A stretch of DNA of 51,480 bases. Source: Candidatus Cloacimonadota bacterium (GTDB taxonomy: Bacteria > Cloacimonadota > Cloacimonadia > Cloacimonadales > TCS61). The stretch spans positions 1 through 51,480 of the forward strand of contig JAIPGP010000017.1 of NCBI GenBank assembly GCA_021735645.1, read 5' to 3'. Under the pieces are notes generated by a model. The model had not been told where the DNA came from. It was given only the letters and a program-made list of their open reading frames with translations, and searched no databases. How positions within the stretch are numbered: position 1 is the stretch's first letter; each line of letters opens with the position of its first letter. The position numbers were made by a program, and so were the translations under genes. Positions 1-51,480 of this stretch are shown here, one piece after another.

Positions 1-447
1 GGCAGGGGGTGGGGTAAATTGGTTTCTTTATTTTCCATGTGTGCAACCTATGGCTAGTATAGTGTGACCCTTTCAGGGTAAAGAATAATTTCAAGAAAAT
101 TAACCTGTAAATCTATAATAATTAGTAAGTTATAAGTCAATATCATTCCAAAAACAGGGGGATGCCAGGTTTTCAATTTCAATGTCGCTTAATTGTTGCT
201 TGATCTTTCCAGATTAAGTCTTTTCCCCATTAAATTTGAAAGTTTGATCTACATCCAGGTGAAAACTGTTAATCAGATGAGCATTAGCGTATACAGACTA
301 TTATAGACGTAATGGACATTATGGACATTATGGACACAATATTCTCGATAAAATTTATCAGTTCCATCTATCCTGTCCCCTAAAAAAAAACTTGACTACA
401 AATTATGAAAATGAGAATTTATTATAGCAAACTTTGGAGGAATAATA
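1..447. other. Intergenic leader, no gene supported
   Basis: No convincing coding frame is visible on either strand here. Positions 67-79 form a small hairpin (ACCCT, TTC, AGGGT). A run of four 9-base units built on ATGGACATT lies at 303-338. The following gene at 448 has its ribosome site (GGAGG at 436-440) in this stretch. A TTGACT hexamer at 392-397 has no good partner at normal spacing, so no promoter is called. Confidence 0.5.
303..338. repeat. Period-9 array, four units
   Basis: Four consecutive 9-base units read ATAGACGTA, ATGGACATT, ATGGACATT and ATGGACACA. The array is non-coding and lies about 110 bases upstream of the T9SS-exported protein gene. It resembles the other period-8/9 arrays in this window, which share a GGAC or GTCC core. 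Confidence 0.75.
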
Positions 448-1905
448 ATGAAAAATATTATTGTAACTTTTATCATTTTAATTAGTACAATGATTTTATT
501 TTCGGATTGGTCGTTTGACCAGAGAGTATTTAACGGAGATGGCTCAGAGTACTTTGGACATTCTGTCTCCATTTCTGGAGATTTTGCCATCGTGGGCTCA
601 TTTTCAAATGAAGCTTATTTATACCAGAAAATTAATGACCAGTGGAGTGAAGAACAAATAATTCAACCTCCTGATAGTACAATGTATTTTGGCGCATCTG
701 TCTTTATTAATGGAGATTACATGATCATTGGCGATAATCAGGAATATTGCAATTCTTCGGGCTCAGCCGTCATTTATTATTATGACGAAGAAAACTGGAT
801 TGAAATGGATATAATATCTGCCTCCAGTTCTCCAATATGTGACCAGTATGCCTGTTCTGTGGGCATTTCACCCAGCGGTGATTACGTGATTGTGGGTGCT
901 GCTAATGATGACGAAAACGCCGAATCTGCTGGCGCTGCTTATCTCTATCAACGCACTGATTCCCAATGGACACTGCAGTCTAAAATGATGGCGTATGATG
1001 GTGCATCTTCAGACTGGTTTGGCTATTCAACTTATATCACGGATACTTTCCTTTTTATTTCTGCTCCGCTTGATGATGATAATGGTAATGAATCAGGTTC
1101 TATCTATGTTTATGAAAACAATGGTACGGACTGGGTGTTTCACTCCAAACTGACCGCTTCACATATCGCTTCGTCCGATCAATTTGGATATTCAATTTCT
1201 GTAAGCGATAATACCCTGATTGCTGGAACCAGGTGCTTTGATCAGGGTGAAGCCTATATATTTAATTTTGATGGCTCAAACTGGACTGAAGAGGCAATCT
1301 TAACTGCCAGTGATGGCTTTGACTATGATCATTTTGGCTGTTCAGTTTCCATTTCTGGAGATTTTGTTGTTGTAGGAGCCTGCGATGTCCCGGATGTTGC
1401 CATGTCAGCTTCTGCTTACTTCTATAACAGACAGGATACCGAATGGGTTGAGCAGAATAAACTCATCAACGAAAACTGGGGCGGGTTCGGCTCAGCAGTC
1501 TCTATCTCCGGCACTAATGCCATAATTGGATCAGAATATGATTATTCTATTGAGGACTATATCGGTGCTGCTTATCTGATATCATATATCGATACTTCCA
1601 TAGATCCCGAATTAATTACAAGTCCGGACTGCAACATGGTCAATAATTTCCCTAATCCTTTTAACCCCTCCACCACTATATCTTTCTCATTACAAAATGA
1701 TGCCAGTATTGAGCTTCTAATTTACAATCTCAAAGGACAAAAAATCAAAACCCTAAACAGCGGTAACTATTTAAAAGGCACCCATTCTATCCTCTGGAAT
1801 GGCAAAAACAACTCAGATAATCCTGTCAGCTCAGGAATCTATCTCTACAAACTGGAAGTGAATGGCAAAACTGAAGCAAGGAATAAATGCCTGCTGCTTA
1901 AATAA
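448..1905 (+). CDS. Secreted FG-GAP-like repeat protein with T9SS sorting domain
   Basis: A 485-residue protein predicted to cross the inner membrane by Sec and the outer membrane by T9SS. Residues 1-20 form a signal peptide (MKNIIVTF, then a hydrophobic core). Residues about 28-385 hold repeated units of the form FG.SVSISGD..IVG, typical of FG-GAP/integrin-alpha-like beta-propeller blades. Residues about 400-485 are a type A sorting domain: NNFPNPFNPSTT, then YNLKGQ, SSGIYLYKL and a basic end. The start is supported by GGAGG seven bases upstream. The gene stands alone. The surface role (adhesin, binding protein) is inferred from the fold class; no catalytic motif was seen. Confidence 0.85.
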   Translation: MKNIIVTFIILISTMILFSDWSFDQRVFNGDGSEYFGHSVSISGDFAIVGSFSNEAYLYQKINDQWSEEQIIQPPDSTMYFGASVFINGDYMIIGDNQEYCNSSGSAVIYYYDEENWIEMDIISASSSPICDQYACSVGISPSGDYVIVGAANDDENAESAGAAYLYQRTDSQWTLQSKMMAYDGASSDWFGYSTYITDTFLFISAPLDDDNGNESGSIYVYENNGTDWVFHSKLTASHIASSDQFGYSISVSDNTLIAGTRCFDQGEAYIFNFDGSNWTEEAILTASDGFDYDHFGCSVSISGDFVVVGACDVPDVAMSASAYFYNRQDTEWVEQNKLINENWGGFGSAVSISGTNAIIGSEYDYSIEDYIGAAYLISYIDTSIDPELITSPDCNMVNNFPNPFNPSTTISFSLQNDASIELLIYNLKGQKIKTLNSGNYLKGTHSILWNGKNNSDNPVSSGIYLYKLEVNGKTEARNKCLLLK

Positions 1906-2101
1906 ATAAATGATAACAAAACCTAATGGACATGATGCTCCCAGCCATGAAGCGAGCGGTGCGGGAACAGAATGTGGCAGCAATTGCAGCAAAGCGTGGG
2001 GAAAGTGGGGAATTGATTCCATTAAGTGATGAAAAATGTTTTGACAAAAGAGAGTGAGTGTCAAAAATTGCGAAGGTTGAAAAATAAAATAAAGGTTGAT
2101 A

Positions 2102-2503
2102 ATGGACAAGAAACTAACCCACAGCATAGAGGACTATCTGGAAATGATCTATATCCTGTCACAGGAAGATCAGTCTATCAGGATAACTGATATTGCAGCG
2201 CGGATGCAAGTACGCAAGTCCTCCATAGTCTCGGCAGTGAAAAAGCTGGAACATTGCGGGTTTGTCCAGCATGAGCCTTATGGTTCGATCATACTCACGC
2301 CAGAGGGTATAAGTCAAGGCAGTGAAGTATATAGGAAACATATAGTATTAAAGACTTTTTTTTCTGAGATCTTAGGATTATCGGAGGAGATAGCGGAAAA
2401 AGATGCCTGCAATTTTGAGCATTATATCAGTGATCAGACAGTATCGGCGATAGTGAAACTGGCAGAAAAACTGCAGAAGGAGAAAAAAAATCACTCAATT
2501 TAG
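2102..2503 (+). CDS. DtxR/MntR-family metal-dependent transcription regulator
   Basis: A 133-residue cytoplasmic repressor of the two-domain type, without the SH3-like third domain. An N-terminal winged helix (about residues 5-68) is followed by the metal-binding dimerisation domain. By position, the metal ligands correspond to Asp11, Glu14, His80, Cys103, Glu106 and His107. Asp11 and Glu14 are what manganese-sensing MntR has, whereas Cys103 is what iron-sensing DtxR/IdeR has. ATG at 2102 is chosen over the in-frame TTG at 2096 because AAAGG at 2091-2095 is correctly spaced for it. No feoA, feoB or mntH gene is adjacent, so the regulated target is unknown. Confidence 0.85.
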   Translation: MDKKLTHSIEDYLEMIYILSQEDQSIRITDIAARMQVRKSSIVSAVKKLEHCGFVQHEPYGSIILTPEGISQGSEVYRKHIVLKTFFSEILGLSEEIAEKDACNFEHYISDQTVSAIVKLAEKLQKEKKNHSI

Positions 2504-2571
2504 AAAAATATTTTCGTTTTTCAAAGATTTTTTTTATCTTATAAGAGAGAGAAGTTAATAAGGAGGCTTAA

Positions 2572-2832
2572 ATGAAGCTAATCAGCCTGCCCAATATAGG
2601 AAAAATTATGGCAGAAATGCTCTCTGAAGTTGGCGTGAATACAGCGGAGGAGCTATTTTCCTTAGGAAGTAAGAAAACTTTCATGAAATTAGTGGAAGCT
2701 GGCAATGAAGTGTGCATCAGCATGCTTTATTCTTTGGAAGGAGCAATTCAGGATATAAGGTGGCATGATTTGGACCGTCAAAAAAGAGAAGAATTAAAGA
2801 AGTTCTACTTTGCCTGGCGTGACCCTAAATAG
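2572..2832 (+). CDS. TfoX C-terminal-domain-like protein
   Basis: An 86-residue protein resembling the free-standing TfoX_C domain, a helix-hairpin-helix type fold. Supporting features are LPNIGKIMAEMLSEVGVNT near the N-terminus, ELFSLG, and the closing LDRQKREELKKFY. In gammaproteobacteria the full TfoX protein promotes competence gene expression; the isolated C-terminal domain has no settled function, so no role is claimed. AGGAGG lies just upstream of the ATG, and a palindromic terminator follows about 30 bases after the stop. Confidence 0.75.
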   Translation: MKLISLPNIGKIMAEMLSEVGVNTAEELFSLGSKKTFMKLVEAGNEVCISMLYSLEGAIQDIRWHDLDRQKREELKKFYFAWRDPK

Positions 2833-2862
2833 AATGCTGACAGATAATTAACCAGGATTTAT

Positions 2863-2891
2863 AAAAAAAGGATCAATTGATCCTTTTTTTT
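2863..2891. terminator. Bidirectional intrinsic terminator
   Basis: A perfect palindrome, GGATCAATTGATCC (2870-2883), is flanked by seven A on the left and eight or more T on the right. It can therefore end transcription from both the TfoX-C-like gene on plus and the convergent hypothetical gene on minus. Confidence 0.8.
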
Positions 2892-3379
2892 TATTCCATG
2901 TATATCCTGAAAGAATCCTTATTGATGATCAGTTTATTCCAGTTCTCCATATCCTTTGGTATTAATTTCAGGCACTCCTCCACTAAAACATCCGGCTTTT
3001 GTATTATCGCTCCCAGACTAAAATTTTTACAGGAATACAGTATCCTCATAACACATTTGCGGGAAGAGCCATTCAGATTTATATAAATATCTTCACCTTC
3101 ATTGATGCTATTCACAAGCTGATGGGTCAGAAAGATAATTGAGACCTTATGATTAAGAAAAAAAGTCTTTTTATCTTCAGGTACAGATTTTTTAAGAATA
3201 TAATTGGTCTGGTGGGGACAAATAATATTTCCCTGATAATCGCAGAAAAAACTTTTTGTCATTTTTTTTTTACAGGTATAATCAATATGAATAGCTCTTA
3301 TATTAGGATAAACAGCCAGGTAGACCTCGCCATTTAAATCAAACCTGTAGTAATGTTTCTGTACCTCATCTAAACGCAT
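2891..3379 (-). CDS. Hypothetical protein, 162 residues
   Basis: No family is recognised. The protein has no signal peptide or membrane segment. It contains a spread of Cys residues (near residues 35, 46, 54, 109, 116 and 136) and ends in an aromatic-rich tail. The start at 3379 has AGGAGA seven bases upstream on the minus strand, and coding ends in the shared terminator with the plus-strand gene, which supports it as real. It is divergent from a presumed small RNA promoter at 3464. It could be a small sensor-like or PilZ-like domain, but no diagnostic motif was found. Confidence 0.6.
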   Translation of the reverse strand: MRLDEVQKHYYRFDLNGEVYLAVYPNIRAIHIDYTCKKKMTKSFFCDYQGNIICPHQTNYILKKSVPEDKKTFFLNHKVSIIFLTHQLVNSINEGEDIYINLNGSSRKCVMRILYSCKNFSLGAIIQKPDVLVEECLKLIPKDMENWNKLIINKDSFRIYME

Positions 3380-3463
3380 AAATCTTCTCCTGAAAAAACA
3401 TGTATAATAAGATAAGCAGTTTTCTGCTTAAGCCAAATTTGACGAAAAAAAATAAAAAAAGAT

Positions 3464-3491
3464 TTGCTGATTTTATCATTCTCATTATAGT
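3464..3491 (+). promoter_or_regulatory. Sigma-70-like promoter for the 3.5-kb structured RNA
   Basis: TTGCTG at 3464-3469 and TATAGT at 3486-3491 are separated by 16 bases. Transcription would begin near 3498 and run into the hairpins and terminator that end at 3648. Confidence 0.5.
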
Positions 3492-3497
3492 ATATAT

Positions 3498-3648
3498 ATA
3501 AGTGATTAAAAGGGCAGCTCGGTTGAGCTGAAACATAGTGACGGGGAAAACCCCGATGTAAAGCAAGAGTGTTTGTAAACATCGCATTAATGGATTAATT
3601 GGTTATCTCCTACCTTAAGTGGCATGCAAAGCATGCCACTTTTTTTTA
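3498..3648 (+). ncRNA. Candidate structured small RNA or orphan riboswitch-like RNA
   Basis: About 150 bases without a plausible gene hold several consecutive hairpins. CAGCTC/GAGCTG has loop GGTT (3513-3528 region). CGGGG/CCCCG has loop AAAA and is enclosed by ACAT/ATGT. An alternative GATGT...ACATC pairing would compete for the same ATGT. A strong terminator closes the unit, and a promoter-like pair lies just upstream. The next gene (3726) has its own promoter-like sequence after the terminator, so the RNA could act in trans or control read-through. It did not match any riboswitch consensus I could recall. The 5' end is inferred. Confidence 0.4.
3617..3648 (+). terminator. Intrinsic terminator
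   Basis: An 11-bp perfect stem (AAGTGGCATGC/GCATGCCACTT) with an AAA loop is followed by eight T. The T-run exists only in the plus direction, which assigns the upstream structured transcript to the plus strand. Confidence 0.85.
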
Positions 3649-3671
3649 TTGCCTTTGTCCTCTGAAAAAGA

Positions 3672-3700
3672 TTGACATCCGGCAGTGAATATTAAATATA
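3672..3700 (+). promoter_or_regulatory. Possible promoter of the deacetylase-uppP-holA-era operon
   Basis: A perfect TTGACA at 3672-3677 is followed by an A+T-rich -10 region (TAAATA/AATATA, 15-17 base spacing). The predicted start of transcription lies shortly before the ribosome site of the gene at 3726. Confidence 0.4.
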
Positions 3701-3725
3701 CCCAAAAAGAGAAAAGGTAGCAGTC

Positions 3726-4922
3726 ATGGCGAAAGCAGGAAAGAAGAGAAAAGCAGAAAACAGGGTAAAGAAATATAAACTGGGCAAGAAAAGAGTTCGG
3801 AAAAGTCCTTTAGCAGGTTTTTTGCGTACAACAGCCATAGTTTTCATTGTCATCTTCATCGCACTGGTTATTTATCATTTTCGCTCAACACCGCCAATTC
3901 AGAAAGTAATAATTGGCACAACTTCCAATCCGAAAATCGACCTTAATGACGTAATCGCAGAAGCTGCCAGCAGTCTGGGAGTAGATGCGAAGAATTTTAC
4001 ACTCGAGAAGCAAAAAAATCATACTTATATAAAGCTCGGTATAAATCACTCAAAATGGGATTTAGTGCTGGCGAACAGCATAATAACCGGAAAAATTGAA
4101 TCAGCCGGGGGAAAGCAGCTATCTGCCATAGAAGCAGATAATGGAAATTACCATTTACTGGAATTTAGTCACGCAGATAACAAGCTGCCCTTTATAATCA
4201 AAATATATTATGGTAAATATGAAGCTTCCCTGCCGGAAATATTTTTGATAATAGATGATTTTGGCAGCTTTAATAATTCCCTGCTGCAGGAGTTTTGTGA
4301 ACTTGATGCTGAAATCAATTTTGCTATCTTACCTAATGAGCCGTATTATAAAGAAGTAATGGAAAAAGCCAGTGAGTCTGGACATGACATCTTAATTCAT
4401 ATACCTATGGAACCAATCGACCTGAAAAATAATAACCCTGGTAAAGATGCTATTCTGGTGCAATACAACGCAAATAAGATAAAATCCCTGGTTCGCGAAT
4501 ATATAAAACGGCTACCTTTAGCAATTGGTGCAAATAATCATATGGGTTCAATGGCAACTTCCAGAGCTGATGTTATGCGACCCGTACTACAAGTATTAAA
4601 GGAAAATGACATCATCTTCATTGACAGCTACACTTCAGCCAATACTGTGGTTGCCGAGGTGGCTGAATCTGAGAAAATGAAAATCTGGGAGCGTGATATG
4701 TTTCTGGATGATCAAAAACTTTCAGATGCAGTTCTAGAGGAAAAGTTTGCGAAACTCATGGATATTTCAACTCGGTCAAACCAGATATTTGTGATAAGCC
4801 ACTGTCATTTTAAATCAAAGCTTGAGTTTGCTAAAAAGTTTATTGCCCGAGCCAAAGAGGCAGGATTCAAATTCTCGGCAATATCTACTTTGGCAGCTAC
4901 AAAGAGAGGTATAAATGCTTGA
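3726..4922 (+). CDS. Divergent polysaccharide deacetylase family protein (YibQ-like)
   Basis: A 398-residue membrane-anchored protein. The first 30 residues are very basic (Lys/Arg-rich), followed by a transmembrane segment (about 35-50), then an extracytoplasmic domain. Residues about 175-390 match the divergent polysaccharide deacetylase family: FLIIDDFG near the start of the domain, then INFAILP, HIPMEP, GANNHMGS and FVISHCH. The Asp pair and the His residues in NHMGS and SHCH are the likely metal/catalytic positions. The family acts on envelope polysaccharides, but its exact substrate is not established. It is the first gene of a four-gene operon and overlaps uppP by 8 bases. Confidence 0.85.
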   Translation: MAKAGKKRKAENRVKKYKLGKKRVRKSPLAGFLRTTAIVFIVIFIALVIYHFRSTPPIQKVIIGTTSNPKIDLNDVIAEAASSLGVDAKNFTLEKQKNHTYIKLGINHSKWDLVLANSIITGKIESAGGKQLSAIEADNGNYHLLEFSHADNKLPFIIKIYYGKYEASLPEIFLIIDDFGSFNNSLLQEFCELDAEINFAILPNEPYYKEVMEKASESGHDILIHIPMEPIDLKNNNPGKDAILVQYNANKIKSLVREYIKRLPLAIGANNHMGSMATSRADVMRPVLQVLKENDIIFIDSYTSANTVVAEVAESEKMKIWERDMFLDDQKLSDAVLEEKFAKLMDISTRSNQIFVISHCHFKSKLEFAKKFIARAKEAGFKFSAISTLAATKRGINA

Positions 4923-5730
4923 TATTATTAAAGCTGTTATTCTGGGTATCATTCAGGGACTCACAGAATTTCTCCCTATCAGCAGCTCCGGTCATTTAAT
5001 GCTGGGTCAGCGTTTTTTAAACTTTCAAATGCCGGGTATCAGTTTTGAAGTGATGCTTCATCTGGGTACACTTTTTGCAGTGGTTATTTATTTTCGTAAA
5101 GACATCCTCAATATCATCGGTTCCTTTTTTACGATCAATCGGGAAGAAAAATTTGCTCACCGGCGTAAAACCGGAATGCTGCTACTGGTTGCAACTATTG
5201 TAACCGGAATATTATATTTTGCCTTCCAGAACAAAATAGAGCACATTTTCGATTCCACCAGTAATACTAATATCTACATAGTCTGTATTTTCCTTAGTGT
5301 AACCGGATTTATGAATATAATCTCTGATAAAATTTCCATAAACCGCTCATCATCGTATGAATTAGGTTTTTTCAAATCCATGATCATTGGTTTAGGTCAG
5401 GCATTTGCCCTCAATCCCGGTATCTCACGCAGCGGTGCCACTATCACTTTTGGTCTGCTGGTCGGCTTAAGGCGTGAGGAAGTAGCCAAGTTTTCTTTTC
5501 TACTCTCTATACCTGCTATCCTGGGGGCAGTAGTAAAAGAACTGCCAAGTCTTGCCCAATTACCCAAGTCTGATTTGGTATATTATCTGGCGGGTAGTTT
5601 TTCTGCCTTTGTAAGCGGCTATCTGGTCATCTCATTTCTGATCAGGATGCTGCAGCAGAAAAAGATGAAATATTTTGCCTACTGGTGCTGGGCAGTGGCT
5701 ATCATCAGTGCCGTCTTAATTACGATCTAA
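4915..5730 (+). CDS. uppP: Undecaprenyl-diphosphate phosphatase
   Basis: A 271-residue integral membrane enzyme that hydrolyses undecaprenyl diphosphate to undecaprenyl phosphate, recycling the lipid carrier for peptidoglycan and other envelope polymers. Both family signatures are present: QGLTEFLPISSSGHL at residues 14-28 (Glu18 and His27 catalytic) and NPGISRSGAT in the second half with the essential Arg. Length and about eight hydrophobic segments fit the BacA/UppP family. It follows a polysaccharide deacetylase-like gene with an 8-base overlap, consistent with a shared envelope role, and precedes holA by one base. Confidence 0.96.
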   Translation: MLDIIKAVILGIIQGLTEFLPISSSGHLMLGQRFLNFQMPGISFEVMLHLGTLFAVVIYFRKDILNIIGSFFTINREEKFAHRRKTGMLLLVATIVTGILYFAFQNKIEHIFDSTSNTNIYIVCIFLSVTGFMNIISDKISINRSSSYELGFFKSMIIGLGQAFALNPGISRSGATITFGLLVGLRREEVAKFSFLLSIPAILGAVVKELPSLAQLPKSDLVYYLAGSFSAFVSGYLVISFLIRMLQQKKMKYFAYWCWAVAIISAVLITI

Positions 5731-5731
5731 T

Positions 5732-6760
5732 ATGGCTCAGACACCCGTCGGTAAAGTATATTTCAGCCAGTTTATGAATAGCTTTAAAAGCTATGCCTCT
5801 ATCCGGCTGTTTTATATTTTTGGTAATGATGACTACCAAAAAAATAAAATCATTGAACTGCTGAAAGATAACTATACTCAGCCGGAAACTCGTGACTTTG
5901 ATGCTGTCACGCTGTATGGTGACAGCTGCCAGGGCTCTGAGATCATTGAGCATCTGGAAACTCTTCCCTTTATGGCTCCCTTAAAATTTCTGCTCATCAA
6001 GGATTTTGATAATCTCAAGAAACATGAAAAAAACCTGCTGGAAGATTACTGCCAGAACCCACTAAAATCTTCGGTCCTGGTTATGGTGGCAGAAAAGGTA
6101 GATAATAGAACAACTCTGCTGAAACTGCTAAATGCTAAAGGCGTAGTTGTAGAATGTAAAAAACCTTATAACAGTGCCAACCTATTACGCTGGCTGGATA
6201 ATGAGCTTAGAACCAGAAATCTCAAGATGGATAAAACATCCAGGGACTTTCTGGTCAATAATGTAGAGCTTAGCTTTCAGGCAATCGAGCAGGAACTGGA
6301 AAAGCTGCATCTGTATACACATGGCAGCAATACTTATACGCTTTCTGATGTGGAAACCACTCTGGGAGCTTTCCGTGAGAATAATATCTATGATCTCCAG
6401 AATGCGCTGGGTGATAAAAACATCATTCGCAGTCTCACCGTTCTTCAGAACATGATTGCTGCCGAAGATACGGGTGTAGGAGTAATGCTGGTCGCCATGC
6501 TCACCAGATATTTCCTGATCCTCTGGAAAGTGCTGATCTATAAACAAAACAGCTACACGAATCAGGAGATTAAGCAAAATCATCTAAACGAAGTATTTTA
6601 CTCTTTCCGGGAAGATTACGTGCGAGCAGCAGAAAAATATTCAACCGATCAGATCAAACAGATTTTCTCTCATCTGCTGCAGGCTGATACTGACCTTAAA
6701 TCTATCAATATTAACGATATTACTCTGTTTTTACTGATATACAAAATATGCAGGATATAA
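5732..6760 (+). CDS. holA: DNA polymerase III subunit delta
   Basis: A 342-residue clamp-loader subunit that opens the beta clamp during replication. The N-terminal module has LFYIFGNDDYQKNKI (residues about 26-40), a degenerate P-loop region typical of delta. It continues with SVLVMVAEK and LLRWLDNEL and ends with the helical collar domain (ALGDKNIIRSL, LLQADTDLKS). Length is normal for the family. The stop codon overlaps the Era start at position 6760 (TAATG), implying translational coupling. Confidence 0.92.
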   Translation: MAQTPVGKVYFSQFMNSFKSYASIRLFYIFGNDDYQKNKIIELLKDNYTQPETRDFDAVTLYGDSCQGSEIIEHLETLPFMAPLKFLLIKDFDNLKKHEKNLLEDYCQNPLKSSVLVMVAEKVDNRTTLLKLLNAKGVVVECKKPYNSANLLRWLDNELRTRNLKMDKTSRDFLVNNVELSFQAIEQELEKLHLYTHGSNTYTLSDVETTLGAFRENNIYDLQNALGDKNIIRSLTVLQNMIAAEDTGVGVMLVAMLTRYFLILWKVLIYKQNSYTNQEIKQNHLNEVFYSFREDYVRAAEKYSTDQIKQIFSHLLQADTDLKSININDITLFLLIYKICRI

Positions 6761-7644
6761 TGGATAAAAATTTTAAAAGTGGATTTGTCACAATTATAGG
6801 CAAACCAAATGTAGGTAAATCTACCCTGATAAACCGTCTTCTAGGAGAAAAACTCTCCATCGTAAGCCCCAAGCCCCAAACTACCAGACACCAGATAAAA
6901 GGCATTTTGAATGGTGAAAACCTGCAGATCATCTTCCTGGACACTCCAGGTTTCCTGGAAGCACGTTATGAATTGCATCGCCGTATGCTGGACTATATTA
7001 ATATCTCACTAAAGGACGCTGACCTGATCATATTTATCACTGATGCACATCATTTCCCGACTGATTATGATTTGCAAATGCTGAAAATCCTTAAAAATAA
7101 CAAAACACCTAAGATCGCACTACTTAATAAAATTGATCTGGTTACTCTGGAGATTGCTGACCAGAAACTCACGGAACTGAGAACGGAAGATTTCGACCTG
7201 GTGATACCAACCACTCTTCTACTGGAAAAAGATGTCAGCTCCCTCCTTGATAAAATAACCGGCTTTTTGCCCTTTAATCCACCATACTATGGACCAGAAG
7301 AGCTTTCCGATCTGCCCATGAAATTCTTTGCTCAAGAGATTATCCGTGAACAGATTTTCCTCAATTTCCGCGATGAGATACCATACAGCTCGACTGTGAT
7401 GGTTGAAAACTTTAATGAACTGCCTAATAAAATTGAGATTTCCGCCAATATCTGGCTGGAAAGAAAATCTCAGAAAATTATCCTCATTGGCAAGGGTGGC
7501 GAAAACATTAAATCTTTAAGAATGAATGCCGAAAGAGAAATCTATAAAATTACCGGTAAAAGAGTGAAACTGGAGCTCTGGATAAAAGTGAAGCCTGACT
7601 GGCGGAAAAAGAAAAACGCCTTGAAAGAATTCGGATATCAGTAG
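6760..7644 (+). CDS. era: GTPase Era
   Basis: A 294-residue GTPase that binds the 3' end of 16S rRNA during 30S maturation. G1 is GKPNVGKST, the switch I region is PKPQTTRH, G3 is DTPG, G4 is NKID, and a C-terminal KH domain carries IILIGKGGENIK. The start at 6760 gives a TAATG overlap with holA and uses AGGA at 6752-6755. An in-frame ATG at 6748 (four more residues) has no ribosome site. This is the last gene of the operon; no strong hairpin terminator was seen before the convergent gene. Confidence 0.95.
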   Translation: MDKNFKSGFVTIIGKPNVGKSTLINRLLGEKLSIVSPKPQTTRHQIKGILNGENLQIIFLDTPGFLEARYELHRRMLDYINISLKDADLIIFITDAHHFPTDYDLQMLKILKNNKTPKIALLNKIDLVTLEIADQKLTELRTEDFDLVIPTTLLLEKDVSSLLDKITGFLPFNPPYYGPEELSDLPMKFFAQEIIREQIFLNFRDEIPYSSTVMVENFNELPNKIEISANIWLERKSQKIILIGKGGENIKSLRMNAEREIYKITGKRVKLELWIKVKPDWRKKKNALKEFGYQ

Positions 7645-7688
7645 AAATACCTGCTATTCACCTATAGTAATTGAGATTTACCAGAAAT

Positions 7689-8474
7689 TTATTCAGGGCT
7701 TAGGCGAACGCTGATCTCCTGGTCGTAGCTGAACTTTTTGAACTTGCGCAGAGTATTTATATATCTGTCGCCCTGCAGAATGAATCCGCATTCTTCTATC
7801 GGGCTATCCAGGGAATATATTGTGACATAATTTCCCAGGTAACTTGAGTCACGGTCTTCAAAACAGTCCGTTACAACAAATAATCTATGTGCTCTACCCA
7901 GTTCGATGATTTTCTGATACCTGGCAGCCGGCAGATTAATTTTATTATCATTATCCTTGTTTTTGAAAGCAATTATTGTGATAAAAAGTTCGGCATCCTG
8001 ATTATCTAAAGCAACAAGATCAAATTCTTTCCGGGGATTAGACAGCACCTTATAATTTCTGTTTTGCAGATATTTATGCACAGCAGCTATTGCAGTATCC
8101 CGTTCAGTTTGATTATGGCTTTCGTTTAATGTAGCTGAGTTATAAGGAGTAGCAATTTTATTTACACGAGGCACATTTAGTGGATAGGTAGATGAGCCTT
8201 CTGGAGGATTAACAGCTGGTTTTTCTTTTTTAATTTTATCTTCCTGACCAAATTTGTTGGCGATAAGAGTGAATATTGCAAAGATTATACCACCATTGAT
8301 AAAACCATAGATCATGCTGCCAATTTCATTACCTGCCAGCACACCCATAAAGCCGAAATTACGAAGCAAAACCAAGCCAATCAAGATACCAATCGTAGTT
8401 TTTTTATCCTTGAATTTGAGTTTAAACTTTTTATATAGGCTAAAAAATATAACAATCCCAATTAACTGAACCAT
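7689..8474 (-). CDS. Membrane protein with possible restriction-endonuclease-like domain
   Basis: A 261-residue protein of unknown function. Residues about 3-80 contain two to three hydrophobic segments. After a Pro/Asn-rich linker, residues about 125-215 resemble the alpha/beta core of PD-(D/E)XK-type domains: a helix with YLQNRNYKV, then FDLVALDNQD and AELFITIIAFK. The usual E-x-K arrangement is degenerate (ITIIAFK), so nuclease activity is doubtful. AGGAGG precedes the start. Two direct repeats lie about 90-130 bases upstream. The domain assignment is a pattern-level impression. Confidence 0.55.
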   Translation of the reverse strand: MVQLIGIVIFFSLYKKFKLKFKDKKTTIGILIGLVLLRNFGFMGVLAGNEIGSMIYGFINGGIIFAIFTLIANKFGQEDKIKKEKPAVNPPEGSSTYPLNVPRVNKIATPYNSATLNESHNQTERDTAIAAVHKYLQNRNYKVLSNPRKEFDLVALDNQDAELFITIIAFKNKDNDNKINLPAARYQKIIELGRAHRLFVVTDCFEDRDSSYLGNYVTIYSLDSPIEECGFILQGDRYINTLRKFKKFSYDQEISVRLSPE

Positions 8475-8563
8475 ATCTACCTCCTATGTACAGCGTGAAA
8501 ATTAGTAAATCTCCCTAAAATCGGTCAAGCTAATTTGCAGTGAAGCAGAAAGCTGTTAAGGAT

Positions 8564-8603
8564 ATCGAGTTGAGACAATGTACTCATGGGATCGACTTGA
8601 GAC
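8564..8603. repeat. Pair of 13-base direct repeats
   Basis: ATCGAGTTGAGAC (8564-8576) and ATCGACTTGAGAC (8591-8603) differ at one base, with starts 27 bases apart. They lie upstream of the minus-strand gene at 8474 and downstream of the amidotransferase. They could be regulator half-sites, but nothing else supports that. Confidence 0.4.
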
Positions 8604-8673
8604 CCAACCATATACTCCCCTGATCTAAAGACAATCTGGAAATACCATCTTATCTCAATACCACTTCCACTCA

Positions 8674-9345
8674 TTATCTGCTCAGGAAAAAGTTTGTAAA
8701 GATTTTCAGGTTCTGCTGGAGTTCATCAGCATTCCTGAGGTCATTGCGATAATATTGGCGATCAGCAGGATTCTGATTAAGGTGCTTTTGCAGCATGGTA
8801 TCACCATCTTCAAAGAGAAATTCAGGATGGAACTGAATACCCCAGACGGGCAGATCTAGATAGCGAAAGCCCTGCACGGCTTCAGTTTCATTTGCTGCAA
8901 TTATCCCAAAGTCTGAAGGCAGGTCAAATACTTCATCATAGCGTGATTCCAGAAAGATGGGATTCTGAATGCCGGTAAACAGAATATCATCCGTGATCTG
9001 CATCTTTTTGAACCCGAATTCGGGGACAATCGCTCTGCGGCAATATTCATCACCTGCCAGATAGCGTGCCAGCATCTGATGTCCATGACAAATACCCAAA
9101 ACAGGCTTCCTAGCCTGGACAAATTCTGCTATTACGGCTAATATACCCGTATCATACTTTGAACCCTGGCTGGCTGAAAGTTCGGAACCGGTCAGTAATA
9201 AATGAGTGTATTTCTGGCAATCTGCTAATTTACTACCTAGATAGATAGTGGCAAATTTACTGTCCGGGAACAAACGGGTTTGGGCTATTTGATCAAAGTA
9301 ATCTCTGGGTTCGGTGGCATGAATCGTGTTATATATCAACAGCAT
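8674..9345 (-). CDS. Class I glutamine amidotransferase-like protein
   Basis: A 223-residue cytoplasmic protein with the GATase1 fold. The nucleophile motif is GICHGHQ (Cys at about residue 98) and the dyad motif IQFHPE supplies His and Glu, so the triad is complete. It resembles free-standing GMP-synthase-type amidotransferase domains, some of which hydrolyse gamma-glutamyl compounds. No synthetase partner lies nearby. It starts three bases after the second ABC exporter gene and is probably co-transcribed. A role in processing an exported or imported glutamyl compound is speculation from context. Confidence 0.8.
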   Translation of the reverse strand: MLLIYNTIHATEPRDYFDQIAQTRLFPDSKFATIYLGSKLADCQKYTHLLLTGSELSASQGSKYDTGILAVIAEFVQARKPVLGICHGHQMLARYLAGDEYCRRAIVPEFGFKKMQITDDILFTGIQNPIFLESRYDEVFDLPSDFGIIAANETEAVQGFRYLDLPVWGIQFHPEFLFEDGDTMLQKHLNQNPADRQYYRNDLRNADELQQNLKIFTNFFLSR

Positions 9346-9348
9346 AGG

Positions 9349-11112
9349 CTAATTCCTTTTATGATAATCTTCTATTTCGGATACAAAACTGCGGTACTCG
9401 GCATCCTGATCCAATAAGATATTGTGAGTTCCGCTGATCACATTACCGTCTTCTTTGATAAAAATAATCATATCTGCATACTGGATAGTGGAAATGCGGT
9501 GCGAAACTACCAATGCCCCAGTATCTGGATAATATTCATTCATAGCTTCCCAGAGTTTCATTTCGTTTTGAGCGTCCAGAGAAGCCGTGATATCATCAAA
9601 TATGAGGTATTTAGGTCTGCGGATCAAGGCTCTGGCAATAGTTAATCTTTGCTTCTGACCACCTGAGACATTAGTCCCCCGCTCCTGCAAGTCGGTTTTA
9701 TCACCTTCATCCATTTGATCTATCTCATTTGTCATCTGAGCAGTTAATATAGCAGCTTTATAGTCATTTTCAGTGGCATTTTCGGCAGCAAAATGGATGT
9801 TTTCTTTGATTGACCCGCTGAATAACAAAGGCTCTTGAGGCACATAACCCAGCATCTGCAAATAATCCTGACGCTTAAGCTGCTGCAGGGCAATGCCATT
9901 GATATTCACGTTACCGCTGTCCGGCATCAGCATTCCGGTAATGATTTCTATTAAGGTAGTTTTGCCAGTGCCCACTCCTCCCAGCAGCAAAGTGCGCTTA
10001 TGGGGATCTATCTTCAAATTCACATCTTTGAAGATAGGGCTGGCGTCATACTGGAAATTTATCTCAGCCAGTTCAATGCTGTTCAGTTCATCTCCGGGGG
10101 AAACTTCTCCGATGAACCGGTCAAGAGATGTGGGATATTCTCTGATCTCTTCCAGTCTGTCCATATTCACAAAAGCCTGTTTGCCGGAGAGAAATAACTG
10201 CGGCAGGTCTAAAAGAGGATAGATCATCATGCCCAGATAGGTATAAAACGCCATGAATGTACCGATAGTAATAGTTCCTTTCACCGCCATCATTCCACCG
10301 AAGATGATCACGGCGATCTGGGCAAAATAGGAAATATATTCCCATAAAAGCATAATAGTGGCATTTAACTGGATAAGCTTGATCTCAGTCTGTCTTCTGT
10401 GCTCCAGGGAAGTATCGAAGAAGCGGTTATACTTCTCCTCGCAGGCAAAAGCCTTGATTATATGGATAGCAGAAAAACTCATCTCAAGCTGATCATTGAT
10501 CTTGCTGATCGCTCTTTGATTATTGGCATAACGCTCCTGCAGCGACTTCATCACAAAATAGAATACTATTAGCATTAAAGGCAAAGGGATCAGCGAATAT
10601 ATAGTGAGATGCAGGTTCAACTGGAACATAACGATCAGCATGAAGATAATGCTGATCAGGGAATTGAAGGCTCGGAAAATGCCGGAACATAGGAACCAGG
10701 CAATCTTGGGAAAATCTGTGATGTCATTTGTGAGCCGCGTGACCAGATCGCCGGTGCGGAACTTAGTAAAAAATCTGGCATCTTTTTCCGAGATATAGCG
10801 GAAATAGCGGGTACGCAACTCAAATTCAAATCTGTAATTCACCCAGGCACGGAAAGCAGGATAAATGCCAGCAATAAGCTGCCCCAACCCTATTGCCCCC
10901 AGAAGCCATAATATGCGGTAAACCTCTTTCATGGGCTCTGGATATTTTCCCACATTATCTGTGATATCTTTTAATTTATCAATGATGATCTTGAACATAT
11001 AGGGATAAGCAATGGAAACCAGAGCACTCACTACAGTGAGGATCACCATTATCAGAATGAATTTTTTCTGCTGCTTCCATTCCTGCAGGATCCAGCGAAT
11101 ATGCTTATTCAT
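9349..11112 (-). CDS. ABC exporter half-transporter, degenerate-Walker-B subunit
   Basis: A 587-residue half-transporter. Six transmembrane helices occupy about residues 1-310 (type IV exporter fold). The nucleotide-binding domain has Walker A GGVGTGKTT (378-386), signature VSGGQ (482-486), Walker B LIFDD (503-507) and H-loop His538. The catalytic Glu after Walker B is Asp507. This is the pattern of the degenerate half in heterodimeric exporters such as TM287/288 or BmrCD. It overlaps the upstream partner gene by 8 bases. The substrate (drug, lipid or peptide) cannot be read from sequence. Confidence 0.9.
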   Translation of the reverse strand: MNKHIRWILQEWKQQKKFILIMVILTVVSALVSIAYPYMFKIIIDKLKDITDNVGKYPEPMKEVYRILWLLGAIGLGQLIAGIYPAFRAWVNYRFEFELRTRYFRYISEKDARFFTKFRTGDLVTRLTNDITDFPKIAWFLCSGIFRAFNSLISIIFMLIVMFQLNLHLTIYSLIPLPLMLIVFYFVMKSLQERYANNQRAISKINDQLEMSFSAIHIIKAFACEEKYNRFFDTSLEHRRQTEIKLIQLNATIMLLWEYISYFAQIAVIIFGGMMAVKGTITIGTFMAFYTYLGMMIYPLLDLPQLFLSGKQAFVNMDRLEEIREYPTSLDRFIGEVSPGDELNSIELAEINFQYDASPIFKDVNLKIDPHKRTLLLGGVGTGKTTLIEIITGMLMPDSGNVNINGIALQQLKRQDYLQMLGYVPQEPLLFSGSIKENIHFAAENATENDYKAAILTAQMTNEIDQMDEGDKTDLQERGTNVSGGQKQRLTIARALIRRPKYLIFDDITASLDAQNEMKLWEAMNEYYPDTGALVVSHRISTIQYADMIIFIKEDGNVISGTHNILLDQDAEYRSFVSEIEDYHKRN

Positions 11113-12877
11113 CTGTGCCTCCCGGGAATTGCAGCTTCACTAAATGCTGATAGGCAGGGCATATCTTAATTAGCTGCTCATGTCTTCCAGAAGCTATTAT
11201 CCTGCCATCTTCCATGTAGAGAATATTATCTGCTTTCAGCACAGAACTTAGCCGGTGAGCTATTATCATAGCCGTCTTACCGGCTAAAAGAGTTTCCATC
11301 GACTTCTGAATTCTGGCTTCAGTGACGCTATCTATTGAGGAAGTTGCTTCATCCATGATCACCAGTTCGGGGTCATAGACCATTGCTCTGGCAAAGCTTA
11401 AAAGCTGCCTTTCGCCCTGCGAAATGTTCTGTCCCCGCTCAGACAGCTCTTTTTCCATTTGCTCAGGTTCAGCAAATTTCTTCGCCTGCACGGCTTCCAA
11501 TGAGCGCTTCACTGCTTCGGGGCTTATCTGGTCGTTATATATCCGTACATTTTCCAGAACATTACCGGGAAATAGAAAGATGTCCTGCAGGATAAGACCA
11601 ATTTTCTGTCGCCATTCTTTCAAATTCAGTCGCTTTATATCAATTCCATCGATAAGGATTTCGCCTTTCTGGATAGGATAGAAGCCGCATAAAAGACTGA
11701 TAGTAGTTGTCTTGCCGCTCCCTGAAGGTCCCACTAAGGCAATTTGACTGCCCCTTTGCACTTTAAAAGATACATCACGAAGTATCCATTTCTCCGCTTC
11801 ATAGGCAAACCAGACATGGCGGAACTCTATTTCCTGCTTAAATTCTGGTTGCACATTCTCACCAGTATGATAATCCTCTTCCGGCAAATCTAAAAGTTCC
11901 TGAATACGCGTCATAGAAACAAAGCTACGCTGCATCTGCATAAAATTTTCTAAAAGCTGGATTAGGGGCCAGGTGATACGCATAATGTATTGCGTGAAAA
12001 CGATCAAACTACCGATTGTATAGGTGCCATCGATTATTTTAGGGGCAAGCATCACGATCACTAAACCTAAAAGTGCAGTATTGACCACAAAAATAAAGAA
12101 ACCCTGCACTCCGTATTCCAGAAATCCGGTTCTGGTCTCTAAATCTCTTTTGCTGGCACTTGCTTTATCGAGCTTTGCTCTTACATCACTTTGTTTATTG
12201 AATATCTGAACAATCGGCATACCCTGAATGTATTCCGTGAGCAGCGAAGTTACCTGCGAATAACGTTCACGAACCTGGCGGTAAAATTTTACTATATAGC
12301 GGAAAAAGAAACCAAAGGAGATAGATAGAACGGTGAGTGGGACCATAAATCCCCATGCCATGGCTTTGCTGCGCAATCCCAGCACGATCACAATGCCAAT
12401 AAAGAACAGAATATTACCGATCAAACGCACCGAAAGATCAGAAAATAAAGTCCGTATCCGTTCTGAGTCGTTCTCTACCCGCGCTATCAGATCACCTACC
12501 GGACGCTGATCAAAAAACGAGACCGGCACCTTCATCAAATGCTTAAATACGCGACCCTTCAGCTCAGTGATTATCCTTAGTCCCAAACGTGAAAGCAACA
12601 CGATCTGTGCCCAGGTGAGAAAGCCACTCAGCAGCACCACGCCCACAAACAGCCCGGCATAATGCAGCATATCCGCAGTATCCGCCTGTGGCACACTCAC
12701 ATCGATTATATGTGCCAGTATCAGCGGATCGATCAGCTTCGCCACACTCACCAGCACCATCGCCAGCAGTCCGATCCCAAACAGCTTCCATTCACGCAGT
12801 AAATACGGCAGCAGCAATTTCAGGTTCTGCCGGAAATTTACCTTTCCCTTTATTTTTCCAATATCTTCATTATTCAT
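11105..12877 (-). CDS. ABC exporter half-transporter, consensus-Walker-B subunit
   Basis: A 590-residue partner of the downstream gene. It has a six-helix membrane domain (about 20-310), Walker A GPSGSGKTT (383-391), Walker B VIMDE with catalytic Glu510, and H-loop His541. The signature motif is ISQGE (485-489) instead of LSGGQ. Combined with Asp507 in the partner, this gives one consensus and one degenerate ATP site, as in TM287/288. ATG at 12877 is preferred to an in-frame TTG at 12889, although neither has a strong ribosome site. This is the first gene of a three-gene operon. Confidence 0.9.
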   Translation of the reverse strand: MNNEDIGKIKGKVNFRQNLKLLLPYLLREWKLFGIGLLAMVLVSVAKLIDPLILAHIIDVSVPQADTADMLHYAGLFVGVVLLSGFLTWAQIVLLSRLGLRIITELKGRVFKHLMKVPVSFFDQRPVGDLIARVENDSERIRTLFSDLSVRLIGNILFFIGIVIVLGLRSKAMAWGFMVPLTVLSISFGFFFRYIVKFYRQVRERYSQVTSLLTEYIQGMPIVQIFNKQSDVRAKLDKASASKRDLETRTGFLEYGVQGFFIFVVNTALLGLVIVMLAPKIIDGTYTIGSLIVFTQYIMRITWPLIQLLENFMQMQRSFVSMTRIQELLDLPEEDYHTGENVQPEFKQEIEFRHVWFAYEAEKWILRDVSFKVQRGSQIALVGPSGSGKTTTISLLCGFYPIQKGEILIDGIDIKRLNLKEWRQKIGLILQDIFLFPGNVLENVRIYNDQISPEAVKRSLEAVQAKKFAEPEQMEKELSERGQNISQGERQLLSFARAMVYDPELVIMDEATSSIDSVTEARIQKSMETLLAGKTAMIIAHRLSSVLKADNILYMEDGRIIASGRHEQLIKICPAYQHLVKLQFPGGTDE

Positions 12878-12931
12878 GTATTCCAGCAATTTTATTTAGG
12901 GATTACTGGCAAGAGAAATTAGAAAAGGAGG

Positions 12932-12976
12932 CTATAGGACCTATAGGACGTATAGGACTTATAGGACCTATAGATA
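12932..12976. repeat. Period-9 array, five units
   Basis: Units CTATAGGAC, CTATAGGAC, GTATAGGAC and TTATAGGAC are followed by a partial CTATAGATA. The array is non-coding and lies just upstream of the ABC exporter operon start (minus strand). It has the same period and a shared GGAC core as the array at 303-338. Confidence 0.8.
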
Positions 12977-12986
12977 TCCTCCACTC

Positions 12987-13085
12987 TTATTTAATCACTA
13001 CCATTTTATTAGTTTTGCAGAAACGGTCTGTACTTCATCAGTAGAAATAGGATCCTGAGCCATCTATAGGTATGTTCTCTGCTGT
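12987..13085 (-). pseudogene. Relic of a T9SS C-terminal sorting domain
   Basis: Reading the minus strand towards 12987 gives GSGSYFY, two adjacent TGA stops (13035-13040), STDRFC, then KTNKMVVIK and a TAA at 12987-12989. Intact tails in this window read GVYLY, eight residues, then KTHKMILIK. The relic has exactly the same eight-codon spacing, so this is very likely the decayed 3' end of another T9SS cargo gene. Homology upstream of 13085 is not recognisable. Confidence 0.5.
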
Positions 13086-13351
13086 CAAACAAACAAATAT
13101 CTGGACAAATAAAACCTAAAATAAATTCTTGCAATTCAGTATTAAAGTTGTATGGTTACTTCAAAATAGTAAACTATATTATAAGGATTAAGCAAACACA
13201 GGAGCAAACTAGATAAAAGTAGGGTAAAATCTGCTTATTGTTTGTAATTCTTGCTGGAATTTTAATAGAAACAGGTCTTTTATAGTCGCATATGTGAATT
13301 TGAGTGTGTTAAATATGTTTTTTTTTTAAAATATTATAATGGAGGTTTACT

Positions 13352-14005
13352 TTGAATACTGATGGTCAAATACAACTTTCCTATGACGTGCTGGAGATTT
13401 CATTTACTGACCTTGTAAAATGGCATGATAGCCCAAACTTTAAGCCTACTGAAATATATTGCATACTAATGAATTTTAGATTTTTCAATAATATCCATTC
13501 TTCTGAGAATACAGTCAATTTAGAAGATATAGGTTATAATGATTTTAATATCGAAGAGTTAGATCTACGCTTAAGAGAAATAAGCATATTAGCAAAGCTA
13601 AAAATAAAAACATTTCAAGAACTGATAAATTATCCAAGTGGAATTATTAGAAAAACTCGAATGAGTGGGCGAATGAGTATAGAACATCTTAAATCAGTAA
13701 TAATAGAAACCATCGTTAAATTGTATTCGATTAAAGGATTTCCGGCAAATATGAAAGGAATAGATTTAGTTACTCCCTATTATTTAAAAGATTTTGAATC
13801 GATGAAACTGAGATACTTTGAACATAAAAAAAATAGAGAACGCGAGTTGGAGGAATGTAAAACCCGTGAATATGACAATCCACGGTTCATTAAAGGTATG
13901 GCGGCTTGTACTGCCAGAGTTGAACAGGCTTCCCGGAGTATCATGCTGGAGGATATGGCAGATGATTGGAAGAAGATAGTGAAACAATTAGATAACATAA
14001 AATAA
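13352..14005 (+). CDS. Protein with RNA polymerase alpha-CTD-like domain
   Basis: A 217-residue cytoplasmic protein. Residues about 68-122 resemble the C-terminal domain of RNA polymerase alpha, a helix-hairpin-helix fold. IEELDLRLREISILAKLKI aligns with the alpha pattern IEELxLSxRxxNxLKxxGI, followed by TFQELIN and SGRMSIEHLKSVI. The flanking regions are not recognised, and the C-terminal third is charged and helical. In alpha this domain binds UP-element DNA and activators, so DNA or RNAP contact is a reasonable inference. The start is TTG, chosen because GGAGG at 13341-13345 is well placed and no ATG is nearby. Confidence 0.6.
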   Translation: MNTDGQIQLSYDVLEISFTDLVKWHDSPNFKPTEIYCILMNFRFFNNIHSSENTVNLEDIGYNDFNIEELDLRLREISILAKLKIKTFQELINYPSGIIRKTRMSGRMSIEHLKSVIIETIVKLYSIKGFPANMKGIDLVTPYYLKDFESMKLRYFEHKKNRERELEECKTREYDNPRFIKGMAACTARVEQASRSIMLEDMADDWKKIVKQLDNIK

Positions 14006-14085
14006 TTTAGTCACCTTCACTTTTCCTTTTGAATTACTAATCCCGAGTCCCGTCTTTTAAACAGCACTCATTTTCACATAATTTA

Positions 14086-15117
14086 TCACTTAGCCATTTT
14101 AAGAGCTTTGAGTATATCTTTAAGATACTTATAGCGGAAAGCTCCTGCAGACATCGTATAGCAGGTATTCCAGCAACCTTTGCACTGACGGAACTGCTCA
14201 AGTTTTGCTTTCCAGACTTCGGATGCAAATATCTCGGGAGGTGTCTGCTGGAGAATATTTCCTACCGGACTGCCAGAGCATACTTCCACTTCGCCATCAG
14301 GATTAATGAAGAATTTACTCCCCAAAGATGGCATACTCAAATATGGACAGATTTTCTTAAAATTGCCCCGCAGATAATCCGTATAACCATTCATCAGCCA
14401 GGCTGGGGTCCACACTGCTTTGGATGCTACCGCAAGTTTTACTAATTCCTCTATTGCTGCCATATCTTTATGCTTGAGCTCATCACATTCGTTCTGATTG
14501 TTGGAAAGCCAGCGATAAATATCCAGATTAGCTCTCCAGCCCAATTCTTCTACCAGTTTTATTATTTCCGGTATCTGATTCACATTCAGAGCATTGCAGA
14601 CAATATTTATCCCCAATCTCCGCTTAATCCCTTTTGACTGTAAATGAGAAGTCAATTTACGCATATTGCCTTCCACAATTGCCGCCACGTCTTTTCCGCC
14701 CCGCAGATGGTCAGCAGTTTCGCCAAATCCATCAAAGGAACAGGACATTGAAAAGGGATATTTTTCCAGGATTCCCAGCAGCTTTATAAAAAAACTTTCC
14801 GGATAATATAAAGTAGTTAATATATGTAATCTTAAAAATCCTCTCTTATGAGCATAATCCACAAATTTCTCAATCTCCGGATGCAGCATCGGCTCTCCGC
14901 CAGAAAGAGTTATGCCAAGTGTCCCCTGCTTAATCAGCCTTTCCAGTACAATCTGAAAATCTGCAAAAGGCATAAACTCATTTTCAGTTTTTTGTTGTGG
15001 AATAGTGCATTGCAGACAGTTCTGCGTACACCGATGCGTCAACAGCACATTAGTAAGCAGCATGGATGGCGTACGGGTTATCCAGTTTCTAAAAGGCTTC
15101 ACCAGTCTATTTATCAT
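14086..15117 (-). CDS. Radical SAM/SPASM domain protein
   Basis: A 343-residue enzyme using S-adenosylmethionine and an iron-sulfur cluster. The cluster motif is Cys30-x3-Cys34-x2-Cys37, and SAM contacts include LSGGEPMLHPE. The C-terminal part has the cysteine set of a SPASM/Twitch domain: KICPYL, VEVCSGSP, and Cys312, Cys315, Cys319 in CKGCWNTC. SPASM enzymes modify peptides or proteins, or activate sulfatases. No precursor peptide or obvious partner lies next to it. The gene is transcribed alone, convergent with the alpha-CTD-like gene. Confidence 0.85.
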   Translation of the reverse strand: MINRLVKPFRNWITRTPSMLLTNVLLTHRCTQNCLQCTIPQQKTENEFMPFADFQIVLERLIKQGTLGITLSGGEPMLHPEIEKFVDYAHKRGFLRLHILTTLYYPESFFIKLLGILEKYPFSMSCSFDGFGETADHLRGGKDVAAIVEGNMRKLTSHLQSKGIKRRLGINIVCNALNVNQIPEIIKLVEELGWRANLDIYRWLSNNQNECDELKHKDMAAIEELVKLAVASKAVWTPAWLMNGYTDYLRGNFKKICPYLSMPSLGSKFFINPDGEVEVCSGSPVGNILQQTPPEIFASEVWKAKLEQFRQCKGCWNTCYTMSAGAFRYKYLKDILKALKMAK

Positions 15118-15406
15118 TTTTTATCCTTATATTTCTATTTAAATTTATCAAAATATATTCTTGTCTTTCTGTCAAATGAAATTACTGATCTGGTTTATTC
15201 CCGCCTGATTTTGCGATGGAACAAATTATGCTACTGTATAATATTGAAAATTTAATTATGTCTTAATAATGAATATTTATATGTGAAATTGTTACGGTAT
15301 ATGAGTATTTGGTACTCATGCTATAAATTTGAGTTATTTAAAAAAAAATAGTGTGAACTTTGTTAACAGTTGTGAAACCAGTAGTTAAAGAGGTAAAGGA
15401 GATGTT

Positions 15407-18343
15407 ATGAGAAAAGTAGTATTCTTATTATTGATTCTGGGGTTAATTACAGGGTTATGGGGCTATACCGCCTGGAAAGAAGACGGGATGGCTATTCGTC
15501 AGGAAACCAATTTATACTGGGAAGGCACTGACGCCCAGTTAAGCGACGGCTCCAGTGTGATAGTCTGGAGTGATGCAGCAAATGGCGAGCAGGAAATGCG
15601 AGCATAGAGGATAGACACTGAGGGAAGTATTTTATGGAATGCAGATGGTGTACAGCTTACAAATAATCACTTCATGACGCATGAATATATTATCAAAGTT
15701 TCAGCAGATGATGATATTTATATCAGTTGGCAAGAAATTTATAATGATAATTTTCAGCGAATCAGAGCCCAGAAAATATCAGAATCTGGTGCAGTAATGT
15801 GGGGAGAGTCAGGATTGATCATTTCACTTCCCGATGAATACATTTCCTGCAATTATTACATGGATTGTGATACTGATGGCAATGTGTGTTTCATGGTAAG
15901 TTATCGGTTAGACGATTGGGATTTAATAAATATCAGCAAATTTAATCCTGATGGGGAGATATATCCGGGCTGGAGTGCAGAAGGTATAAATGTCAGTAAT
16001 CTGGGCAATGGTCAATATCACGGGGCGATGGTAGCTTCAGGAGAGAATATATTTTGTGTCTGGGCAGAGGAGCGTTTGGATGTCTGGAGAGATTATTATC
16101 AAATATTCATTCCAACTGGAGAAGAAATATTAACGGAAAATGGCGAACAGTTATTTGAGGAAGAAAGAATATACGATAATCCCGTTTTATCCAGTACAGA
16201 AGATGGAAAGGTACTTATATTTGGATATATAACCGGGAATGAGACAAATAGTGTGAGGGTTAGATGCATAGACTCCGCTGGCGCAAATGCCTGGGTTAAT
16301 GACCTGATCATGGATACAGATAACAGTTATGATTTTAAGCTGGAGCCATCAGGTGATGATGATTATTTTTGCTCCTGGCATTCACATATTGAAACTTTTG
16401 GGACATGGTTCAGCAAATTCAATACCAATGGTGAAATGCTTTGGGAACCTCAGTATATGGTTTCTAATGGAGATTGTCGAATAGTAGATATCAAGGCAGA
16501 TAATAGTGGTGGCTTATGGTTTTGCCATTCAGTATATTTTCCATCAGATATCTGGTTGCAGCATATAAATTCAGAGATGGAGCCGGTTTTTGAATCAGGT
16601 GGCAGGCTGATTTATGATCAGGGTCGAAGTGGTTTTTATCCGCAGTTAATGCAATGTGAAGCAACAGAAGCGCTGCTGAGCTGGTATGGCACTAATAGTA
16701 ATGAACAGCGGATTTATCTGCAGAAGGTAGATAATGCCGGTAATCTGGAATTCGGAGAAGAGGCAGAATATATCTACAGTCAACTGGGAGGAAGCGTTGA
16801 AGATTTTTCTATTGCTAGTTGTGATGAATTTACAGCAATAGCCTGGATTGATTCACGCTCATGCACTGTAACTGGAGAAATTTATCTGCAAATAGTGGAT
16901 AATGCCACTGGAGAAAAGCATTTTGCCGAGAATGGCTTACTCGTAGGCACTCAGGCAGGAAGAAATATTGTTATTGCTTTGTCGGAAGATAATACGCGAA
17001 TTGGTATAGGTTTCCGGAAATTTGAGGATCATGGAGTATATTTCCAGATGACTGATATTGAAGGAAACACTTATTTTGACAGCGAAGGTTTACTGCTGAT
17101 AGAAGACGAAGTGGAATTACTGAATGATGACCTGCAAATTATTGCCGCTGGTGATGGATATAATCTTGCCTGGTCGGGTCATCTGCTGGAAAATGAAGTT
17201 TCTGTGTATCGGCAGAGAGTTACTGAAGCAGGTTTGCAATGGGGAGCAAACGGTATTGTTTATCAGGATTTCCCTGATTACAGTGAATGTATTACGGAAG
17301 CTTTGGTGCAAGATTATTGCTTGATAACTAATGAAGAATATAATCAAGCTAATTTATATATTGTAAAATTTGCTGAGGATGGTGCTGTTTATCCGGACTG
17401 GGAAATGCCTGGCATGAACCTTTCAGGAGCAAGAGAATTTATCAGTTATCAGGATACAAAGATGATTAATGATCAGTTACTGGTGATCTGGTCTGAGAGA
17501 ATTGGTATGAATGAGCGCAACATTTATGGTCAGCTTGTCAATCCGGATGGCAGTATAGAATGGGAAAATGAAGGTAGATTGCTGCTGACTGATGCTGCTG
17601 CTGTATGGCGGTCTTCAGATCTGCTGATCATTGATAATAATTTCCTGATTGCCACTAGACAGATGGACACATTCAATATAAAAATTCAGAAATTTAATCT
17701 GGAAGGTGAGCAACTATGGGAAGGTAATGGCATAGAACCCTTTGAATCTTATAGTTGCGGGAATCATAGATTGTCTTATCATAACGGTGTAATTGCAGTT
17801 TATGGAGCATTCTCTCCTGATGAAAACAATACTAATATTTATGGTGCTTTTTATGATCTTGATGGCAATTTGTGGGAAGGCATTCCTGAGCTTGGTTTCC
17901 CTATTTGCACTAAACCTAATAGTCAAGGGGGGTTACATCTTTCTGCTGATTCCGCCGGTAATGACTATCTGGTATGGTCAGATAGCCGTGCCGAGCATTT
18001 TAATGAAGAAGACCCCAGCCTGTATATGCAGAAAATAGAAGTTCCTGTGGTTGCTGTAGGCGAAGATGAAATAGTCAGCTTTGTGGAAATAAATAACTAT
18101 CCCAATCCTTTTAACGGCATAACCCAGCTAGTATATCAACTGCCCCGCAGCGAAGCAGAAGCCCAAATAGAAATCTACAATATCAAAGGACAGTTAATAG
18201 CTAATATCCCCGCCGGTCTGGAAGGCGCAGAATGGAATTGCTGCAATATGCAAGGTAAGAAAGTAAGTTCCGGAGTATATTTCTACCAGCTTAAAGGCAA
18301 AAACCTGCAAAGCCAGGCACATAAAATGATCCTCCTGAGATAA
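15407..18343 (+). pseudogene. Large T9SS-exported repeat protein gene interrupted by an amber codon
   Basis: One continuous frame of 979 codons is broken only by TAG at 15605-15607. Before it are AAGGAG, a start and a signal peptide (MRKVVFLLLILGLITG). After it the frame continues through many repeats of the type ..VW.D......I..QK....G...W......G. It ends in a T9SS sorting domain (NNYPNPFNG, YNIKGQ, SSGVYFYQL, HKMILLR). The residues around the TAG read MRA-stop-RIDTEG, and the matching repeat later reads RAQKISESG, so a CAG-to-TAG change of Gln is likely. ATG at 15674 restarts the frame but has no ribosome site. It is probably a recent nonsense mutation, or else readthrough or an assembly error. 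Confidence 0.75.
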
Positions 18344-18374
18344 ATAATTTCTGTGGAATTATTTGTCTTAATAA

Positions 18375-18416
18375 AGAATGGGCAGTTTTTTTTTCATTCT
18401 GCCCATTCTGTTTTTT
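18375..18416 (+). terminator. Intrinsic terminator
   Basis: An 11-bp stem AGAATGGGCAG/CTGCCCATTCT encloses a T-rich loop and is followed by G and six T. It terminates the amber-interrupted gene. Confidence 0.8.
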
Positions 18417-18546
18417 ATCATAGCAGTAACTTTTATTGATAATCGACAAGATAAGCAGGACTTGGAAATAGCCTGCGGTGCACTTCTAACTTAGCTGCAT
18501 AATTATTTTATAATTTCGGGGGATGTCAGATAGTTAATAAAAACCC

Positions 18547-18575
18547 TTGACGTAAATAAACTTAATTTTTAAATT
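18547..18575 (+). promoter_or_regulatory. Sigma-70-like promoter of the TerB-like gene
   Basis: TTGACG (18547-18552) and TAAATT (18570-18575) are 17 bases apart. The start codon of the next gene is 38 bases downstream. Confidence 0.6.
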
Positions 18576-18612
18576 AAGTCAATATGGTAAAAGTTATAAA
18601 CGGAGGGTAAAA

Positions 18613-19191
18613 ATGGCAAGATGGGAAAATAGTATTGAAAGTATAATTTCTATTACAAGGGAATCCAATTATTCTATAGATGATTTTTTTAAACCGAAGA
18701 ATTACCAACCAAAGACTGATGAAGAAAAACATATTTTTGAAGAATTTTCCCTGGTTACCAGTAGTATGGCAATCCTAATTAATATTGCCGAAGCAGATAA
18801 TATTCTTAAACCCGAAGAGAAAGAACAGATTATTAATGACATAATCTATCAATTAGAGCAAAGACCATACGAGCTCAGTAAACTTTCTGAGAAATTTGGT
18901 AAGTTTGAGAAAGAGATAATATTGAATATTTATGATAAAATGGTAGCTGATTATCAAACAAATAATCTTAACTTAGATAAAATTGTGGATGATATCTGCT
19001 TAGTTTACCAGAATAATCCCGAAAAACGTTATTACCTGATTCGTTTGTGTTATTATTGTGCCCTTGCCGATAATGATATTGCTAAAGCTGAAATGGATGC
19101 AATCCAAAATATTGCTGTAAAAATGCAAGTTCCTGATGAAGAATTAATACGGATTGAAAAAGAAGTTAAACTGGAACGAAAGAATAAGTAA
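18613..19191 (+). CDS. TerB-like helical protein
   Basis: A 192-residue, all-helical cytoplasmic protein. Two segments fit the TerB/DjlA-type repeat pattern of acidic residues: LINIAEADNILKPEEKE (about 55-71) and YYCALADNDIAKAEMD (about 155-170). TerB domains are small helical bundles often found with tellurite-resistance or membrane-stress systems and bind metal through conserved acidic residues. There is no ter cluster here and the gene stands alone with its own promoter and a GGAGGG ribosome site, so no specific role is assigned. Confidence 0.6.
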   Translation: MARWENSIESIISITRESNYSIDDFFKPKNYQPKTDEEKHIFEEFSLVTSSMAILINIAEADNILKPEEKEQIINDIIYQLEQRPYELSKLSEKFGKFEKEIILNIYDKMVADYQTNNLNLDKIVDDICLVYQNNPEKRYYLIRLCYYCALADNDIAKAEMDAIQNIAVKMQVPDEELIRIEKEVKLERKNK

Positions 19192-19197
19192 GTCTAA

Positions 19198-19240
19198 ATA
19201 AAAAAATACCTTGCGGAGGTCTGAATACCTTCCGCAAGGT
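19198..19240 (-). terminator. Intrinsic terminator for the 1279-residue protein gene
   Basis: The stem ACCTTGCGGA/TCCGCAAGGT (19208-19217 with 19231-19240) is followed, in the minus direction, by A and a run of T. In the plus direction there is no T-run, so it mainly serves the minus-strand gene. Confidence 0.75.
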
Positions 19241-19256
19241 CTAATTAATTATAATT

Positions 19257-22200
19257 CTATTTTATCAGTATCATTTTATGAGTTTTATTCACGCTCTCAG
19301 TTTTTAAGCGATATAAATATACTCCTGAACTGTACTTATCAGCCTGCCATCTATAAGTATGATAACCACTTTCGAATTTCTCATTATCAAGTCTCTGACC
19401 TTTTGCATTATAGATTTCCAGATATCCCGTCTCACCTTCTGCTATCTGAAATTGAATAGAAGTCTCAGGATTAAACGGATTGGGATAATTGCCTATTAAA
19501 CAGCTTACTGCAGGAGCAGAATCCAGGCTTACAGTTCTGCGTATATGATCAGTATTAAGCACAAGTGACATTGATATCTCAGCAAAATCACCGGCAGGGA
19601 TACTCAGAAAGTCACCCTGGATTTCATGTGCTGATGCTATTGCCAGAGTATTATTGTCCTGATTAAGTGCCATCAATAACCCTTTATCTGTAGTTTCCGG
19701 TTTTCCCAATGCATAAAGATCATCAAACTGCAAAGTAAAGGCATAGAGATCATGAGATGAGCTGAATATCAGACTGCCATTTTCTACCCTAATATCCACA
19801 TTTGCCGTGGGTGCATTACCTCTGAGCGGCAATTCTACCGGGAATATTTCTATAATGCCTACCACATACTGCAAGATCAGGGCTGCATCATAAGCTTCCA
19901 CTATATCATTTCCATCCACATCAGCTACAGCAAGTCGCCAGTCCTCCCAGGGCAAAGGAGCTGCCACAGGATCAAGTCCTACCACATATTGCAGAGCAAT
20001 AGCAGCATCAAATGCTTCCACCTGGTCATTATCATCAATATCGCCATACTGATGATAACCGGTATAAATAAAGCCCACTGTCACTATTTCAGACTCTGCC
20101 ATTTCATATACGGCACTGATCCCAAATTCATAATAATGGTTAAACACCAGATTTTCAAACTGAATATAGGTTTCTTCAGTCTGTGCTAAAAATGCATTAT
20201 CCCAGTAGATATTATAAAATAGTGCTCCAGGAGGAGCATCCCAGGTGACAAGTCCACCCTCGTCTGCCATCACATTCTGCGGCGGAAGTATTTCTCCTTC
20301 AGAGGGCATAATGATCTCTATTTCAGTGGTTTCACCCTCAATTACATTCACATTCATTGACACACTTAGATAGCCCTCCAGAGTTGCTGTTAAGGGATAG
20401 TAACCAGGAGGCAGTTGCAGCATAAAGTAGCCGAGCATATCTGTGATAGTGATAATGCCACCTATATCGATTGTCACACCTTCCAAAGGCTGCATATCAG
20501 TGCCATACACATAACCCAGTATCGTGCCTGTAGAAGTAACTCCCCCGGAATAGCAATACACCCAGCCATTTCTGCCACCGGCAACCACTTCCATGCTGCC
20601 ATTGCCGTCAATATCATGGATCACGCCAATTGCGTCCACAGGAGTTCCCACATAGACTGATGCCAGTTCTCCACCATTTACTCCATCCAGATAATATACA
20701 TAAGAACTGGTGAATAGAGTACCAACTACCACGTCATTTATTCCATCACCAGTGATGTCATCTATGCGGCTCAGATTCCAGGGCTGGTCAGCAACGGGCT
20801 GACTCCAGATAGTAGAGCCATCTAAGCCATCCAGCACCACAGCATTGTGAAATGTGCTGTGAGCTACGCTGATATCCGGGTAGCCATCGGCATTCACATC
20901 ATCTAATACTGCAAAACGCAGGATAATGGAAGTGCCGATATTCCCACTCCACAATTGACTTCCACTGGCAGCATTCAGTCCATAACAATTCCCGCTGAAA
21001 TCCCCGGCAGCAATATCCGGCACACTATCTCCATCAATATCGCCAAGCTGAGCCAGTGCCCAGACAGAAGACCCGGTAGCAGCATGCATCCACATCTGCC
21101 CTCCACTTGCACCATCAATACCGTAAATAAGTCCGGTAGTTTCATTGACATTAGATGCTCCTGCCACGGCATCAGGCACTCCGTCATCATTGGCATCAGC
21201 TATCCCGATCACCGAAAACTTAGGCCCAGCAGTATAAAACTCCCAGATAGAAATTCCCGTTTCAGCATCCAGGCAATATGCTCGCTGCGGTCCTGTGCCA
21301 TTGCCGTCATTACCTGTAGCAGCAAGTATATCATTCAATCCGTCATCATTATAATCATAACTGCAATCTACCTGGTAGACCCAGCCACCATCGCCATATT
21401 CCGCAGTATCATGCTCCCAGATCACCTCACCGGTTAGTCCCGAAAGCAGATATATTGTCCTGGCACCGCTGGTTCCTATTGCCACATCGTTATAGCCGTC
21501 ATCGTCAATATCTTCAGAAATAGACAGCCCTGACTGCGAATACACATTACCCAGCTCAATCTCCCAGACAATATCTGCCCACTCCACGGAATTGCCGTTA
21601 AAGCAACGCACATATCCATCTTCCGAGCAAATGATCACATCATCTCTGCCATCACCGTTCACATCCTGAATGGCACTTATCGCCTTGGGACTGTTATCAT
21701 AACTGGTGGTGATCTCATATTCCCAGACCTGCTCACCCAGAGTAAAATTCTGCACCTCACCAATTCCTGATAAACTCACTTCCAGAGGACTTTCATCAGG
21801 GTCATTACTTTCGATCAGCAGATTCCCCGGATAGCTGATTGCTAATGTAGGGTAAAACCAGACAGTTAATTCCAGAACCTCATTTGTCAAAAGTGTGATG
21901 GGCAATTGATCTAATATATTAACCTGATAATTTTCTCCAGAAGTATCTATATCACTGATAATCAGATCACCTGCTCCCTGATTACTGATGAGAATTGTCT
22001 CCCCTGTATAGCCATTAACCCGAACAGTGCCAAAATCAAGGGCAATAGAGCTAACTTCAATATCTGCATCAGCATACACTCCGCTACCCATAAGCTCTAC
22101 TTCTTCCAGAGGATTCACTGGATCATTAGAGCCAATTTCCAGCACTGCTGTGAAATCACCCCATGTTTCTGGAATAAACATTATCCCAATATATCCTGTC

Positions 22201-23096
22201 CCTCCGGGTTCCACGATCAATGGAGGCTGGAAGATGGGCGAGAAATTAGGATCAGGTATCTCAGCAGAAGTAATCATTAAATCTGCTGTACCATTATTAT
22301 ATATCGGCAAATTCTCTGTGGCAGTCTCCCCCACAACCACTTCTCCAAAATCATATTCAGTAAATCCCAGCTCTATCACAGGATTGCCTGTGCCACCTAA
22401 ATCCACCTTGTACAGATAATCCTGTCCTGCTCCCTGTCCATTATCGCAATACCATAAATATTGCCCGTCATATACTATTCCAGCCGGGTCCACACCCTCA
22501 GAAGCATGACTTTCTATCAGACTGCCATCGGTGGGATCAATTTTATATAACGCATCACCCCAGTAATCAGCCATCCAGAGATAATCACCTTCGATGCACA
22601 AATCCCAGGGCTGATTATCAGGGGCAGCAAAACTCTGCAAAATATTACCCGCATAATCTATCCTGTAGATATAACCATCAGGATCGTAGTAAGTACTCAC
22701 CCAGAAATCTCCCTCATCATAACAAATACCACTCATATAATGATCAGGAAGATTTAATTGTGTAATGATATCCCCATTCATATCCAGTTCATAGGCAATA
22801 GCGGGATTAGCCGCTGAGCCAGGATGGTCAGTAGTCCATAAATGCGTGCCATCATAAGTGAGCCCAAAACAGTCTCCCAGATTTGCTACAGTAAAAATGT
22901 ATTCCCAGCTTCCGTCACTGGGATCGATCTGATAAAATTCATCACCATTCACGCCATAGATCCCGCAATAAAGATATTCCCCATCCCAGGCAAGTCCAGC
23001 TGCCCCTTCTGGCACAATAAATGTCTCCACTACCGTCCATTCTCCTGATAAACTAAACACGATTACAAAAATCATCAATACTAAAAAGCGTCGCAT
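19257..23096 (-). CDS. Large secreted mosaic protein with dockerin-like and T9SS domains
   Basis: A 1279-residue exported protein. In order: signal peptide (1-18); a propeller of W..YDG..LW units (about 20-225); two choice-of-anchor-D/Hydin-like Ig domains (about 230-450; EYDFGEVVVGET, ALDFGTVRVNG); FG-GAP/VCBS-like units rich in DINGDG-type calcium loops (about 460-880); a carboxypeptidase-regulatory-like domain (about 885-950); FN3-like (about 955-1015); paired dockerin-like loops (GDIDDNDQVEAFDAA and ADVDGNDIVEAYDAA, about 1025-1090); a cohesin-like beta segment (about 1105-1200); and a T9SS sorting domain ending HKMILIK. It is single-gene, with GGAGG upstream. Likely surface-bound; no enzyme motif was found. 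Confidence 0.85.
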   Translation of the reverse strand: MRRFLVLMIFVIVFSLSGEWTVVETFIVPEGAAGLAWDGEYLYCGIYGVNGDEFYQIDPSDGSWEYIFTVANLGDCFGLTYDGTHLWTTDHPGSAANPAIAYELDMNGDIITQLNLPDHYMSGICYDEGDFWVSTYYDPDGYIYRIDYAGNILQSFAAPDNQPWDLCIEGDYLWMADYWGDALYKIDPTDGSLIESHASEGVDPAGIVYDGQYLWYCDNGQGAGQDYLYKVDLGGTGNPVIELGFTEYDFGEVVVGETATENLPIYNNGTADLMITSAEIPDPNFSPIFQPPLIVEPGGTGYIGIMFIPETWGDFTAVLEIGSNDPVNPLEEVELMGSGVYADADIEVSSIALDFGTVRVNGYTGETILISNQGAGDLIISDIDTSGENYQVNILDQLPITLLTNEVLELTVWFYPTLAISYPGNLLIESNDPDESPLEVSLSGIGEVQNFTLGEQVWEYEITTSYDNSPKAISAIQDVNGDGRDDVIICSEDGYVRCFNGNSVEWADIVWEIELGNVYSQSGLSISEDIDDDGYNDVAIGTSGARTIYLLSGLTGEVIWEHDTAEYGDGGWVYQVDCSYDYNDDGLNDILAATGNDGNGTGPQRAYCLDAETGISIWEFYTAGPKFSVIGIADANDDGVPDAVAGASNVNETTGLIYGIDGASGGQMWMHAATGSSVWALAQLGDIDGDSVPDIAAGDFSGNCYGLNAASGSQLWSGNIGTSIILRFAVLDDVNADGYPDISVAHSTFHNAVVLDGLDGSTIWSQPVADQPWNLSRIDDITGDGINDVVVGTLFTSSYVYYLDGVNGGELASVYVGTPVDAIGVIHDIDGNGSMEVVAGGRNGWVYCYSGGVTSTGTILGYVYGTDMQPLEGVTIDIGGIITITDMLGYFMLQLPPGYYPLTATLEGYLSVSMNVNVIEGETTEIEIIMPSEGEILPPQNVMADEGGLVTWDAPPGALFYNIYWDNAFLAQTEETYIQFENLVFNHYYEFGISAVYEMAESEIVTVGFIYTGYHQYGDIDDNDQVEAFDAAIALQYVVGLDPVAAPLPWEDWRLAVADVDGNDIVEAYDAALILQYVVGIIEIFPVELPLRGNAPTANVDIRVENGSLIFSSSHDLYAFTLQFDDLYALGKPETTDKGLLMALNQDNNTLAIASAHEIQGDFLSIPAGDFAEISMSLVLNTDHIRRTVSLDSAPAVSCLIGNYPNPFNPETSIQFQIAEGETGYLEIYNAKGQRLDNEKFESGYHTYRWQADKYSSGVYLYRLKTESVNKTHKMILIK

Positions 23097-23315
23097 AATT
23101 CCTCCTGCGTTTAGGGCGTCTTCGTATTACTAAATCCCTGACTAAGCCCGTTATTGATAAATTATTATCTCTTTCTATCACCAAACCAAATATTAATTTT
23201 CAGGCAAATCTTATCAAGAAATTTTATCCAGAATCCTGCACACGCCAAAGTATCGCAAAAAATATCGTAAAAGTCGTGAAAAAAAATGCATCCCACAATA
23301 CAGCAGCTACTGCTT

Positions 23316-23344
23316 TTGACAAATAAATTGACTATATCTATAAG
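23316..23344 (+). promoter_or_regulatory. Strong sigma-70-like promoter of the TPR kinase gene
   Basis: A perfect TTGACA (23316-23321), 17-base spacer, and TATAAG (23339-23344). The start codon is 38 bases further on. Confidence 0.75.
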
Positions 23345-23381
23345 ATTAAACTTCTTTACTTAATAAAGGGTGGAATATTTA

Positions 23382-25139
23382 ATGAATGAAATGCAGGATA
23401 ATTATACACCAGAAGAATTGGCAGAAATTTCCGAGAAATTGACAGGAGACATGCAACTGGCATTTAAGAAAAGGGGTACAGACCCTCAATGCAGTTATGA
23501 TCTATTAATGTCAGTGTATCAGCAGTCAATTAAATTTCAATTGCCGAAGCTGGAATTGAACGCACTGCATGCAATTTGCTCTATCAGTCACAATTTCGCG
23601 ACAGGAAAAAGTCCGGAATATTGGATAGATATTCTGAAACAGCGCGGCACAGAGTTTAGTGATAATCTTTCAGTTGGCAGGTCATATATCCACCGTTATC
23701 GCTGGGCACGTCAAGATAGCCAATATCTCGAAGCTGCCCGTTTTTTGAATCTGGCACTGGGATTTCTTGATCATCAGCTAGATACTGGCGATGTATCAGC
23801 CTGTTATACCGGTTTGGGAAATATCCATTTGCAGCTGGATGAATATGATAAAGCTGAGAAATATTACCAGCAGGCACTGGCATTATTAAAAGATAAACCT
23901 CTGAGAAACAGTTTCAACTTAAGGCAGAACATTGCCAGCCTCCATTTATTAAAAAAGGATTATGCCAAAGCCTGGCAAGGATATCATGACCTGCTTCCAA
24001 TTCTATCTGACTCGGATTTTTTTACGCGTATCATGGTTTTGCAGAATCTGGGTCATATCTGTCATGTAACAAACCAGCTATCAGAAGCAGTAGAATATTT
24101 TCAGGAAGCACTTTTTTTGAAACTGCATACCGGTTCTCACGAAGGACTCATTCGCACATTCTGTAACCTGATCAATGTATATATCAGCCTTAATTTACCA
24201 GATAAAGTAATTGAAAATCTGCAGAAGGCAGAGAAATTTTTATCAACTGATAACCTAACTGATCAGATTGAAATCATGCAGACTTACATTAAGTATTACA
24301 AAATGACTGATGACCTTTCCAGTCAAATTCAATATTATGAAAAACTGATAATTGCGAAGGATAAATTATCACATAAAGAAAACATTGTTCAAATAAACAA
24401 GCTTGAAGCCCAGCGACAGACAGATTCTGACAAAGATAATGGCAAAGTACAAAATTTACAGCATTGCTGGTCATCTATAGATGAGATTATTGCAATGATA
24501 ACCCATCAATGTAAACAGCCTTTGAACATAATCAACAGCCTGATGTTCAATATCAAGGATACCCTGCGCTATAATGAACTCACTGTGGAATATATAGAAG
24601 ATAAAGTTAATAAAATAGATGAACTTACCCAGTATTTGTCACAGACATTAAATGATTTTGGCAGTTTCTTCACAGAAGACAATAGTATAGATTTTCGCGC
24701 ATCTTCTGCGGTTCGTAGAGCATTATCATTACTTAGCTATGCTCTGAATAAAGAAAATGTGTCCGTAACTACAGATTTTGAAGCAGATTTTTCAATTCAT
24801 GGTTCACAAAATGAACTTACTCAGGTATTTTTTTATCTGATCAATAATGCTCTTGATGCTCTAAAATCTAATGAAGTTTCTCACCCGGCAGTTAGGATTG
24901 ATCTGGCAAAGAAATCCGATCATAATCTCATAACCATTTATAATAACGGTGGTGCCATCCCGGAAAACCTGATAGATAAAATATTTGATGCCTATGTAAC
25001 CACAAAAGGTGAAAACGGCACCGGACTTGGTCTAAATATCTCCAAAATCATTATTGAAGAGCATTTTAAGGGAAAAATATCTCTAAAAAATACTAATCAG
25101 GGTGTTGTTTTCATTTTGGATTTACCAGTAATTAGTTAG
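23382..25139 (+). CDS. Cytoplasmic TPR sensor histidine kinase
   Basis: A 585-residue protein without membrane segments. Residues about 30-330 are tetratricopeptide repeats (CYTGLGNIHLQLDEYDKAEKYY is a clear unit, then EAVEYFQEAL). The dimerisation/phosphoacceptor helix has His375 in MITHQCKQPLN. The HATPase domain has the N-box NNALDAL, a G1 box NNGGAIPE with Asn for the usual Asp, and GTGLGL. ATG at 23382 is favoured over GTG at 23370 because AAGGGTGG is then upstream. No response regulator is adjacent. A paralogue lacking catalytic parts follows. TPR kinases usually sense protein partners; the ligand is unknown. Confidence 0.88.
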   Translation: MNEMQDNYTPEELAEISEKLTGDMQLAFKKRGTDPQCSYDLLMSVYQQSIKFQLPKLELNALHAICSISHNFATGKSPEYWIDILKQRGTEFSDNLSVGRSYIHRYRWARQDSQYLEAARFLNLALGFLDHQLDTGDVSACYTGLGNIHLQLDEYDKAEKYYQQALALLKDKPLRNSFNLRQNIASLHLLKKDYAKAWQGYHDLLPILSDSDFFTRIMVLQNLGHICHVTNQLSEAVEYFQEALFLKLHTGSHEGLIRTFCNLINVYISLNLPDKVIENLQKAEKFLSTDNLTDQIEIMQTYIKYYKMTDDLSSQIQYYEKLIIAKDKLSHKENIVQINKLEAQRQTDSDKDNGKVQNLQHCWSSIDEIIAMITHQCKQPLNIINSLMFNIKDTLRYNELTVEYIEDKVNKIDELTQYLSQTLNDFGSFFTEDNSIDFRASSAVRRALSLLSYALNKENVSVTTDFEADFSIHGSQNELTQVFFYLINNALDALKSNEVSHPAVRIDLAKKSDHNLITIYNNGGAIPENLIDKIFDAYVTTKGENGTGLGLNISKIIIEEHFKGKISLKNTNQGVVFILDLPVIS

Positions 25140-25226
25140 AAATATAATTATGCACATCGTATCATTTATAAATTATTGATATTGAAATGCTCTTGTAAAT
25201 TTACTATTCATAGCGAAGAAAATTTG

Positions 25227-25255
25227 TTGACTTTATTACTAATGAAAATTAATAA
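25227..25255 (+). promoter_or_regulatory. Sigma-70-like promoter of the truncated TPR paralogue
   Basis: TTGACT (25227-25232) and TAATAA (25250-25255) are 17 bases apart. The start codon is 24 bases after the -10 element, so this gene appears to have its own promoter. Confidence 0.65.
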
Positions 25256-25278
25256 TAGCTAACAGTAAAGGAGACGAA

Positions 25279-26718
25279 ATGGATAAAATAGATTTGCTGG
25301 AAAAAGAAATGTCACTTGCCCAAGGTGCTAAAAAAATAGATTTAAGGCTTGATCTGGCATTCCTGTTAAGGATGAAAGATCCTCCCGCAAGCTTAGAACA
25401 TGCTCTCACAGCCTATGAGGAAGCCAAAACTGCCGGGGAAGAAAAACTGGAATTGCGAGCATTACAGCAAATTTGCACATCAGCTCTTTATAATAAAGAA
25501 TTTCAGGATGCAGATATCTGGATAGACAAGCTTGCAGAACGAGGAATAGAGCTTAATCATAATGCTTCAATAGGTAGATCATATATTATGAAATACAGAT
25601 GGAGTGTTCGGGAAGGAAAGCTTTCAACTGCCGCTGAATACCTGACAAATGCTCTAAAATTCTTAGACCCGGCACAGAACTTATCCGATGTTGCCACTTG
25701 CTATAATGGTCTGGGAAATATCTATTATGAATTAAAAGATCATCAAAAAGCTCTGAAATATTACAATCAGGCAATGCCATTAGTAAAAAACCTGAACAGC
25801 AATGCCTATTTTACTGTCCGTCAGAATATTGGAATAATCCATCTAATGATCCATGAATATGATCAAGCCTGGGAAATTTATCATAATTTACTGGATGAGT
25901 TACCTGCCGATGATATTGGAGCCAGGAGACTTGTACTGCTCAATCTGAGTCATATCTGCCATAAAGTCACAGAATTTGATCAGGCATTAGTCTATATTGA
26001 TCAGGTAATAAAGCTAAGCGAGGGACAACTTCCAACCCATAATCTAATCCGTCCTTTTTGCAATAAGGGATTGATTCTTATTGATTTAGAAGATTATAAG
26101 GCAGCTTTGAAATATATCCAAAAAGCAGAAACGATAGCTCTTGACTCGGAAAATCAGGCAGATTTAATGGAAGTATATCACGCAATGGTAGCGTTCTATA
26201 AAAAATTTGGCGAGCTTGAAAAACTGGTTGATTACCATGAAAAGCTATTTGAAGTTATGCAAAAATTGCTTAACACGGAACAACTAAGCGAGATAAATAA
26301 ATTTGAATCAAGACACCAGATAAACCTTTATCGAGATCAAAATGAAATTCTGGAGGACAGAAACAAACTTATTGCTGAGCAAAATAAATTTCTTAAAGAA
26401 TCAATGAAGATACTGCTAGACAAAGATACTGCGACTAAAATACAATTAAAAAATGCTTTTAAATCTAAGGGTCTTAAAGAGAATCAACTTACGGGTCAAC
26501 AGCCCCTGGCATCGATCAATGATAAGACTGCCGATATAGTTCAGCAATGGAAACAGCCACTTAATATGATAAAAAGCCTGGTATTCAGTATAAAGGAAGC
26601 TTATAACTTAAATGAGCTCACGGAAGATTCTATTGATCACAAAACAAAGATAATAGATGATCTCATCCAGTATTTAACAAAGACTATAAATGATTTCAGT
26701 GAATTCTTTAAGGAATAG
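25279..26718 (+). CDS. TPR protein with inactivated, truncated histidine-kinase region
   Basis: A 479-residue paralogue of the preceding kinase, similar along most of its length: WIDKLAERGIELNHN matches WIDILKQRGTEFSDN, and CYNGLGNIYYELKDHQKALKYY matches the TPR unit. A coiled coil (about 340-380) leads to a phosphoacceptor-type helix where the expected His is Gln422 (VQQWKQPLN). The protein ends at FSEFFKE, just where the kinase continues into its HATPase domain. After the TAG the frame reads NKDDW, echoing NSIDF in the kinase, so the C-terminal part has probably been lost. It keeps promoter and AGGAG ribosome site. It could heterodimerise with the kinase or be a decaying copy. Confidence 0.8.
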   Translation: MDKIDLLEKEMSLAQGAKKIDLRLDLAFLLRMKDPPASLEHALTAYEEAKTAGEEKLELRALQQICTSALYNKEFQDADIWIDKLAERGIELNHNASIGRSYIMKYRWSVREGKLSTAAEYLTNALKFLDPAQNLSDVATCYNGLGNIYYELKDHQKALKYYNQAMPLVKNLNSNAYFTVRQNIGIIHLMIHEYDQAWEIYHNLLDELPADDIGARRLVLLNLSHICHKVTEFDQALVYIDQVIKLSEGQLPTHNLIRPFCNKGLILIDLEDYKAALKYIQKAETIALDSENQADLMEVYHAMVAFYKKFGELEKLVDYHEKLFEVMQKLLNTEQLSEINKFESRHQINLYRDQNEILEDRNKLIAEQNKFLKESMKILLDKDTATKIQLKNAFKSKGLKENQLTGQQPLASINDKTADIVQQWKQPLNMIKSLVFSIKEAYNLNELTEDSIDHKTKIIDDLIQYLTKTINDFSEFFKE

Positions 26719-27030
26719 AATAAAGACGATTGGATTAATTTGTAATACTATGTCTTCTTGATATGCTGAACTTTTAGTTTCCAGTTCTTCACCTTTTTGT
26801 TGTACATCTTTATTTCATAATTTACGCAATTGAATATAAAAATAGATAAATTTCCAGTGGGGGTTATTATTCAGATGCAAGCGATTCCCTGTACCATCCC
26901 TGTGGGTATGAAATGATTTTTTTCGGCTTTCAATTTATAAACTTTGTTGTTTACTGAATTATAATTATTATACCTATTCTAATGATTGGCTGTTGTATGA
27001 TTGCTATTCCATTATTAATATCTGAAAAAA
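26719..27030. other. Intergenic, probable relic of the lost HATPase region at its left end
   Basis: The first 30 or so bases continue the paralogy with the upstream kinase (see gene ending 26718) before a TAA at 26743-26745. The rest is A+T-rich and shows no gene; the tRNA-Pro gene follows on the minus strand. Confidence 0.4.
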
Positions 27031-27107
27031 TGGTCGGGATGAGAGGATTTGAACCTCCGACTTCTCGGCCCCGAACCGAGCGCGCTACCGGACTGCGCTA
27101 CATCCCG
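27031..27107 (-). tRNA. tRNA-Pro (anticodon CGG)
   Basis: A 77-base cloverleaf on the minus strand. The acceptor stem is CGGGATG with CATCCCG, the D-arm contains AGCGCAGTCCGGTAGCGC, the anticodon arm is CTCGG-TTCGGGG-CCGAG (anticodon CGG, reading CCG), and the T-arm is GGAGGTTCAAATCCTC. The discriminator A and CCA end (27031-27033) are encoded. The C1-G72 acceptor pair is typical for bacterial proline tRNAs. Confidence 0.97.
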
Positions 27108-27234
27108 ACTGAATTAGGAGACTTTTTGAAGTATGAATTATCTGTCAAGATAATTGCAGAGATATTCCTATATCGATTGACAAAAAAAATAGTTAATCAT
27201 TTTCTTTCACAAAATCTCTGGAAGGAGGATATAC

Positions 27235-28275
27235 TTGAAGAAGATTTCACTAACACAATACGTAAAAGCAGCCGGCTGAGCAGCTAAGCTAAGTCCGGGG
27301 GACTTACATAAATTGATGCAGGGTTTACAACTACCCTCAAATGAGCAATTGCTTCTGGGTTCCGGCAGCAGTGATGATGCCGGTATTTATAGACTCAATG
27401 CGGAGCAGGCACTTGTGCAGACCCTTGATGTGATCACGCCGGTGGTGGATGATCCTTTTGTATTTGGTCAAATAGCAGCAGCAAACAGCATGAGTGATAT
27501 TTGGGCGATGGGTGGCACAATGCACACAGCCTTGAATTTTGTGGCTTATGATAATTGCCATCTCACTTTGGAGATATTACGTGAAATACTGGCAGGCGGG
27601 GCAGCAAAAGTGAAGGAAGCCGGGGGCGTGATATTAGGTGGACATACTATTGAAGATGCCGAGATGAAATATGGTTTGAGCGTGACCGGCATCGTGCATC
27701 CTGACAGATATCTGCGGAATAATACCACACAGCCAGGCGACATTCTCATCCTCACCAAGCCTTTGGGTATGGGCGTGATATCTACTGCTATCAAAGGTGA
27801 AATGGCTGATGAGGCAACTATTAAAGAAGCAGCATTTCAGATGAGTTTTTTAAATAAATATGCATCCGAAGTGGCAATACGGGTTGGAGTGAATGCCATG
27901 ACTGATGTAACCGGTTTTGGCTTAATGGGTCATCTGAATGAAATGACAGGAGAGCATACTTCCATCGAGCTGGAATACAGCAGAATCCCCACAATAAAAT
28001 CAGCCTATGATCTGGCTGAGTATGGATTATTCCCTGCTGGAGCGTATAGAAATGAAGAATATTATGGTCAATTCTGCCAGATAGAGATTGAACTGGCAGA
28101 CAGCCATAAGATGCTGCTGTTTGATCCTCAAACATCTGGCGGGTTACTGCTGAGCGTGAGAGAAGCTAAGGCAGAGCAGCTTATTAAGGAACTACTCGAT
28201 GCTGGAATTGAGCATTCACGCATTATCGGTAATGTGATCCCGAAAGAGGCATACAATATAAAACTCAGGAGCTGA
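27235..28275 (+). CDS. selD: Selenide, water dikinase, itself a selenoprotein (UGA at residue 15)
   Basis: A 346-residue enzyme making selenophosphate from selenide and ATP for selenocysteine and selenouridine synthesis. The frame opens at TTG 27235 after GGAGG and reads through an in-frame TGA at 27277-27279. It gives MKKISLTQYVKAAG-U-AAKLSPGDLHKL, matching the SelD active-site motif where Cys or Sec is followed by (G/A)AK. The essential Lys is residue 18. Downstream are GSSDDAGIY, DVITPVVDDP, NSMSDIWAMG, GGHTIED and FDPQTSGG, all SelD landmarks. A start at 27313-27316 would lose the catalytic residues. A SECIS-like hairpin follows the TGA. It is the first gene of a long operon; the GH31 gene starts one base after its stop. 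Confidence 0.93.
27290..27306 (+). promoter_or_regulatory. SECIS-like hairpin in selD
   Basis: A perfect 7-bp stem TAAGTCC/GGACTTA (27290-27296 with 27300-27306) has the loop GGG. It begins 10 bases after the in-frame TGA, and the loop is 17 bases after it. Bacterial SECIS elements lie within the coding region just after UGA and need an apical loop with G residues for SelB. Position and shape fit; SelB itself is not in this window. Confidence 0.75.
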
Positions 28276-28276
28276 G

Positions 28277-30418
28277 ATGAAATCATACCGTTTTGGCAAT
28301 CCCTTTTCAACCGGAGCAGTAATTGAGAAGCCGGTAAAATTTCTGCAAATAGACGAATTGCCTGGATTTAAGCTGACTAAATCCTCTGCTTCTGTTATAT
28401 TGCGTTACCGCATGCAAAAAGATGATATTGTGATAGGACTGGGTGAGCAACTGGGTGGGATCAATAAACGTGGCAGGAAATATATAACTTATAATACTGA
28501 TATACCGGAGCATACGCCAGATAAACTTTCGCTGTACGGCTCACACCCATTTATAATTATCCAGGGCAGGTATAATGAGGGGCTTTTTATTGATTATCCG
28601 GGAGAAATCAGCTTTGATGTGGGTTTTTCTGATAAAGATATTCTGGAAATAACAGTAGGTTCAGCCGATTTTGATCTGTATCACTGGCAGGATAACCGCT
28701 GGCAGGATATTGTAACCAGTTATCTGGAACTTACCGGTGGCGTGTATGTGCCGCCTAAGTGGGCATTTGGCTATCAGCAGTGCCGGTGGAGCTACCCGGA
28801 AGCGAAGTCAGTAGAGGAAGTAGCAAATAAGTTCAGACAGCTTGGTATTCCCTGTGATGCCATCTATCTTGATATTGATTATATGCAGGATTATAAGGTC
28901 TTCACGGTTAATGAGGAGAGGTTTCCTGATTTTGGCAGATTCGTGAAAGAATTGAGAGATAAAGGTTTTCACCTGATCCCGATCATTGACCCGGGGGTGA
29001 AAATTGAGTCTGATTATCCTGTATATGAAGAGGGCAAAAAGCATAAATATTTCTGCACTGATGAGCAGGGAGAAGATTTTCAGGCAGCAGTGTGGCCAGG
29101 GCTTACGCATCTGCCGGACTTTAGTAATGCCGCAACCCGTAACTGGTGGGGCAATTTATATAAGAAGTTTATTGAGCTGGGGATTGAAGGATTCTGGAAT
29201 GATATGAATGAGCCGGCAATCTTTTATACAAATTACCAGCAGCAGGGTGTATATGATAAATTGCAGGCAGCAGCAGATAACAAGGCATTAGATAAAGTTG
29301 ATTTGATCGGATTACAGTGGCAGATACGCAATTTTCATAACAGCCGGGAAGACTATCAGAGCATCTATCAGCATCCTGAAAGAGACAAAACAGTCTGTCA
29401 TGATCAAATTCATAATCTTTATGGTGCTCAAATGGCGCAGTCTTTTTCAGAAAGCGTGCAGCAGAGTTATCCTGATAAGCGTTTCCTGATATTCAGCCGC
29501 AGCAGTTACAGCGGTTCACAGCGTTTCGGCGGTATCTGGTATGGAGATAATAAGAGCTGGTGGGAGCATCTAGAGCTGAATATAAAAATGCTGATAAACT
29601 GCAACCTGGTGGGTTACTTTTACAGTGGGGCGGATATTGGCGGATTTGGCGACAACTGCCAGGCGGAGCTGCTGATCCGCTGGCTGCAACTGGGTGTATT
29701 TAGTCCCCTGTTCCGTAATCATTCCGCTATTCATACCAGGAGACAAGAGCTTTGGGAATTTGATAAAGCCACCATGAATCAGGCACGTAAAATTATCCGG
29801 CTGCGTTATGCACTTCTGCCCTGGCTCTATTCCCAGTTTCTGGAATTTGCCAGTATGAATATTCCGCTTATCCAGTCATTAAGCTGGAGTTTTTCAGAAC
29901 CCCGCTGCCGGGAAATAGAAGACCAGTTAATCTATGGCGGCAGCCTGATGATCGCTCCGGTATATAAGCCCAATGTCAGTGGCAGAATGGTGTATCTTCC
30001 GCAGGATAAATGGCTGCTGTGGTGGGCAGGCAGTTGGGAAGACCGCAAAATGAAAGTACTTGCCGCTGGTGATCATTTTATAGAATGTCCACTGGATAGA
30101 CAATTGATCTTTATCAAAGAAAATACTCTGATAACAATGCAGGAACCGGAAGATTATGTAGATCAGCGTAAACCTGATACCCTGTTTATCATTGGACTTG
30201 TCAGCTCAACTGCTCAGGTGAAAGTTCTGGTGGATCAGGGAAAATATCCCGCCTTTGCCGGTATGGCTGTGCTGGATATTACGATGGTGAAACAGGAAAA
30301 AAACTATGAAATTGAGATAAAAACAGTAAATAGAGAATTATTGCAATGGCAGCAACTGGTATTTGAACTTTACAACGATCAAGGCAACCTGACAATTTTA
30401 CATAGAAAACTGATATAA
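28277..30418 (+). CDS. GH31 family alpha-glycosidase
   Basis: A 713-residue enzyme of glycoside hydrolase family 31, probably cytoplasmic because no signal peptide is seen. An N-terminal galactose-mutarotase-like beta domain (about 1-150) precedes the TIM barrel. The nucleophile is Asp309 in WNDMNEP and the likely acid/base is Asp453 in GADIGGF. RSSYSGSQRFGGIWYGDN, typical of alpha-glucosidases, is at about 408-425. The C-terminal beta domains run from about 560 to 713. The substrate is likely an alpha-glucoside or alpha-xyloside; sequence alone does not decide. It starts one base after selD and nine bases before the next gene. Confidence 0.93.
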   Translation: MKSYRFGNPFSTGAVIEKPVKFLQIDELPGFKLTKSSASVILRYRMQKDDIVIGLGEQLGGINKRGRKYITYNTDIPEHTPDKLSLYGSHPFIIIQGRYNEGLFIDYPGEISFDVGFSDKDILEITVGSADFDLYHWQDNRWQDIVTSYLELTGGVYVPPKWAFGYQQCRWSYPEAKSVEEVANKFRQLGIPCDAIYLDIDYMQDYKVFTVNEERFPDFGRFVKELRDKGFHLIPIIDPGVKIESDYPVYEEGKKHKYFCTDEQGEDFQAAVWPGLTHLPDFSNAATRNWWGNLYKKFIELGIEGFWNDMNEPAIFYTNYQQQGVYDKLQAAADNKALDKVDLIGLQWQIRNFHNSREDYQSIYQHPERDKTVCHDQIHNLYGAQMAQSFSESVQQSYPDKRFLIFSRSSYSGSQRFGGIWYGDNKSWWEHLELNIKMLINCNLVGYFYSGADIGGFGDNCQAELLIRWLQLGVFSPLFRNHSAIHTRRQELWEFDKATMNQARKIIRLRYALLPWLYSQFLEFASMNIPLIQSLSWSFSEPRCREIEDQLIYGGSLMIAPVYKPNVSGRMVYLPQDKWLLWWAGSWEDRKMKVLAAGDHFIECPLDRQLIFIKENTLITMQEPEDYVDQRKPDTLFIIGLVSSTAQVKVLVDQGKYPAFAGMAVLDITMVKQEKNYEIEIKTVNRELLQWQQLVFELYNDQGNLTILHRKLI

Positions 30419-30427
30419 AGAGGAAAG

Positions 30428-33010
30428 ATGAGAAAATTATTTATTCTGCTTATTTTATTAACCCTAACTAATAGTATTTTTGCTGAGTTGAATACTGATC
30501 GTATCTCGCGATATGCCGGGAAAAATGCTGATGAACTGCTGGAACTCCTGCAAACAACACCTGCAGATACCCTGGAATATCTGGAATTCATTTTAGAGAA
30601 TTGTGCAGCAACAGATTTAGCAATCCTCAGGTCAGATTATCTGATGGATAATATCCGCTATGCCCTTAAATCGCAGGAATTTGCTTATACGGCAGGTTAT
30701 GATAAATCTATTTTTCTGCATTTCGTGCTGCCGCATCGTATGTCTCAAGAACCTTTAGAAGACTGGAGACCTGCCTATTACAAAGAACTGAAACCGCTGG
30801 TGGAAAACCTGGAAACAATCGAGGAAGCAGCTATAAAAGTAAATATCTGGTGCCTGGAGCAGATGACCTATAAGCCTACGCACGGCAGAGACCAGAGTGC
30901 TTTCACCTCGGCAAAACGAGGATATGGCCGCTGTGAAGAAATGATGATCATCTATATGTGTGCTGCTCGAGCAGTGGGAATCCCGGTGAGAAGCTGTTCT
31001 GCTCCTTACTGGAATTTCACTGACAGCAATCATGCCTGGATAGAAGTATGGACGCCGAACGGCTGGAAATATCTGGGAGAACCAGCCAGTTCATTAAGCA
31101 AAACCTGGTTTACAAACACTACTCAAAGAGCAACGCTGATCACCGCCAAAGCTTTTGGTAATTATGAGCATAAAAACAGTATCAAGCAGGAAGACAATGT
31201 AACCACTCTCAGCTCAATAGAGTATTACACAGACAGTTACCAGTGCCATATCAAAGTGATAGACCAGTCAGGGGAAGCGGCTAAGGAAGTTACAGTAATG
31301 CCAATGGCAGTGTCATTTGGCGGGATCTGGCAGATGACAGACATGACAACGGATATAAATGGGGAGTGTATGATCCCTCTGGGCAAGGGTAGCACTTTGA
31401 TCATGGCAGGTAAAGACAGTCTTTGTGCCTGGCAAATGGTTACGAACCTGGATGGTGAAGACCGGTATCTAAGCCTTACTTTAAGTGATGATAACACTAT
31501 TGATGAAGATTTCAGTTTTCTATTTCCACTGCCAAATTCCAATCCGCGAGATAATGAAGAACCCGTATTCTGGGCAGAAACTTTTGACTTGATGCGTGAG
31601 AATGCTGATCTGAAAAGGAAAAACCGCTTGAACTCCCAGAAACAGACAGCCGAATTTGCCAGATATTATGATCAGGTGAAAACTGCTGAAAACCGGGATG
31701 ACGAATATTATGACAGCTGGAAGACCTGGCTGGATAAAGCCGATGAACTGGCAGCGAATGCGGATGATTTCCTGCATGTCTTAGGACAGGAATCTGAAAG
31801 TGGTCAATGGGTAATCACTGAGATGATAGATACCTGGGATATCAAGGACTTATGTGAAATACCGGATTCACTGGCTTTACGCGATATTGTGAATATCTTT
31901 ACCGCTAGCCGCAGCCGCTTTGGTTTACCTGACACACTTTTCTCACAAGGCTGTATTACCCGAACCTGGAGATCGGCAAGTCCGGTGCAAGATGGCTGGC
32001 AGGCTGAGTTTTATCAGAATATCGTTCCACTTATTGATAATGAACTGGAAACTACTGTACAGAATATTTATAACTGGATACAGGAATCCACTGAAATAGA
32101 GGAAGATTTCGTCTGGACATATTATTCCAGTTCAATCACGCCTCCTGAAATACTCAACCTGCATTATATTCCGGAATTTTATCAGACCAAGCTGCTGAAT
32201 ACCAGCCTGAAACTTGCTGGCATCCCTGTCCGCTGGGAAGGACAACTGGAATATTACAACGGTTCTGACTGGCTGCCTGCACCCAGTAGTGCTGCTGAGG
32301 AAGAAACCAGCAGTGAACTGAGGAATTTTACTTTGAGGATTTTTGTGGATGGAGTGGAAGTGAAAGCTGAACCTTATGAGAACTTTCTGGTTGCCAGCTT
32401 GAATGCGGACGGCTACCTCTACCCCACCTGGTTCGATGGTGAAAATGATTCTTTACTTTATAAAGGCAAGTACCGGGTTACTGATGCCGAAACCATTCAT
32501 ATTGAAGCTGCTGTCCGTAATAGCAATGGTGATGCTACTGTGGCAATCCGCTCACTTACGCAAGCAGAACAGGAAATCAAGCTTGATATGACCACTCCCA
32601 AAGAATATCTGGATATGAGCACAAACTGGCAGGAAACTACTCTGGAAGCAGTGCGTAACATCGTAACCGAAAATCCTTTTGCAGGCAAGAAGATAGTTAT
32701 GATCCGCGGCAGGAAAAGCAGTGAACCGGAAAATCATACTACCAGATTCCTGCAGGAAAAGCTGGCAAAATTTACTGAGCTGAACGCCCGGCTTTATATC
32801 TATTCAGAAAAACGCTCTATCAGAGACCTGAACGGTAATAAAGACCTTATTGACGCTATCCTGTTAGATGGCAAACCGATATTAGAAAATGAACTGGCTG
32901 CTGAAAACTATCCGGCTCTATTTGTGCTGGATGAAGAGAATAATCTGATCTTCTCTACAACTGGTTATAATATGGGTATTGCTGATCTCATCATAAAGAA
33001 ACTAAAATAA
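30428..33010 (+). CDS. Exported transglutaminase-like protein with thioredoxin-like end
   Basis: An 860-residue protein with a signal peptide (1-19, ending FAE). Residues about 130-225 form a transglutaminase/protease-like core with Cys169 (GRCEE) and His202 (SNHAWIEVW). The third catalytic residue is not obvious: GEPASS replaces the usual Asp context. Residues about 495-620 look like a second, degenerate copy without Cys and His (YNWIQESTEIEEDF, KLAGIPVRWEG). The last about 130 residues look thioredoxin-fold-like (KKIVMIRGRKS, PALFVLDEENNLIFSTTGYN) but lack CxxC. Such periplasmic proteins may be peptidases rather than cross-linkers. It is third in the selD operon. Confidence 0.8.
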   Translation: MRKLFILLILLTLTNSIFAELNTDRISRYAGKNADELLELLQTTPADTLEYLEFILENCAATDLAILRSDYLMDNIRYALKSQEFAYTAGYDKSIFLHFVLPHRMSQEPLEDWRPAYYKELKPLVENLETIEEAAIKVNIWCLEQMTYKPTHGRDQSAFTSAKRGYGRCEEMMIIYMCAARAVGIPVRSCSAPYWNFTDSNHAWIEVWTPNGWKYLGEPASSLSKTWFTNTTQRATLITAKAFGNYEHKNSIKQEDNVTTLSSIEYYTDSYQCHIKVIDQSGEAAKEVTVMPMAVSFGGIWQMTDMTTDINGECMIPLGKGSTLIMAGKDSLCAWQMVTNLDGEDRYLSLTLSDDNTIDEDFSFLFPLPNSNPRDNEEPVFWAETFDLMRENADLKRKNRLNSQKQTAEFARYYDQVKTAENRDDEYYDSWKTWLDKADELAANADDFLHVLGQESESGQWVITEMIDTWDIKDLCEIPDSLALRDIVNIFTASRSRFGLPDTLFSQGCITRTWRSASPVQDGWQAEFYQNIVPLIDNELETTVQNIYNWIQESTEIEEDFVWTYYSSSITPPEILNLHYIPEFYQTKLLNTSLKLAGIPVRWEGQLEYYNGSDWLPAPSSAAEEETSSELRNFTLRIFVDGVEVKAEPYENFLVASLNADGYLYPTWFDGENDSLLYKGKYRVTDAETIHIEAAVRNSNGDATVAIRSLTQAEQEIKLDMTTPKEYLDMSTNWQETTLEAVRNIVTENPFAGKKIVMIRGRKSSEPENHTTRFLQEKLAKFTELNARLYIYSEKRSIRDLNGNKDLIDAILLDGKPILENELAAENYPALFVLDEENNLIFSTTGYNMGIADLIIKKLK

Positions 33011-33013
33011 AAC

Positions 33014-34021
33014 ATGAATTCCAGAGAAAGAATCACGAGGATTTTAGCAGGTGAAAAAGCTGACCGCTGTGGCTTCTGGCTGGGAAATCCCCATCCTGAT
33101 TCCTGGGCTGGACTGCATGATTACTTTGGCACTTCTACCGAGGAAGAACTGCGTTTGCTTCTGAAAGACGATTTCCGCTGGATATGTCCCTGGAACGCGT
33201 ATCAGCATCCGGAAGGCAAACCGGTATTTGACATGCAAAGACCCGGGAAAACCCTTTCTGAAGGTGGTGTGTTTGCTGATACCATCAACATTGATGAAGT
33301 GGAAAGTTTTAACTGGCCCCAACCGGAATATCTGGATTTTACTGGCTATAAAGAAACTCTGGAAAATGCGGGTGATTTCTATCGGGCTGGTGGATTGTGG
33401 AGTCCCTTTTTCCATGAAGCCTGTGATATCTTTGGCATGGAAAACTATTTTCTGAAAATGTACACTCATCCTGAAGTAGTACATGCCGTTACGCAGCACT
33501 TGATAGACTATTATCTGGCAGCAAACAGACTCTGTTTTGAAGAATGCGGGGATTTGATAGACGGCTTCTTCTTTGGAAATGATTTTGGCAGCCAGCATGA
33601 TATCCTGGTTAGTCCTGCCCTTTTTACTGAGTTTATTTATCCCTATTTCAGGAAGTTAACAGAATTAGGAAAGGAATATCATAAACAGATAATTCTGCAT
33701 TCATGCGGCTCTATCTTTCGCGTGATGAATGATCTGATTGCTTTGGGGGTAGATGCTTTTCATCCCCTGCAGGCAAAGGCAGCTGATATGGACGCCGATA
33801 CACTTAAGCAGCATTTCTCCGGTAAAGTTGCCTTTATTGGAGCTATCGATACTCAGGATTTACTTGTGAACGGCTCACCGGATGACGTGATAAAAGAAGT
33901 AAATAGAATAAAAAGCGTGCTGGGCCCTTCTGTAGTGATAAGTCCCAGCCACGAAGCTCTTCTGCCTGATGTACCGCCCCGGAATATAGAAGCTATGGCA
34001 AAAGCAGTTGCAGGAAAATAA
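33014..34021 (+). CDS. URO-D superfamily methyltransferase, substrate-side candidate
   Basis: A 335-residue TIM-barrel protein of the uroporphyrinogen decarboxylase superfamily, in the branch used as cobamide-dependent methyltransferases. It starts SRERITRILAGEKADR, has the metal-type motif ILHSCGS, then GVDAFHPLQAKAADMD, FIGAIDTQ and SPSHEALLPDVPP. The last motif has His where MtaA-like enzymes have the third zinc-ligand Cys. True heme-pathway HemE is unlikely because its N-terminal FMRQAGRY-type substrate motif is absent. It is immediately followed by a corrinoid protein gene (two bases), so it probably demethylates an unknown methyl donor onto that protein. Confidence 0.85.
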   Translation: MNSRERITRILAGEKADRCGFWLGNPHPDSWAGLHDYFGTSTEEELRLLLKDDFRWICPWNAYQHPEGKPVFDMQRPGKTLSEGGVFADTINIDEVESFNWPQPEYLDFTGYKETLENAGDFYRAGGLWSPFFHEACDIFGMENYFLKMYTHPEVVHAVTQHLIDYYLAANRLCFEECGDLIDGFFFGNDFGSQHDILVSPALFTEFIYPYFRKLTELGKEYHKQIILHSCGSIFRVMNDLIALGVDAFHPLQAKAADMDADTLKQHFSGKVAFIGAIDTQDLLVNGSPDDVIKEVNRIKSVLGPSVVISPSHEALLPDVPPRNIEAMAKAVAGK

Positions 34022-34023
34022 AA

Positions 34024-34704
34024 ATGGCAGGAGAGTTAATGGAAAGATTACTGTTTGATCTGAGTATAGCAATTGAGCGTGGTAAAGAAAATGAAACATC
34101 ACCTTATCCCCCTGATCTAAAGGGAAAACCGGGAGCTTATGAATTCACCTCCCGGCTTCTGGAAATGAATTGTCCACCGGATACTATACTAAAACAGGGT
34201 ATGATGCCGGGTATGGACAGGATTGGTAAAAAGTTTGCTGATGGCATAGTTTTTATCCCCGAGATACTGATCGCTGCCAAAGCTATGAAAGCTGCCATGA
34301 CACTGTTGAAACCCTATTTTGACAATGGTGCAGTACTCCGAAAAGGCAAGGTTATCATTGGTACAGTTGCCGGGGATCTGCATGATATTGGAAAAAATAT
34401 TGTGTGCATGGTGCTGGAAGGAGCCGGCTGGGAAGTATTTGATCTGGGAGTGGATGTGACCAAAGAAAAGTTTCTGGCTTCTCTAAATGAGCACCCGGAA
34501 AGCATTATCTGCATGAGTGCTCTACTCACTACTACTATGAGAGAAATGGAGAAATCCGTTACTACTATTAAGCAGGCATTCCCCCAGACAAAAATCTATC
34601 TCGGTGGAGCTCCACTAACCAGTGATTTTGCTGATAAAATCGGTGCTGACGGCTATTTTCCTGATCCTCATAGTCTGTCAAAGCACTTGACAGGCAATTT
34701 ATGA
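34024..34704 (+). CDS. Corrinoid (B12-binding) methyl-carrier protein
   Basis: A 226-residue protein of the MtaC/MtbC/MttC type. Residues about 1-105 form the helical cap domain (MPGMDRIGKKFADG..FIPEIL). Residues about 108-226 are the Rossmann-like B12 domain with Asp118-x-His120-x-x-Gly123, where His120 is the lower cobalt ligand, and YLGGAPLT near the end. It would shuttle a methyl group between two methyltransferases. An in-frame ATG at 34039, preceded by AGGAG, is an alternative start. It overlaps the next gene by four bases (ATGA). This cassette context is the strongest clue to function. Confidence 0.93.
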   Translation: MAGELMERLLFDLSIAIERGKENETSPYPPDLKGKPGAYEFTSRLLEMNCPPDTILKQGMMPGMDRIGKKFADGIVFIPEILIAAKAMKAAMTLLKPYFDNGAVLRKGKVIIGTVAGDLHDIGKNIVCMVLEGAGWEVFDLGVDVTKEKFLASLNEHPESIICMSALLTTTMREMEKSVTTIKQAFPQTKIYLGGAPLTSDFADKIGADGYFPDPHSLSKHLTGNL

Positions 34705-35399
34705 TAAATAAAACTTTCAGATTCTCAACAGAGAGTCTGCTGCCTGATATTTCTCTTATCCTCATTGAGATGGGGTATAGTATCCCTCTGGCAGATCATT
34801 ATCTTTCTGACTTGATCAATGACACTCTGCAGCAGGTGAGGAAACATACTAGGGTTCAGGCTGGATTTATCATGCTGCCCAAAGATTCCATCAAAACCCA
34901 GTCTAACATCCTGTTTGAAAATAGATTGCTGTTTGAGCCGGGCAGTATAATAATGAGCCAGCTCCAGAACGTCACTTCGCTGGCAGTATTCCTTGCCACA
35001 CTCGGCAGTGATTTTGATCTCTGGATAAAATTCGTTCAGCAGATAGATATGCTTCAAGCTTTCGTGATAGATACTATCGGTTCATTGATGGTGGAAAAAG
35101 CCGTAGACCTGCTGGAAGAACAGATTTCTATGCAGGCAATGATCCGGGCTGAAAAATGTACTAACCGCTTCAGTCCCGGCTACTGCCAATGGCTGGTAGA
35201 TGAGCAGCATCAGCTTTTTCATCTCCTGCCAGCCGATTTTGACTGGGTAAAATTGCAGCCTTCTTGTCTGATGACACCTTTAAAGAGTATAAGCGGTATT
35301 ATCGGATTAGGCAAAAATGTAATAAAAATTCCTTATCATTGTGCCTTCTGTGATAATAAAAGCTGCTACAGACGCCTGAAAAACCGGAAAGGACAATAA
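34701..35399 (+). CDS. MetH activation-domain-like protein, probable corrinoid reactivase
   Basis: A 232-residue protein resembling the SAM-binding activation domain of cobalamin-dependent methionine synthase. Supporting motifs are FLATLGSDFDLW (about 93-104), DTIGSLMVEKAVDLLEE (about 119-135) and RFSPGYCQWLVDEQ (about 155-168), the last being the classic SAM-contact motif. The C-terminus adds CAFCDNKSC, a Cys cluster that may hold metal. Stand-alone versions next to corrinoid proteins are thought to rescue inactive Co(II) by reductive methylation with SAM. It is translationally coupled on both sides (ATGA and TAATG overlaps). No RamA-type ATP-dependent reactivase is present. Confidence 0.8.
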   Translation: MINKTFRFSTESLLPDISLILIEMGYSIPLADHYLSDLINDTLQQVRKHTRVQAGFIMLPKDSIKTQSNILFENRLLFEPGSIIMSQLQNVTSLAVFLATLGSDFDLWIKFVQQIDMLQAFVIDTIGSLMVEKAVDLLEEQISMQAMIRAEKCTNRFSPGYCQWLVDEQHQLFHLLPADFDWVKLQPSCLMTPLKSISGIIGLGKNVIKIPYHCAFCDNKSCYRRLKNRKGQ

Positions 35400-36412
35400 T
35401 GCTAAAAAAACTTATCAGGGATCAATACCTGAAACGCAAGAGGATAATTGCTCCATTGATGGGCTACATCGGTCTCCAGTACACAGCCAGTGCAAAACTT
35501 AAAGCCCAACTGGAGCACACTGCTCATTATGATACTATCATGGCTCTGGTAGATAATTTTCAGCCGGATATCGTCTTTCCGCTGATGGACCTTTCTCGCG
35601 AAGTGCATGCCTTAGGCAGGAAATCAGTTTTTCATGCTATCCCACTCAAAGCAGAAATTGCCGGAGATTATTCTCCCCGGCTGCTGGCTCAATTAGAGAA
35701 ACGAGAACTGCTTGATTCCGCCAGACTGACTGAATATCTGCTTACTTTGCAGCATCTCAGTAAATCAATTTCAAATGATCAGATTCTCTGTGCCTATCTC
35801 TGTGGCCCGATATCTTTTGCCGGCATGGTGATGGGTATAGATAAACTGGCTCTCGCATTGCTGCTTAATCCCGAATCTGTACATGATCTGCTCAAGGTTT
35901 GCCAGACAAAACTTGCTGACCTGATCCCTCATCTGAAAGAAGCTGGCGCTCAGGCAATATGTTTCCTGGAGCCAACTGCCAGTCTGCTTTCTCCTGATCA
36001 GGCGCAGGAATTTTCTCTGGATTATCTCTCTCCTCTCATTTTCACCAGCCAGAACCTGAATCTAGATACTGTCCTGCATATTTGCGGTAATACAAAGCCA
36101 ATCCTGCCGCAAATGGCAGCCACCAGTGCAGATGTTCTCTCTCTCGATTCACCGCATACCGGTATCTGCCTGCCTGCATTGATAGAAGACCTCTCCACTC
36201 AAATCATCCTGATGGGTAACCTGAATCCTACAGGTTTAATACTCACCGGCAATGCAGCAGATATAAAAAAAGAAGTAAATACCCTGCTTACTGATCTGAA
36301 GAATTATCCTGATTTCATTCTCAGCACTGGCTGTGACCTGCCGGAAAGCACTCCTCTGGCTAATATCCGCGCTTTATTTCATACCGCCAGGGAATATAAT
36401 AATTATGAATAA
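35399..36412 (+). CDS. MtaA-like URO-D superfamily methyltransferase, acceptor-side candidate
   Basis: A 337-residue URO-D-fold protein, only distantly like the one at 33014. It has AYLCGPISFAGMVMG, the zinc motif VLHICGN and a third Cys in STGCDLPESTPLANI. His-x-Cys...Cys is the zinc set of MtaA/MtbA, which transfer methyl from corrinoid protein to a thiol such as coenzyme M. By analogy this could be the second methyltransferase of the cassette, with an unknown acceptor (thiol or tetrahydrofolate). It starts on the stop codon of the activation protein and overlaps the transporter gene by 8 bases. Confidence 0.83.
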   Translation: MLKKLIRDQYLKRKRIIAPLMGYIGLQYTASAKLKAQLEHTAHYDTIMALVDNFQPDIVFPLMDLSREVHALGRKSVFHAIPLKAEIAGDYSPRLLAQLEKRELLDSARLTEYLLTLQHLSKSISNDQILCAYLCGPISFAGMVMGIDKLALALLLNPESVHDLLKVCQTKLADLIPHLKEAGAQAICFLEPTASLLSPDQAQEFSLDYLSPLIFTSQNLNLDTVLHICGNTKPILPQMAATSADVLSLDSPHTGICLPALIEDLSTQIILMGNLNPTGLILTGNAADIKKEVNTLLTDLKNYPDFILSTGCDLPESTPLANIRALFHTAREYNNYE

Positions 36413-37277
36413 AGACCTTCTGAAGGGGAATCTGATGGGAATAACTGCTTACCTGATGTGGGGATTCCTGGCTGTTTACTGGAAACTAATCGTTCAAGTT
36501 CCACCCATGGAGATACTGGCTCACAGAATAATCTGGAGTCTGGGATTCATTATCATAATACTGGTTCTTAAAAAGAACTGGAAATGGCTGGATATTCTCA
36601 AGAAGCAACCCAGATTCTGGCTCTTGTATCTGCTTAGCTCCCTGCTGGTAAGCGCTAACTGGTTTACCTATATCTGGGCGGTCAATAATGCCCATACTGT
36701 TGATGCCAGCCTGGGTTATTTCATCAATCCCCTCTTCAGTGTTCTACTGGGGGTGGTTTTCCTGAAAGAGAAACTCGCTAAGCCAGAGAAAATAGCTGTA
36801 GTGCTCGCTCTTATCGGAGTGATCTTTCTCACAGTATATTATCGCAGCCTGCCTTGGGTTGCTATTGTACTCACTATCACTTTCGGACTATATGGTCTTA
36901 TCAAGAAACAGGGTCCTTTGGATGGCATCCAAAGTCTGGGACTGGAAACAGCAATCATTTTCCTGCCAACTCTGTTTTATCTTATTCATCTGGAGAATTC
37001 TGCTCAGTCAGCCTTTCTGCACAGCAGCCTGCTCACCAGTACACTGCTCATTACTGCAGGTATTGTCACAGCCACTCCTCTTCTTCTTTTTGGACAGGCT
37101 GCCCGTAAAATCCCCCTCTCTACTCTCGGTTTCCTCCAGTATCTGGCTCCCACTTTCCAGTTCCTGATTGGCGTTTTTGTCTTCAAAGAGTTATTTGAAG
37201 TCCCAAAATTAATTGGATTCTCCATTATCTGGTCTGCTTTGATTATTTTCTCGCTTTCTCGTTTCTCAAGACATTAA
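36405..37277 (+). CDS. rarD: RarD-type EamA family transporter
   Basis: A 290-residue inner-membrane protein with ten hydrophobic segments. N-terminal landmarks of RarD are present: KGNLMGITAYLMWGFLAVYWK, EILAHRIIWS, NWFTYIWAVNNAHTVDASLGYFI (split here) and NPLFSVLLGV. The C-terminal half contains QYLAPTFQFLIGVFVFKE. RarD proteins belong to the drug/metabolite superfamily; substrates are unproven. ATG at 36405 is used because it aligns with the family N-terminus; a TTG or other start further upstream would lie inside the previous gene. It is the last gene of the operon and could export or import the methyl substrate, which is an inference. Confidence 0.85.
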   Translation: MNKDLLKGNLMGITAYLMWGFLAVYWKLIVQVPPMEILAHRIIWSLGFIIIILVLKKNWKWLDILKKQPRFWLLYLLSSLLVSANWFTYIWAVNNAHTVDASLGYFINPLFSVLLGVVFLKEKLAKPEKIAVVLALIGVIFLTVYYRSLPWVAIVLTITFGLYGLIKKQGPLDGIQSLGLETAIIFLPTLFYLIHLENSAQSAFLHSSLLTSTLLITAGIVTATPLLLFGQAARKIPLSTLGFLQYLAPTFQFLIGVFVFKELFEVPKLIGFSIIWSALIIFSLSRFSRH

Positions 37278-37376
37278 ATTTTCCTGAAACCTCTCACTTC
37301 TACCTTCAGCTTTTTTTTATTTGACCGCTTATCTTAAAAATCAGAAAATGTCTGTTGTGTAGTGAGGTAAGAGATT

Positions 37377-39155
37377 ATGGCAAAATATCATATAGATAGC
37401 AATATCATGAAAAGAATTGCTCTCTCCATTATATTTGGATTATTCGGTTTCTGGGCAAATTTTCATGCTCTAAATCTGCTGCCTCATGCCGATTTCAAAA
37501 TCACTATCCTGATAGGTCTCATTTTCCCTCTGATCGTCTCTCTTTTCTGGGGCTGGCGCTATGGCTTGCTTTCCGCTCTTGCCGGTGGCTGCCAGACCAT
37601 GTGGTATCTCTGGTATTCCGACGGTTATGGCATGCTTTATTCCGTTCCCGTTTACACGCTCTGGATTGTCTGGCACGGCTATTGGGCAAATGTGCGAAAA
37701 TCCTCTCCTCATCACTGGTATCAAAGTATCTACATCGTAGAAGCTGCTTTTCGACTCGTGGTGGAGTTTGGTTTCTTTACTGTTTTCCGCTGGCTGATCT
37801 CGCTGAATCCGCCCTTCTGGGACGGCTCGATCACAAATAATTTCGTCTCAATGGACTGGCTCTCTATCGCCACAAAAAAACATATTATCACTGGCTATAT
37901 ACTTTTGATGATTTCTGACCTGCTCATGCACATAAAACCTGTCAGAAAACTTTTTATCCCCAAAGAAGAAGAAGACTATATTACTACTACCTACATTGTC
38001 AGTGCAGCAGTTATCACAGGTTGTCTGCTCTGGATGATTCACTCCCTGCTGGATTTCCATATTCTAAATAAAGACTACGATACTTTCCTGAACATTACTT
38101 TTCTGAATATCCCCAAATACTCACTATATATGCGCTACCTGCTGCTGATTTTCTCCGTTGTCTCCGGCTTGATCCTCTCACGTATCTACCTGAGTTTAAA
38201 AAAGAAAGACTTGCAGCTCCTTAAAAGTGAGTCCCGTTTTCATAATTTTATTGATGCCTGCCCTGATCTAATATTTTCGCTCGATACAAATGCCCGGATA
38301 AATTATTATAACCCACAAACTGCTCTTTTCTTCGCAAATCCCCAGGAATTAACCGGCTCCTCTTTTTTCAATCTCGTTGCTCCCGGATTTCTGGATATCA
38401 CGCGATCGAATTTCTTTAAAGGTATAAAAGGCAAAACTACCGCTCCTTACACAATCGGTTTAAATACAGATTTAAAAGGCGTTATCTTCTTTGAAATCCA
38501 TGCCCATGCACTCTGGGAAACTGAAGGCTCTATCTCAGGCAGGATCGCGGTGCTGCGTGACGTTACCCAGCTGAGAGAACATGAAAAAGAAATTCACCAG
38601 AAAAACCAGCTACTTAATAAAATCAACGAAACAAATCCTAATGCAATTATTATCACTGATGCGATTGGCAAAATCACTTATGCTAATAACGTTGCTCGGG
38701 ATATCCTGGGCTTCTCAAATGATAATATCAAAGATTTAACTTATAATGACTACCGCTGGAACATCACTGATTTTCAAGGGAAGACGGTATCGGAAGATGA
38801 ATTGCCCTTTAACCTCGTTAAAAATTCCCTGAAATCTGTCTATAATATCCAGCACTCTATCCAAACCGGAAATAATCCTCCTAAACTGCTCAATATCAAC
38901 GCTGCTCCCGTTTTGGATGAAAATGGAGAACTGCAATGTATGATTGCTACTCTGGAGGATATTACACTCCAAATCCAAAATGAACAGGAATTAAAAAAAT
39001 ATCGCCAGCAACTGGAACAACTGGTGATCGATAGAACTCTTGAACTGGAAGAAAAAAACAAAACTCTTCAGCACTACCTGAAACTATTTCAAGATCGCGA
39101 ATTCCGTATTAAAGAACTCCGGGATAAAATTAAAAGCATGGAAAACCAAAAATGA
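37377..39155 (+). CDS. Membrane sensor with two PAS domains and no output domain
   Basis: A 592-residue protein. About eight transmembrane helices fill residues 10-275 (small-molecule-sensor-like, MASE style). Two PAS domains follow (about 283-400, FHNFIDACPDLIFSLDTN; about 412-535, INETNPNAIIITDAIGKITYAN), then a coiled coil. The protein ends with LFQDREFRIKELRDKIKSMEN. No histidine kinase, cyclase or receiver domain is present. The terminal motif is shared with the next protein, with which it overlaps by four bases (ATGA), suggesting they work together or recruit a common partner. Confidence 0.82.
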   Translation: MAKYHIDSNIMKRIALSIIFGLFGFWANFHALNLLPHADFKITILIGLIFPLIVSLFWGWRYGLLSALAGGCQTMWYLWYSDGYGMLYSVPVYTLWIVWHGYWANVRKSSPHHWYQSIYIVEAAFRLVVEFGFFTVFRWLISLNPPFWDGSITNNFVSMDWLSIATKKHIITGYILLMISDLLMHIKPVRKLFIPKEEEDYITTTYIVSAAVITGCLLWMIHSLLDFHILNKDYDTFLNITFLNIPKYSLYMRYLLLIFSVVSGLILSRIYLSLKKKDLQLLKSESRFHNFIDACPDLIFSLDTNARINYYNPQTALFFANPQELTGSSFFNLVAPGFLDITRSNFFKGIKGKTTAPYTIGLNTDLKGVIFFEIHAHALWETEGSISGRIAVLRDVTQLREHEKEIHQKNQLLNKINETNPNAIIITDAIGKITYANNVARDILGFSNDNIKDLTYNDYRWNITDFQGKTVSEDELPFNLVKNSLKSVYNIQHSIQTGNNPPKLLNINAAPVLDENGELQCMIATLEDITLQIQNEQELKKYRQQLEQLVIDRTLELEEKNKTLQHYLKLFQDREFRIKELRDKIKSMENQK

Positions 39156-40582
39156 AAGAAAAAATCAAAAAACTTAGCCTGATTCGTAAGATATTCCTTA
39201 CGATGATCCTTAGTGTCACTCTCCTGATACTTATCCTCAGTGGTTTGGAAATCTTTCACTCCTATCATAACTATCGCCAGGAAATTGACCTGCTGCAATC
39301 AGAATCTCTCGCTAAACAGAAGGATTTGATCAAAATCGAAGTCGAAAGAGTGATTTTCTATATCCAGGGCTTAGTTAAATTTAATGAACAATTAGCACCT
39401 GACCTGAAAATGCCCATGCCCGAACTCAAAAACTACATCATTTCTCAACTCATAGACCTTCGATACCGTAATGATGGCTATTTCTTTGGTTCTGCCCGAA
39501 ATGGCGAACCCCTTTTCTCAAACGGCAAAATCACTATTGGCAGCAGAAACGTCTGGGATCTTACCGACCCAAACGGTGTGAAAATTATCCAAAAACAGCA
39601 TGAAGCTTTTGACTCTACTGCCGGTGTTTATACTAAATATTCCTGGCAAAAACTTAATCAGCTTACGCTCAGTCCCAAAATCTCATACTCCCACGCTGTG
39701 CCAGAACTTGACTGGATCATCGGCACCGGTGTCTATCTGGAAGATATTAATAACCAGCTTGCCTACTCACAAAAACTCCTCCGCCAAGCTCTCCAAACGA
39801 AAATCCTCAGCTATTTACTCATTCTTTCCGCCTATTTCCTCATCTGCTTCTTCATTATCAAGCACTTCTCTGCCAATATTAAAAAAAATATTAACTCCTT
39901 CTCTCAATTCTTTGTTAATGCTTCCGACAACTATCAGAATATTGATCTCAAGGAACTGCATTATCCCGAATTTAAACAAATCGCCACTGCTGCCAATAAA
40001 ATGATCGATAAACGTAAAATCTCCGAAGAAGCTCTTAAAATCAGTGAAATGAAATATAAGCTTCTGATCAATACCACCTCCGAAGGTTTCTGGATGATTG
40101 ACGCAGAAAGGATCACCATTGAAGTTAATAACTCCCTCTGCCAGATGCTGGGCTTCTCAAGACCGGAAATTATCGGTAAAACTCCTCAGGATTTCCTCGA
40201 CTCTGAAAATTATCAGATTTTACTCGATAATTTCCAGGAACTGCAGAAATTACCCCACCAAAGCTTTGAAGTTTTTATTAATACAAAATCCGGTGAAAAA
40301 TTGCCCTGCTTAATAAAATCCACTAAACTGGTTGATGATAATCATCAGTTTTATGCCATTTTCGCCTTTATCACCGATATCACTGACCGTAAAAATTATG
40401 AAAAAAAACTCCATGATTATCAAAACCATCTCGAAGAACTCATCAAAGAACGAACTCTTGACCTCGAAACAAAAAATGAAGAACTTAAAAATTTCAATAA
40501 GCTTTTCATCGGCAGAGAATTTCGCATCAAAGAACTGCGTGACAAGGTGAAAACCCTCGAAGAAAAATTAAATCCTTACTAA
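39152..40582 (+). CDS. Cache-PAS sensor without output domain
   Basis: A 476-residue membrane sensor. Transmembrane helix 1 is about residues 16-36. The periplasmic Cache domain (about 40-205) has RYRNDGYFFGSARNGEPLF, WDLTDPNG and ELDWIIGTGVYLED, typical of single-Cache small-ligand sensors. Helix 2 is about 222-242, followed by a short linker. One PAS domain (about 295-415) and a coiled coil follow. The C-terminus LFIGREFRIKELRDKVKTLEEK matches the end of the preceding gene's product. There is no kinase or methyl-accepting region. No downstream gene on the same strand could supply one. Confidence 0.82.
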   Translation: MKEKIKKLSLIRKIFLTMILSVTLLILILSGLEIFHSYHNYRQEIDLLQSESLAKQKDLIKIEVERVIFYIQGLVKFNEQLAPDLKMPMPELKNYIISQLIDLRYRNDGYFFGSARNGEPLFSNGKITIGSRNVWDLTDPNGVKIIQKQHEAFDSTAGVYTKYSWQKLNQLTLSPKISYSHAVPELDWIIGTGVYLEDINNQLAYSQKLLRQALQTKILSYLLILSAYFLICFFIIKHFSANIKKNINSFSQFFVNASDNYQNIDLKELHYPEFKQIATAANKMIDKRKISEEALKISEMKYKLLINTTSEGFWMIDAERITIEVNNSLCQMLGFSRPEIIGKTPQDFLDSENYQILLDNFQELQKLPHQSFEVFINTKSGEKLPCLIKSTKLVDDNHQFYAIFAFITDITDRKNYEKKLHDYQNHLEELIKERTLDLETKNEELKNFNKLFIGREFRIKELRDKVKTLEEKLNPY

Positions 40583-40644
40583 CAAAACCCTACTGCCTGA
40601 AGGCTGGAGTGGGGACTATAAGACTATAAGACGATTTGACTTCG

Positions 40645-40716
40645 CATCGTCCCATCGTCCCATCTTCCCATCTTCGCATCTTCCCATCGTCACATCTTCC
40701 CATCTTCCCATCGTCG
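40645..40716. repeat. Period-8 array, nine units (first)
   Basis: Nine consecutive 8-base units of the type CATCGTCC or CATCTTCC, with variation mainly at unit positions 5 and 8. Directly before it, 40614-40637 contains three further 8-base units (GACTATAA twice, GACGATTT). The tract is non-coding and lies between the Cache-PAS gene and the primase gene. On the minus strand the unit reads GGACGATG. Confidence 0.85.
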
Positions 40717-40788
40717 ATTCCCCCATCCCTAGTCTTGGATTACATTACACTTAATTTTCAATTTTCAATTTTCAATTATCCCCCCCCC

Positions 40789-40860
40789 AATCGTCCCATC
40801 GTCCCATCGTCACATCGTCGCATCGTCACATCGTCACATCGTCGCATCTTCTTATCTTCG
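40789..40860. repeat. Period-8 array, nine units (second)
   Basis: Again nine 8-base units (AATCGTCC, CATCGTCC, CATCGTCA, CATCGTCG and variants). It is separated from the first array by 72 bases that include a period-7 AATTTTC run (about 40752-40777) and a C-tract. It ends ten bases before the stop codon of the minus-strand primase gene. No spacer-like sequence is present, so this is not a CRISPR array. Confidence 0.85.
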
Positions 40861-40869
40861 CCCCCAACC

Positions 40870-42072
40870 CTACCCTGCAAGACCAACACCTCTCACACTT
40901 GCAATCACTTCTCCAAAGTCTTTAAATCCACTTCCCAGCCCTGCTTTCAAGCAATAATCATCCACAGTAAAAGCATCTTCCCCAGCTTTCACCAGCGCAT
41001 CCACTGCCTTCCTGCCAGCCTTATCACTATCAAGCAAAAACCGGTATTTTCTCCTTCGAGCATAACCCATCTGACCCAGATAGTTATCAAGCTTATCAGC
41101 CCTGGCATTTCCAACCCCGCAACAGGCTATCACCTTGTCATCGCCTGTTATCATATTATAGGCTAAGGCATCTATCTCACCTTCCACAACTGTCAATTTA
41201 TCACTATCAGGGTTCAAACAATAAAAATGCTTGGCTTTACCCAGCAGACTGTTATATTTTTGACCCTTGTAACCGGGATACTTACGCTGGTTCACATAAA
41301 CTATCTCATCACCAAGCCAGTAAAATATCAGCAGTCCCTTATCAAAAAAGATTAAATTCTTTTTGTAGTATAAGAGCCCTGCATGATCAAGCTGCTCATC
41401 ACTAAACTCACTTTTTAGCAGGCATTCCACCTTAGCAATATTGTCAATCGACCCAATTCTTGACTTCTTAATCAGCTCAGCATTAAAACCCCGCTCATCA
41501 ACCAGATATTTCCGACCTTCTTCGCTCAATCCGCATATCGTATAAAGCCGCTTATAAATCCGCATATCATCATCATTGACGGCATATTGTATTTGTCGCC
41601 CCCTCCCCCCTTCGCCTCTTCGCCCCTTCGTTTCTTCGTCTCCTGTCTCTTCCTCTTTTCTCCCCCCCACCCCTTCACCCAGTCTCCTCCTCGACTCTTC
41701 TACTCTTCCCCCCTTCGATTCTTGCAAGACTTCCCGATTTCCACTCCGATAATTCAATAATTCACCCGGCAACCCGCTCAGATACTTGTCCCCTAATATC
41801 TTCGCTGCCTCATTCAAACTGCAATTCTCTTGTAATCGCACAAAATCAAGCACACTACCCCCAGCTCCACAGCCAAAACATTTAAACATATTTCTTTGAG
41901 TGTCAATACTCATGGATGGCGTTTTATCTTCATGAAATGGACAGCACACCATCTGTTTATCCACATTTCTATTGAGTTCGATCCCATAATCTCTCAGAAT
42001 ATCAGCCAACCTCACCTGCTGCTTAATCAATCTATAATCATATCTCTTATCATATTCCCTATTATTTGGCAT
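40870..42072 (-). CDS. CHC2-TOPRIM primase of a mobile element
   Basis: A 400-residue DnaG-like primase. The zinc finger is Cys44, His47, Cys65, Cys68 (CPFHEDKTPSMS, then CFGCGAGGS). A charged Gly/Glu/Arg linker spans 117-159. The TOPRIM core has LTVVEGEIDALAYN with the catalytic Glu and FLLDSDKAGRKAV with DxD. It is much shorter than chromosomal DnaG and lacks the helicase-binding C-terminus. ATG 42072 is chosen because AGGAGG lies four bases upstream. It follows the helicase gene after 60 bases containing complementary hairpin sequences around its start codon. It probably primes replication of the element. Confidence 0.9.
   Translation of the reverse strand: MPNNREYDKRYDYRLIKQQVRLADILRDYGIELNRNVDKQMVCCPFHEDKTPSMSIDTQRNMFKCFGCGAGGSVLDFVRLQENCSLNEAAKILGDKYLSGLPGELLNYRSGNREVLQESKGGRVEESRRRLGEGVGGRKEEETGDEETKGRRGEGGRGRQIQYAVNDDDMRIYKRLYTICGLSEEGRKYLVDERGFNAELIKKSRIGSIDNIAKVECLLKSEFSDEQLDHAGLLYYKKNLIFFDKGLLIFYWLGDEIVYVNQRKYPGYKGQKYNSLLGKAKHFYCLNPDSDKLTVVEGEIDALAYNMITGDDKVIACCGVGNARADKLDNYLGQMGYARRRKYRFLLDSDKAGRKAVDALVKAGEDAFTVDDYCLKAGLGSGFKDFGEVIASVRGVGLAG
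41596..41724. repeat. Period-8 tract inside the primase coding region
   Basis: On the plus strand successive 8-base units read TTCGCCTC, TTCGCCCC, TTCGTTTC and TTCGTCTC, with further degenerate units such as CTCTTCTA and CTCTTCCC. The tract encodes residues about 117-159 of the primase, between zinc finger and TOPRIM. Because 8 is not a multiple of 3, the units are read in rotating frames, giving a mixed Gly/Glu/Arg linker. Confidence 0.7.
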
Positions 42073-42119
42073 AATGCCTCCTGTAATTTGTAAGGCGCAG
42101 GGCATTATGCCCCACGCCT
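42068..42119 (-). promoter_or_regulatory. Possible RNA switch over the primase start codon
   Basis: In the minus-strand transcript, an upstream hairpin (42093-42119) pairs AGGCG with CGCCT and GGGCAT with ATGCCC. Its core GGCATAATGCC is fully complementary to GGCATTATGCC at 42068-42078, which contains the primase ATG and the end of its AGGAGG site. The transcript can thus form either the upstream hairpin, leaving the start free, or an 11-bp duplex covering the start codon. Confidence 0.45.
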
Positions 42120-42132
42120 GAGGTTAATTGTT

Positions 42133-43476
42133 TTAAGCAGCCAATAATCCTATTCCAATAAACTTAGGCTTATGAATATTAGTATTATCCCTGACAAATC
42201 CACGTTTCATCAACTCGCTGGTCAGCTTCCTTTTAGTTACGATTTTTGAATGCCCATTTTCTTCCATCCAGTTCCGGTAATCATTGAATATCACCTCTGT
42301 TTCTGTGATTGCTGTGCTTTCTTGAACCAACTTTTCTTCAATATATTGCCCGAGGATATCCATATCTGAACGGTAATCAGCTATATCATCCCTTATTGAT
42401 TCAGGCAATTCACCCAAACCAGATTCTTTCCAGAGATGGTATCCTTCCAATATCCATTGAAATATACCATTACGCTCTTTAAGCAACGTATTCAATAATT
42501 GTGGGTCAATATCATCACCTTGAAATGTTCTGTTAAAACTAATCAGCCGTATCCTGCGCCAGATTCCCAGGTCGGTTCCCACGATCTCAGGCTGATAATT
42601 TCCACTCATTATTAGCTTGAATACCGGCGTAAAGCTCTCGTAAGAGGCATACAAATCTCTTGCTATGATTGTCTCACCACCTGTCATATCTTTGACTGCG
42701 GCTTCATCCAGGCGCATATTCTGCCCCGTCTCTGTTGCGAACGCCAAACGGACGTTTTTCAAGCTGGCTTTGATCTGGTCCTGGCGATCTCTTTCACTAC
42801 CCCGACGACTATACGTGATTGCCTGATTAGATATTTTCTTCCCGAAATCACCAAATATGTGGTATAATAGTTCCGTTAGAACGCTCTTACCATTACTACC
42901 TGAACCCCAGAAGAATAGAAAACACTGCTCCGCAGTACTGTCACTCAAGCAGTAACCCAGATAACGATGTAAATATTCAATCACTGATGTATCCCCAGAA
43001 AACACCTCATCCATAAACTTAATAAAGCGGGTGCATTTGGCTTCTGGTATATATTCTACTCCCATAAGCTTGGTCAGCATATCACAGGCTCTGTGCTCGC
43101 GATATTCAGCCGTTGCCAGGTCATAAGTGCCATTTTCAAGATTAAGCAGTTCAAGTTTTGCATCAAAATCATCTGTAACACAACTGATTTCCGGCTCCGT
43201 ACGGGTTATCCTGAGGATGTTATTCCACTGTTGACAGGAGCTAAGTTTCGGCAGGTCAGTGATATAATCTGCGTCGGTAGGTTTAAAATCAATATGATCA
43301 ATATAGAAGCTCTTAATTGAAATCTCATGCTCTTTGGCACAATCCTCAACCCATTTTTTCCCGTCGTAGTAGTACCAAGAACCCTTGTTACTATCAGCAT
43401 GTAAGTACTTTAAATGCTTCAAATACCCTCGGTCAATAATAGTTCTGGATAAATCATGGAGTTTATTCTTTGGCAT
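42133..43476 (-). CDS. P4/D5-type replicative helicase (phage or plasmid primase C-terminal family)
   Basis: A 447-residue SF3-type helicase. The N-terminal D5-like domain includes LLNLENGTYDL (about 110-120). The ATPase has Walker A GSGSNGKS (191-198), LAFATETGQNMRLDEAAVK and the conserved LIMSGNYQPEI. A winged-helix-like C-terminus is expected from about 375. GGAGG lies eight bases before the start. The gene overlaps the HTH gene by 14 bases and is followed by the primase, giving separate helicase and primase where phage P4 alpha fuses them. It probably drives replication of a plasmid-like or integrated element. Confidence 0.92.
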   Translation of the reverse strand: MPKNKLHDLSRTIIDRGYLKHLKYLHADSNKGSWYYYDGKKWVEDCAKEHEISIKSFYIDHIDFKPTDADYITDLPKLSSCQQWNNILRITRTEPEISCVTDDFDAKLELLNLENGTYDLATAEYREHRACDMLTKLMGVEYIPEAKCTRFIKFMDEVFSGDTSVIEYLHRYLGYCLSDSTAEQCFLFFWGSGSNGKSVLTELLYHIFGDFGKKISNQAITYSRRGSERDRQDQIKASLKNVRLAFATETGQNMRLDEAAVKDMTGGETIIARDLYASYESFTPVFKLIMSGNYQPEIVGTDLGIWRRIRLISFNRTFQGDDIDPQLLNTLLKERNGIFQWILEGYHLWKESGLGELPESIRDDIADYRSDMDILGQYIEEKLVQESTAITETEVIFNDYRNWMEENGHSKIVTKRKLTSELMKRGFVRDNTNIHKPKFIGIGLLAA

Positions 43477-43693
43477 TCGTTATTCCTCCTATTGCAGTGT
43501 TGATGTTTTCATTGCTCACTATAAAGTCCACCAGATCGGCATAAAAGATGTACACCGCTTTCACAGGTCGATAACTTCTCAATAAGCCTCTTTTACGATA
43601 CTCTTTCACCGTACTGACAGCCACCCCCAGAATGTCAGCTACACGTTTCTCGGTAAGCACTTCTTCTGTTACGTCATTTTTTAATCGTTGCAT
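43463..43693 (-). CDS. Excisionase-like helix-turn-helix protein
   Basis: A 76-residue DNA-binding protein of the MerR/excisionase HTH_17 type: LTEKRVADILGVAVSTVKEYRKRGLL (split here) is the winged-helix recognition unit, followed by the wing YRPVKAVYIFYADLVDFI. Such proteins act as excisionases or element regulators. GAGGAG precedes the ATG. It overlaps the upstream small gene by 13 bases and the helicase by 14 bases, so it is translationally linked to the replication module. It is a candidate to bind the palindrome at 44540-44552, although an autoregulatory role is inference. Confidence 0.8.
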   Translation of the reverse strand: MQRLKNDVTEEVLTEKRVADILGVAVSTVKEYRKRGLLRSYRPVKAVYIFYADLVDFIVSNENINTAIGGITNAKE

Positions 43694-43956
43694 AAATGCT
43701 CCTCAGCAGTAGAAAACCCTTGCCAGAAAATAATCTGAATCTCAACTTCGACATTGCATATGTGAGAGTTGATATCAACTTTCCTGGCAGCTGGTTTTCC
43801 AGCTGCCTTTATTTTATTGGTTAACACACACAAAGAACCGATATCCAAACTAAGCCAGGGATTCCAGCTCTCTACCATACTTACGACAACAAACAATTCA
43901 TCATATCCAGCAATTCCCGCCTGAATCACTGCGTTAATTGCGTTTAAAACCTTCAT
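43681..43956 (-). CDS. Small hypothetical protein of the element module
   Basis: A 91-residue protein with no recognised family. It starts MKVLNAINAVIQAG and contains MVESWNPWLSLDIGSLC and a basic KIKAAGKPAARK stretch. ATG at 43956 is chosen because GGGAGGG lies eight bases upstream; a longer frame to 43986 has no ribosome site. It overlaps the previous stop as ATGA. The position within a compact phage-like operon supports it being real. Confidence 0.6.
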   Translation of the reverse strand: MKVLNAINAVIQAGIAGYDELFVVVSMVESWNPWLSLDIGSLCVLTNKIKAAGKPAARKVDINSHICNVEVEIQIIFWQGFSTAEEHLCND

Positions 43957-44249
43957 CAAACAACCCTCCCGATAATAGCTAAACAATCTACATCTTCATC
44001 AGCCTGCCATTTCATCATCTCATCCAAAGGCAGATCACCATTGCTTTCGATGACATATTCGTCACTATCAATCTCTTGTTTGAAATAGCGCATTAGCTCC
44101 ATCTTTAATTGATCCTTACTTTTCGGAGGATCATTTTTCAATAGCTGCTCCAGCAGCTTTTCAAAGTATTCCCTACGAGACACTACCTGAGTGATATTGC
44201 CGCTTTTAAGGGCTTCATAAACCATATCACATCGTCTTTTAATAATCAT
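43956..44249 (-). CDS. Small hypothetical protein of the element module
   Basis: A 97-residue, helical, charged protein: MIIKRRCDMVYEALKSG at the start, a middle with REYFEKLLEQLLKND, and an acidic tail DEDVDCLAIIGRVV. The start at 44249 uses GAGGTAA; the longer frame to 44291 lacks a ribosome site. No family is recognised. The acidic C-terminus suggests a partner-binding or DNA-mimic role, but that is speculation. Confidence 0.6.
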   Translation of the reverse strand: MIIKRRCDMVYEALKSGNITQVVSRREYFEKLLEQLLKNDPPKSKDQLKMELMRYFKQEIDSDEYVIESNGDLPLDEMMKWQADEDVDCLAIIGRVV

Positions 44250-44253
44250 AGGC

Positions 44254-44478
44254 TTACCTCGCTTTTTGATTCTTAAATTGTAAATTTTCATCTAATAATA
44301 GATATTCTAATACACTGAGAATTTCACTATAGGGAAAATTTCTATGATCACCTGTTTCATTGACCATCTTGATCTTGTCGCGAACTGCCATAAAAAAAAC
44401 ATCTCGGGTTACGGGGATTTCCTCATCCTTTTCCACTAGGAAGAAGAGACCTTCTTTGCGTCTAATTTTTAACGCCAT
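44254..44478 (-). CDS. Small hypothetical protein, first gene of the element operon
   Basis: A 74-residue protein beginning MALKIRRKEGLFFLVEKDEE, with no recognised family. GGAGG lies six bases before the ATG at 44478. It is the first gene after a good promoter with a palindrome at the start of transcription, which makes an early or regulatory role possible. The stop lies four bases before the next start. Confidence 0.6.
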   Translation of the reverse strand: MALKIRRKEGLFFLVEKDEEIPVTRDVFFMAVRDKIKMVNETGDHRNFPYSEILSVLEYLLLDENLQFKNQKAR

Positions 44479-44539
44479 ATTTACCTCCAATTTTCGGCAG
44501 TTTCTTATATTTTAGCTCTTGTTATTGCCTGCCAATTTC

Positions 44540-44581
44540 AATAACCGTTATTAAATTAGACCATATCTCTTTATATGTCAA
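44540..44581 (-). promoter_or_regulatory. Promoter and palindromic operator of the replication operon
   Basis: On the minus strand TTGACA (44581-44576) and TAATTT (44558-44553) are separated by 17 bases. Immediately after the -10 lies AATAACGGTTATT (44552-44540), a perfect 6-1-6 inverted repeat that would cover the transcription start, a standard place for a repressor. Confidence 0.7.
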
Positions 44582-44592
44582 GCATCTACTTC

Positions 44593-44717
44593 ATTGTACT
44601 TAAAAGTATAATTAATTTTAATTATAAATTATTATAAATTATTATAAATTGGTTATTTAGTAATTTAGTGCTAATATAATTTTTTTTGTACAAGAATATT
44701 GTACCCCGAAATTGTAC
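44593..44717. repeat. A+T-rich tandem repeats and ATTGTAC motifs, possible origin
   Basis: Three perfect 10-base units ATTATAAATT occupy 44621-44650. They are surrounded by ATTGTAC at 44593, 44698 and 44711, and TTTGTAC at 44685. An A+T-rich tandem block beside short repeated sites and a primase-helicase operon is the layout of many plasmid origins. No replication-initiator gene of Rep type is seen, so this remains tentative. Confidence 0.4.
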
Positions 44718-44749
44718 CTTATACTTTCTAATTCCTTCTCTTAATCAGT

Positions 44750-46504
44750 TTATTTGCTTGCTTTTTTTAGCTCTTTGTATATTTTTTTGATCACCTTAAA
44801 ATTAACTTTATTTATAAATTCGCCTGGAGTCATGTCTTTATACTTTTTAAAATATGCCTCTGCATCCTCTTGAAGTGCAATTTCATCAAATATATTCTTT
44901 TCTTTTCCTTTTAATGATTTTACCCAACTTTTTAGATTATTACTATAGTCTCTTTTTTCATTCCCCTCTTCCCCATCTTCTCCTTTATAAGCCCCTATAT
45001 CTATTTTATTATTTGGCTTTTTGCATACTTCATTAACTCTTTCTTTAATATTGCCTTCTGGATTATCTTTTACAATGTAATAGAGCACTCTAATAATACC
45101 ATTTTCTCTTTGCTCTAAATGAGCATTTTTAATTACTTCTTCAAAATCCTTTGGCAACTCTTTATCAACATTATCCTCTCTCTTTGATCCTTCATTATCT
45201 TGCTGTCCATTCTGATTTTTTCCTGCTTTTTCAAATGCAGTGATTTCCCTCGTCAATAATGAATCCCTGCCTATATCCCCATTTTTCCTCAATTCATAAT
45301 TCAACATCTCATTAATGCACTTCTCATTCCATTGCCCTATTCCATCATAATTAAATATTGTTACGTATTTATCGGAATAAATATAAAATTCTTGGTTACA
45401 ATACATTAACCTCGTCTGCTCTGCTGGTATATGACTATTAGAGCCAGTTGCTTCTACATTTAATGCTTTGAACATCTCATCAAATTTTATACTGCACTCA
45501 TTAACTTTGAACTTAATATTATCCCTATATTGCAAATCAGTTGCATAATATAAATATTGATATCTTTTCTTAAAAAATATCGCCAGTTCCTTTATGTCTG
45601 TTAACCCTACAATAATATGTCCATCCTTATAGCTATATTTTCCAAATATGTAACTCTCAATTGCTTTAAAATCTGCTAATGATGATTTTTCATCAAATCT
45701 AATAAATCTTTTGAATGTCATTAGTTTCTCTATCTTTTTTATTATGTGGGGAGCAATTTCTAATGAGTTATCCGAAACCACATCTTTATTTCCATCTAAT
45801 GCCTGTAATTTATCACCTCCTAAATCCATTTGAATTTTTATTTTATCGAAAAGATATGTAACATTTTCATATCTTCTTTTTCTCCATCTTGATATACCAT
45901 ATTTAATATTACTATCTTTTATTCCATCTGATACTATAAAGTACATATCTTCTGTATTTTTCATCCTATTTTCTCTTAAATAATCAGTTAAATTCAAATC
46001 TTCTCTGTTCTCAATTTCAGATTTACCTTTCTCAAAGCACCTTTTAAAATTATTTAGATATTTTACATTATTTTGCCTTTTCATCGCTTCTTTCCCTAAT
46101 CTGATTACATCCCACCAATCTCTCATTGAATTAATAGTATCTATTAAAGCAAAATTGATTTCATCTTTAGTCCATCTTAAGCCTTCAAATTCAAATATTA
46201 TTCTTATCTTCAAAAGTTTATCTACTTCTTCTTTTGGCTCAATATTAAATTTACCCTTAACGCCTTCAATTCCCTCATATTCTGATATCTCTCTTTCTTC
46301 TTTGCTAATAACATCATTGATTAATACATCTATATAGTTATTAAGATAGATTATTAAAGGTATTATTTCTTTCCAATCATTCTTTAATTTTAACATGTAT
46401 GTTAAATCATCTTGTTTAACTATATCGTAATACTCCTGATATTTTTCAATTTCTTTTCTTACTGCATCAGTCGTTAATTGTGCTTCATAATTTTTACTAC
46501 TCAT
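44750..46504 (-). CDS. Large hypothetical protein, 584 residues
   Basis: No family is recognised. The protein is soluble, very rich in Lys, Glu, Asn and Tyr and mostly helical, with Trp-containing stretches (FEGLRWTKDEINFAL, MRDWWDVIRLG). The middle part has FKAIESYIFGKYSYKDGHIIVG. A low-complexity acidic/Asn linker is near residues 430-455. The C-terminal third is charged. The ATG at 46504 is used because GAGG is five bases upstream; an ATG three bases earlier is too close. It lies upstream of the replication module in more A+T-rich DNA, suggesting cargo of a mobile element. A defence or phage-interaction role is possible but unsupported by motifs. Confidence 0.6.
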   Translation of the reverse strand: MSSKNYEAQLTTDAVRKEIEKYQEYYDIVKQDDLTYMLKLKNDWKEIIPLIIYLNNYIDVLINDVISKEEREISEYEGIEGVKGKFNIEPKEEVDKLLKIRIIFEFEGLRWTKDEINFALIDTINSMRDWWDVIRLGKEAMKRQNNVKYLNNFKRCFEKGKSEIENREDLNLTDYLRENRMKNTEDMYFIVSDGIKDSNIKYGISRWRKRRYENVTYLFDKIKIQMDLGGDKLQALDGNKDVVSDNSLEIAPHIIKKIEKLMTFKRFIRFDEKSSLADFKAIESYIFGKYSYKDGHIIVGLTDIKELAIFFKKRYQYLYYATDLQYRDNIKFKVNECSIKFDEMFKALNVEATGSNSHIPAEQTRLMYCNQEFYIYSDKYVTIFNYDGIGQWNEKCINEMLNYELRKNGDIGRDSLLTREITAFEKAGKNQNGQQDNEGSKREDNVDKELPKDFEEVIKNAHLEQRENGIIRVLYYIVKDNPEGNIKERVNEVCKKPNNKIDIGAYKGEDGEEGNEKRDYSNNLKSWVKSLKGKEKNIFDEIALQEDAEAYFKKYKDMTPGEFINKVNFKVIKKIYKELKKASK

Positions 46505-46879
46505 CATATCCTCACATTAAAATAATCTTAATTCCAAACAACTTCACTCCAGAACTACCCCAACATTCACCTCGTCCACAACGTCCACTAAGTCCACAAA
46601 AATCAACCTCAAAAACCACAATCCGCATCATAAAAGTTAACCAGGTTCACCCTGTTCACTCCGTTCACAAAAAAATATCCCCCAAACCCAACATAATTCA
46701 ATAATTCAATCAAGTCCACAACGTCCACAAAAATCAATCCAAAACCACAAACCGCATCATCAAAGTTAACCAGGTTCACCATGTTCACTCCGTTCACAAA
46801 AAAATATCCCCCAACCTCCAACATAATTCAATAATTCACCAAATCCGCATGACCTCTAAGTCCATTATTAAAATCCTGA
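46505..46879. repeat. Non-coding tract: two-copy 130-base duplication built on period-9 units
   Basis: Copy A (46574-46708) and copy B (46714-46838) share the order: (GTCCACAAC)-type units, ACAAAAATCAA, CCGCATCAT, AAAGTTAACCAG, then GTTCACCCT/GTTCACTCC/GTTCAC units, a run of A, ATATCCCCCAA and ATAATTCAATAATTCA. Both halves contain period-9 runs. No gene is supported; apparent frames here are artefacts of the repeats. Confidence 0.75.
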
Positions 46880-48430
46880 TTATTCATTCTCATCAATCCT
46901 ATTCTGAATCTCCTGAGCTTCCTTTATTGCCTGATCAATCTGTTCTTGTGTCAATTCCTCCCTTATTATGTCTCTATTATTAGACGCTTCTTCAAATAAA
47001 TCCCCCGTTGAATTACTGCTGGCTAATAAGAACCACTTAAATGCTTCCTTATAATCTTGTATTACACCTTGTCCATTTTGATAATAATGACCTAAATTGT
47101 ATTGTGCTTCTGCTACTCCTTGTTCTGCCGCTAACCTATACCACTTCTTAGCTTCTTTATAATCCTGAATTACTCCTTGTCCGTTTTGATAACATATTCC
47201 TAAATTATATTGTGCATTTTCTTGTCCTTGTTCAGCAGCTAATTTATACCATTTAGCAGCTTCTTTATAATCCTGAATTACTCCTTGTCCGTCAATATAG
47301 CATCCTCCTAAACTGTATTGAGCTTCTGCTAAACCTTGCTCTGCAGCTAATTTATACCACTTTACTGCTTCTTTATAATCTTGATCAATCTCCTTCCCAT
47401 CTTCATAAAAAAATCCTAATAAATATTGTGCTTGCGCTAACCCCTGCTCTGATGCTAATCTAAACCATTTAATAGTTTCCTTAGAGTCTTGTATGTCTCC
47501 TTTTGCCACATAATAGCAAAATCCTAAATTAAATTGAGCTTGTGCATCTCCTTGCTCTGCAGCCAATTTATACCACTTAACTGCTTCCATGTAGTTTTGA
47601 TCTACCCCTTGTCCGAAATCATAGCAATATCCCAGTTTAAATTGAGCCTGTACATTTCCATTTTCTGCTGCTAATCTATACCACTTTACAGCTTCCATAT
47701 AGCTTTGATCTACCCCTTGTCCAATACTATAGGATTTCCCTAAAAAGTATTGCGCATCAGGGTATCCCTGCTCACCCGCTAATCTATACCACTTTACAGC
47801 TTCCATATAGCTTTGATCTACCCCTTGTCCAATACTATAGGATAGCCCTAAAAAGTATTGCGCATCAGGGTATCCCTGTTCACCCGCTAATCTATACCAC
47901 TTTACAGCTTCATTTTTATCTTGTATAACTCCTTCTCCATTATCATAACATAAACCTAAAAAATATTGTGCAGCAGGTTCTCCTTGCTCTGCTGCTAATC
48001 TATACCACTTCACAGCTTCCTCATAATCTTGTACAACTCCTGGCCCAATATCATAACAAATACCTAGAACTAATTGTGCAGCAGGTTCTCCTTGCTCTGC
48101 TGCTAATCTATACCACTTCACGGCTTCCTCATAATCTTGCTTTATTTCATCCCCATAATAATATAATTTTCCTAAACCCTTTTGTGCTGATGTGTTCCCT
48201 TTATCTGCGCTTAATTTATAATAATATATTGCTTTATCTATATCTTTAACAACTCCATCTCCATTCTCATAATTATAACCTAATAACCATAATTCACCAG
48301 CATCCATATTGGTAATATCTTCTTGATTTATTTGATTGCCTGTAATTTCATTTGAACTTGATTTTTCAGATGCAATCATTTTAATAATTATCAAACTCAA
48401 AATTATGATAATGATACCTATTTTCTTCAT
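46880..48430 (-). CDS. Exported Sel1-repeat protein
   Basis: A 516-residue protein with an N-terminal signal/anchor (MKKIGIIIIILSLIIIKMIA) followed by twelve Sel1-like repeats of 36 residues (AEQG..AQ..LG.CY..G.GV.QDY.EAVKWYRLA). Repeats 5 and 6 differ by a single residue (L to K after the G of YFLG), and their DNA is nearly identical, showing a recent unit duplication. Sel1 arrays form alpha-solenoids that bind other proteins, often in the periplasm. AAGGAG precedes the start. The gene follows the small membrane protein at 48445 by 14 bases, so the two are probably co-transcribed. Confidence 0.88.
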   Translation of the reverse strand: MKKIGIIIIILSLIIIKMIASEKSSSNEITGNQINQEDITNMDAGELWLLGYNYENGDGVVKDIDKAIYYYKLSADKGNTSAQKGLGKLYYYGDEIKQDYEEAVKWYRLAAEQGEPAAQLVLGICYDIGPGVVQDYEEAVKWYRLAAEQGEPAAQYFLGLCYDNGEGVIQDKNEAVKWYRLAGEQGYPDAQYFLGLSYSIGQGVDQSYMEAVKWYRLAGEQGYPDAQYFLGKSYSIGQGVDQSYMEAVKWYRLAAENGNVQAQFKLGYCYDFGQGVDQNYMEAVKWYKLAAEQGDAQAQFNLGFCYYVAKGDIQDSKETIKWFRLASEQGLAQAQYLLGFFYEDGKEIDQDYKEAVKWYKLAAEQGLAEAQYSLGGCYIDGQGVIQDYKEAAKWYKLAAEQGQENAQYNLGICYQNGQGVIQDYKEAKKWYRLAAEQGVAEAQYNLGHYYQNGQGVIQDYKEAFKWFLLASSNSTGDLFEEASNNRDIIREELTQEQIDQAIKEAQEIQNRIDENE

Positions 48431-48444
48431 TTTCTTACTCCTTA

Positions 48445-49032
48445 TTATTTAACTTCTCCCATATCATCCTTTAACAATTTATTTATTGATCCAACCAGAG
48501 TTTTTAACAACATTATCTCTGATATCAAAAATACCGTATGCACTGTAAATTCTATCCTAACCCCTAACTTATTTATCGTAAATGCGCTTATCAGCCCCAT
48601 TGCATTTAAGATGATAATTATAGCTATACATCCAATTATATTTTTTATACCCTTTTTTGTTGCTTCTATTTTATTTTCTTTTTTTAACCAGGCTTCTAAA
48701 TATTTTTTTCTAGTATTATCTTTGGATATTTTTTCTATGTGTTTTCTCTTATCTTCAATATTCATAACTTCAAAATCTAAAACTTCTTCGGAATTTATTG
48801 ACATTCCTTTATTTTGCAAAAATGCTATCATATAAGCGTCTATTGTTGATTTCAAACCTTGCAACTTGAATATTACAAAAACACCATAAATTGAAAATAG
48901 TGCAGCATTAGCCTGCAATAATGCACTAAAGAAATACAATGATGTTGAATTATTATAAAATTCATCTGGTAGATATCCCACAAAAAGCTCAATGATGCAC
49001 GCTATAATCATTATAATTATTAACAAGATCAT
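48445..49032 (-). CDS. Four-helix membrane protein of unknown function
   Basis: A 195-residue inner-membrane protein. Hydrophobic segments lie at about residues 2-20, 30-55, 128-150 and 160-178. Between the second and third is a charged cytoplasmic loop with KRKHIEKISKDNTRKKYLEAWLKKE. GGGGGATGG is just before the start. No family is recognised. It is upstream of, and probably co-transcribed with, the Sel1-repeat protein gene, so the two could form a membrane-periplasm pair. Confidence 0.6.
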   Translation of the reverse strand: MILLIIIMIIACIIELFVGYLPDEFYNNSTSLYFFSALLQANAALFSIYGVFVIFKLQGLKSTIDAYMIAFLQNKGMSINSEEVLDFEVMNIEDKRKHIEKISKDNTRKKYLEAWLKKENKIEATKKGIKNIIGCIAIIIILNAMGLISAFTINKLGVRIEFTVHTVFLISEIMLLKTLVGSINKLLKDDMGEVK

Positions 49033-49090
49033 CCATCCCCCAAATTACTTGATCTATCAATCATCGTTATCACTTGTTACCATCCATCAT

Positions 49091-49117
49091 GTCCATCCTG
49101 TCCATTTAGTCAATAAC
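49091..49117. repeat. Period-9 array
   Basis: Three units, GTCCATCCT, GTCCATTTA and GTCAATAAC, lie in the gap between two minus-strand genes. A similar run occurs at 49592-49618 (GTCCATACC, GTCTATACC, GACCATATT). Both belong to the GTCC/GGAC-type arrays seen elsewhere. Confidence 0.6.
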
Positions 49118-49214
49118 CTCTCTTTTCAAAATACTTCCCAATTCCCCACAAACATTTCACCCAGCCTCTCTTTTTGATTCCTCCTTAATTCTAATCCAGA
49201 CCAACCAATAGAGG

Positions 49215-49541
49215 TTAACTTTGATCTTTAGTTAATTTTAGTATCAATTCCTCTGTTTCTTTTCCAGTAAAATGATAAGCTTCAAGCAAATCTTTTTCAC
49301 TTATTCGGATAATAATGCCGTGAGTAATCATAACATTGTGATAAAATGTTGCGACTCGCTCATGAATTTCTTCTCCCATATGCTCTCCTGGCATATCACC
49401 TTCAACTTTGATAATCCAGGTTGAAGCATTTATCCGAACATGTTTATAACCTTCTAATCCCTCTTCAACACCTTTAATAAGACCTTCAATTCCATTTACA
49501 TAGTCATTGATTTCATAGCTAATTAGATAATACCCTTTCAT
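49215..49541 (-). CDS. Small protein resembling the SinR/Cas2/VapD ferredoxin-fold group
   Basis: A 108-residue protein. The N-terminal strand YYLISYEIND, a long helix, and STWIIKVEG at about residues 40-48 resemble small proteins of the SinR-like/Cas2-like group (YLISYDL...STWIVK). The rest (MGEEIHERVATFYHN, then GIIIRISEKDLLEAYHF) completes a plausible beta-alpha-beta-beta-alpha-beta fold. There is no CRISPR array or cas1 nearby. AAAGGAG precedes the start. Nuclease activity cannot be claimed; the match is at the level of pattern. Confidence 0.5.
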   Translation of the reverse strand: MKGYYLISYEINDYVNGIEGLIKGVEEGLEGYKHVRINASTWIIKVEGDMPGEHMGEEIHERVATFYHNVMITHGIIIRISEKDLLEAYHFTGKETEELILKLTKDQS

Positions 49542-49715
49542 AGGTTACTCCTTTAAATATTTTATCATTACCTTCTTTCTCCATCAATTTTGTCCATACC
49601 GTCTATACCGACCATATTATCATAACCTCATCTTTTATTGTTTTTCCTTTTAAGAATAAACCACACTATAAATTTCACTAGAAGTTTTTCTGCTCATCAT
49701 ACCCCAACTCAAGAT

Positions 49716-50528
49716 TTATAGCAACCTTCGCACAATACGGAAGCCTATACAGTTACGACCGGAGTTTGCGCATTCGTAACCTCGTCTCGCAACACGGCAC
49801 GAATGGGCATCGTTAGTCGAGCAGCCACCACGTATCACATGGTTAGCCCGAATTACATGTCCAATCGGGTTATTTACTGAGCTGGACTGAAAATAATTTT
49901 CCGAATACAAATCATAACACCATTCCCAAACATTTCCACTCATATCATAAATATCAAGCTGGTTTGGAAATTTAGTCCCAACTTCATGTCTTGGGCTATT
50001 CAATTCTCCACCAAACCAAGCATAATTTGACAGCATGATAGTAGTTCCACTATATTTATAATCATCTGTCCAGTTTATACCTCCGCGTGCTGCATACTCC
50101 CATTCTGCTTCTGTTGGCAATCTGTAACCATCTGCACTAAAATCACAGCTCCAGTCAGATTGATTGTAACAAGGTGTTAGTCCATACAGAATACTCAAAG
50201 TATTGCAATACTCTGCCGCATTAATCCAAGTTACGGAATAGACTGGGTAATTATCACCTACTCCGTGATTATTTGCCGGATTACTACCCATCACTGATTC
50301 ATATTCACCCTGCTTTACCTCATACTTTCCAATATAGAAACTGTTAATCGTAACTTCATGAACCGGTAATTCCTCATCACCTCCTTCATTAAAATGATCA
50401 CCCATTTCAAAACTTCCACCTTTAACAAATGCCATACCTTCGATTTCAAGGACTGATTCTGTTGTCTTATCCCCGCAACCAGTTAAAATAAATAAAACTG
50501 ATAATGCTCCAAATATAATCTTCTTCAT
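49716..50528 (-). CDS. Lipoprotein with formylglycine-generating-enzyme-like (SUMF1) domain
   Basis: A 270-residue protein with a lipobox LTGC at about residues 15-18. The FGE-sulfatase fold follows: MAFVKGGSFEMGD, HEVTINSFYIGKYEV, PVYSVTWINAAEYCN, YRLPTEAEWEYAARGG, DMSGNVWEW, and the closing HVIRGG with IGFRIVRR. The family includes sulfatase-activating enzymes but many bacterial members are non-catalytic. The paired Cys needed for formylglycine formation is not clearly present. ATG at 50528 is chosen for GGAGG and the lipobox; an upstream extension to 50582 has neither. Confidence 0.85.
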   Translation of the reverse strand: MKKIIFGALSVLFILTGCGDKTTESVLEIEGMAFVKGGSFEMGDHFNEGGDEELPVHEVTINSFYIGKYEVKQGEYESVMGSNPANNHGVGDNYPVYSVTWINAAEYCNTLSILYGLTPCYNQSDWSCDFSADGYRLPTEAEWEYAARGGINWTDDYKYSGTTIMLSNYAWFGGELNSPRHEVGTKFPNQLDIYDMSGNVWEWCYDLYSENYFQSSSVNNPIGHVIRANHVIRGGCSTNDAHSCRVARRGYECANSGRNCIGFRIVRRLL

Positions 50529-50640
50529 TTTCAACCTCCACTGTTCCCTGCTTATACAAGTATACTCTAATTTTTTATACACTTCAGTTTACTCTCTCAA
50601 TCTTGTCATGTATTATATCCTCCCATTCATATCTAAAATC

Positions 50641-51375
50641 TCATATCTTAGCTTTCATAGTCTCCACTTTATCAATCTCTTCCGGGATTGTCTCTTCTGG
50701 CAATTCATCCAAAGCTTTTTCAAGTATTTTCTCTAATTCCAATATTGTTTCAATATCATATATTGTAAGAGGTTCAATATATCTTCCGGTAATAAAAAAA
50801 ACTCTTTCTAATGCGTCATTATTGCTTAATGATTTTTTTGTATAATATTTTTGATATTCAAGAGTTAACTCATATTCATACTTTGTCTCTATATTGGCTT
50901 TACTCCCTTGCCACCCGATTTCTTTAGATTTAATGTAACTCTTCTCTTCATACATATTATATGAATAACATATCATCTCATCAGTTCCTATTTCTTCATC
51001 CCAGTTTATAATCATTCGCTTAAGTACTCCATTAAATTCTATTAGCTTCTCCCTGTTAAAATAAACTGATTTATGCAATGATAAGTCTTTCAATTGTATT
51101 TTATCTGAATTTTGTAATAGATCAATAGGACATATTAGTAGATAGTCTTCTCTTTCACTATTTATGCTGCTGTTTCTTGCAATAACAAATGCGAATCTAT
51201 TAGAAATGAAGCTTTCCTTTTCTGGCATTATCATCTTCAAATTCGATAATGCTTCTTCAGATTTATATGTAGCACCTATTTGAGGATCAAAAAACTTCAT
51301 GTTAGGTGAATAACTACATCCTGCCAAAATTATTCCCAGCAATAAAATTAAATGACTATCCGTATAGCTCCGCAT
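50641..51375 (-). CDS. Lipoprotein of unknown function
   Basis: A 244-residue protein with a signal peptide and lipobox LAGC (Cys at residue 20), so lipid-anchored. The mature part has no recognised domain; it is rich in Tyr, Glu and Lys and ends with an acidic helix (LEKILEKALDELPEETIPEE). The ATG at 51375 has GGAAT upstream. The last 105 bases of the window before it show no gene. Confidence 0.65.
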   Translation of the reverse strand: MRSYTDSHLILLLGIILAGCSYSPNMKFFDPQIGATYKSEEALSNLKMIMPEKESFISNRFAFVIARNSSINSEREDYLLICPIDLLQNSDKIQLKDLSLHKSVYFNREKLIEFNGVLKRMIINWDEEIGTDEMICYSYNMYEEKSYIKSKEIGWQGSKANIETKYEYELTLEYQKYYTKKSLSNNDALERVFFITGRYIEPLTIYDIETILELEKILEKALDELPEETIPEEIDKVETMKAKI

Positions 51376-51480
51376 AAGTAATTCCGCAAGAATTTGTACA
51401 AGCCGTAATTACTCTGTCTAATAACTCATTCTCATGAAATCTCCTATTCAACCTGTAGCAGAATTCATCAAGATATGACT

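Follow-up and report, generated by a model that had tools for sequence, protein, structure and literature searches.

A four-gene corrinoid methyl-transfer cassette in a Cloacimonadota genome, possibly serving O-demethylation of a methylated sugar

We describe a cassette of four same-strand open reading frames (33014 to 36412, forward strand) in a Cloacimonadota-type MAG, within the 51,480-nucleotide stretch of DNA that was analyzed (the window), which very probably demethylates some compound, loading the methyl groups onto a B12 protein and from there onto a sulfur compound. Our preferred explanation, with a probability of roughly 0.4, is corrinoid-dependent O-demethylation of a methylated sugar, in which protein U1, the carrier CP and protein U2 would relay methyl groups to a thiol and SAM would be used for reactivation. 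What can be read from the sequence is the gene set, the motifs for corrinoid and metal binding, the conserved gene order, the co-occurrence with a GH31 gene and the missing methionine-synthase and Ram genes.

The cassette encodes U1, a URO-D-fold protein proposed as the donor-side methyltransferase (MTI; 33014..34021, +); CP, a stand-alone corrinoid carrier protein (34024..34704, +); AE, a stand-alone reactivase resembling the MetH activation domain (34701..35399, +); and U2, a URO-D-fold protein proposed as the acceptor-side, thiol methyltransferase (MTII; 35399..36412, +). The intergenic gaps are +2, -4 (ATGA) and -1 (TAATG). An earlier interpretation made without database searches (the sequence-only reading) had placed a four-gene corrinoid methyl-transfer cassette here, with genes overlapping or within three bases of each other, and the frames, their packing, the gene set and the motifs all agree with it. 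The complete cassette is present in another genus and also in a congener, there with one additional URO-D gene. Two URO-D methyltransferases remain co-encoded with CP in genomes G015 and G001, and gene-order conservation, which the earlier reading had proposed as a check, held in another genus. The order GH31-transglutaminase-U1-CP-AE-U2 is kept in G015; in G001 it is split over two contigs. The cassette is real and not a product of chance, because 80 U1 orthologs keep H229, C231 and G232 and the gene order is conserved in another genus. RarD was rejected as a cassette member: its gene and U2 share 8 bases in the window, yet it does not lie downstream in G015. No riboswitch was found in the window.

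CP matched the Pfam B12-binding and B12-binding_2 models with 85.3 and 55.3 bits and carries the DxHxxG...SxL...GG corrinoid motifs as DLHDIG at 118, SALLTTT at 165 and GG at 194. AE passed the Pfam Met_synt_B12 model (PF02965) marginally, with 27.4 bits at a cut-off of 25, matched the methionine synthase activation chain 1j6r in the PDB (phmmer, E 8e-7), and contains the RxxPGY motif, as RFSPGYC at 156, together with a C-terminal CxxCxxxxC. We take 1j6r to be TM0269, which Huang reportedly found in 2007 to be needed for MetH reactivation. No Ram/RACo protein (PF14574) was detected anywhere in the genome, and AE probably uses SAM to reactivate CP, in keeping with the SAM-based rather than RamA-based repair anticipated earlier. 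Catabolic corrinoid systems are normally described with ATP-driven Ram/RACo, and the cassette hints that such systems can also work with a SAM-dependent reactivase of the MetH type.

The two URO-D proteins are distinct methyltransferases, as had been expected. U2 scored 149.7 bits against Pfam URO-D, 113.6 bits against NF004889 (CoM-methyltransferase subfamily), 98.3 bits against TIGR01463 (MtaA/CmuA subfamily; under the 235.4 cut-off) and 50 bits against HemE (cut-off 302.95), with 4ay7 as its best PDB sequence match. Its HICG at 227 and TGCD at 310 supply the MtaA-type His-Cys-Cys set that the sequence-only reading had recognized; its structure model was poor (pLDDT 58.5) and was set aside. 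U1 scored 81.7 bits against Pfam URO-D and 60.5 bits against TIGR01463 (again under 235.4), without a match to the HemE model at its cut-off of 302.95 bits. A HemE identity was therefore rejected for both proteins, and these scores, together with the CP motifs, bear out the two points on which the earlier reading had staked itself, that the URO-D proteins are not both HemE and that the carrier is a corrinoid protein. CmuA and haloarchaeal HemE, rather than MtaA, MtbA or OdmB, served as references in the URO-D comparison.

U1 carries the motifs H229-S-C231-G and P311-S-H313-E314, with H229, C231 and H313 as predicted metal ligands and E314 adjacent. The motifs had been read correctly as HxC and PSHxxxPDVPP except for the spacing, since four residues, not three, separate PSH from PDVPP (PSHEALLPDVPP). 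Across 80 orthologs H229, C231 and G232 are invariant, H313 is near-invariant, and further aromatic and polar residues are invariant; this HSCG/SPSHE family is highly conserved and spread over many phyla. The predicted structure of U1 (pLDDT 93.6) has as its best PDB fold match 4ay8, the M. mazei methylcobalamin:CoM methyltransferase (E 1.3e-13), and the U1 profile, searched against PDB sequences at E up to 1, matched only MtbA and UROD and no O-demethylase. By an argument from PMC10418091, a non-Cys third ligand, as in U1, would suit an oxygen donor, and His-Cys-Cys, as in U2, a thiol. About 76 of the 80 orthologs have neither CP nor AE in the flank examined and no conserved neighbor, and U1 may therefore act with a different partner, or in a different role, in those genomes; an ortholog does lie inside two CP clusters and close to one more. 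A fixed U1 neighborhood across phyla was sought and rejected: the operonic neighbors are mixed, comprising several sugar-type families, whose hint of a sugar link is suggestive only, as well as general transporters and desaturases.

Families were searched across the genome one by one. MetF, MetH, MetE and PF02574 (HcyMT) were not found in the three cassette genomes, and PF01717, which covers core MetE and the folate-independent MesA-D, is absent from the genome. Because the former four and Ram/RACo are absent, a thiol fits better than folate as the acceptor. The sequence-only reading had allowed for either; a thiol is the likelier of the two, and folate is unlikely given the lack of MetF in the cassette genomes, in searches that covered MetF, MetH, MetE and PF02574. 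De novo methionine synthesis was rejected, as the PF01053 search gave weak cross-hits only and no true enzyme, and homocysteine would therefore come from recycling alone.

The earlier reading had overlooked the GH31 gene upstream and the sugar genes around related clusters. A GH31 alpha-glycosidase (MalA-like; 28277..30418, +) lies in the same directon, separated from U1 by an 860-aa transglutaminase-core protein (30428..33010, +) whose position is kept in G015 and G001. Among 40 relatives, orthologs of this GH31 gene occur in all three cassette genomes and in none of the other 37; these three genomes are kin, two of them sharing a genus, so that the co-occurrence represents two independent events at best. 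It also counts against a sugar substrate that the window has a single glycosidase, with neither a sugar kinase nor an isomerase next to it. The closest CP+AE+URO-D clusters elsewhere, in Calditrichota, Ignavibacteriota and Bacteroidota, hold a ribokinase or xylulokinase and RbsD or a lyxose isomerase, some with GH31 and a U2-like gene. The closest AE/CP relatives also adjoin a XylA-like protein, GH31/GH2/GH78-like proteins and URO-D proteins (three of them in G135 and G125), and U2-like genes lie near the clusters in G140 and G125. Peptoclostridium acidaminophilum has a sugar ABC-DUF4091-CP-U2-like-AE-like array, in which the CP and U2-like genes are EAL2_RS12845 and RS12850. No sugar genes were seen in the inspected regions of seven MttB- or HcyMT-type AE loci. 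Given that sugar-degrading genes surround the relatives from other phyla, the substrate may be a methylated sugar.

We chart the following model, in which we infer the direction of transfer, the sugar donor, the thiol acceptor and the use of SAM by AE. In a three-component corrinoid methyltransferase system carrying its own reactivase, the co-inherited GH31 glycosidase would release a methylated sugar; U1 (His-Cys-His) would demethylate what is most likely a sugar methyl ether, with the Co(I) of CP receiving the methyl group; U2 (His-Cys-Cys) would transfer the methyl of methyl-CP to a thiol, for which SAM-cycle homocysteine is the likeliest candidate and some other thiol the alternative; and AE would repair oxidized cobalt by reductive methylation with SAM, as MetH does. 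Against a sugar-ether donor stands the chemistry of the leaving group, as alkoxides depart less readily than phenolates. With a slightly lower probability, oxygen-independent corrinoid demethylation of O-methylated sugars may extend across Cloacimonadota, Calditrichota, Ignavibacteriota, Bacteroidota and Verrucomicrobiota, which are mostly anaerobic, with the HSCG/SPSHE URO-D protein as demethylase and a SAM-type stand-alone reactivase replacing Ram. Glycans of plants, algae and microbes commonly carry methyl ethers on their sugars, and the demethylation of such sugars, to our knowledge, uses oxygen. For example, 6-O-methyl-D-galactose is demethylated by an oxygen-using cytochrome P450 (PMC10033563), and a text search of the literature found no anaerobic counterpart. 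If true, the model would assign a role to a large and conserved URO-D family that has none so far, and would reveal the fate of sugar methyl groups in anaerobes.

It is unlikely that the cassette instead recycles methyl-sulfur or methyl-selenium compounds, as a version, lacking Ram, of the type I mlp gene clusters described by Kountz and Balskus. These are defined by at least two Mlps and a corrinoid protein in the same direction within 2 kb and require Ram (PMC10418091); in a comparison of layout, the two URO-D proteins and CP show this arrangement, and U2 has the His-Cys-Cys set, but the genome has no Ram protein and U1 lacks the third Cys. The directon is headed by selD (27277..28275, +), probably a selenoprotein with Sec at TGA 27277-27279 and its true start further upstream. 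However, selD occurs in 33 of the 40 relatives irrespective of the cassette, and where cassette-free relatives were inspected other genes come after it, so its linkage is background; a selenium function argued from that linkage was rejected on these grounds, and the cassette is tracked by GH31, not by selenium genes.

Similarly improbable is that folate-independent methionine regeneration comes foremost, the cassette's task being to methylate homocysteine, whatever the donor, which would be secondary. The missing MetH, MetE, PF02574 and MetF speak for it, as does AE, which normally serves methionine synthases and adjoins homocysteine methyltransferase genes in P. acidaminophilum, R. albus and C. 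difficile plasmids. In several related genomes the companions of AE and CP are MttB and a homocysteine methyltransferase of PF02574, so U1 and U2 may replace these one for one. Yet many related genomes lack every methionine synthase searched for anyway, PF01053 indicates no de novo homocysteine pathway, and in G018 and G045 a U2-like gene stands alone, with no CP. In G135 and G140, which have CP/AE/URO-D clusters, the AE profile also matched within long frames of MetH size, so methionine need not come from the cassette in these two.

It is doubtful that the cassette demethylates methoxy-aromatic (lignin-type) compounds in the manner of VdmB, OdmB or MtvB, with U1 as MTI coupled to a thiol MTII: U1 shares the URO-D fold and could form a pocket from its invariant aromatic and polar residues, but those systems rely on an ATP-driven activase and, as MTII, on a folate methyltransferase, whereas the MTII here is MtaA-like, no folate methyltransferase was seen among the four cassette genes and no RACo or MetF in the genome, the U1 profile matched no O-demethylase and several neighbors in relatives are sugar genes.

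Among known systems, those closest to U1 are VdmB, OdmB, MtvB, MtoB and CdmB, URO-D-fold donor enzymes for O-demethylation or halomethanes that work with a co-encoded corrinoid protein (PMC13222342). Because these are themselves URO-D proteins, the absence of MttB, MtaB and MtmB, which the sequence-only reading had taken to indicate an unusual donor, is not telling. U1 differs in its own zinc-like set, HSC...PSHE, and the cassette in having neither a folate MTII nor an ATP-driven activase. Type I mlp clusters likewise combine at least two URO-D methyltransferases with a corrinoid protein and no folate methyltransferase nearby (PMC10418091); here a MetH-type activation protein replaces Ram, the context is sugar-type and U1 lacks His-Cys-Cys. 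U2 resembles MtaA and MtbA in its URO-D fold, its His-x-Cys...Cys set and its best model and PDB matches, but it scores far under the curated cut-offs (235-600 bits), is bacterial and is paired with AE and U1, and CoM is an unlikely acceptor. MttB-AE-CP-HcyMT cassettes of other Cloacimonadota (L110-L116) have homologous, adjacent AE and CP, with MttB and PF02574 methyltransferases replacing U1 and U2 and no sugar genes seen. Finally, AE recalls the split methionine synthase TM0268/TM0269 of Thermotoga maritima through its match to 1j6r, although its partner is a stand-alone CP and it carries the extra C-terminal CxxCxxxxC.

Gene calls place four plus-strand genes at 33014-36412 in the window (contig C134 of a 3.77 Mb genome that is 95% complete), spaced by +2, -4 and -1 bases. 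Profile scores identify them as a URO-D protein (U1, 81.7 bits), a corrinoid carrier protein (CP, 85.3 and 55.3 bits), a stand-alone MetH-activation-like protein (AE, 27.4 bits, barely above the cut-off of 25) and a second URO-D protein (U2, 149.7 bits), the same anatomy that a sequence-only reading had proposed. The assignment of AE is backed by a match to PDB chain 1j6r (E 8e-7), and we put corrinoid methyl transfer with repair by AE at a probability of about 0.9. Upstream in the same directon lie selD, a GH31 gene and a transglutaminase-core gene (spacing 1, 9 and 3 bases). An in-frame TGA at the active site of SelD (27277-27279; AAG-TGA-AAK), also kept in G015, a genome of another genus, probably makes SelD a selenoprotein and its host a user of selenocysteine. 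Downstream, a RarD/EamA transporter gene (36405-37277) shares 8 bases with the end of U2 and is not kept behind the G015 cassette; further on, a primase-like gene (40636-42105) has low-complexity repeats inside its reading frame, and the minus-strand genes after it may be a mobile element.

HemE is ruled out for U1, which has zero match to the HemE model, and is set aside for U2, which scores 50 bits against HemE versus 113.6 bits for the CoM-methyltransferase subfamily; membership of the curated MtaA, MtbA or CmuA families is not reached, all of U2's scores lying far under the curated cut-offs. The predicted structure of U1 (pLDDT 93.6) has as its nearest fold the M. mazei methylcobalamin:CoM methyltransferase 4ay8 (E 1.3e-13), followed by UROD and then MetE. 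Its putative ligand set is H229-x-C231 plus H313 at the position of the others' Cys, with E314 directly following, while that of U2 would be H-x-C...C; across the window U1 and 80 orthologs, H229, C231 and G232 never vary, and S310, P311, S312, H313 and E314 almost never do. A third URO-D protein of the same genome (contig C74, locus L118, 7843-8604) has the motif HSDG and close kin in genomes G001, G002 and G015; by eye, its gene lies near a DAHP-synthase-like gene here and in G002.

Following the ligand reasoning of Kountz and Balskus (PMC10418091), U1 would activate a methyl-ether oxygen through its non-Cys third ligand and methylate Co(I)-CP, U2 would move the methyl group onto a thiol through its thiol-type site, and AE would regenerate Co(I) through SAM-dependent methylation, a role modelled on TM0269 as referenced in PMC7857596. 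U1 probably serves the donor side and U2 the acceptor side. The earlier argument that the donor is unusual, for want of MttB, MtaB and MtmB, fails, as known O-demethylases and CdmB are themselves URO-D-fold donor-side methyltransferases (PMC13222342).

Family searches of the own genome, its congener G001 and G015 found no PF02574, PF01717, MetF or RACo, and no PF02965 besides AE (the G015 AE falls under the PF02965 threshold, yet is recovered by protein search). The absence of RACo, an ATP-driven corrinoid activase, together with the MetH-activation match of AE, supports the proposed SAM-based repair. Because MetF and the other searched families are absent, methyl-folate is an unlikely destination, PF00809 and CODH/ACS lying outside the families searched; of the two acceptors first suggested, thiol is thus favoured and folate disfavoured. 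Homocysteine is a tentative candidate for that thiol; a PF01053 search gave weak cross-hits only, and homocysteine would therefore need to derive from SAH recycling.

The complete cassette is present in the own genome, in G001 and in G015 (locus L090, a MAG named Candidatus Cloacimonadota, U1 ortholog 78% identical). On the strength of that ortholog the window is assigned to Cloacimonadota. In G001 the cassette is interrupted by contig ends, and a fifth gene (L108, 1996-3120) between U1 and CP encodes a URO-D protein with HWDG in place of HxCG. AE-like proteins occur in 11/125 genomes of the phylum. In other Cloacimonadota, AE and CP adjoin MttB and a PF02574 homocysteine methyltransferase, so that, as read from sequence, the AE/CP pair is a module combined with different methyltransferases. 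This MttB-AE-CP-homocysteine methyltransferase cassette is conserved at L110, L111, L112, L113, L114, L115 and L116, is followed by a CBS-domain gene in several of them, and is likely a folate-free methionine regenerator fed by a methylated amine. AE proteins of the URO-D and MttB types alike have a cysteine within SPGYC and end in a C-terminal CxxCxxxxC motif (AE alignment A2; window AE at 34701-35399), both missing from the plain MetH partner L117; these cysteines may form a metal or Fe-S site in the corrinoid reactivase. U1 alone is much more widespread (80 loci kept, many phyla, about 47-78% identity); most of these loci have no CP or AE inside the fetched flank, and no common neighbour gene was found among the 80.

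An ortholog of the window's GH31 gene occurs in 3/3 cassette genomes and in no other of 40 relatives, compared with 33/40 for selD; the random-label chance of this match is 1e-4, with two of the three genomes congeneric and hence one or two independent events. We also sought AE in 50 genomes carrying U1 orthologs, and the four closest AE outside Cloacimonadota all belonged to clusters that combine CP and URO-D proteins with sugar genes: ribokinase, D-ribose pyranase and a GH31 alpha-xylosidase-like enzyme in G135; ribokinase and a lyxose-isomerase-like protein in both G140 and G148; and a xylulokinase-like FGGY kinase, a lyxose-isomerase-like fragment, a XylA-like protein and a GH31 alpha-xylosidase-like enzyme in G125 (the G125 fragment, the XylA-like protein and the GH2-like and GH78-like neighbours were identified by eye from sequence, without profile search). 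Near the G135 cluster, about 2.6 kb past its GH31 end, a further U1 ortholog is encoded on the opposite strand; U2-like genes bearing H-x-C...C occur close to the G140 and G125 clusters and group with the window U2 in a tree (support 89). Among the U1 loci, L025 combines CP, ribokinase, two URO-Ds, lyxose isomerase and the U1 ortholog, and L083 CP, the U1 ortholog, a URO-D and a fucosidase-like gene. In seven control AE loci of the MttB/HcyMT type, no sugar kinase, isomerase or glycosidase was seen in the stretches inspected. A sugar may be the methyl donor, at slightly under even odds. Cultured Peptoclostridium acidaminophilum offers a test case at hand: directly behind genes for a sugar ABC transporter and a DUF4091 gene, it has CP, a URO-D resembling U2, and an AE-like protein whose annotation reads 'hypothetical' (L210, 4332-6619; EAL2_RS12845-RS12855). 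On Subdoligranulum variabile plasmid 4 (L214), several URO-D proteins stand, by eye, amid apparent glycan-degradation and sugar-transport genes, a U2-like one adjoining a RACo-like gene.

The open-licence literature searched yielded no description of sugar demethylation by a corrinoid system, an absence that is weak evidence. Although it would work alike, the cassette is not classed as a type I mlp gene cluster, because that definition calls for Ram. What is new here is a corrinoid system of putative donor-side methyltransferase, carrier and putative acceptor-side methyltransferase that has a URO-D pair, a MetH-type reactivase replacing Ram, and a link to glycan genes.
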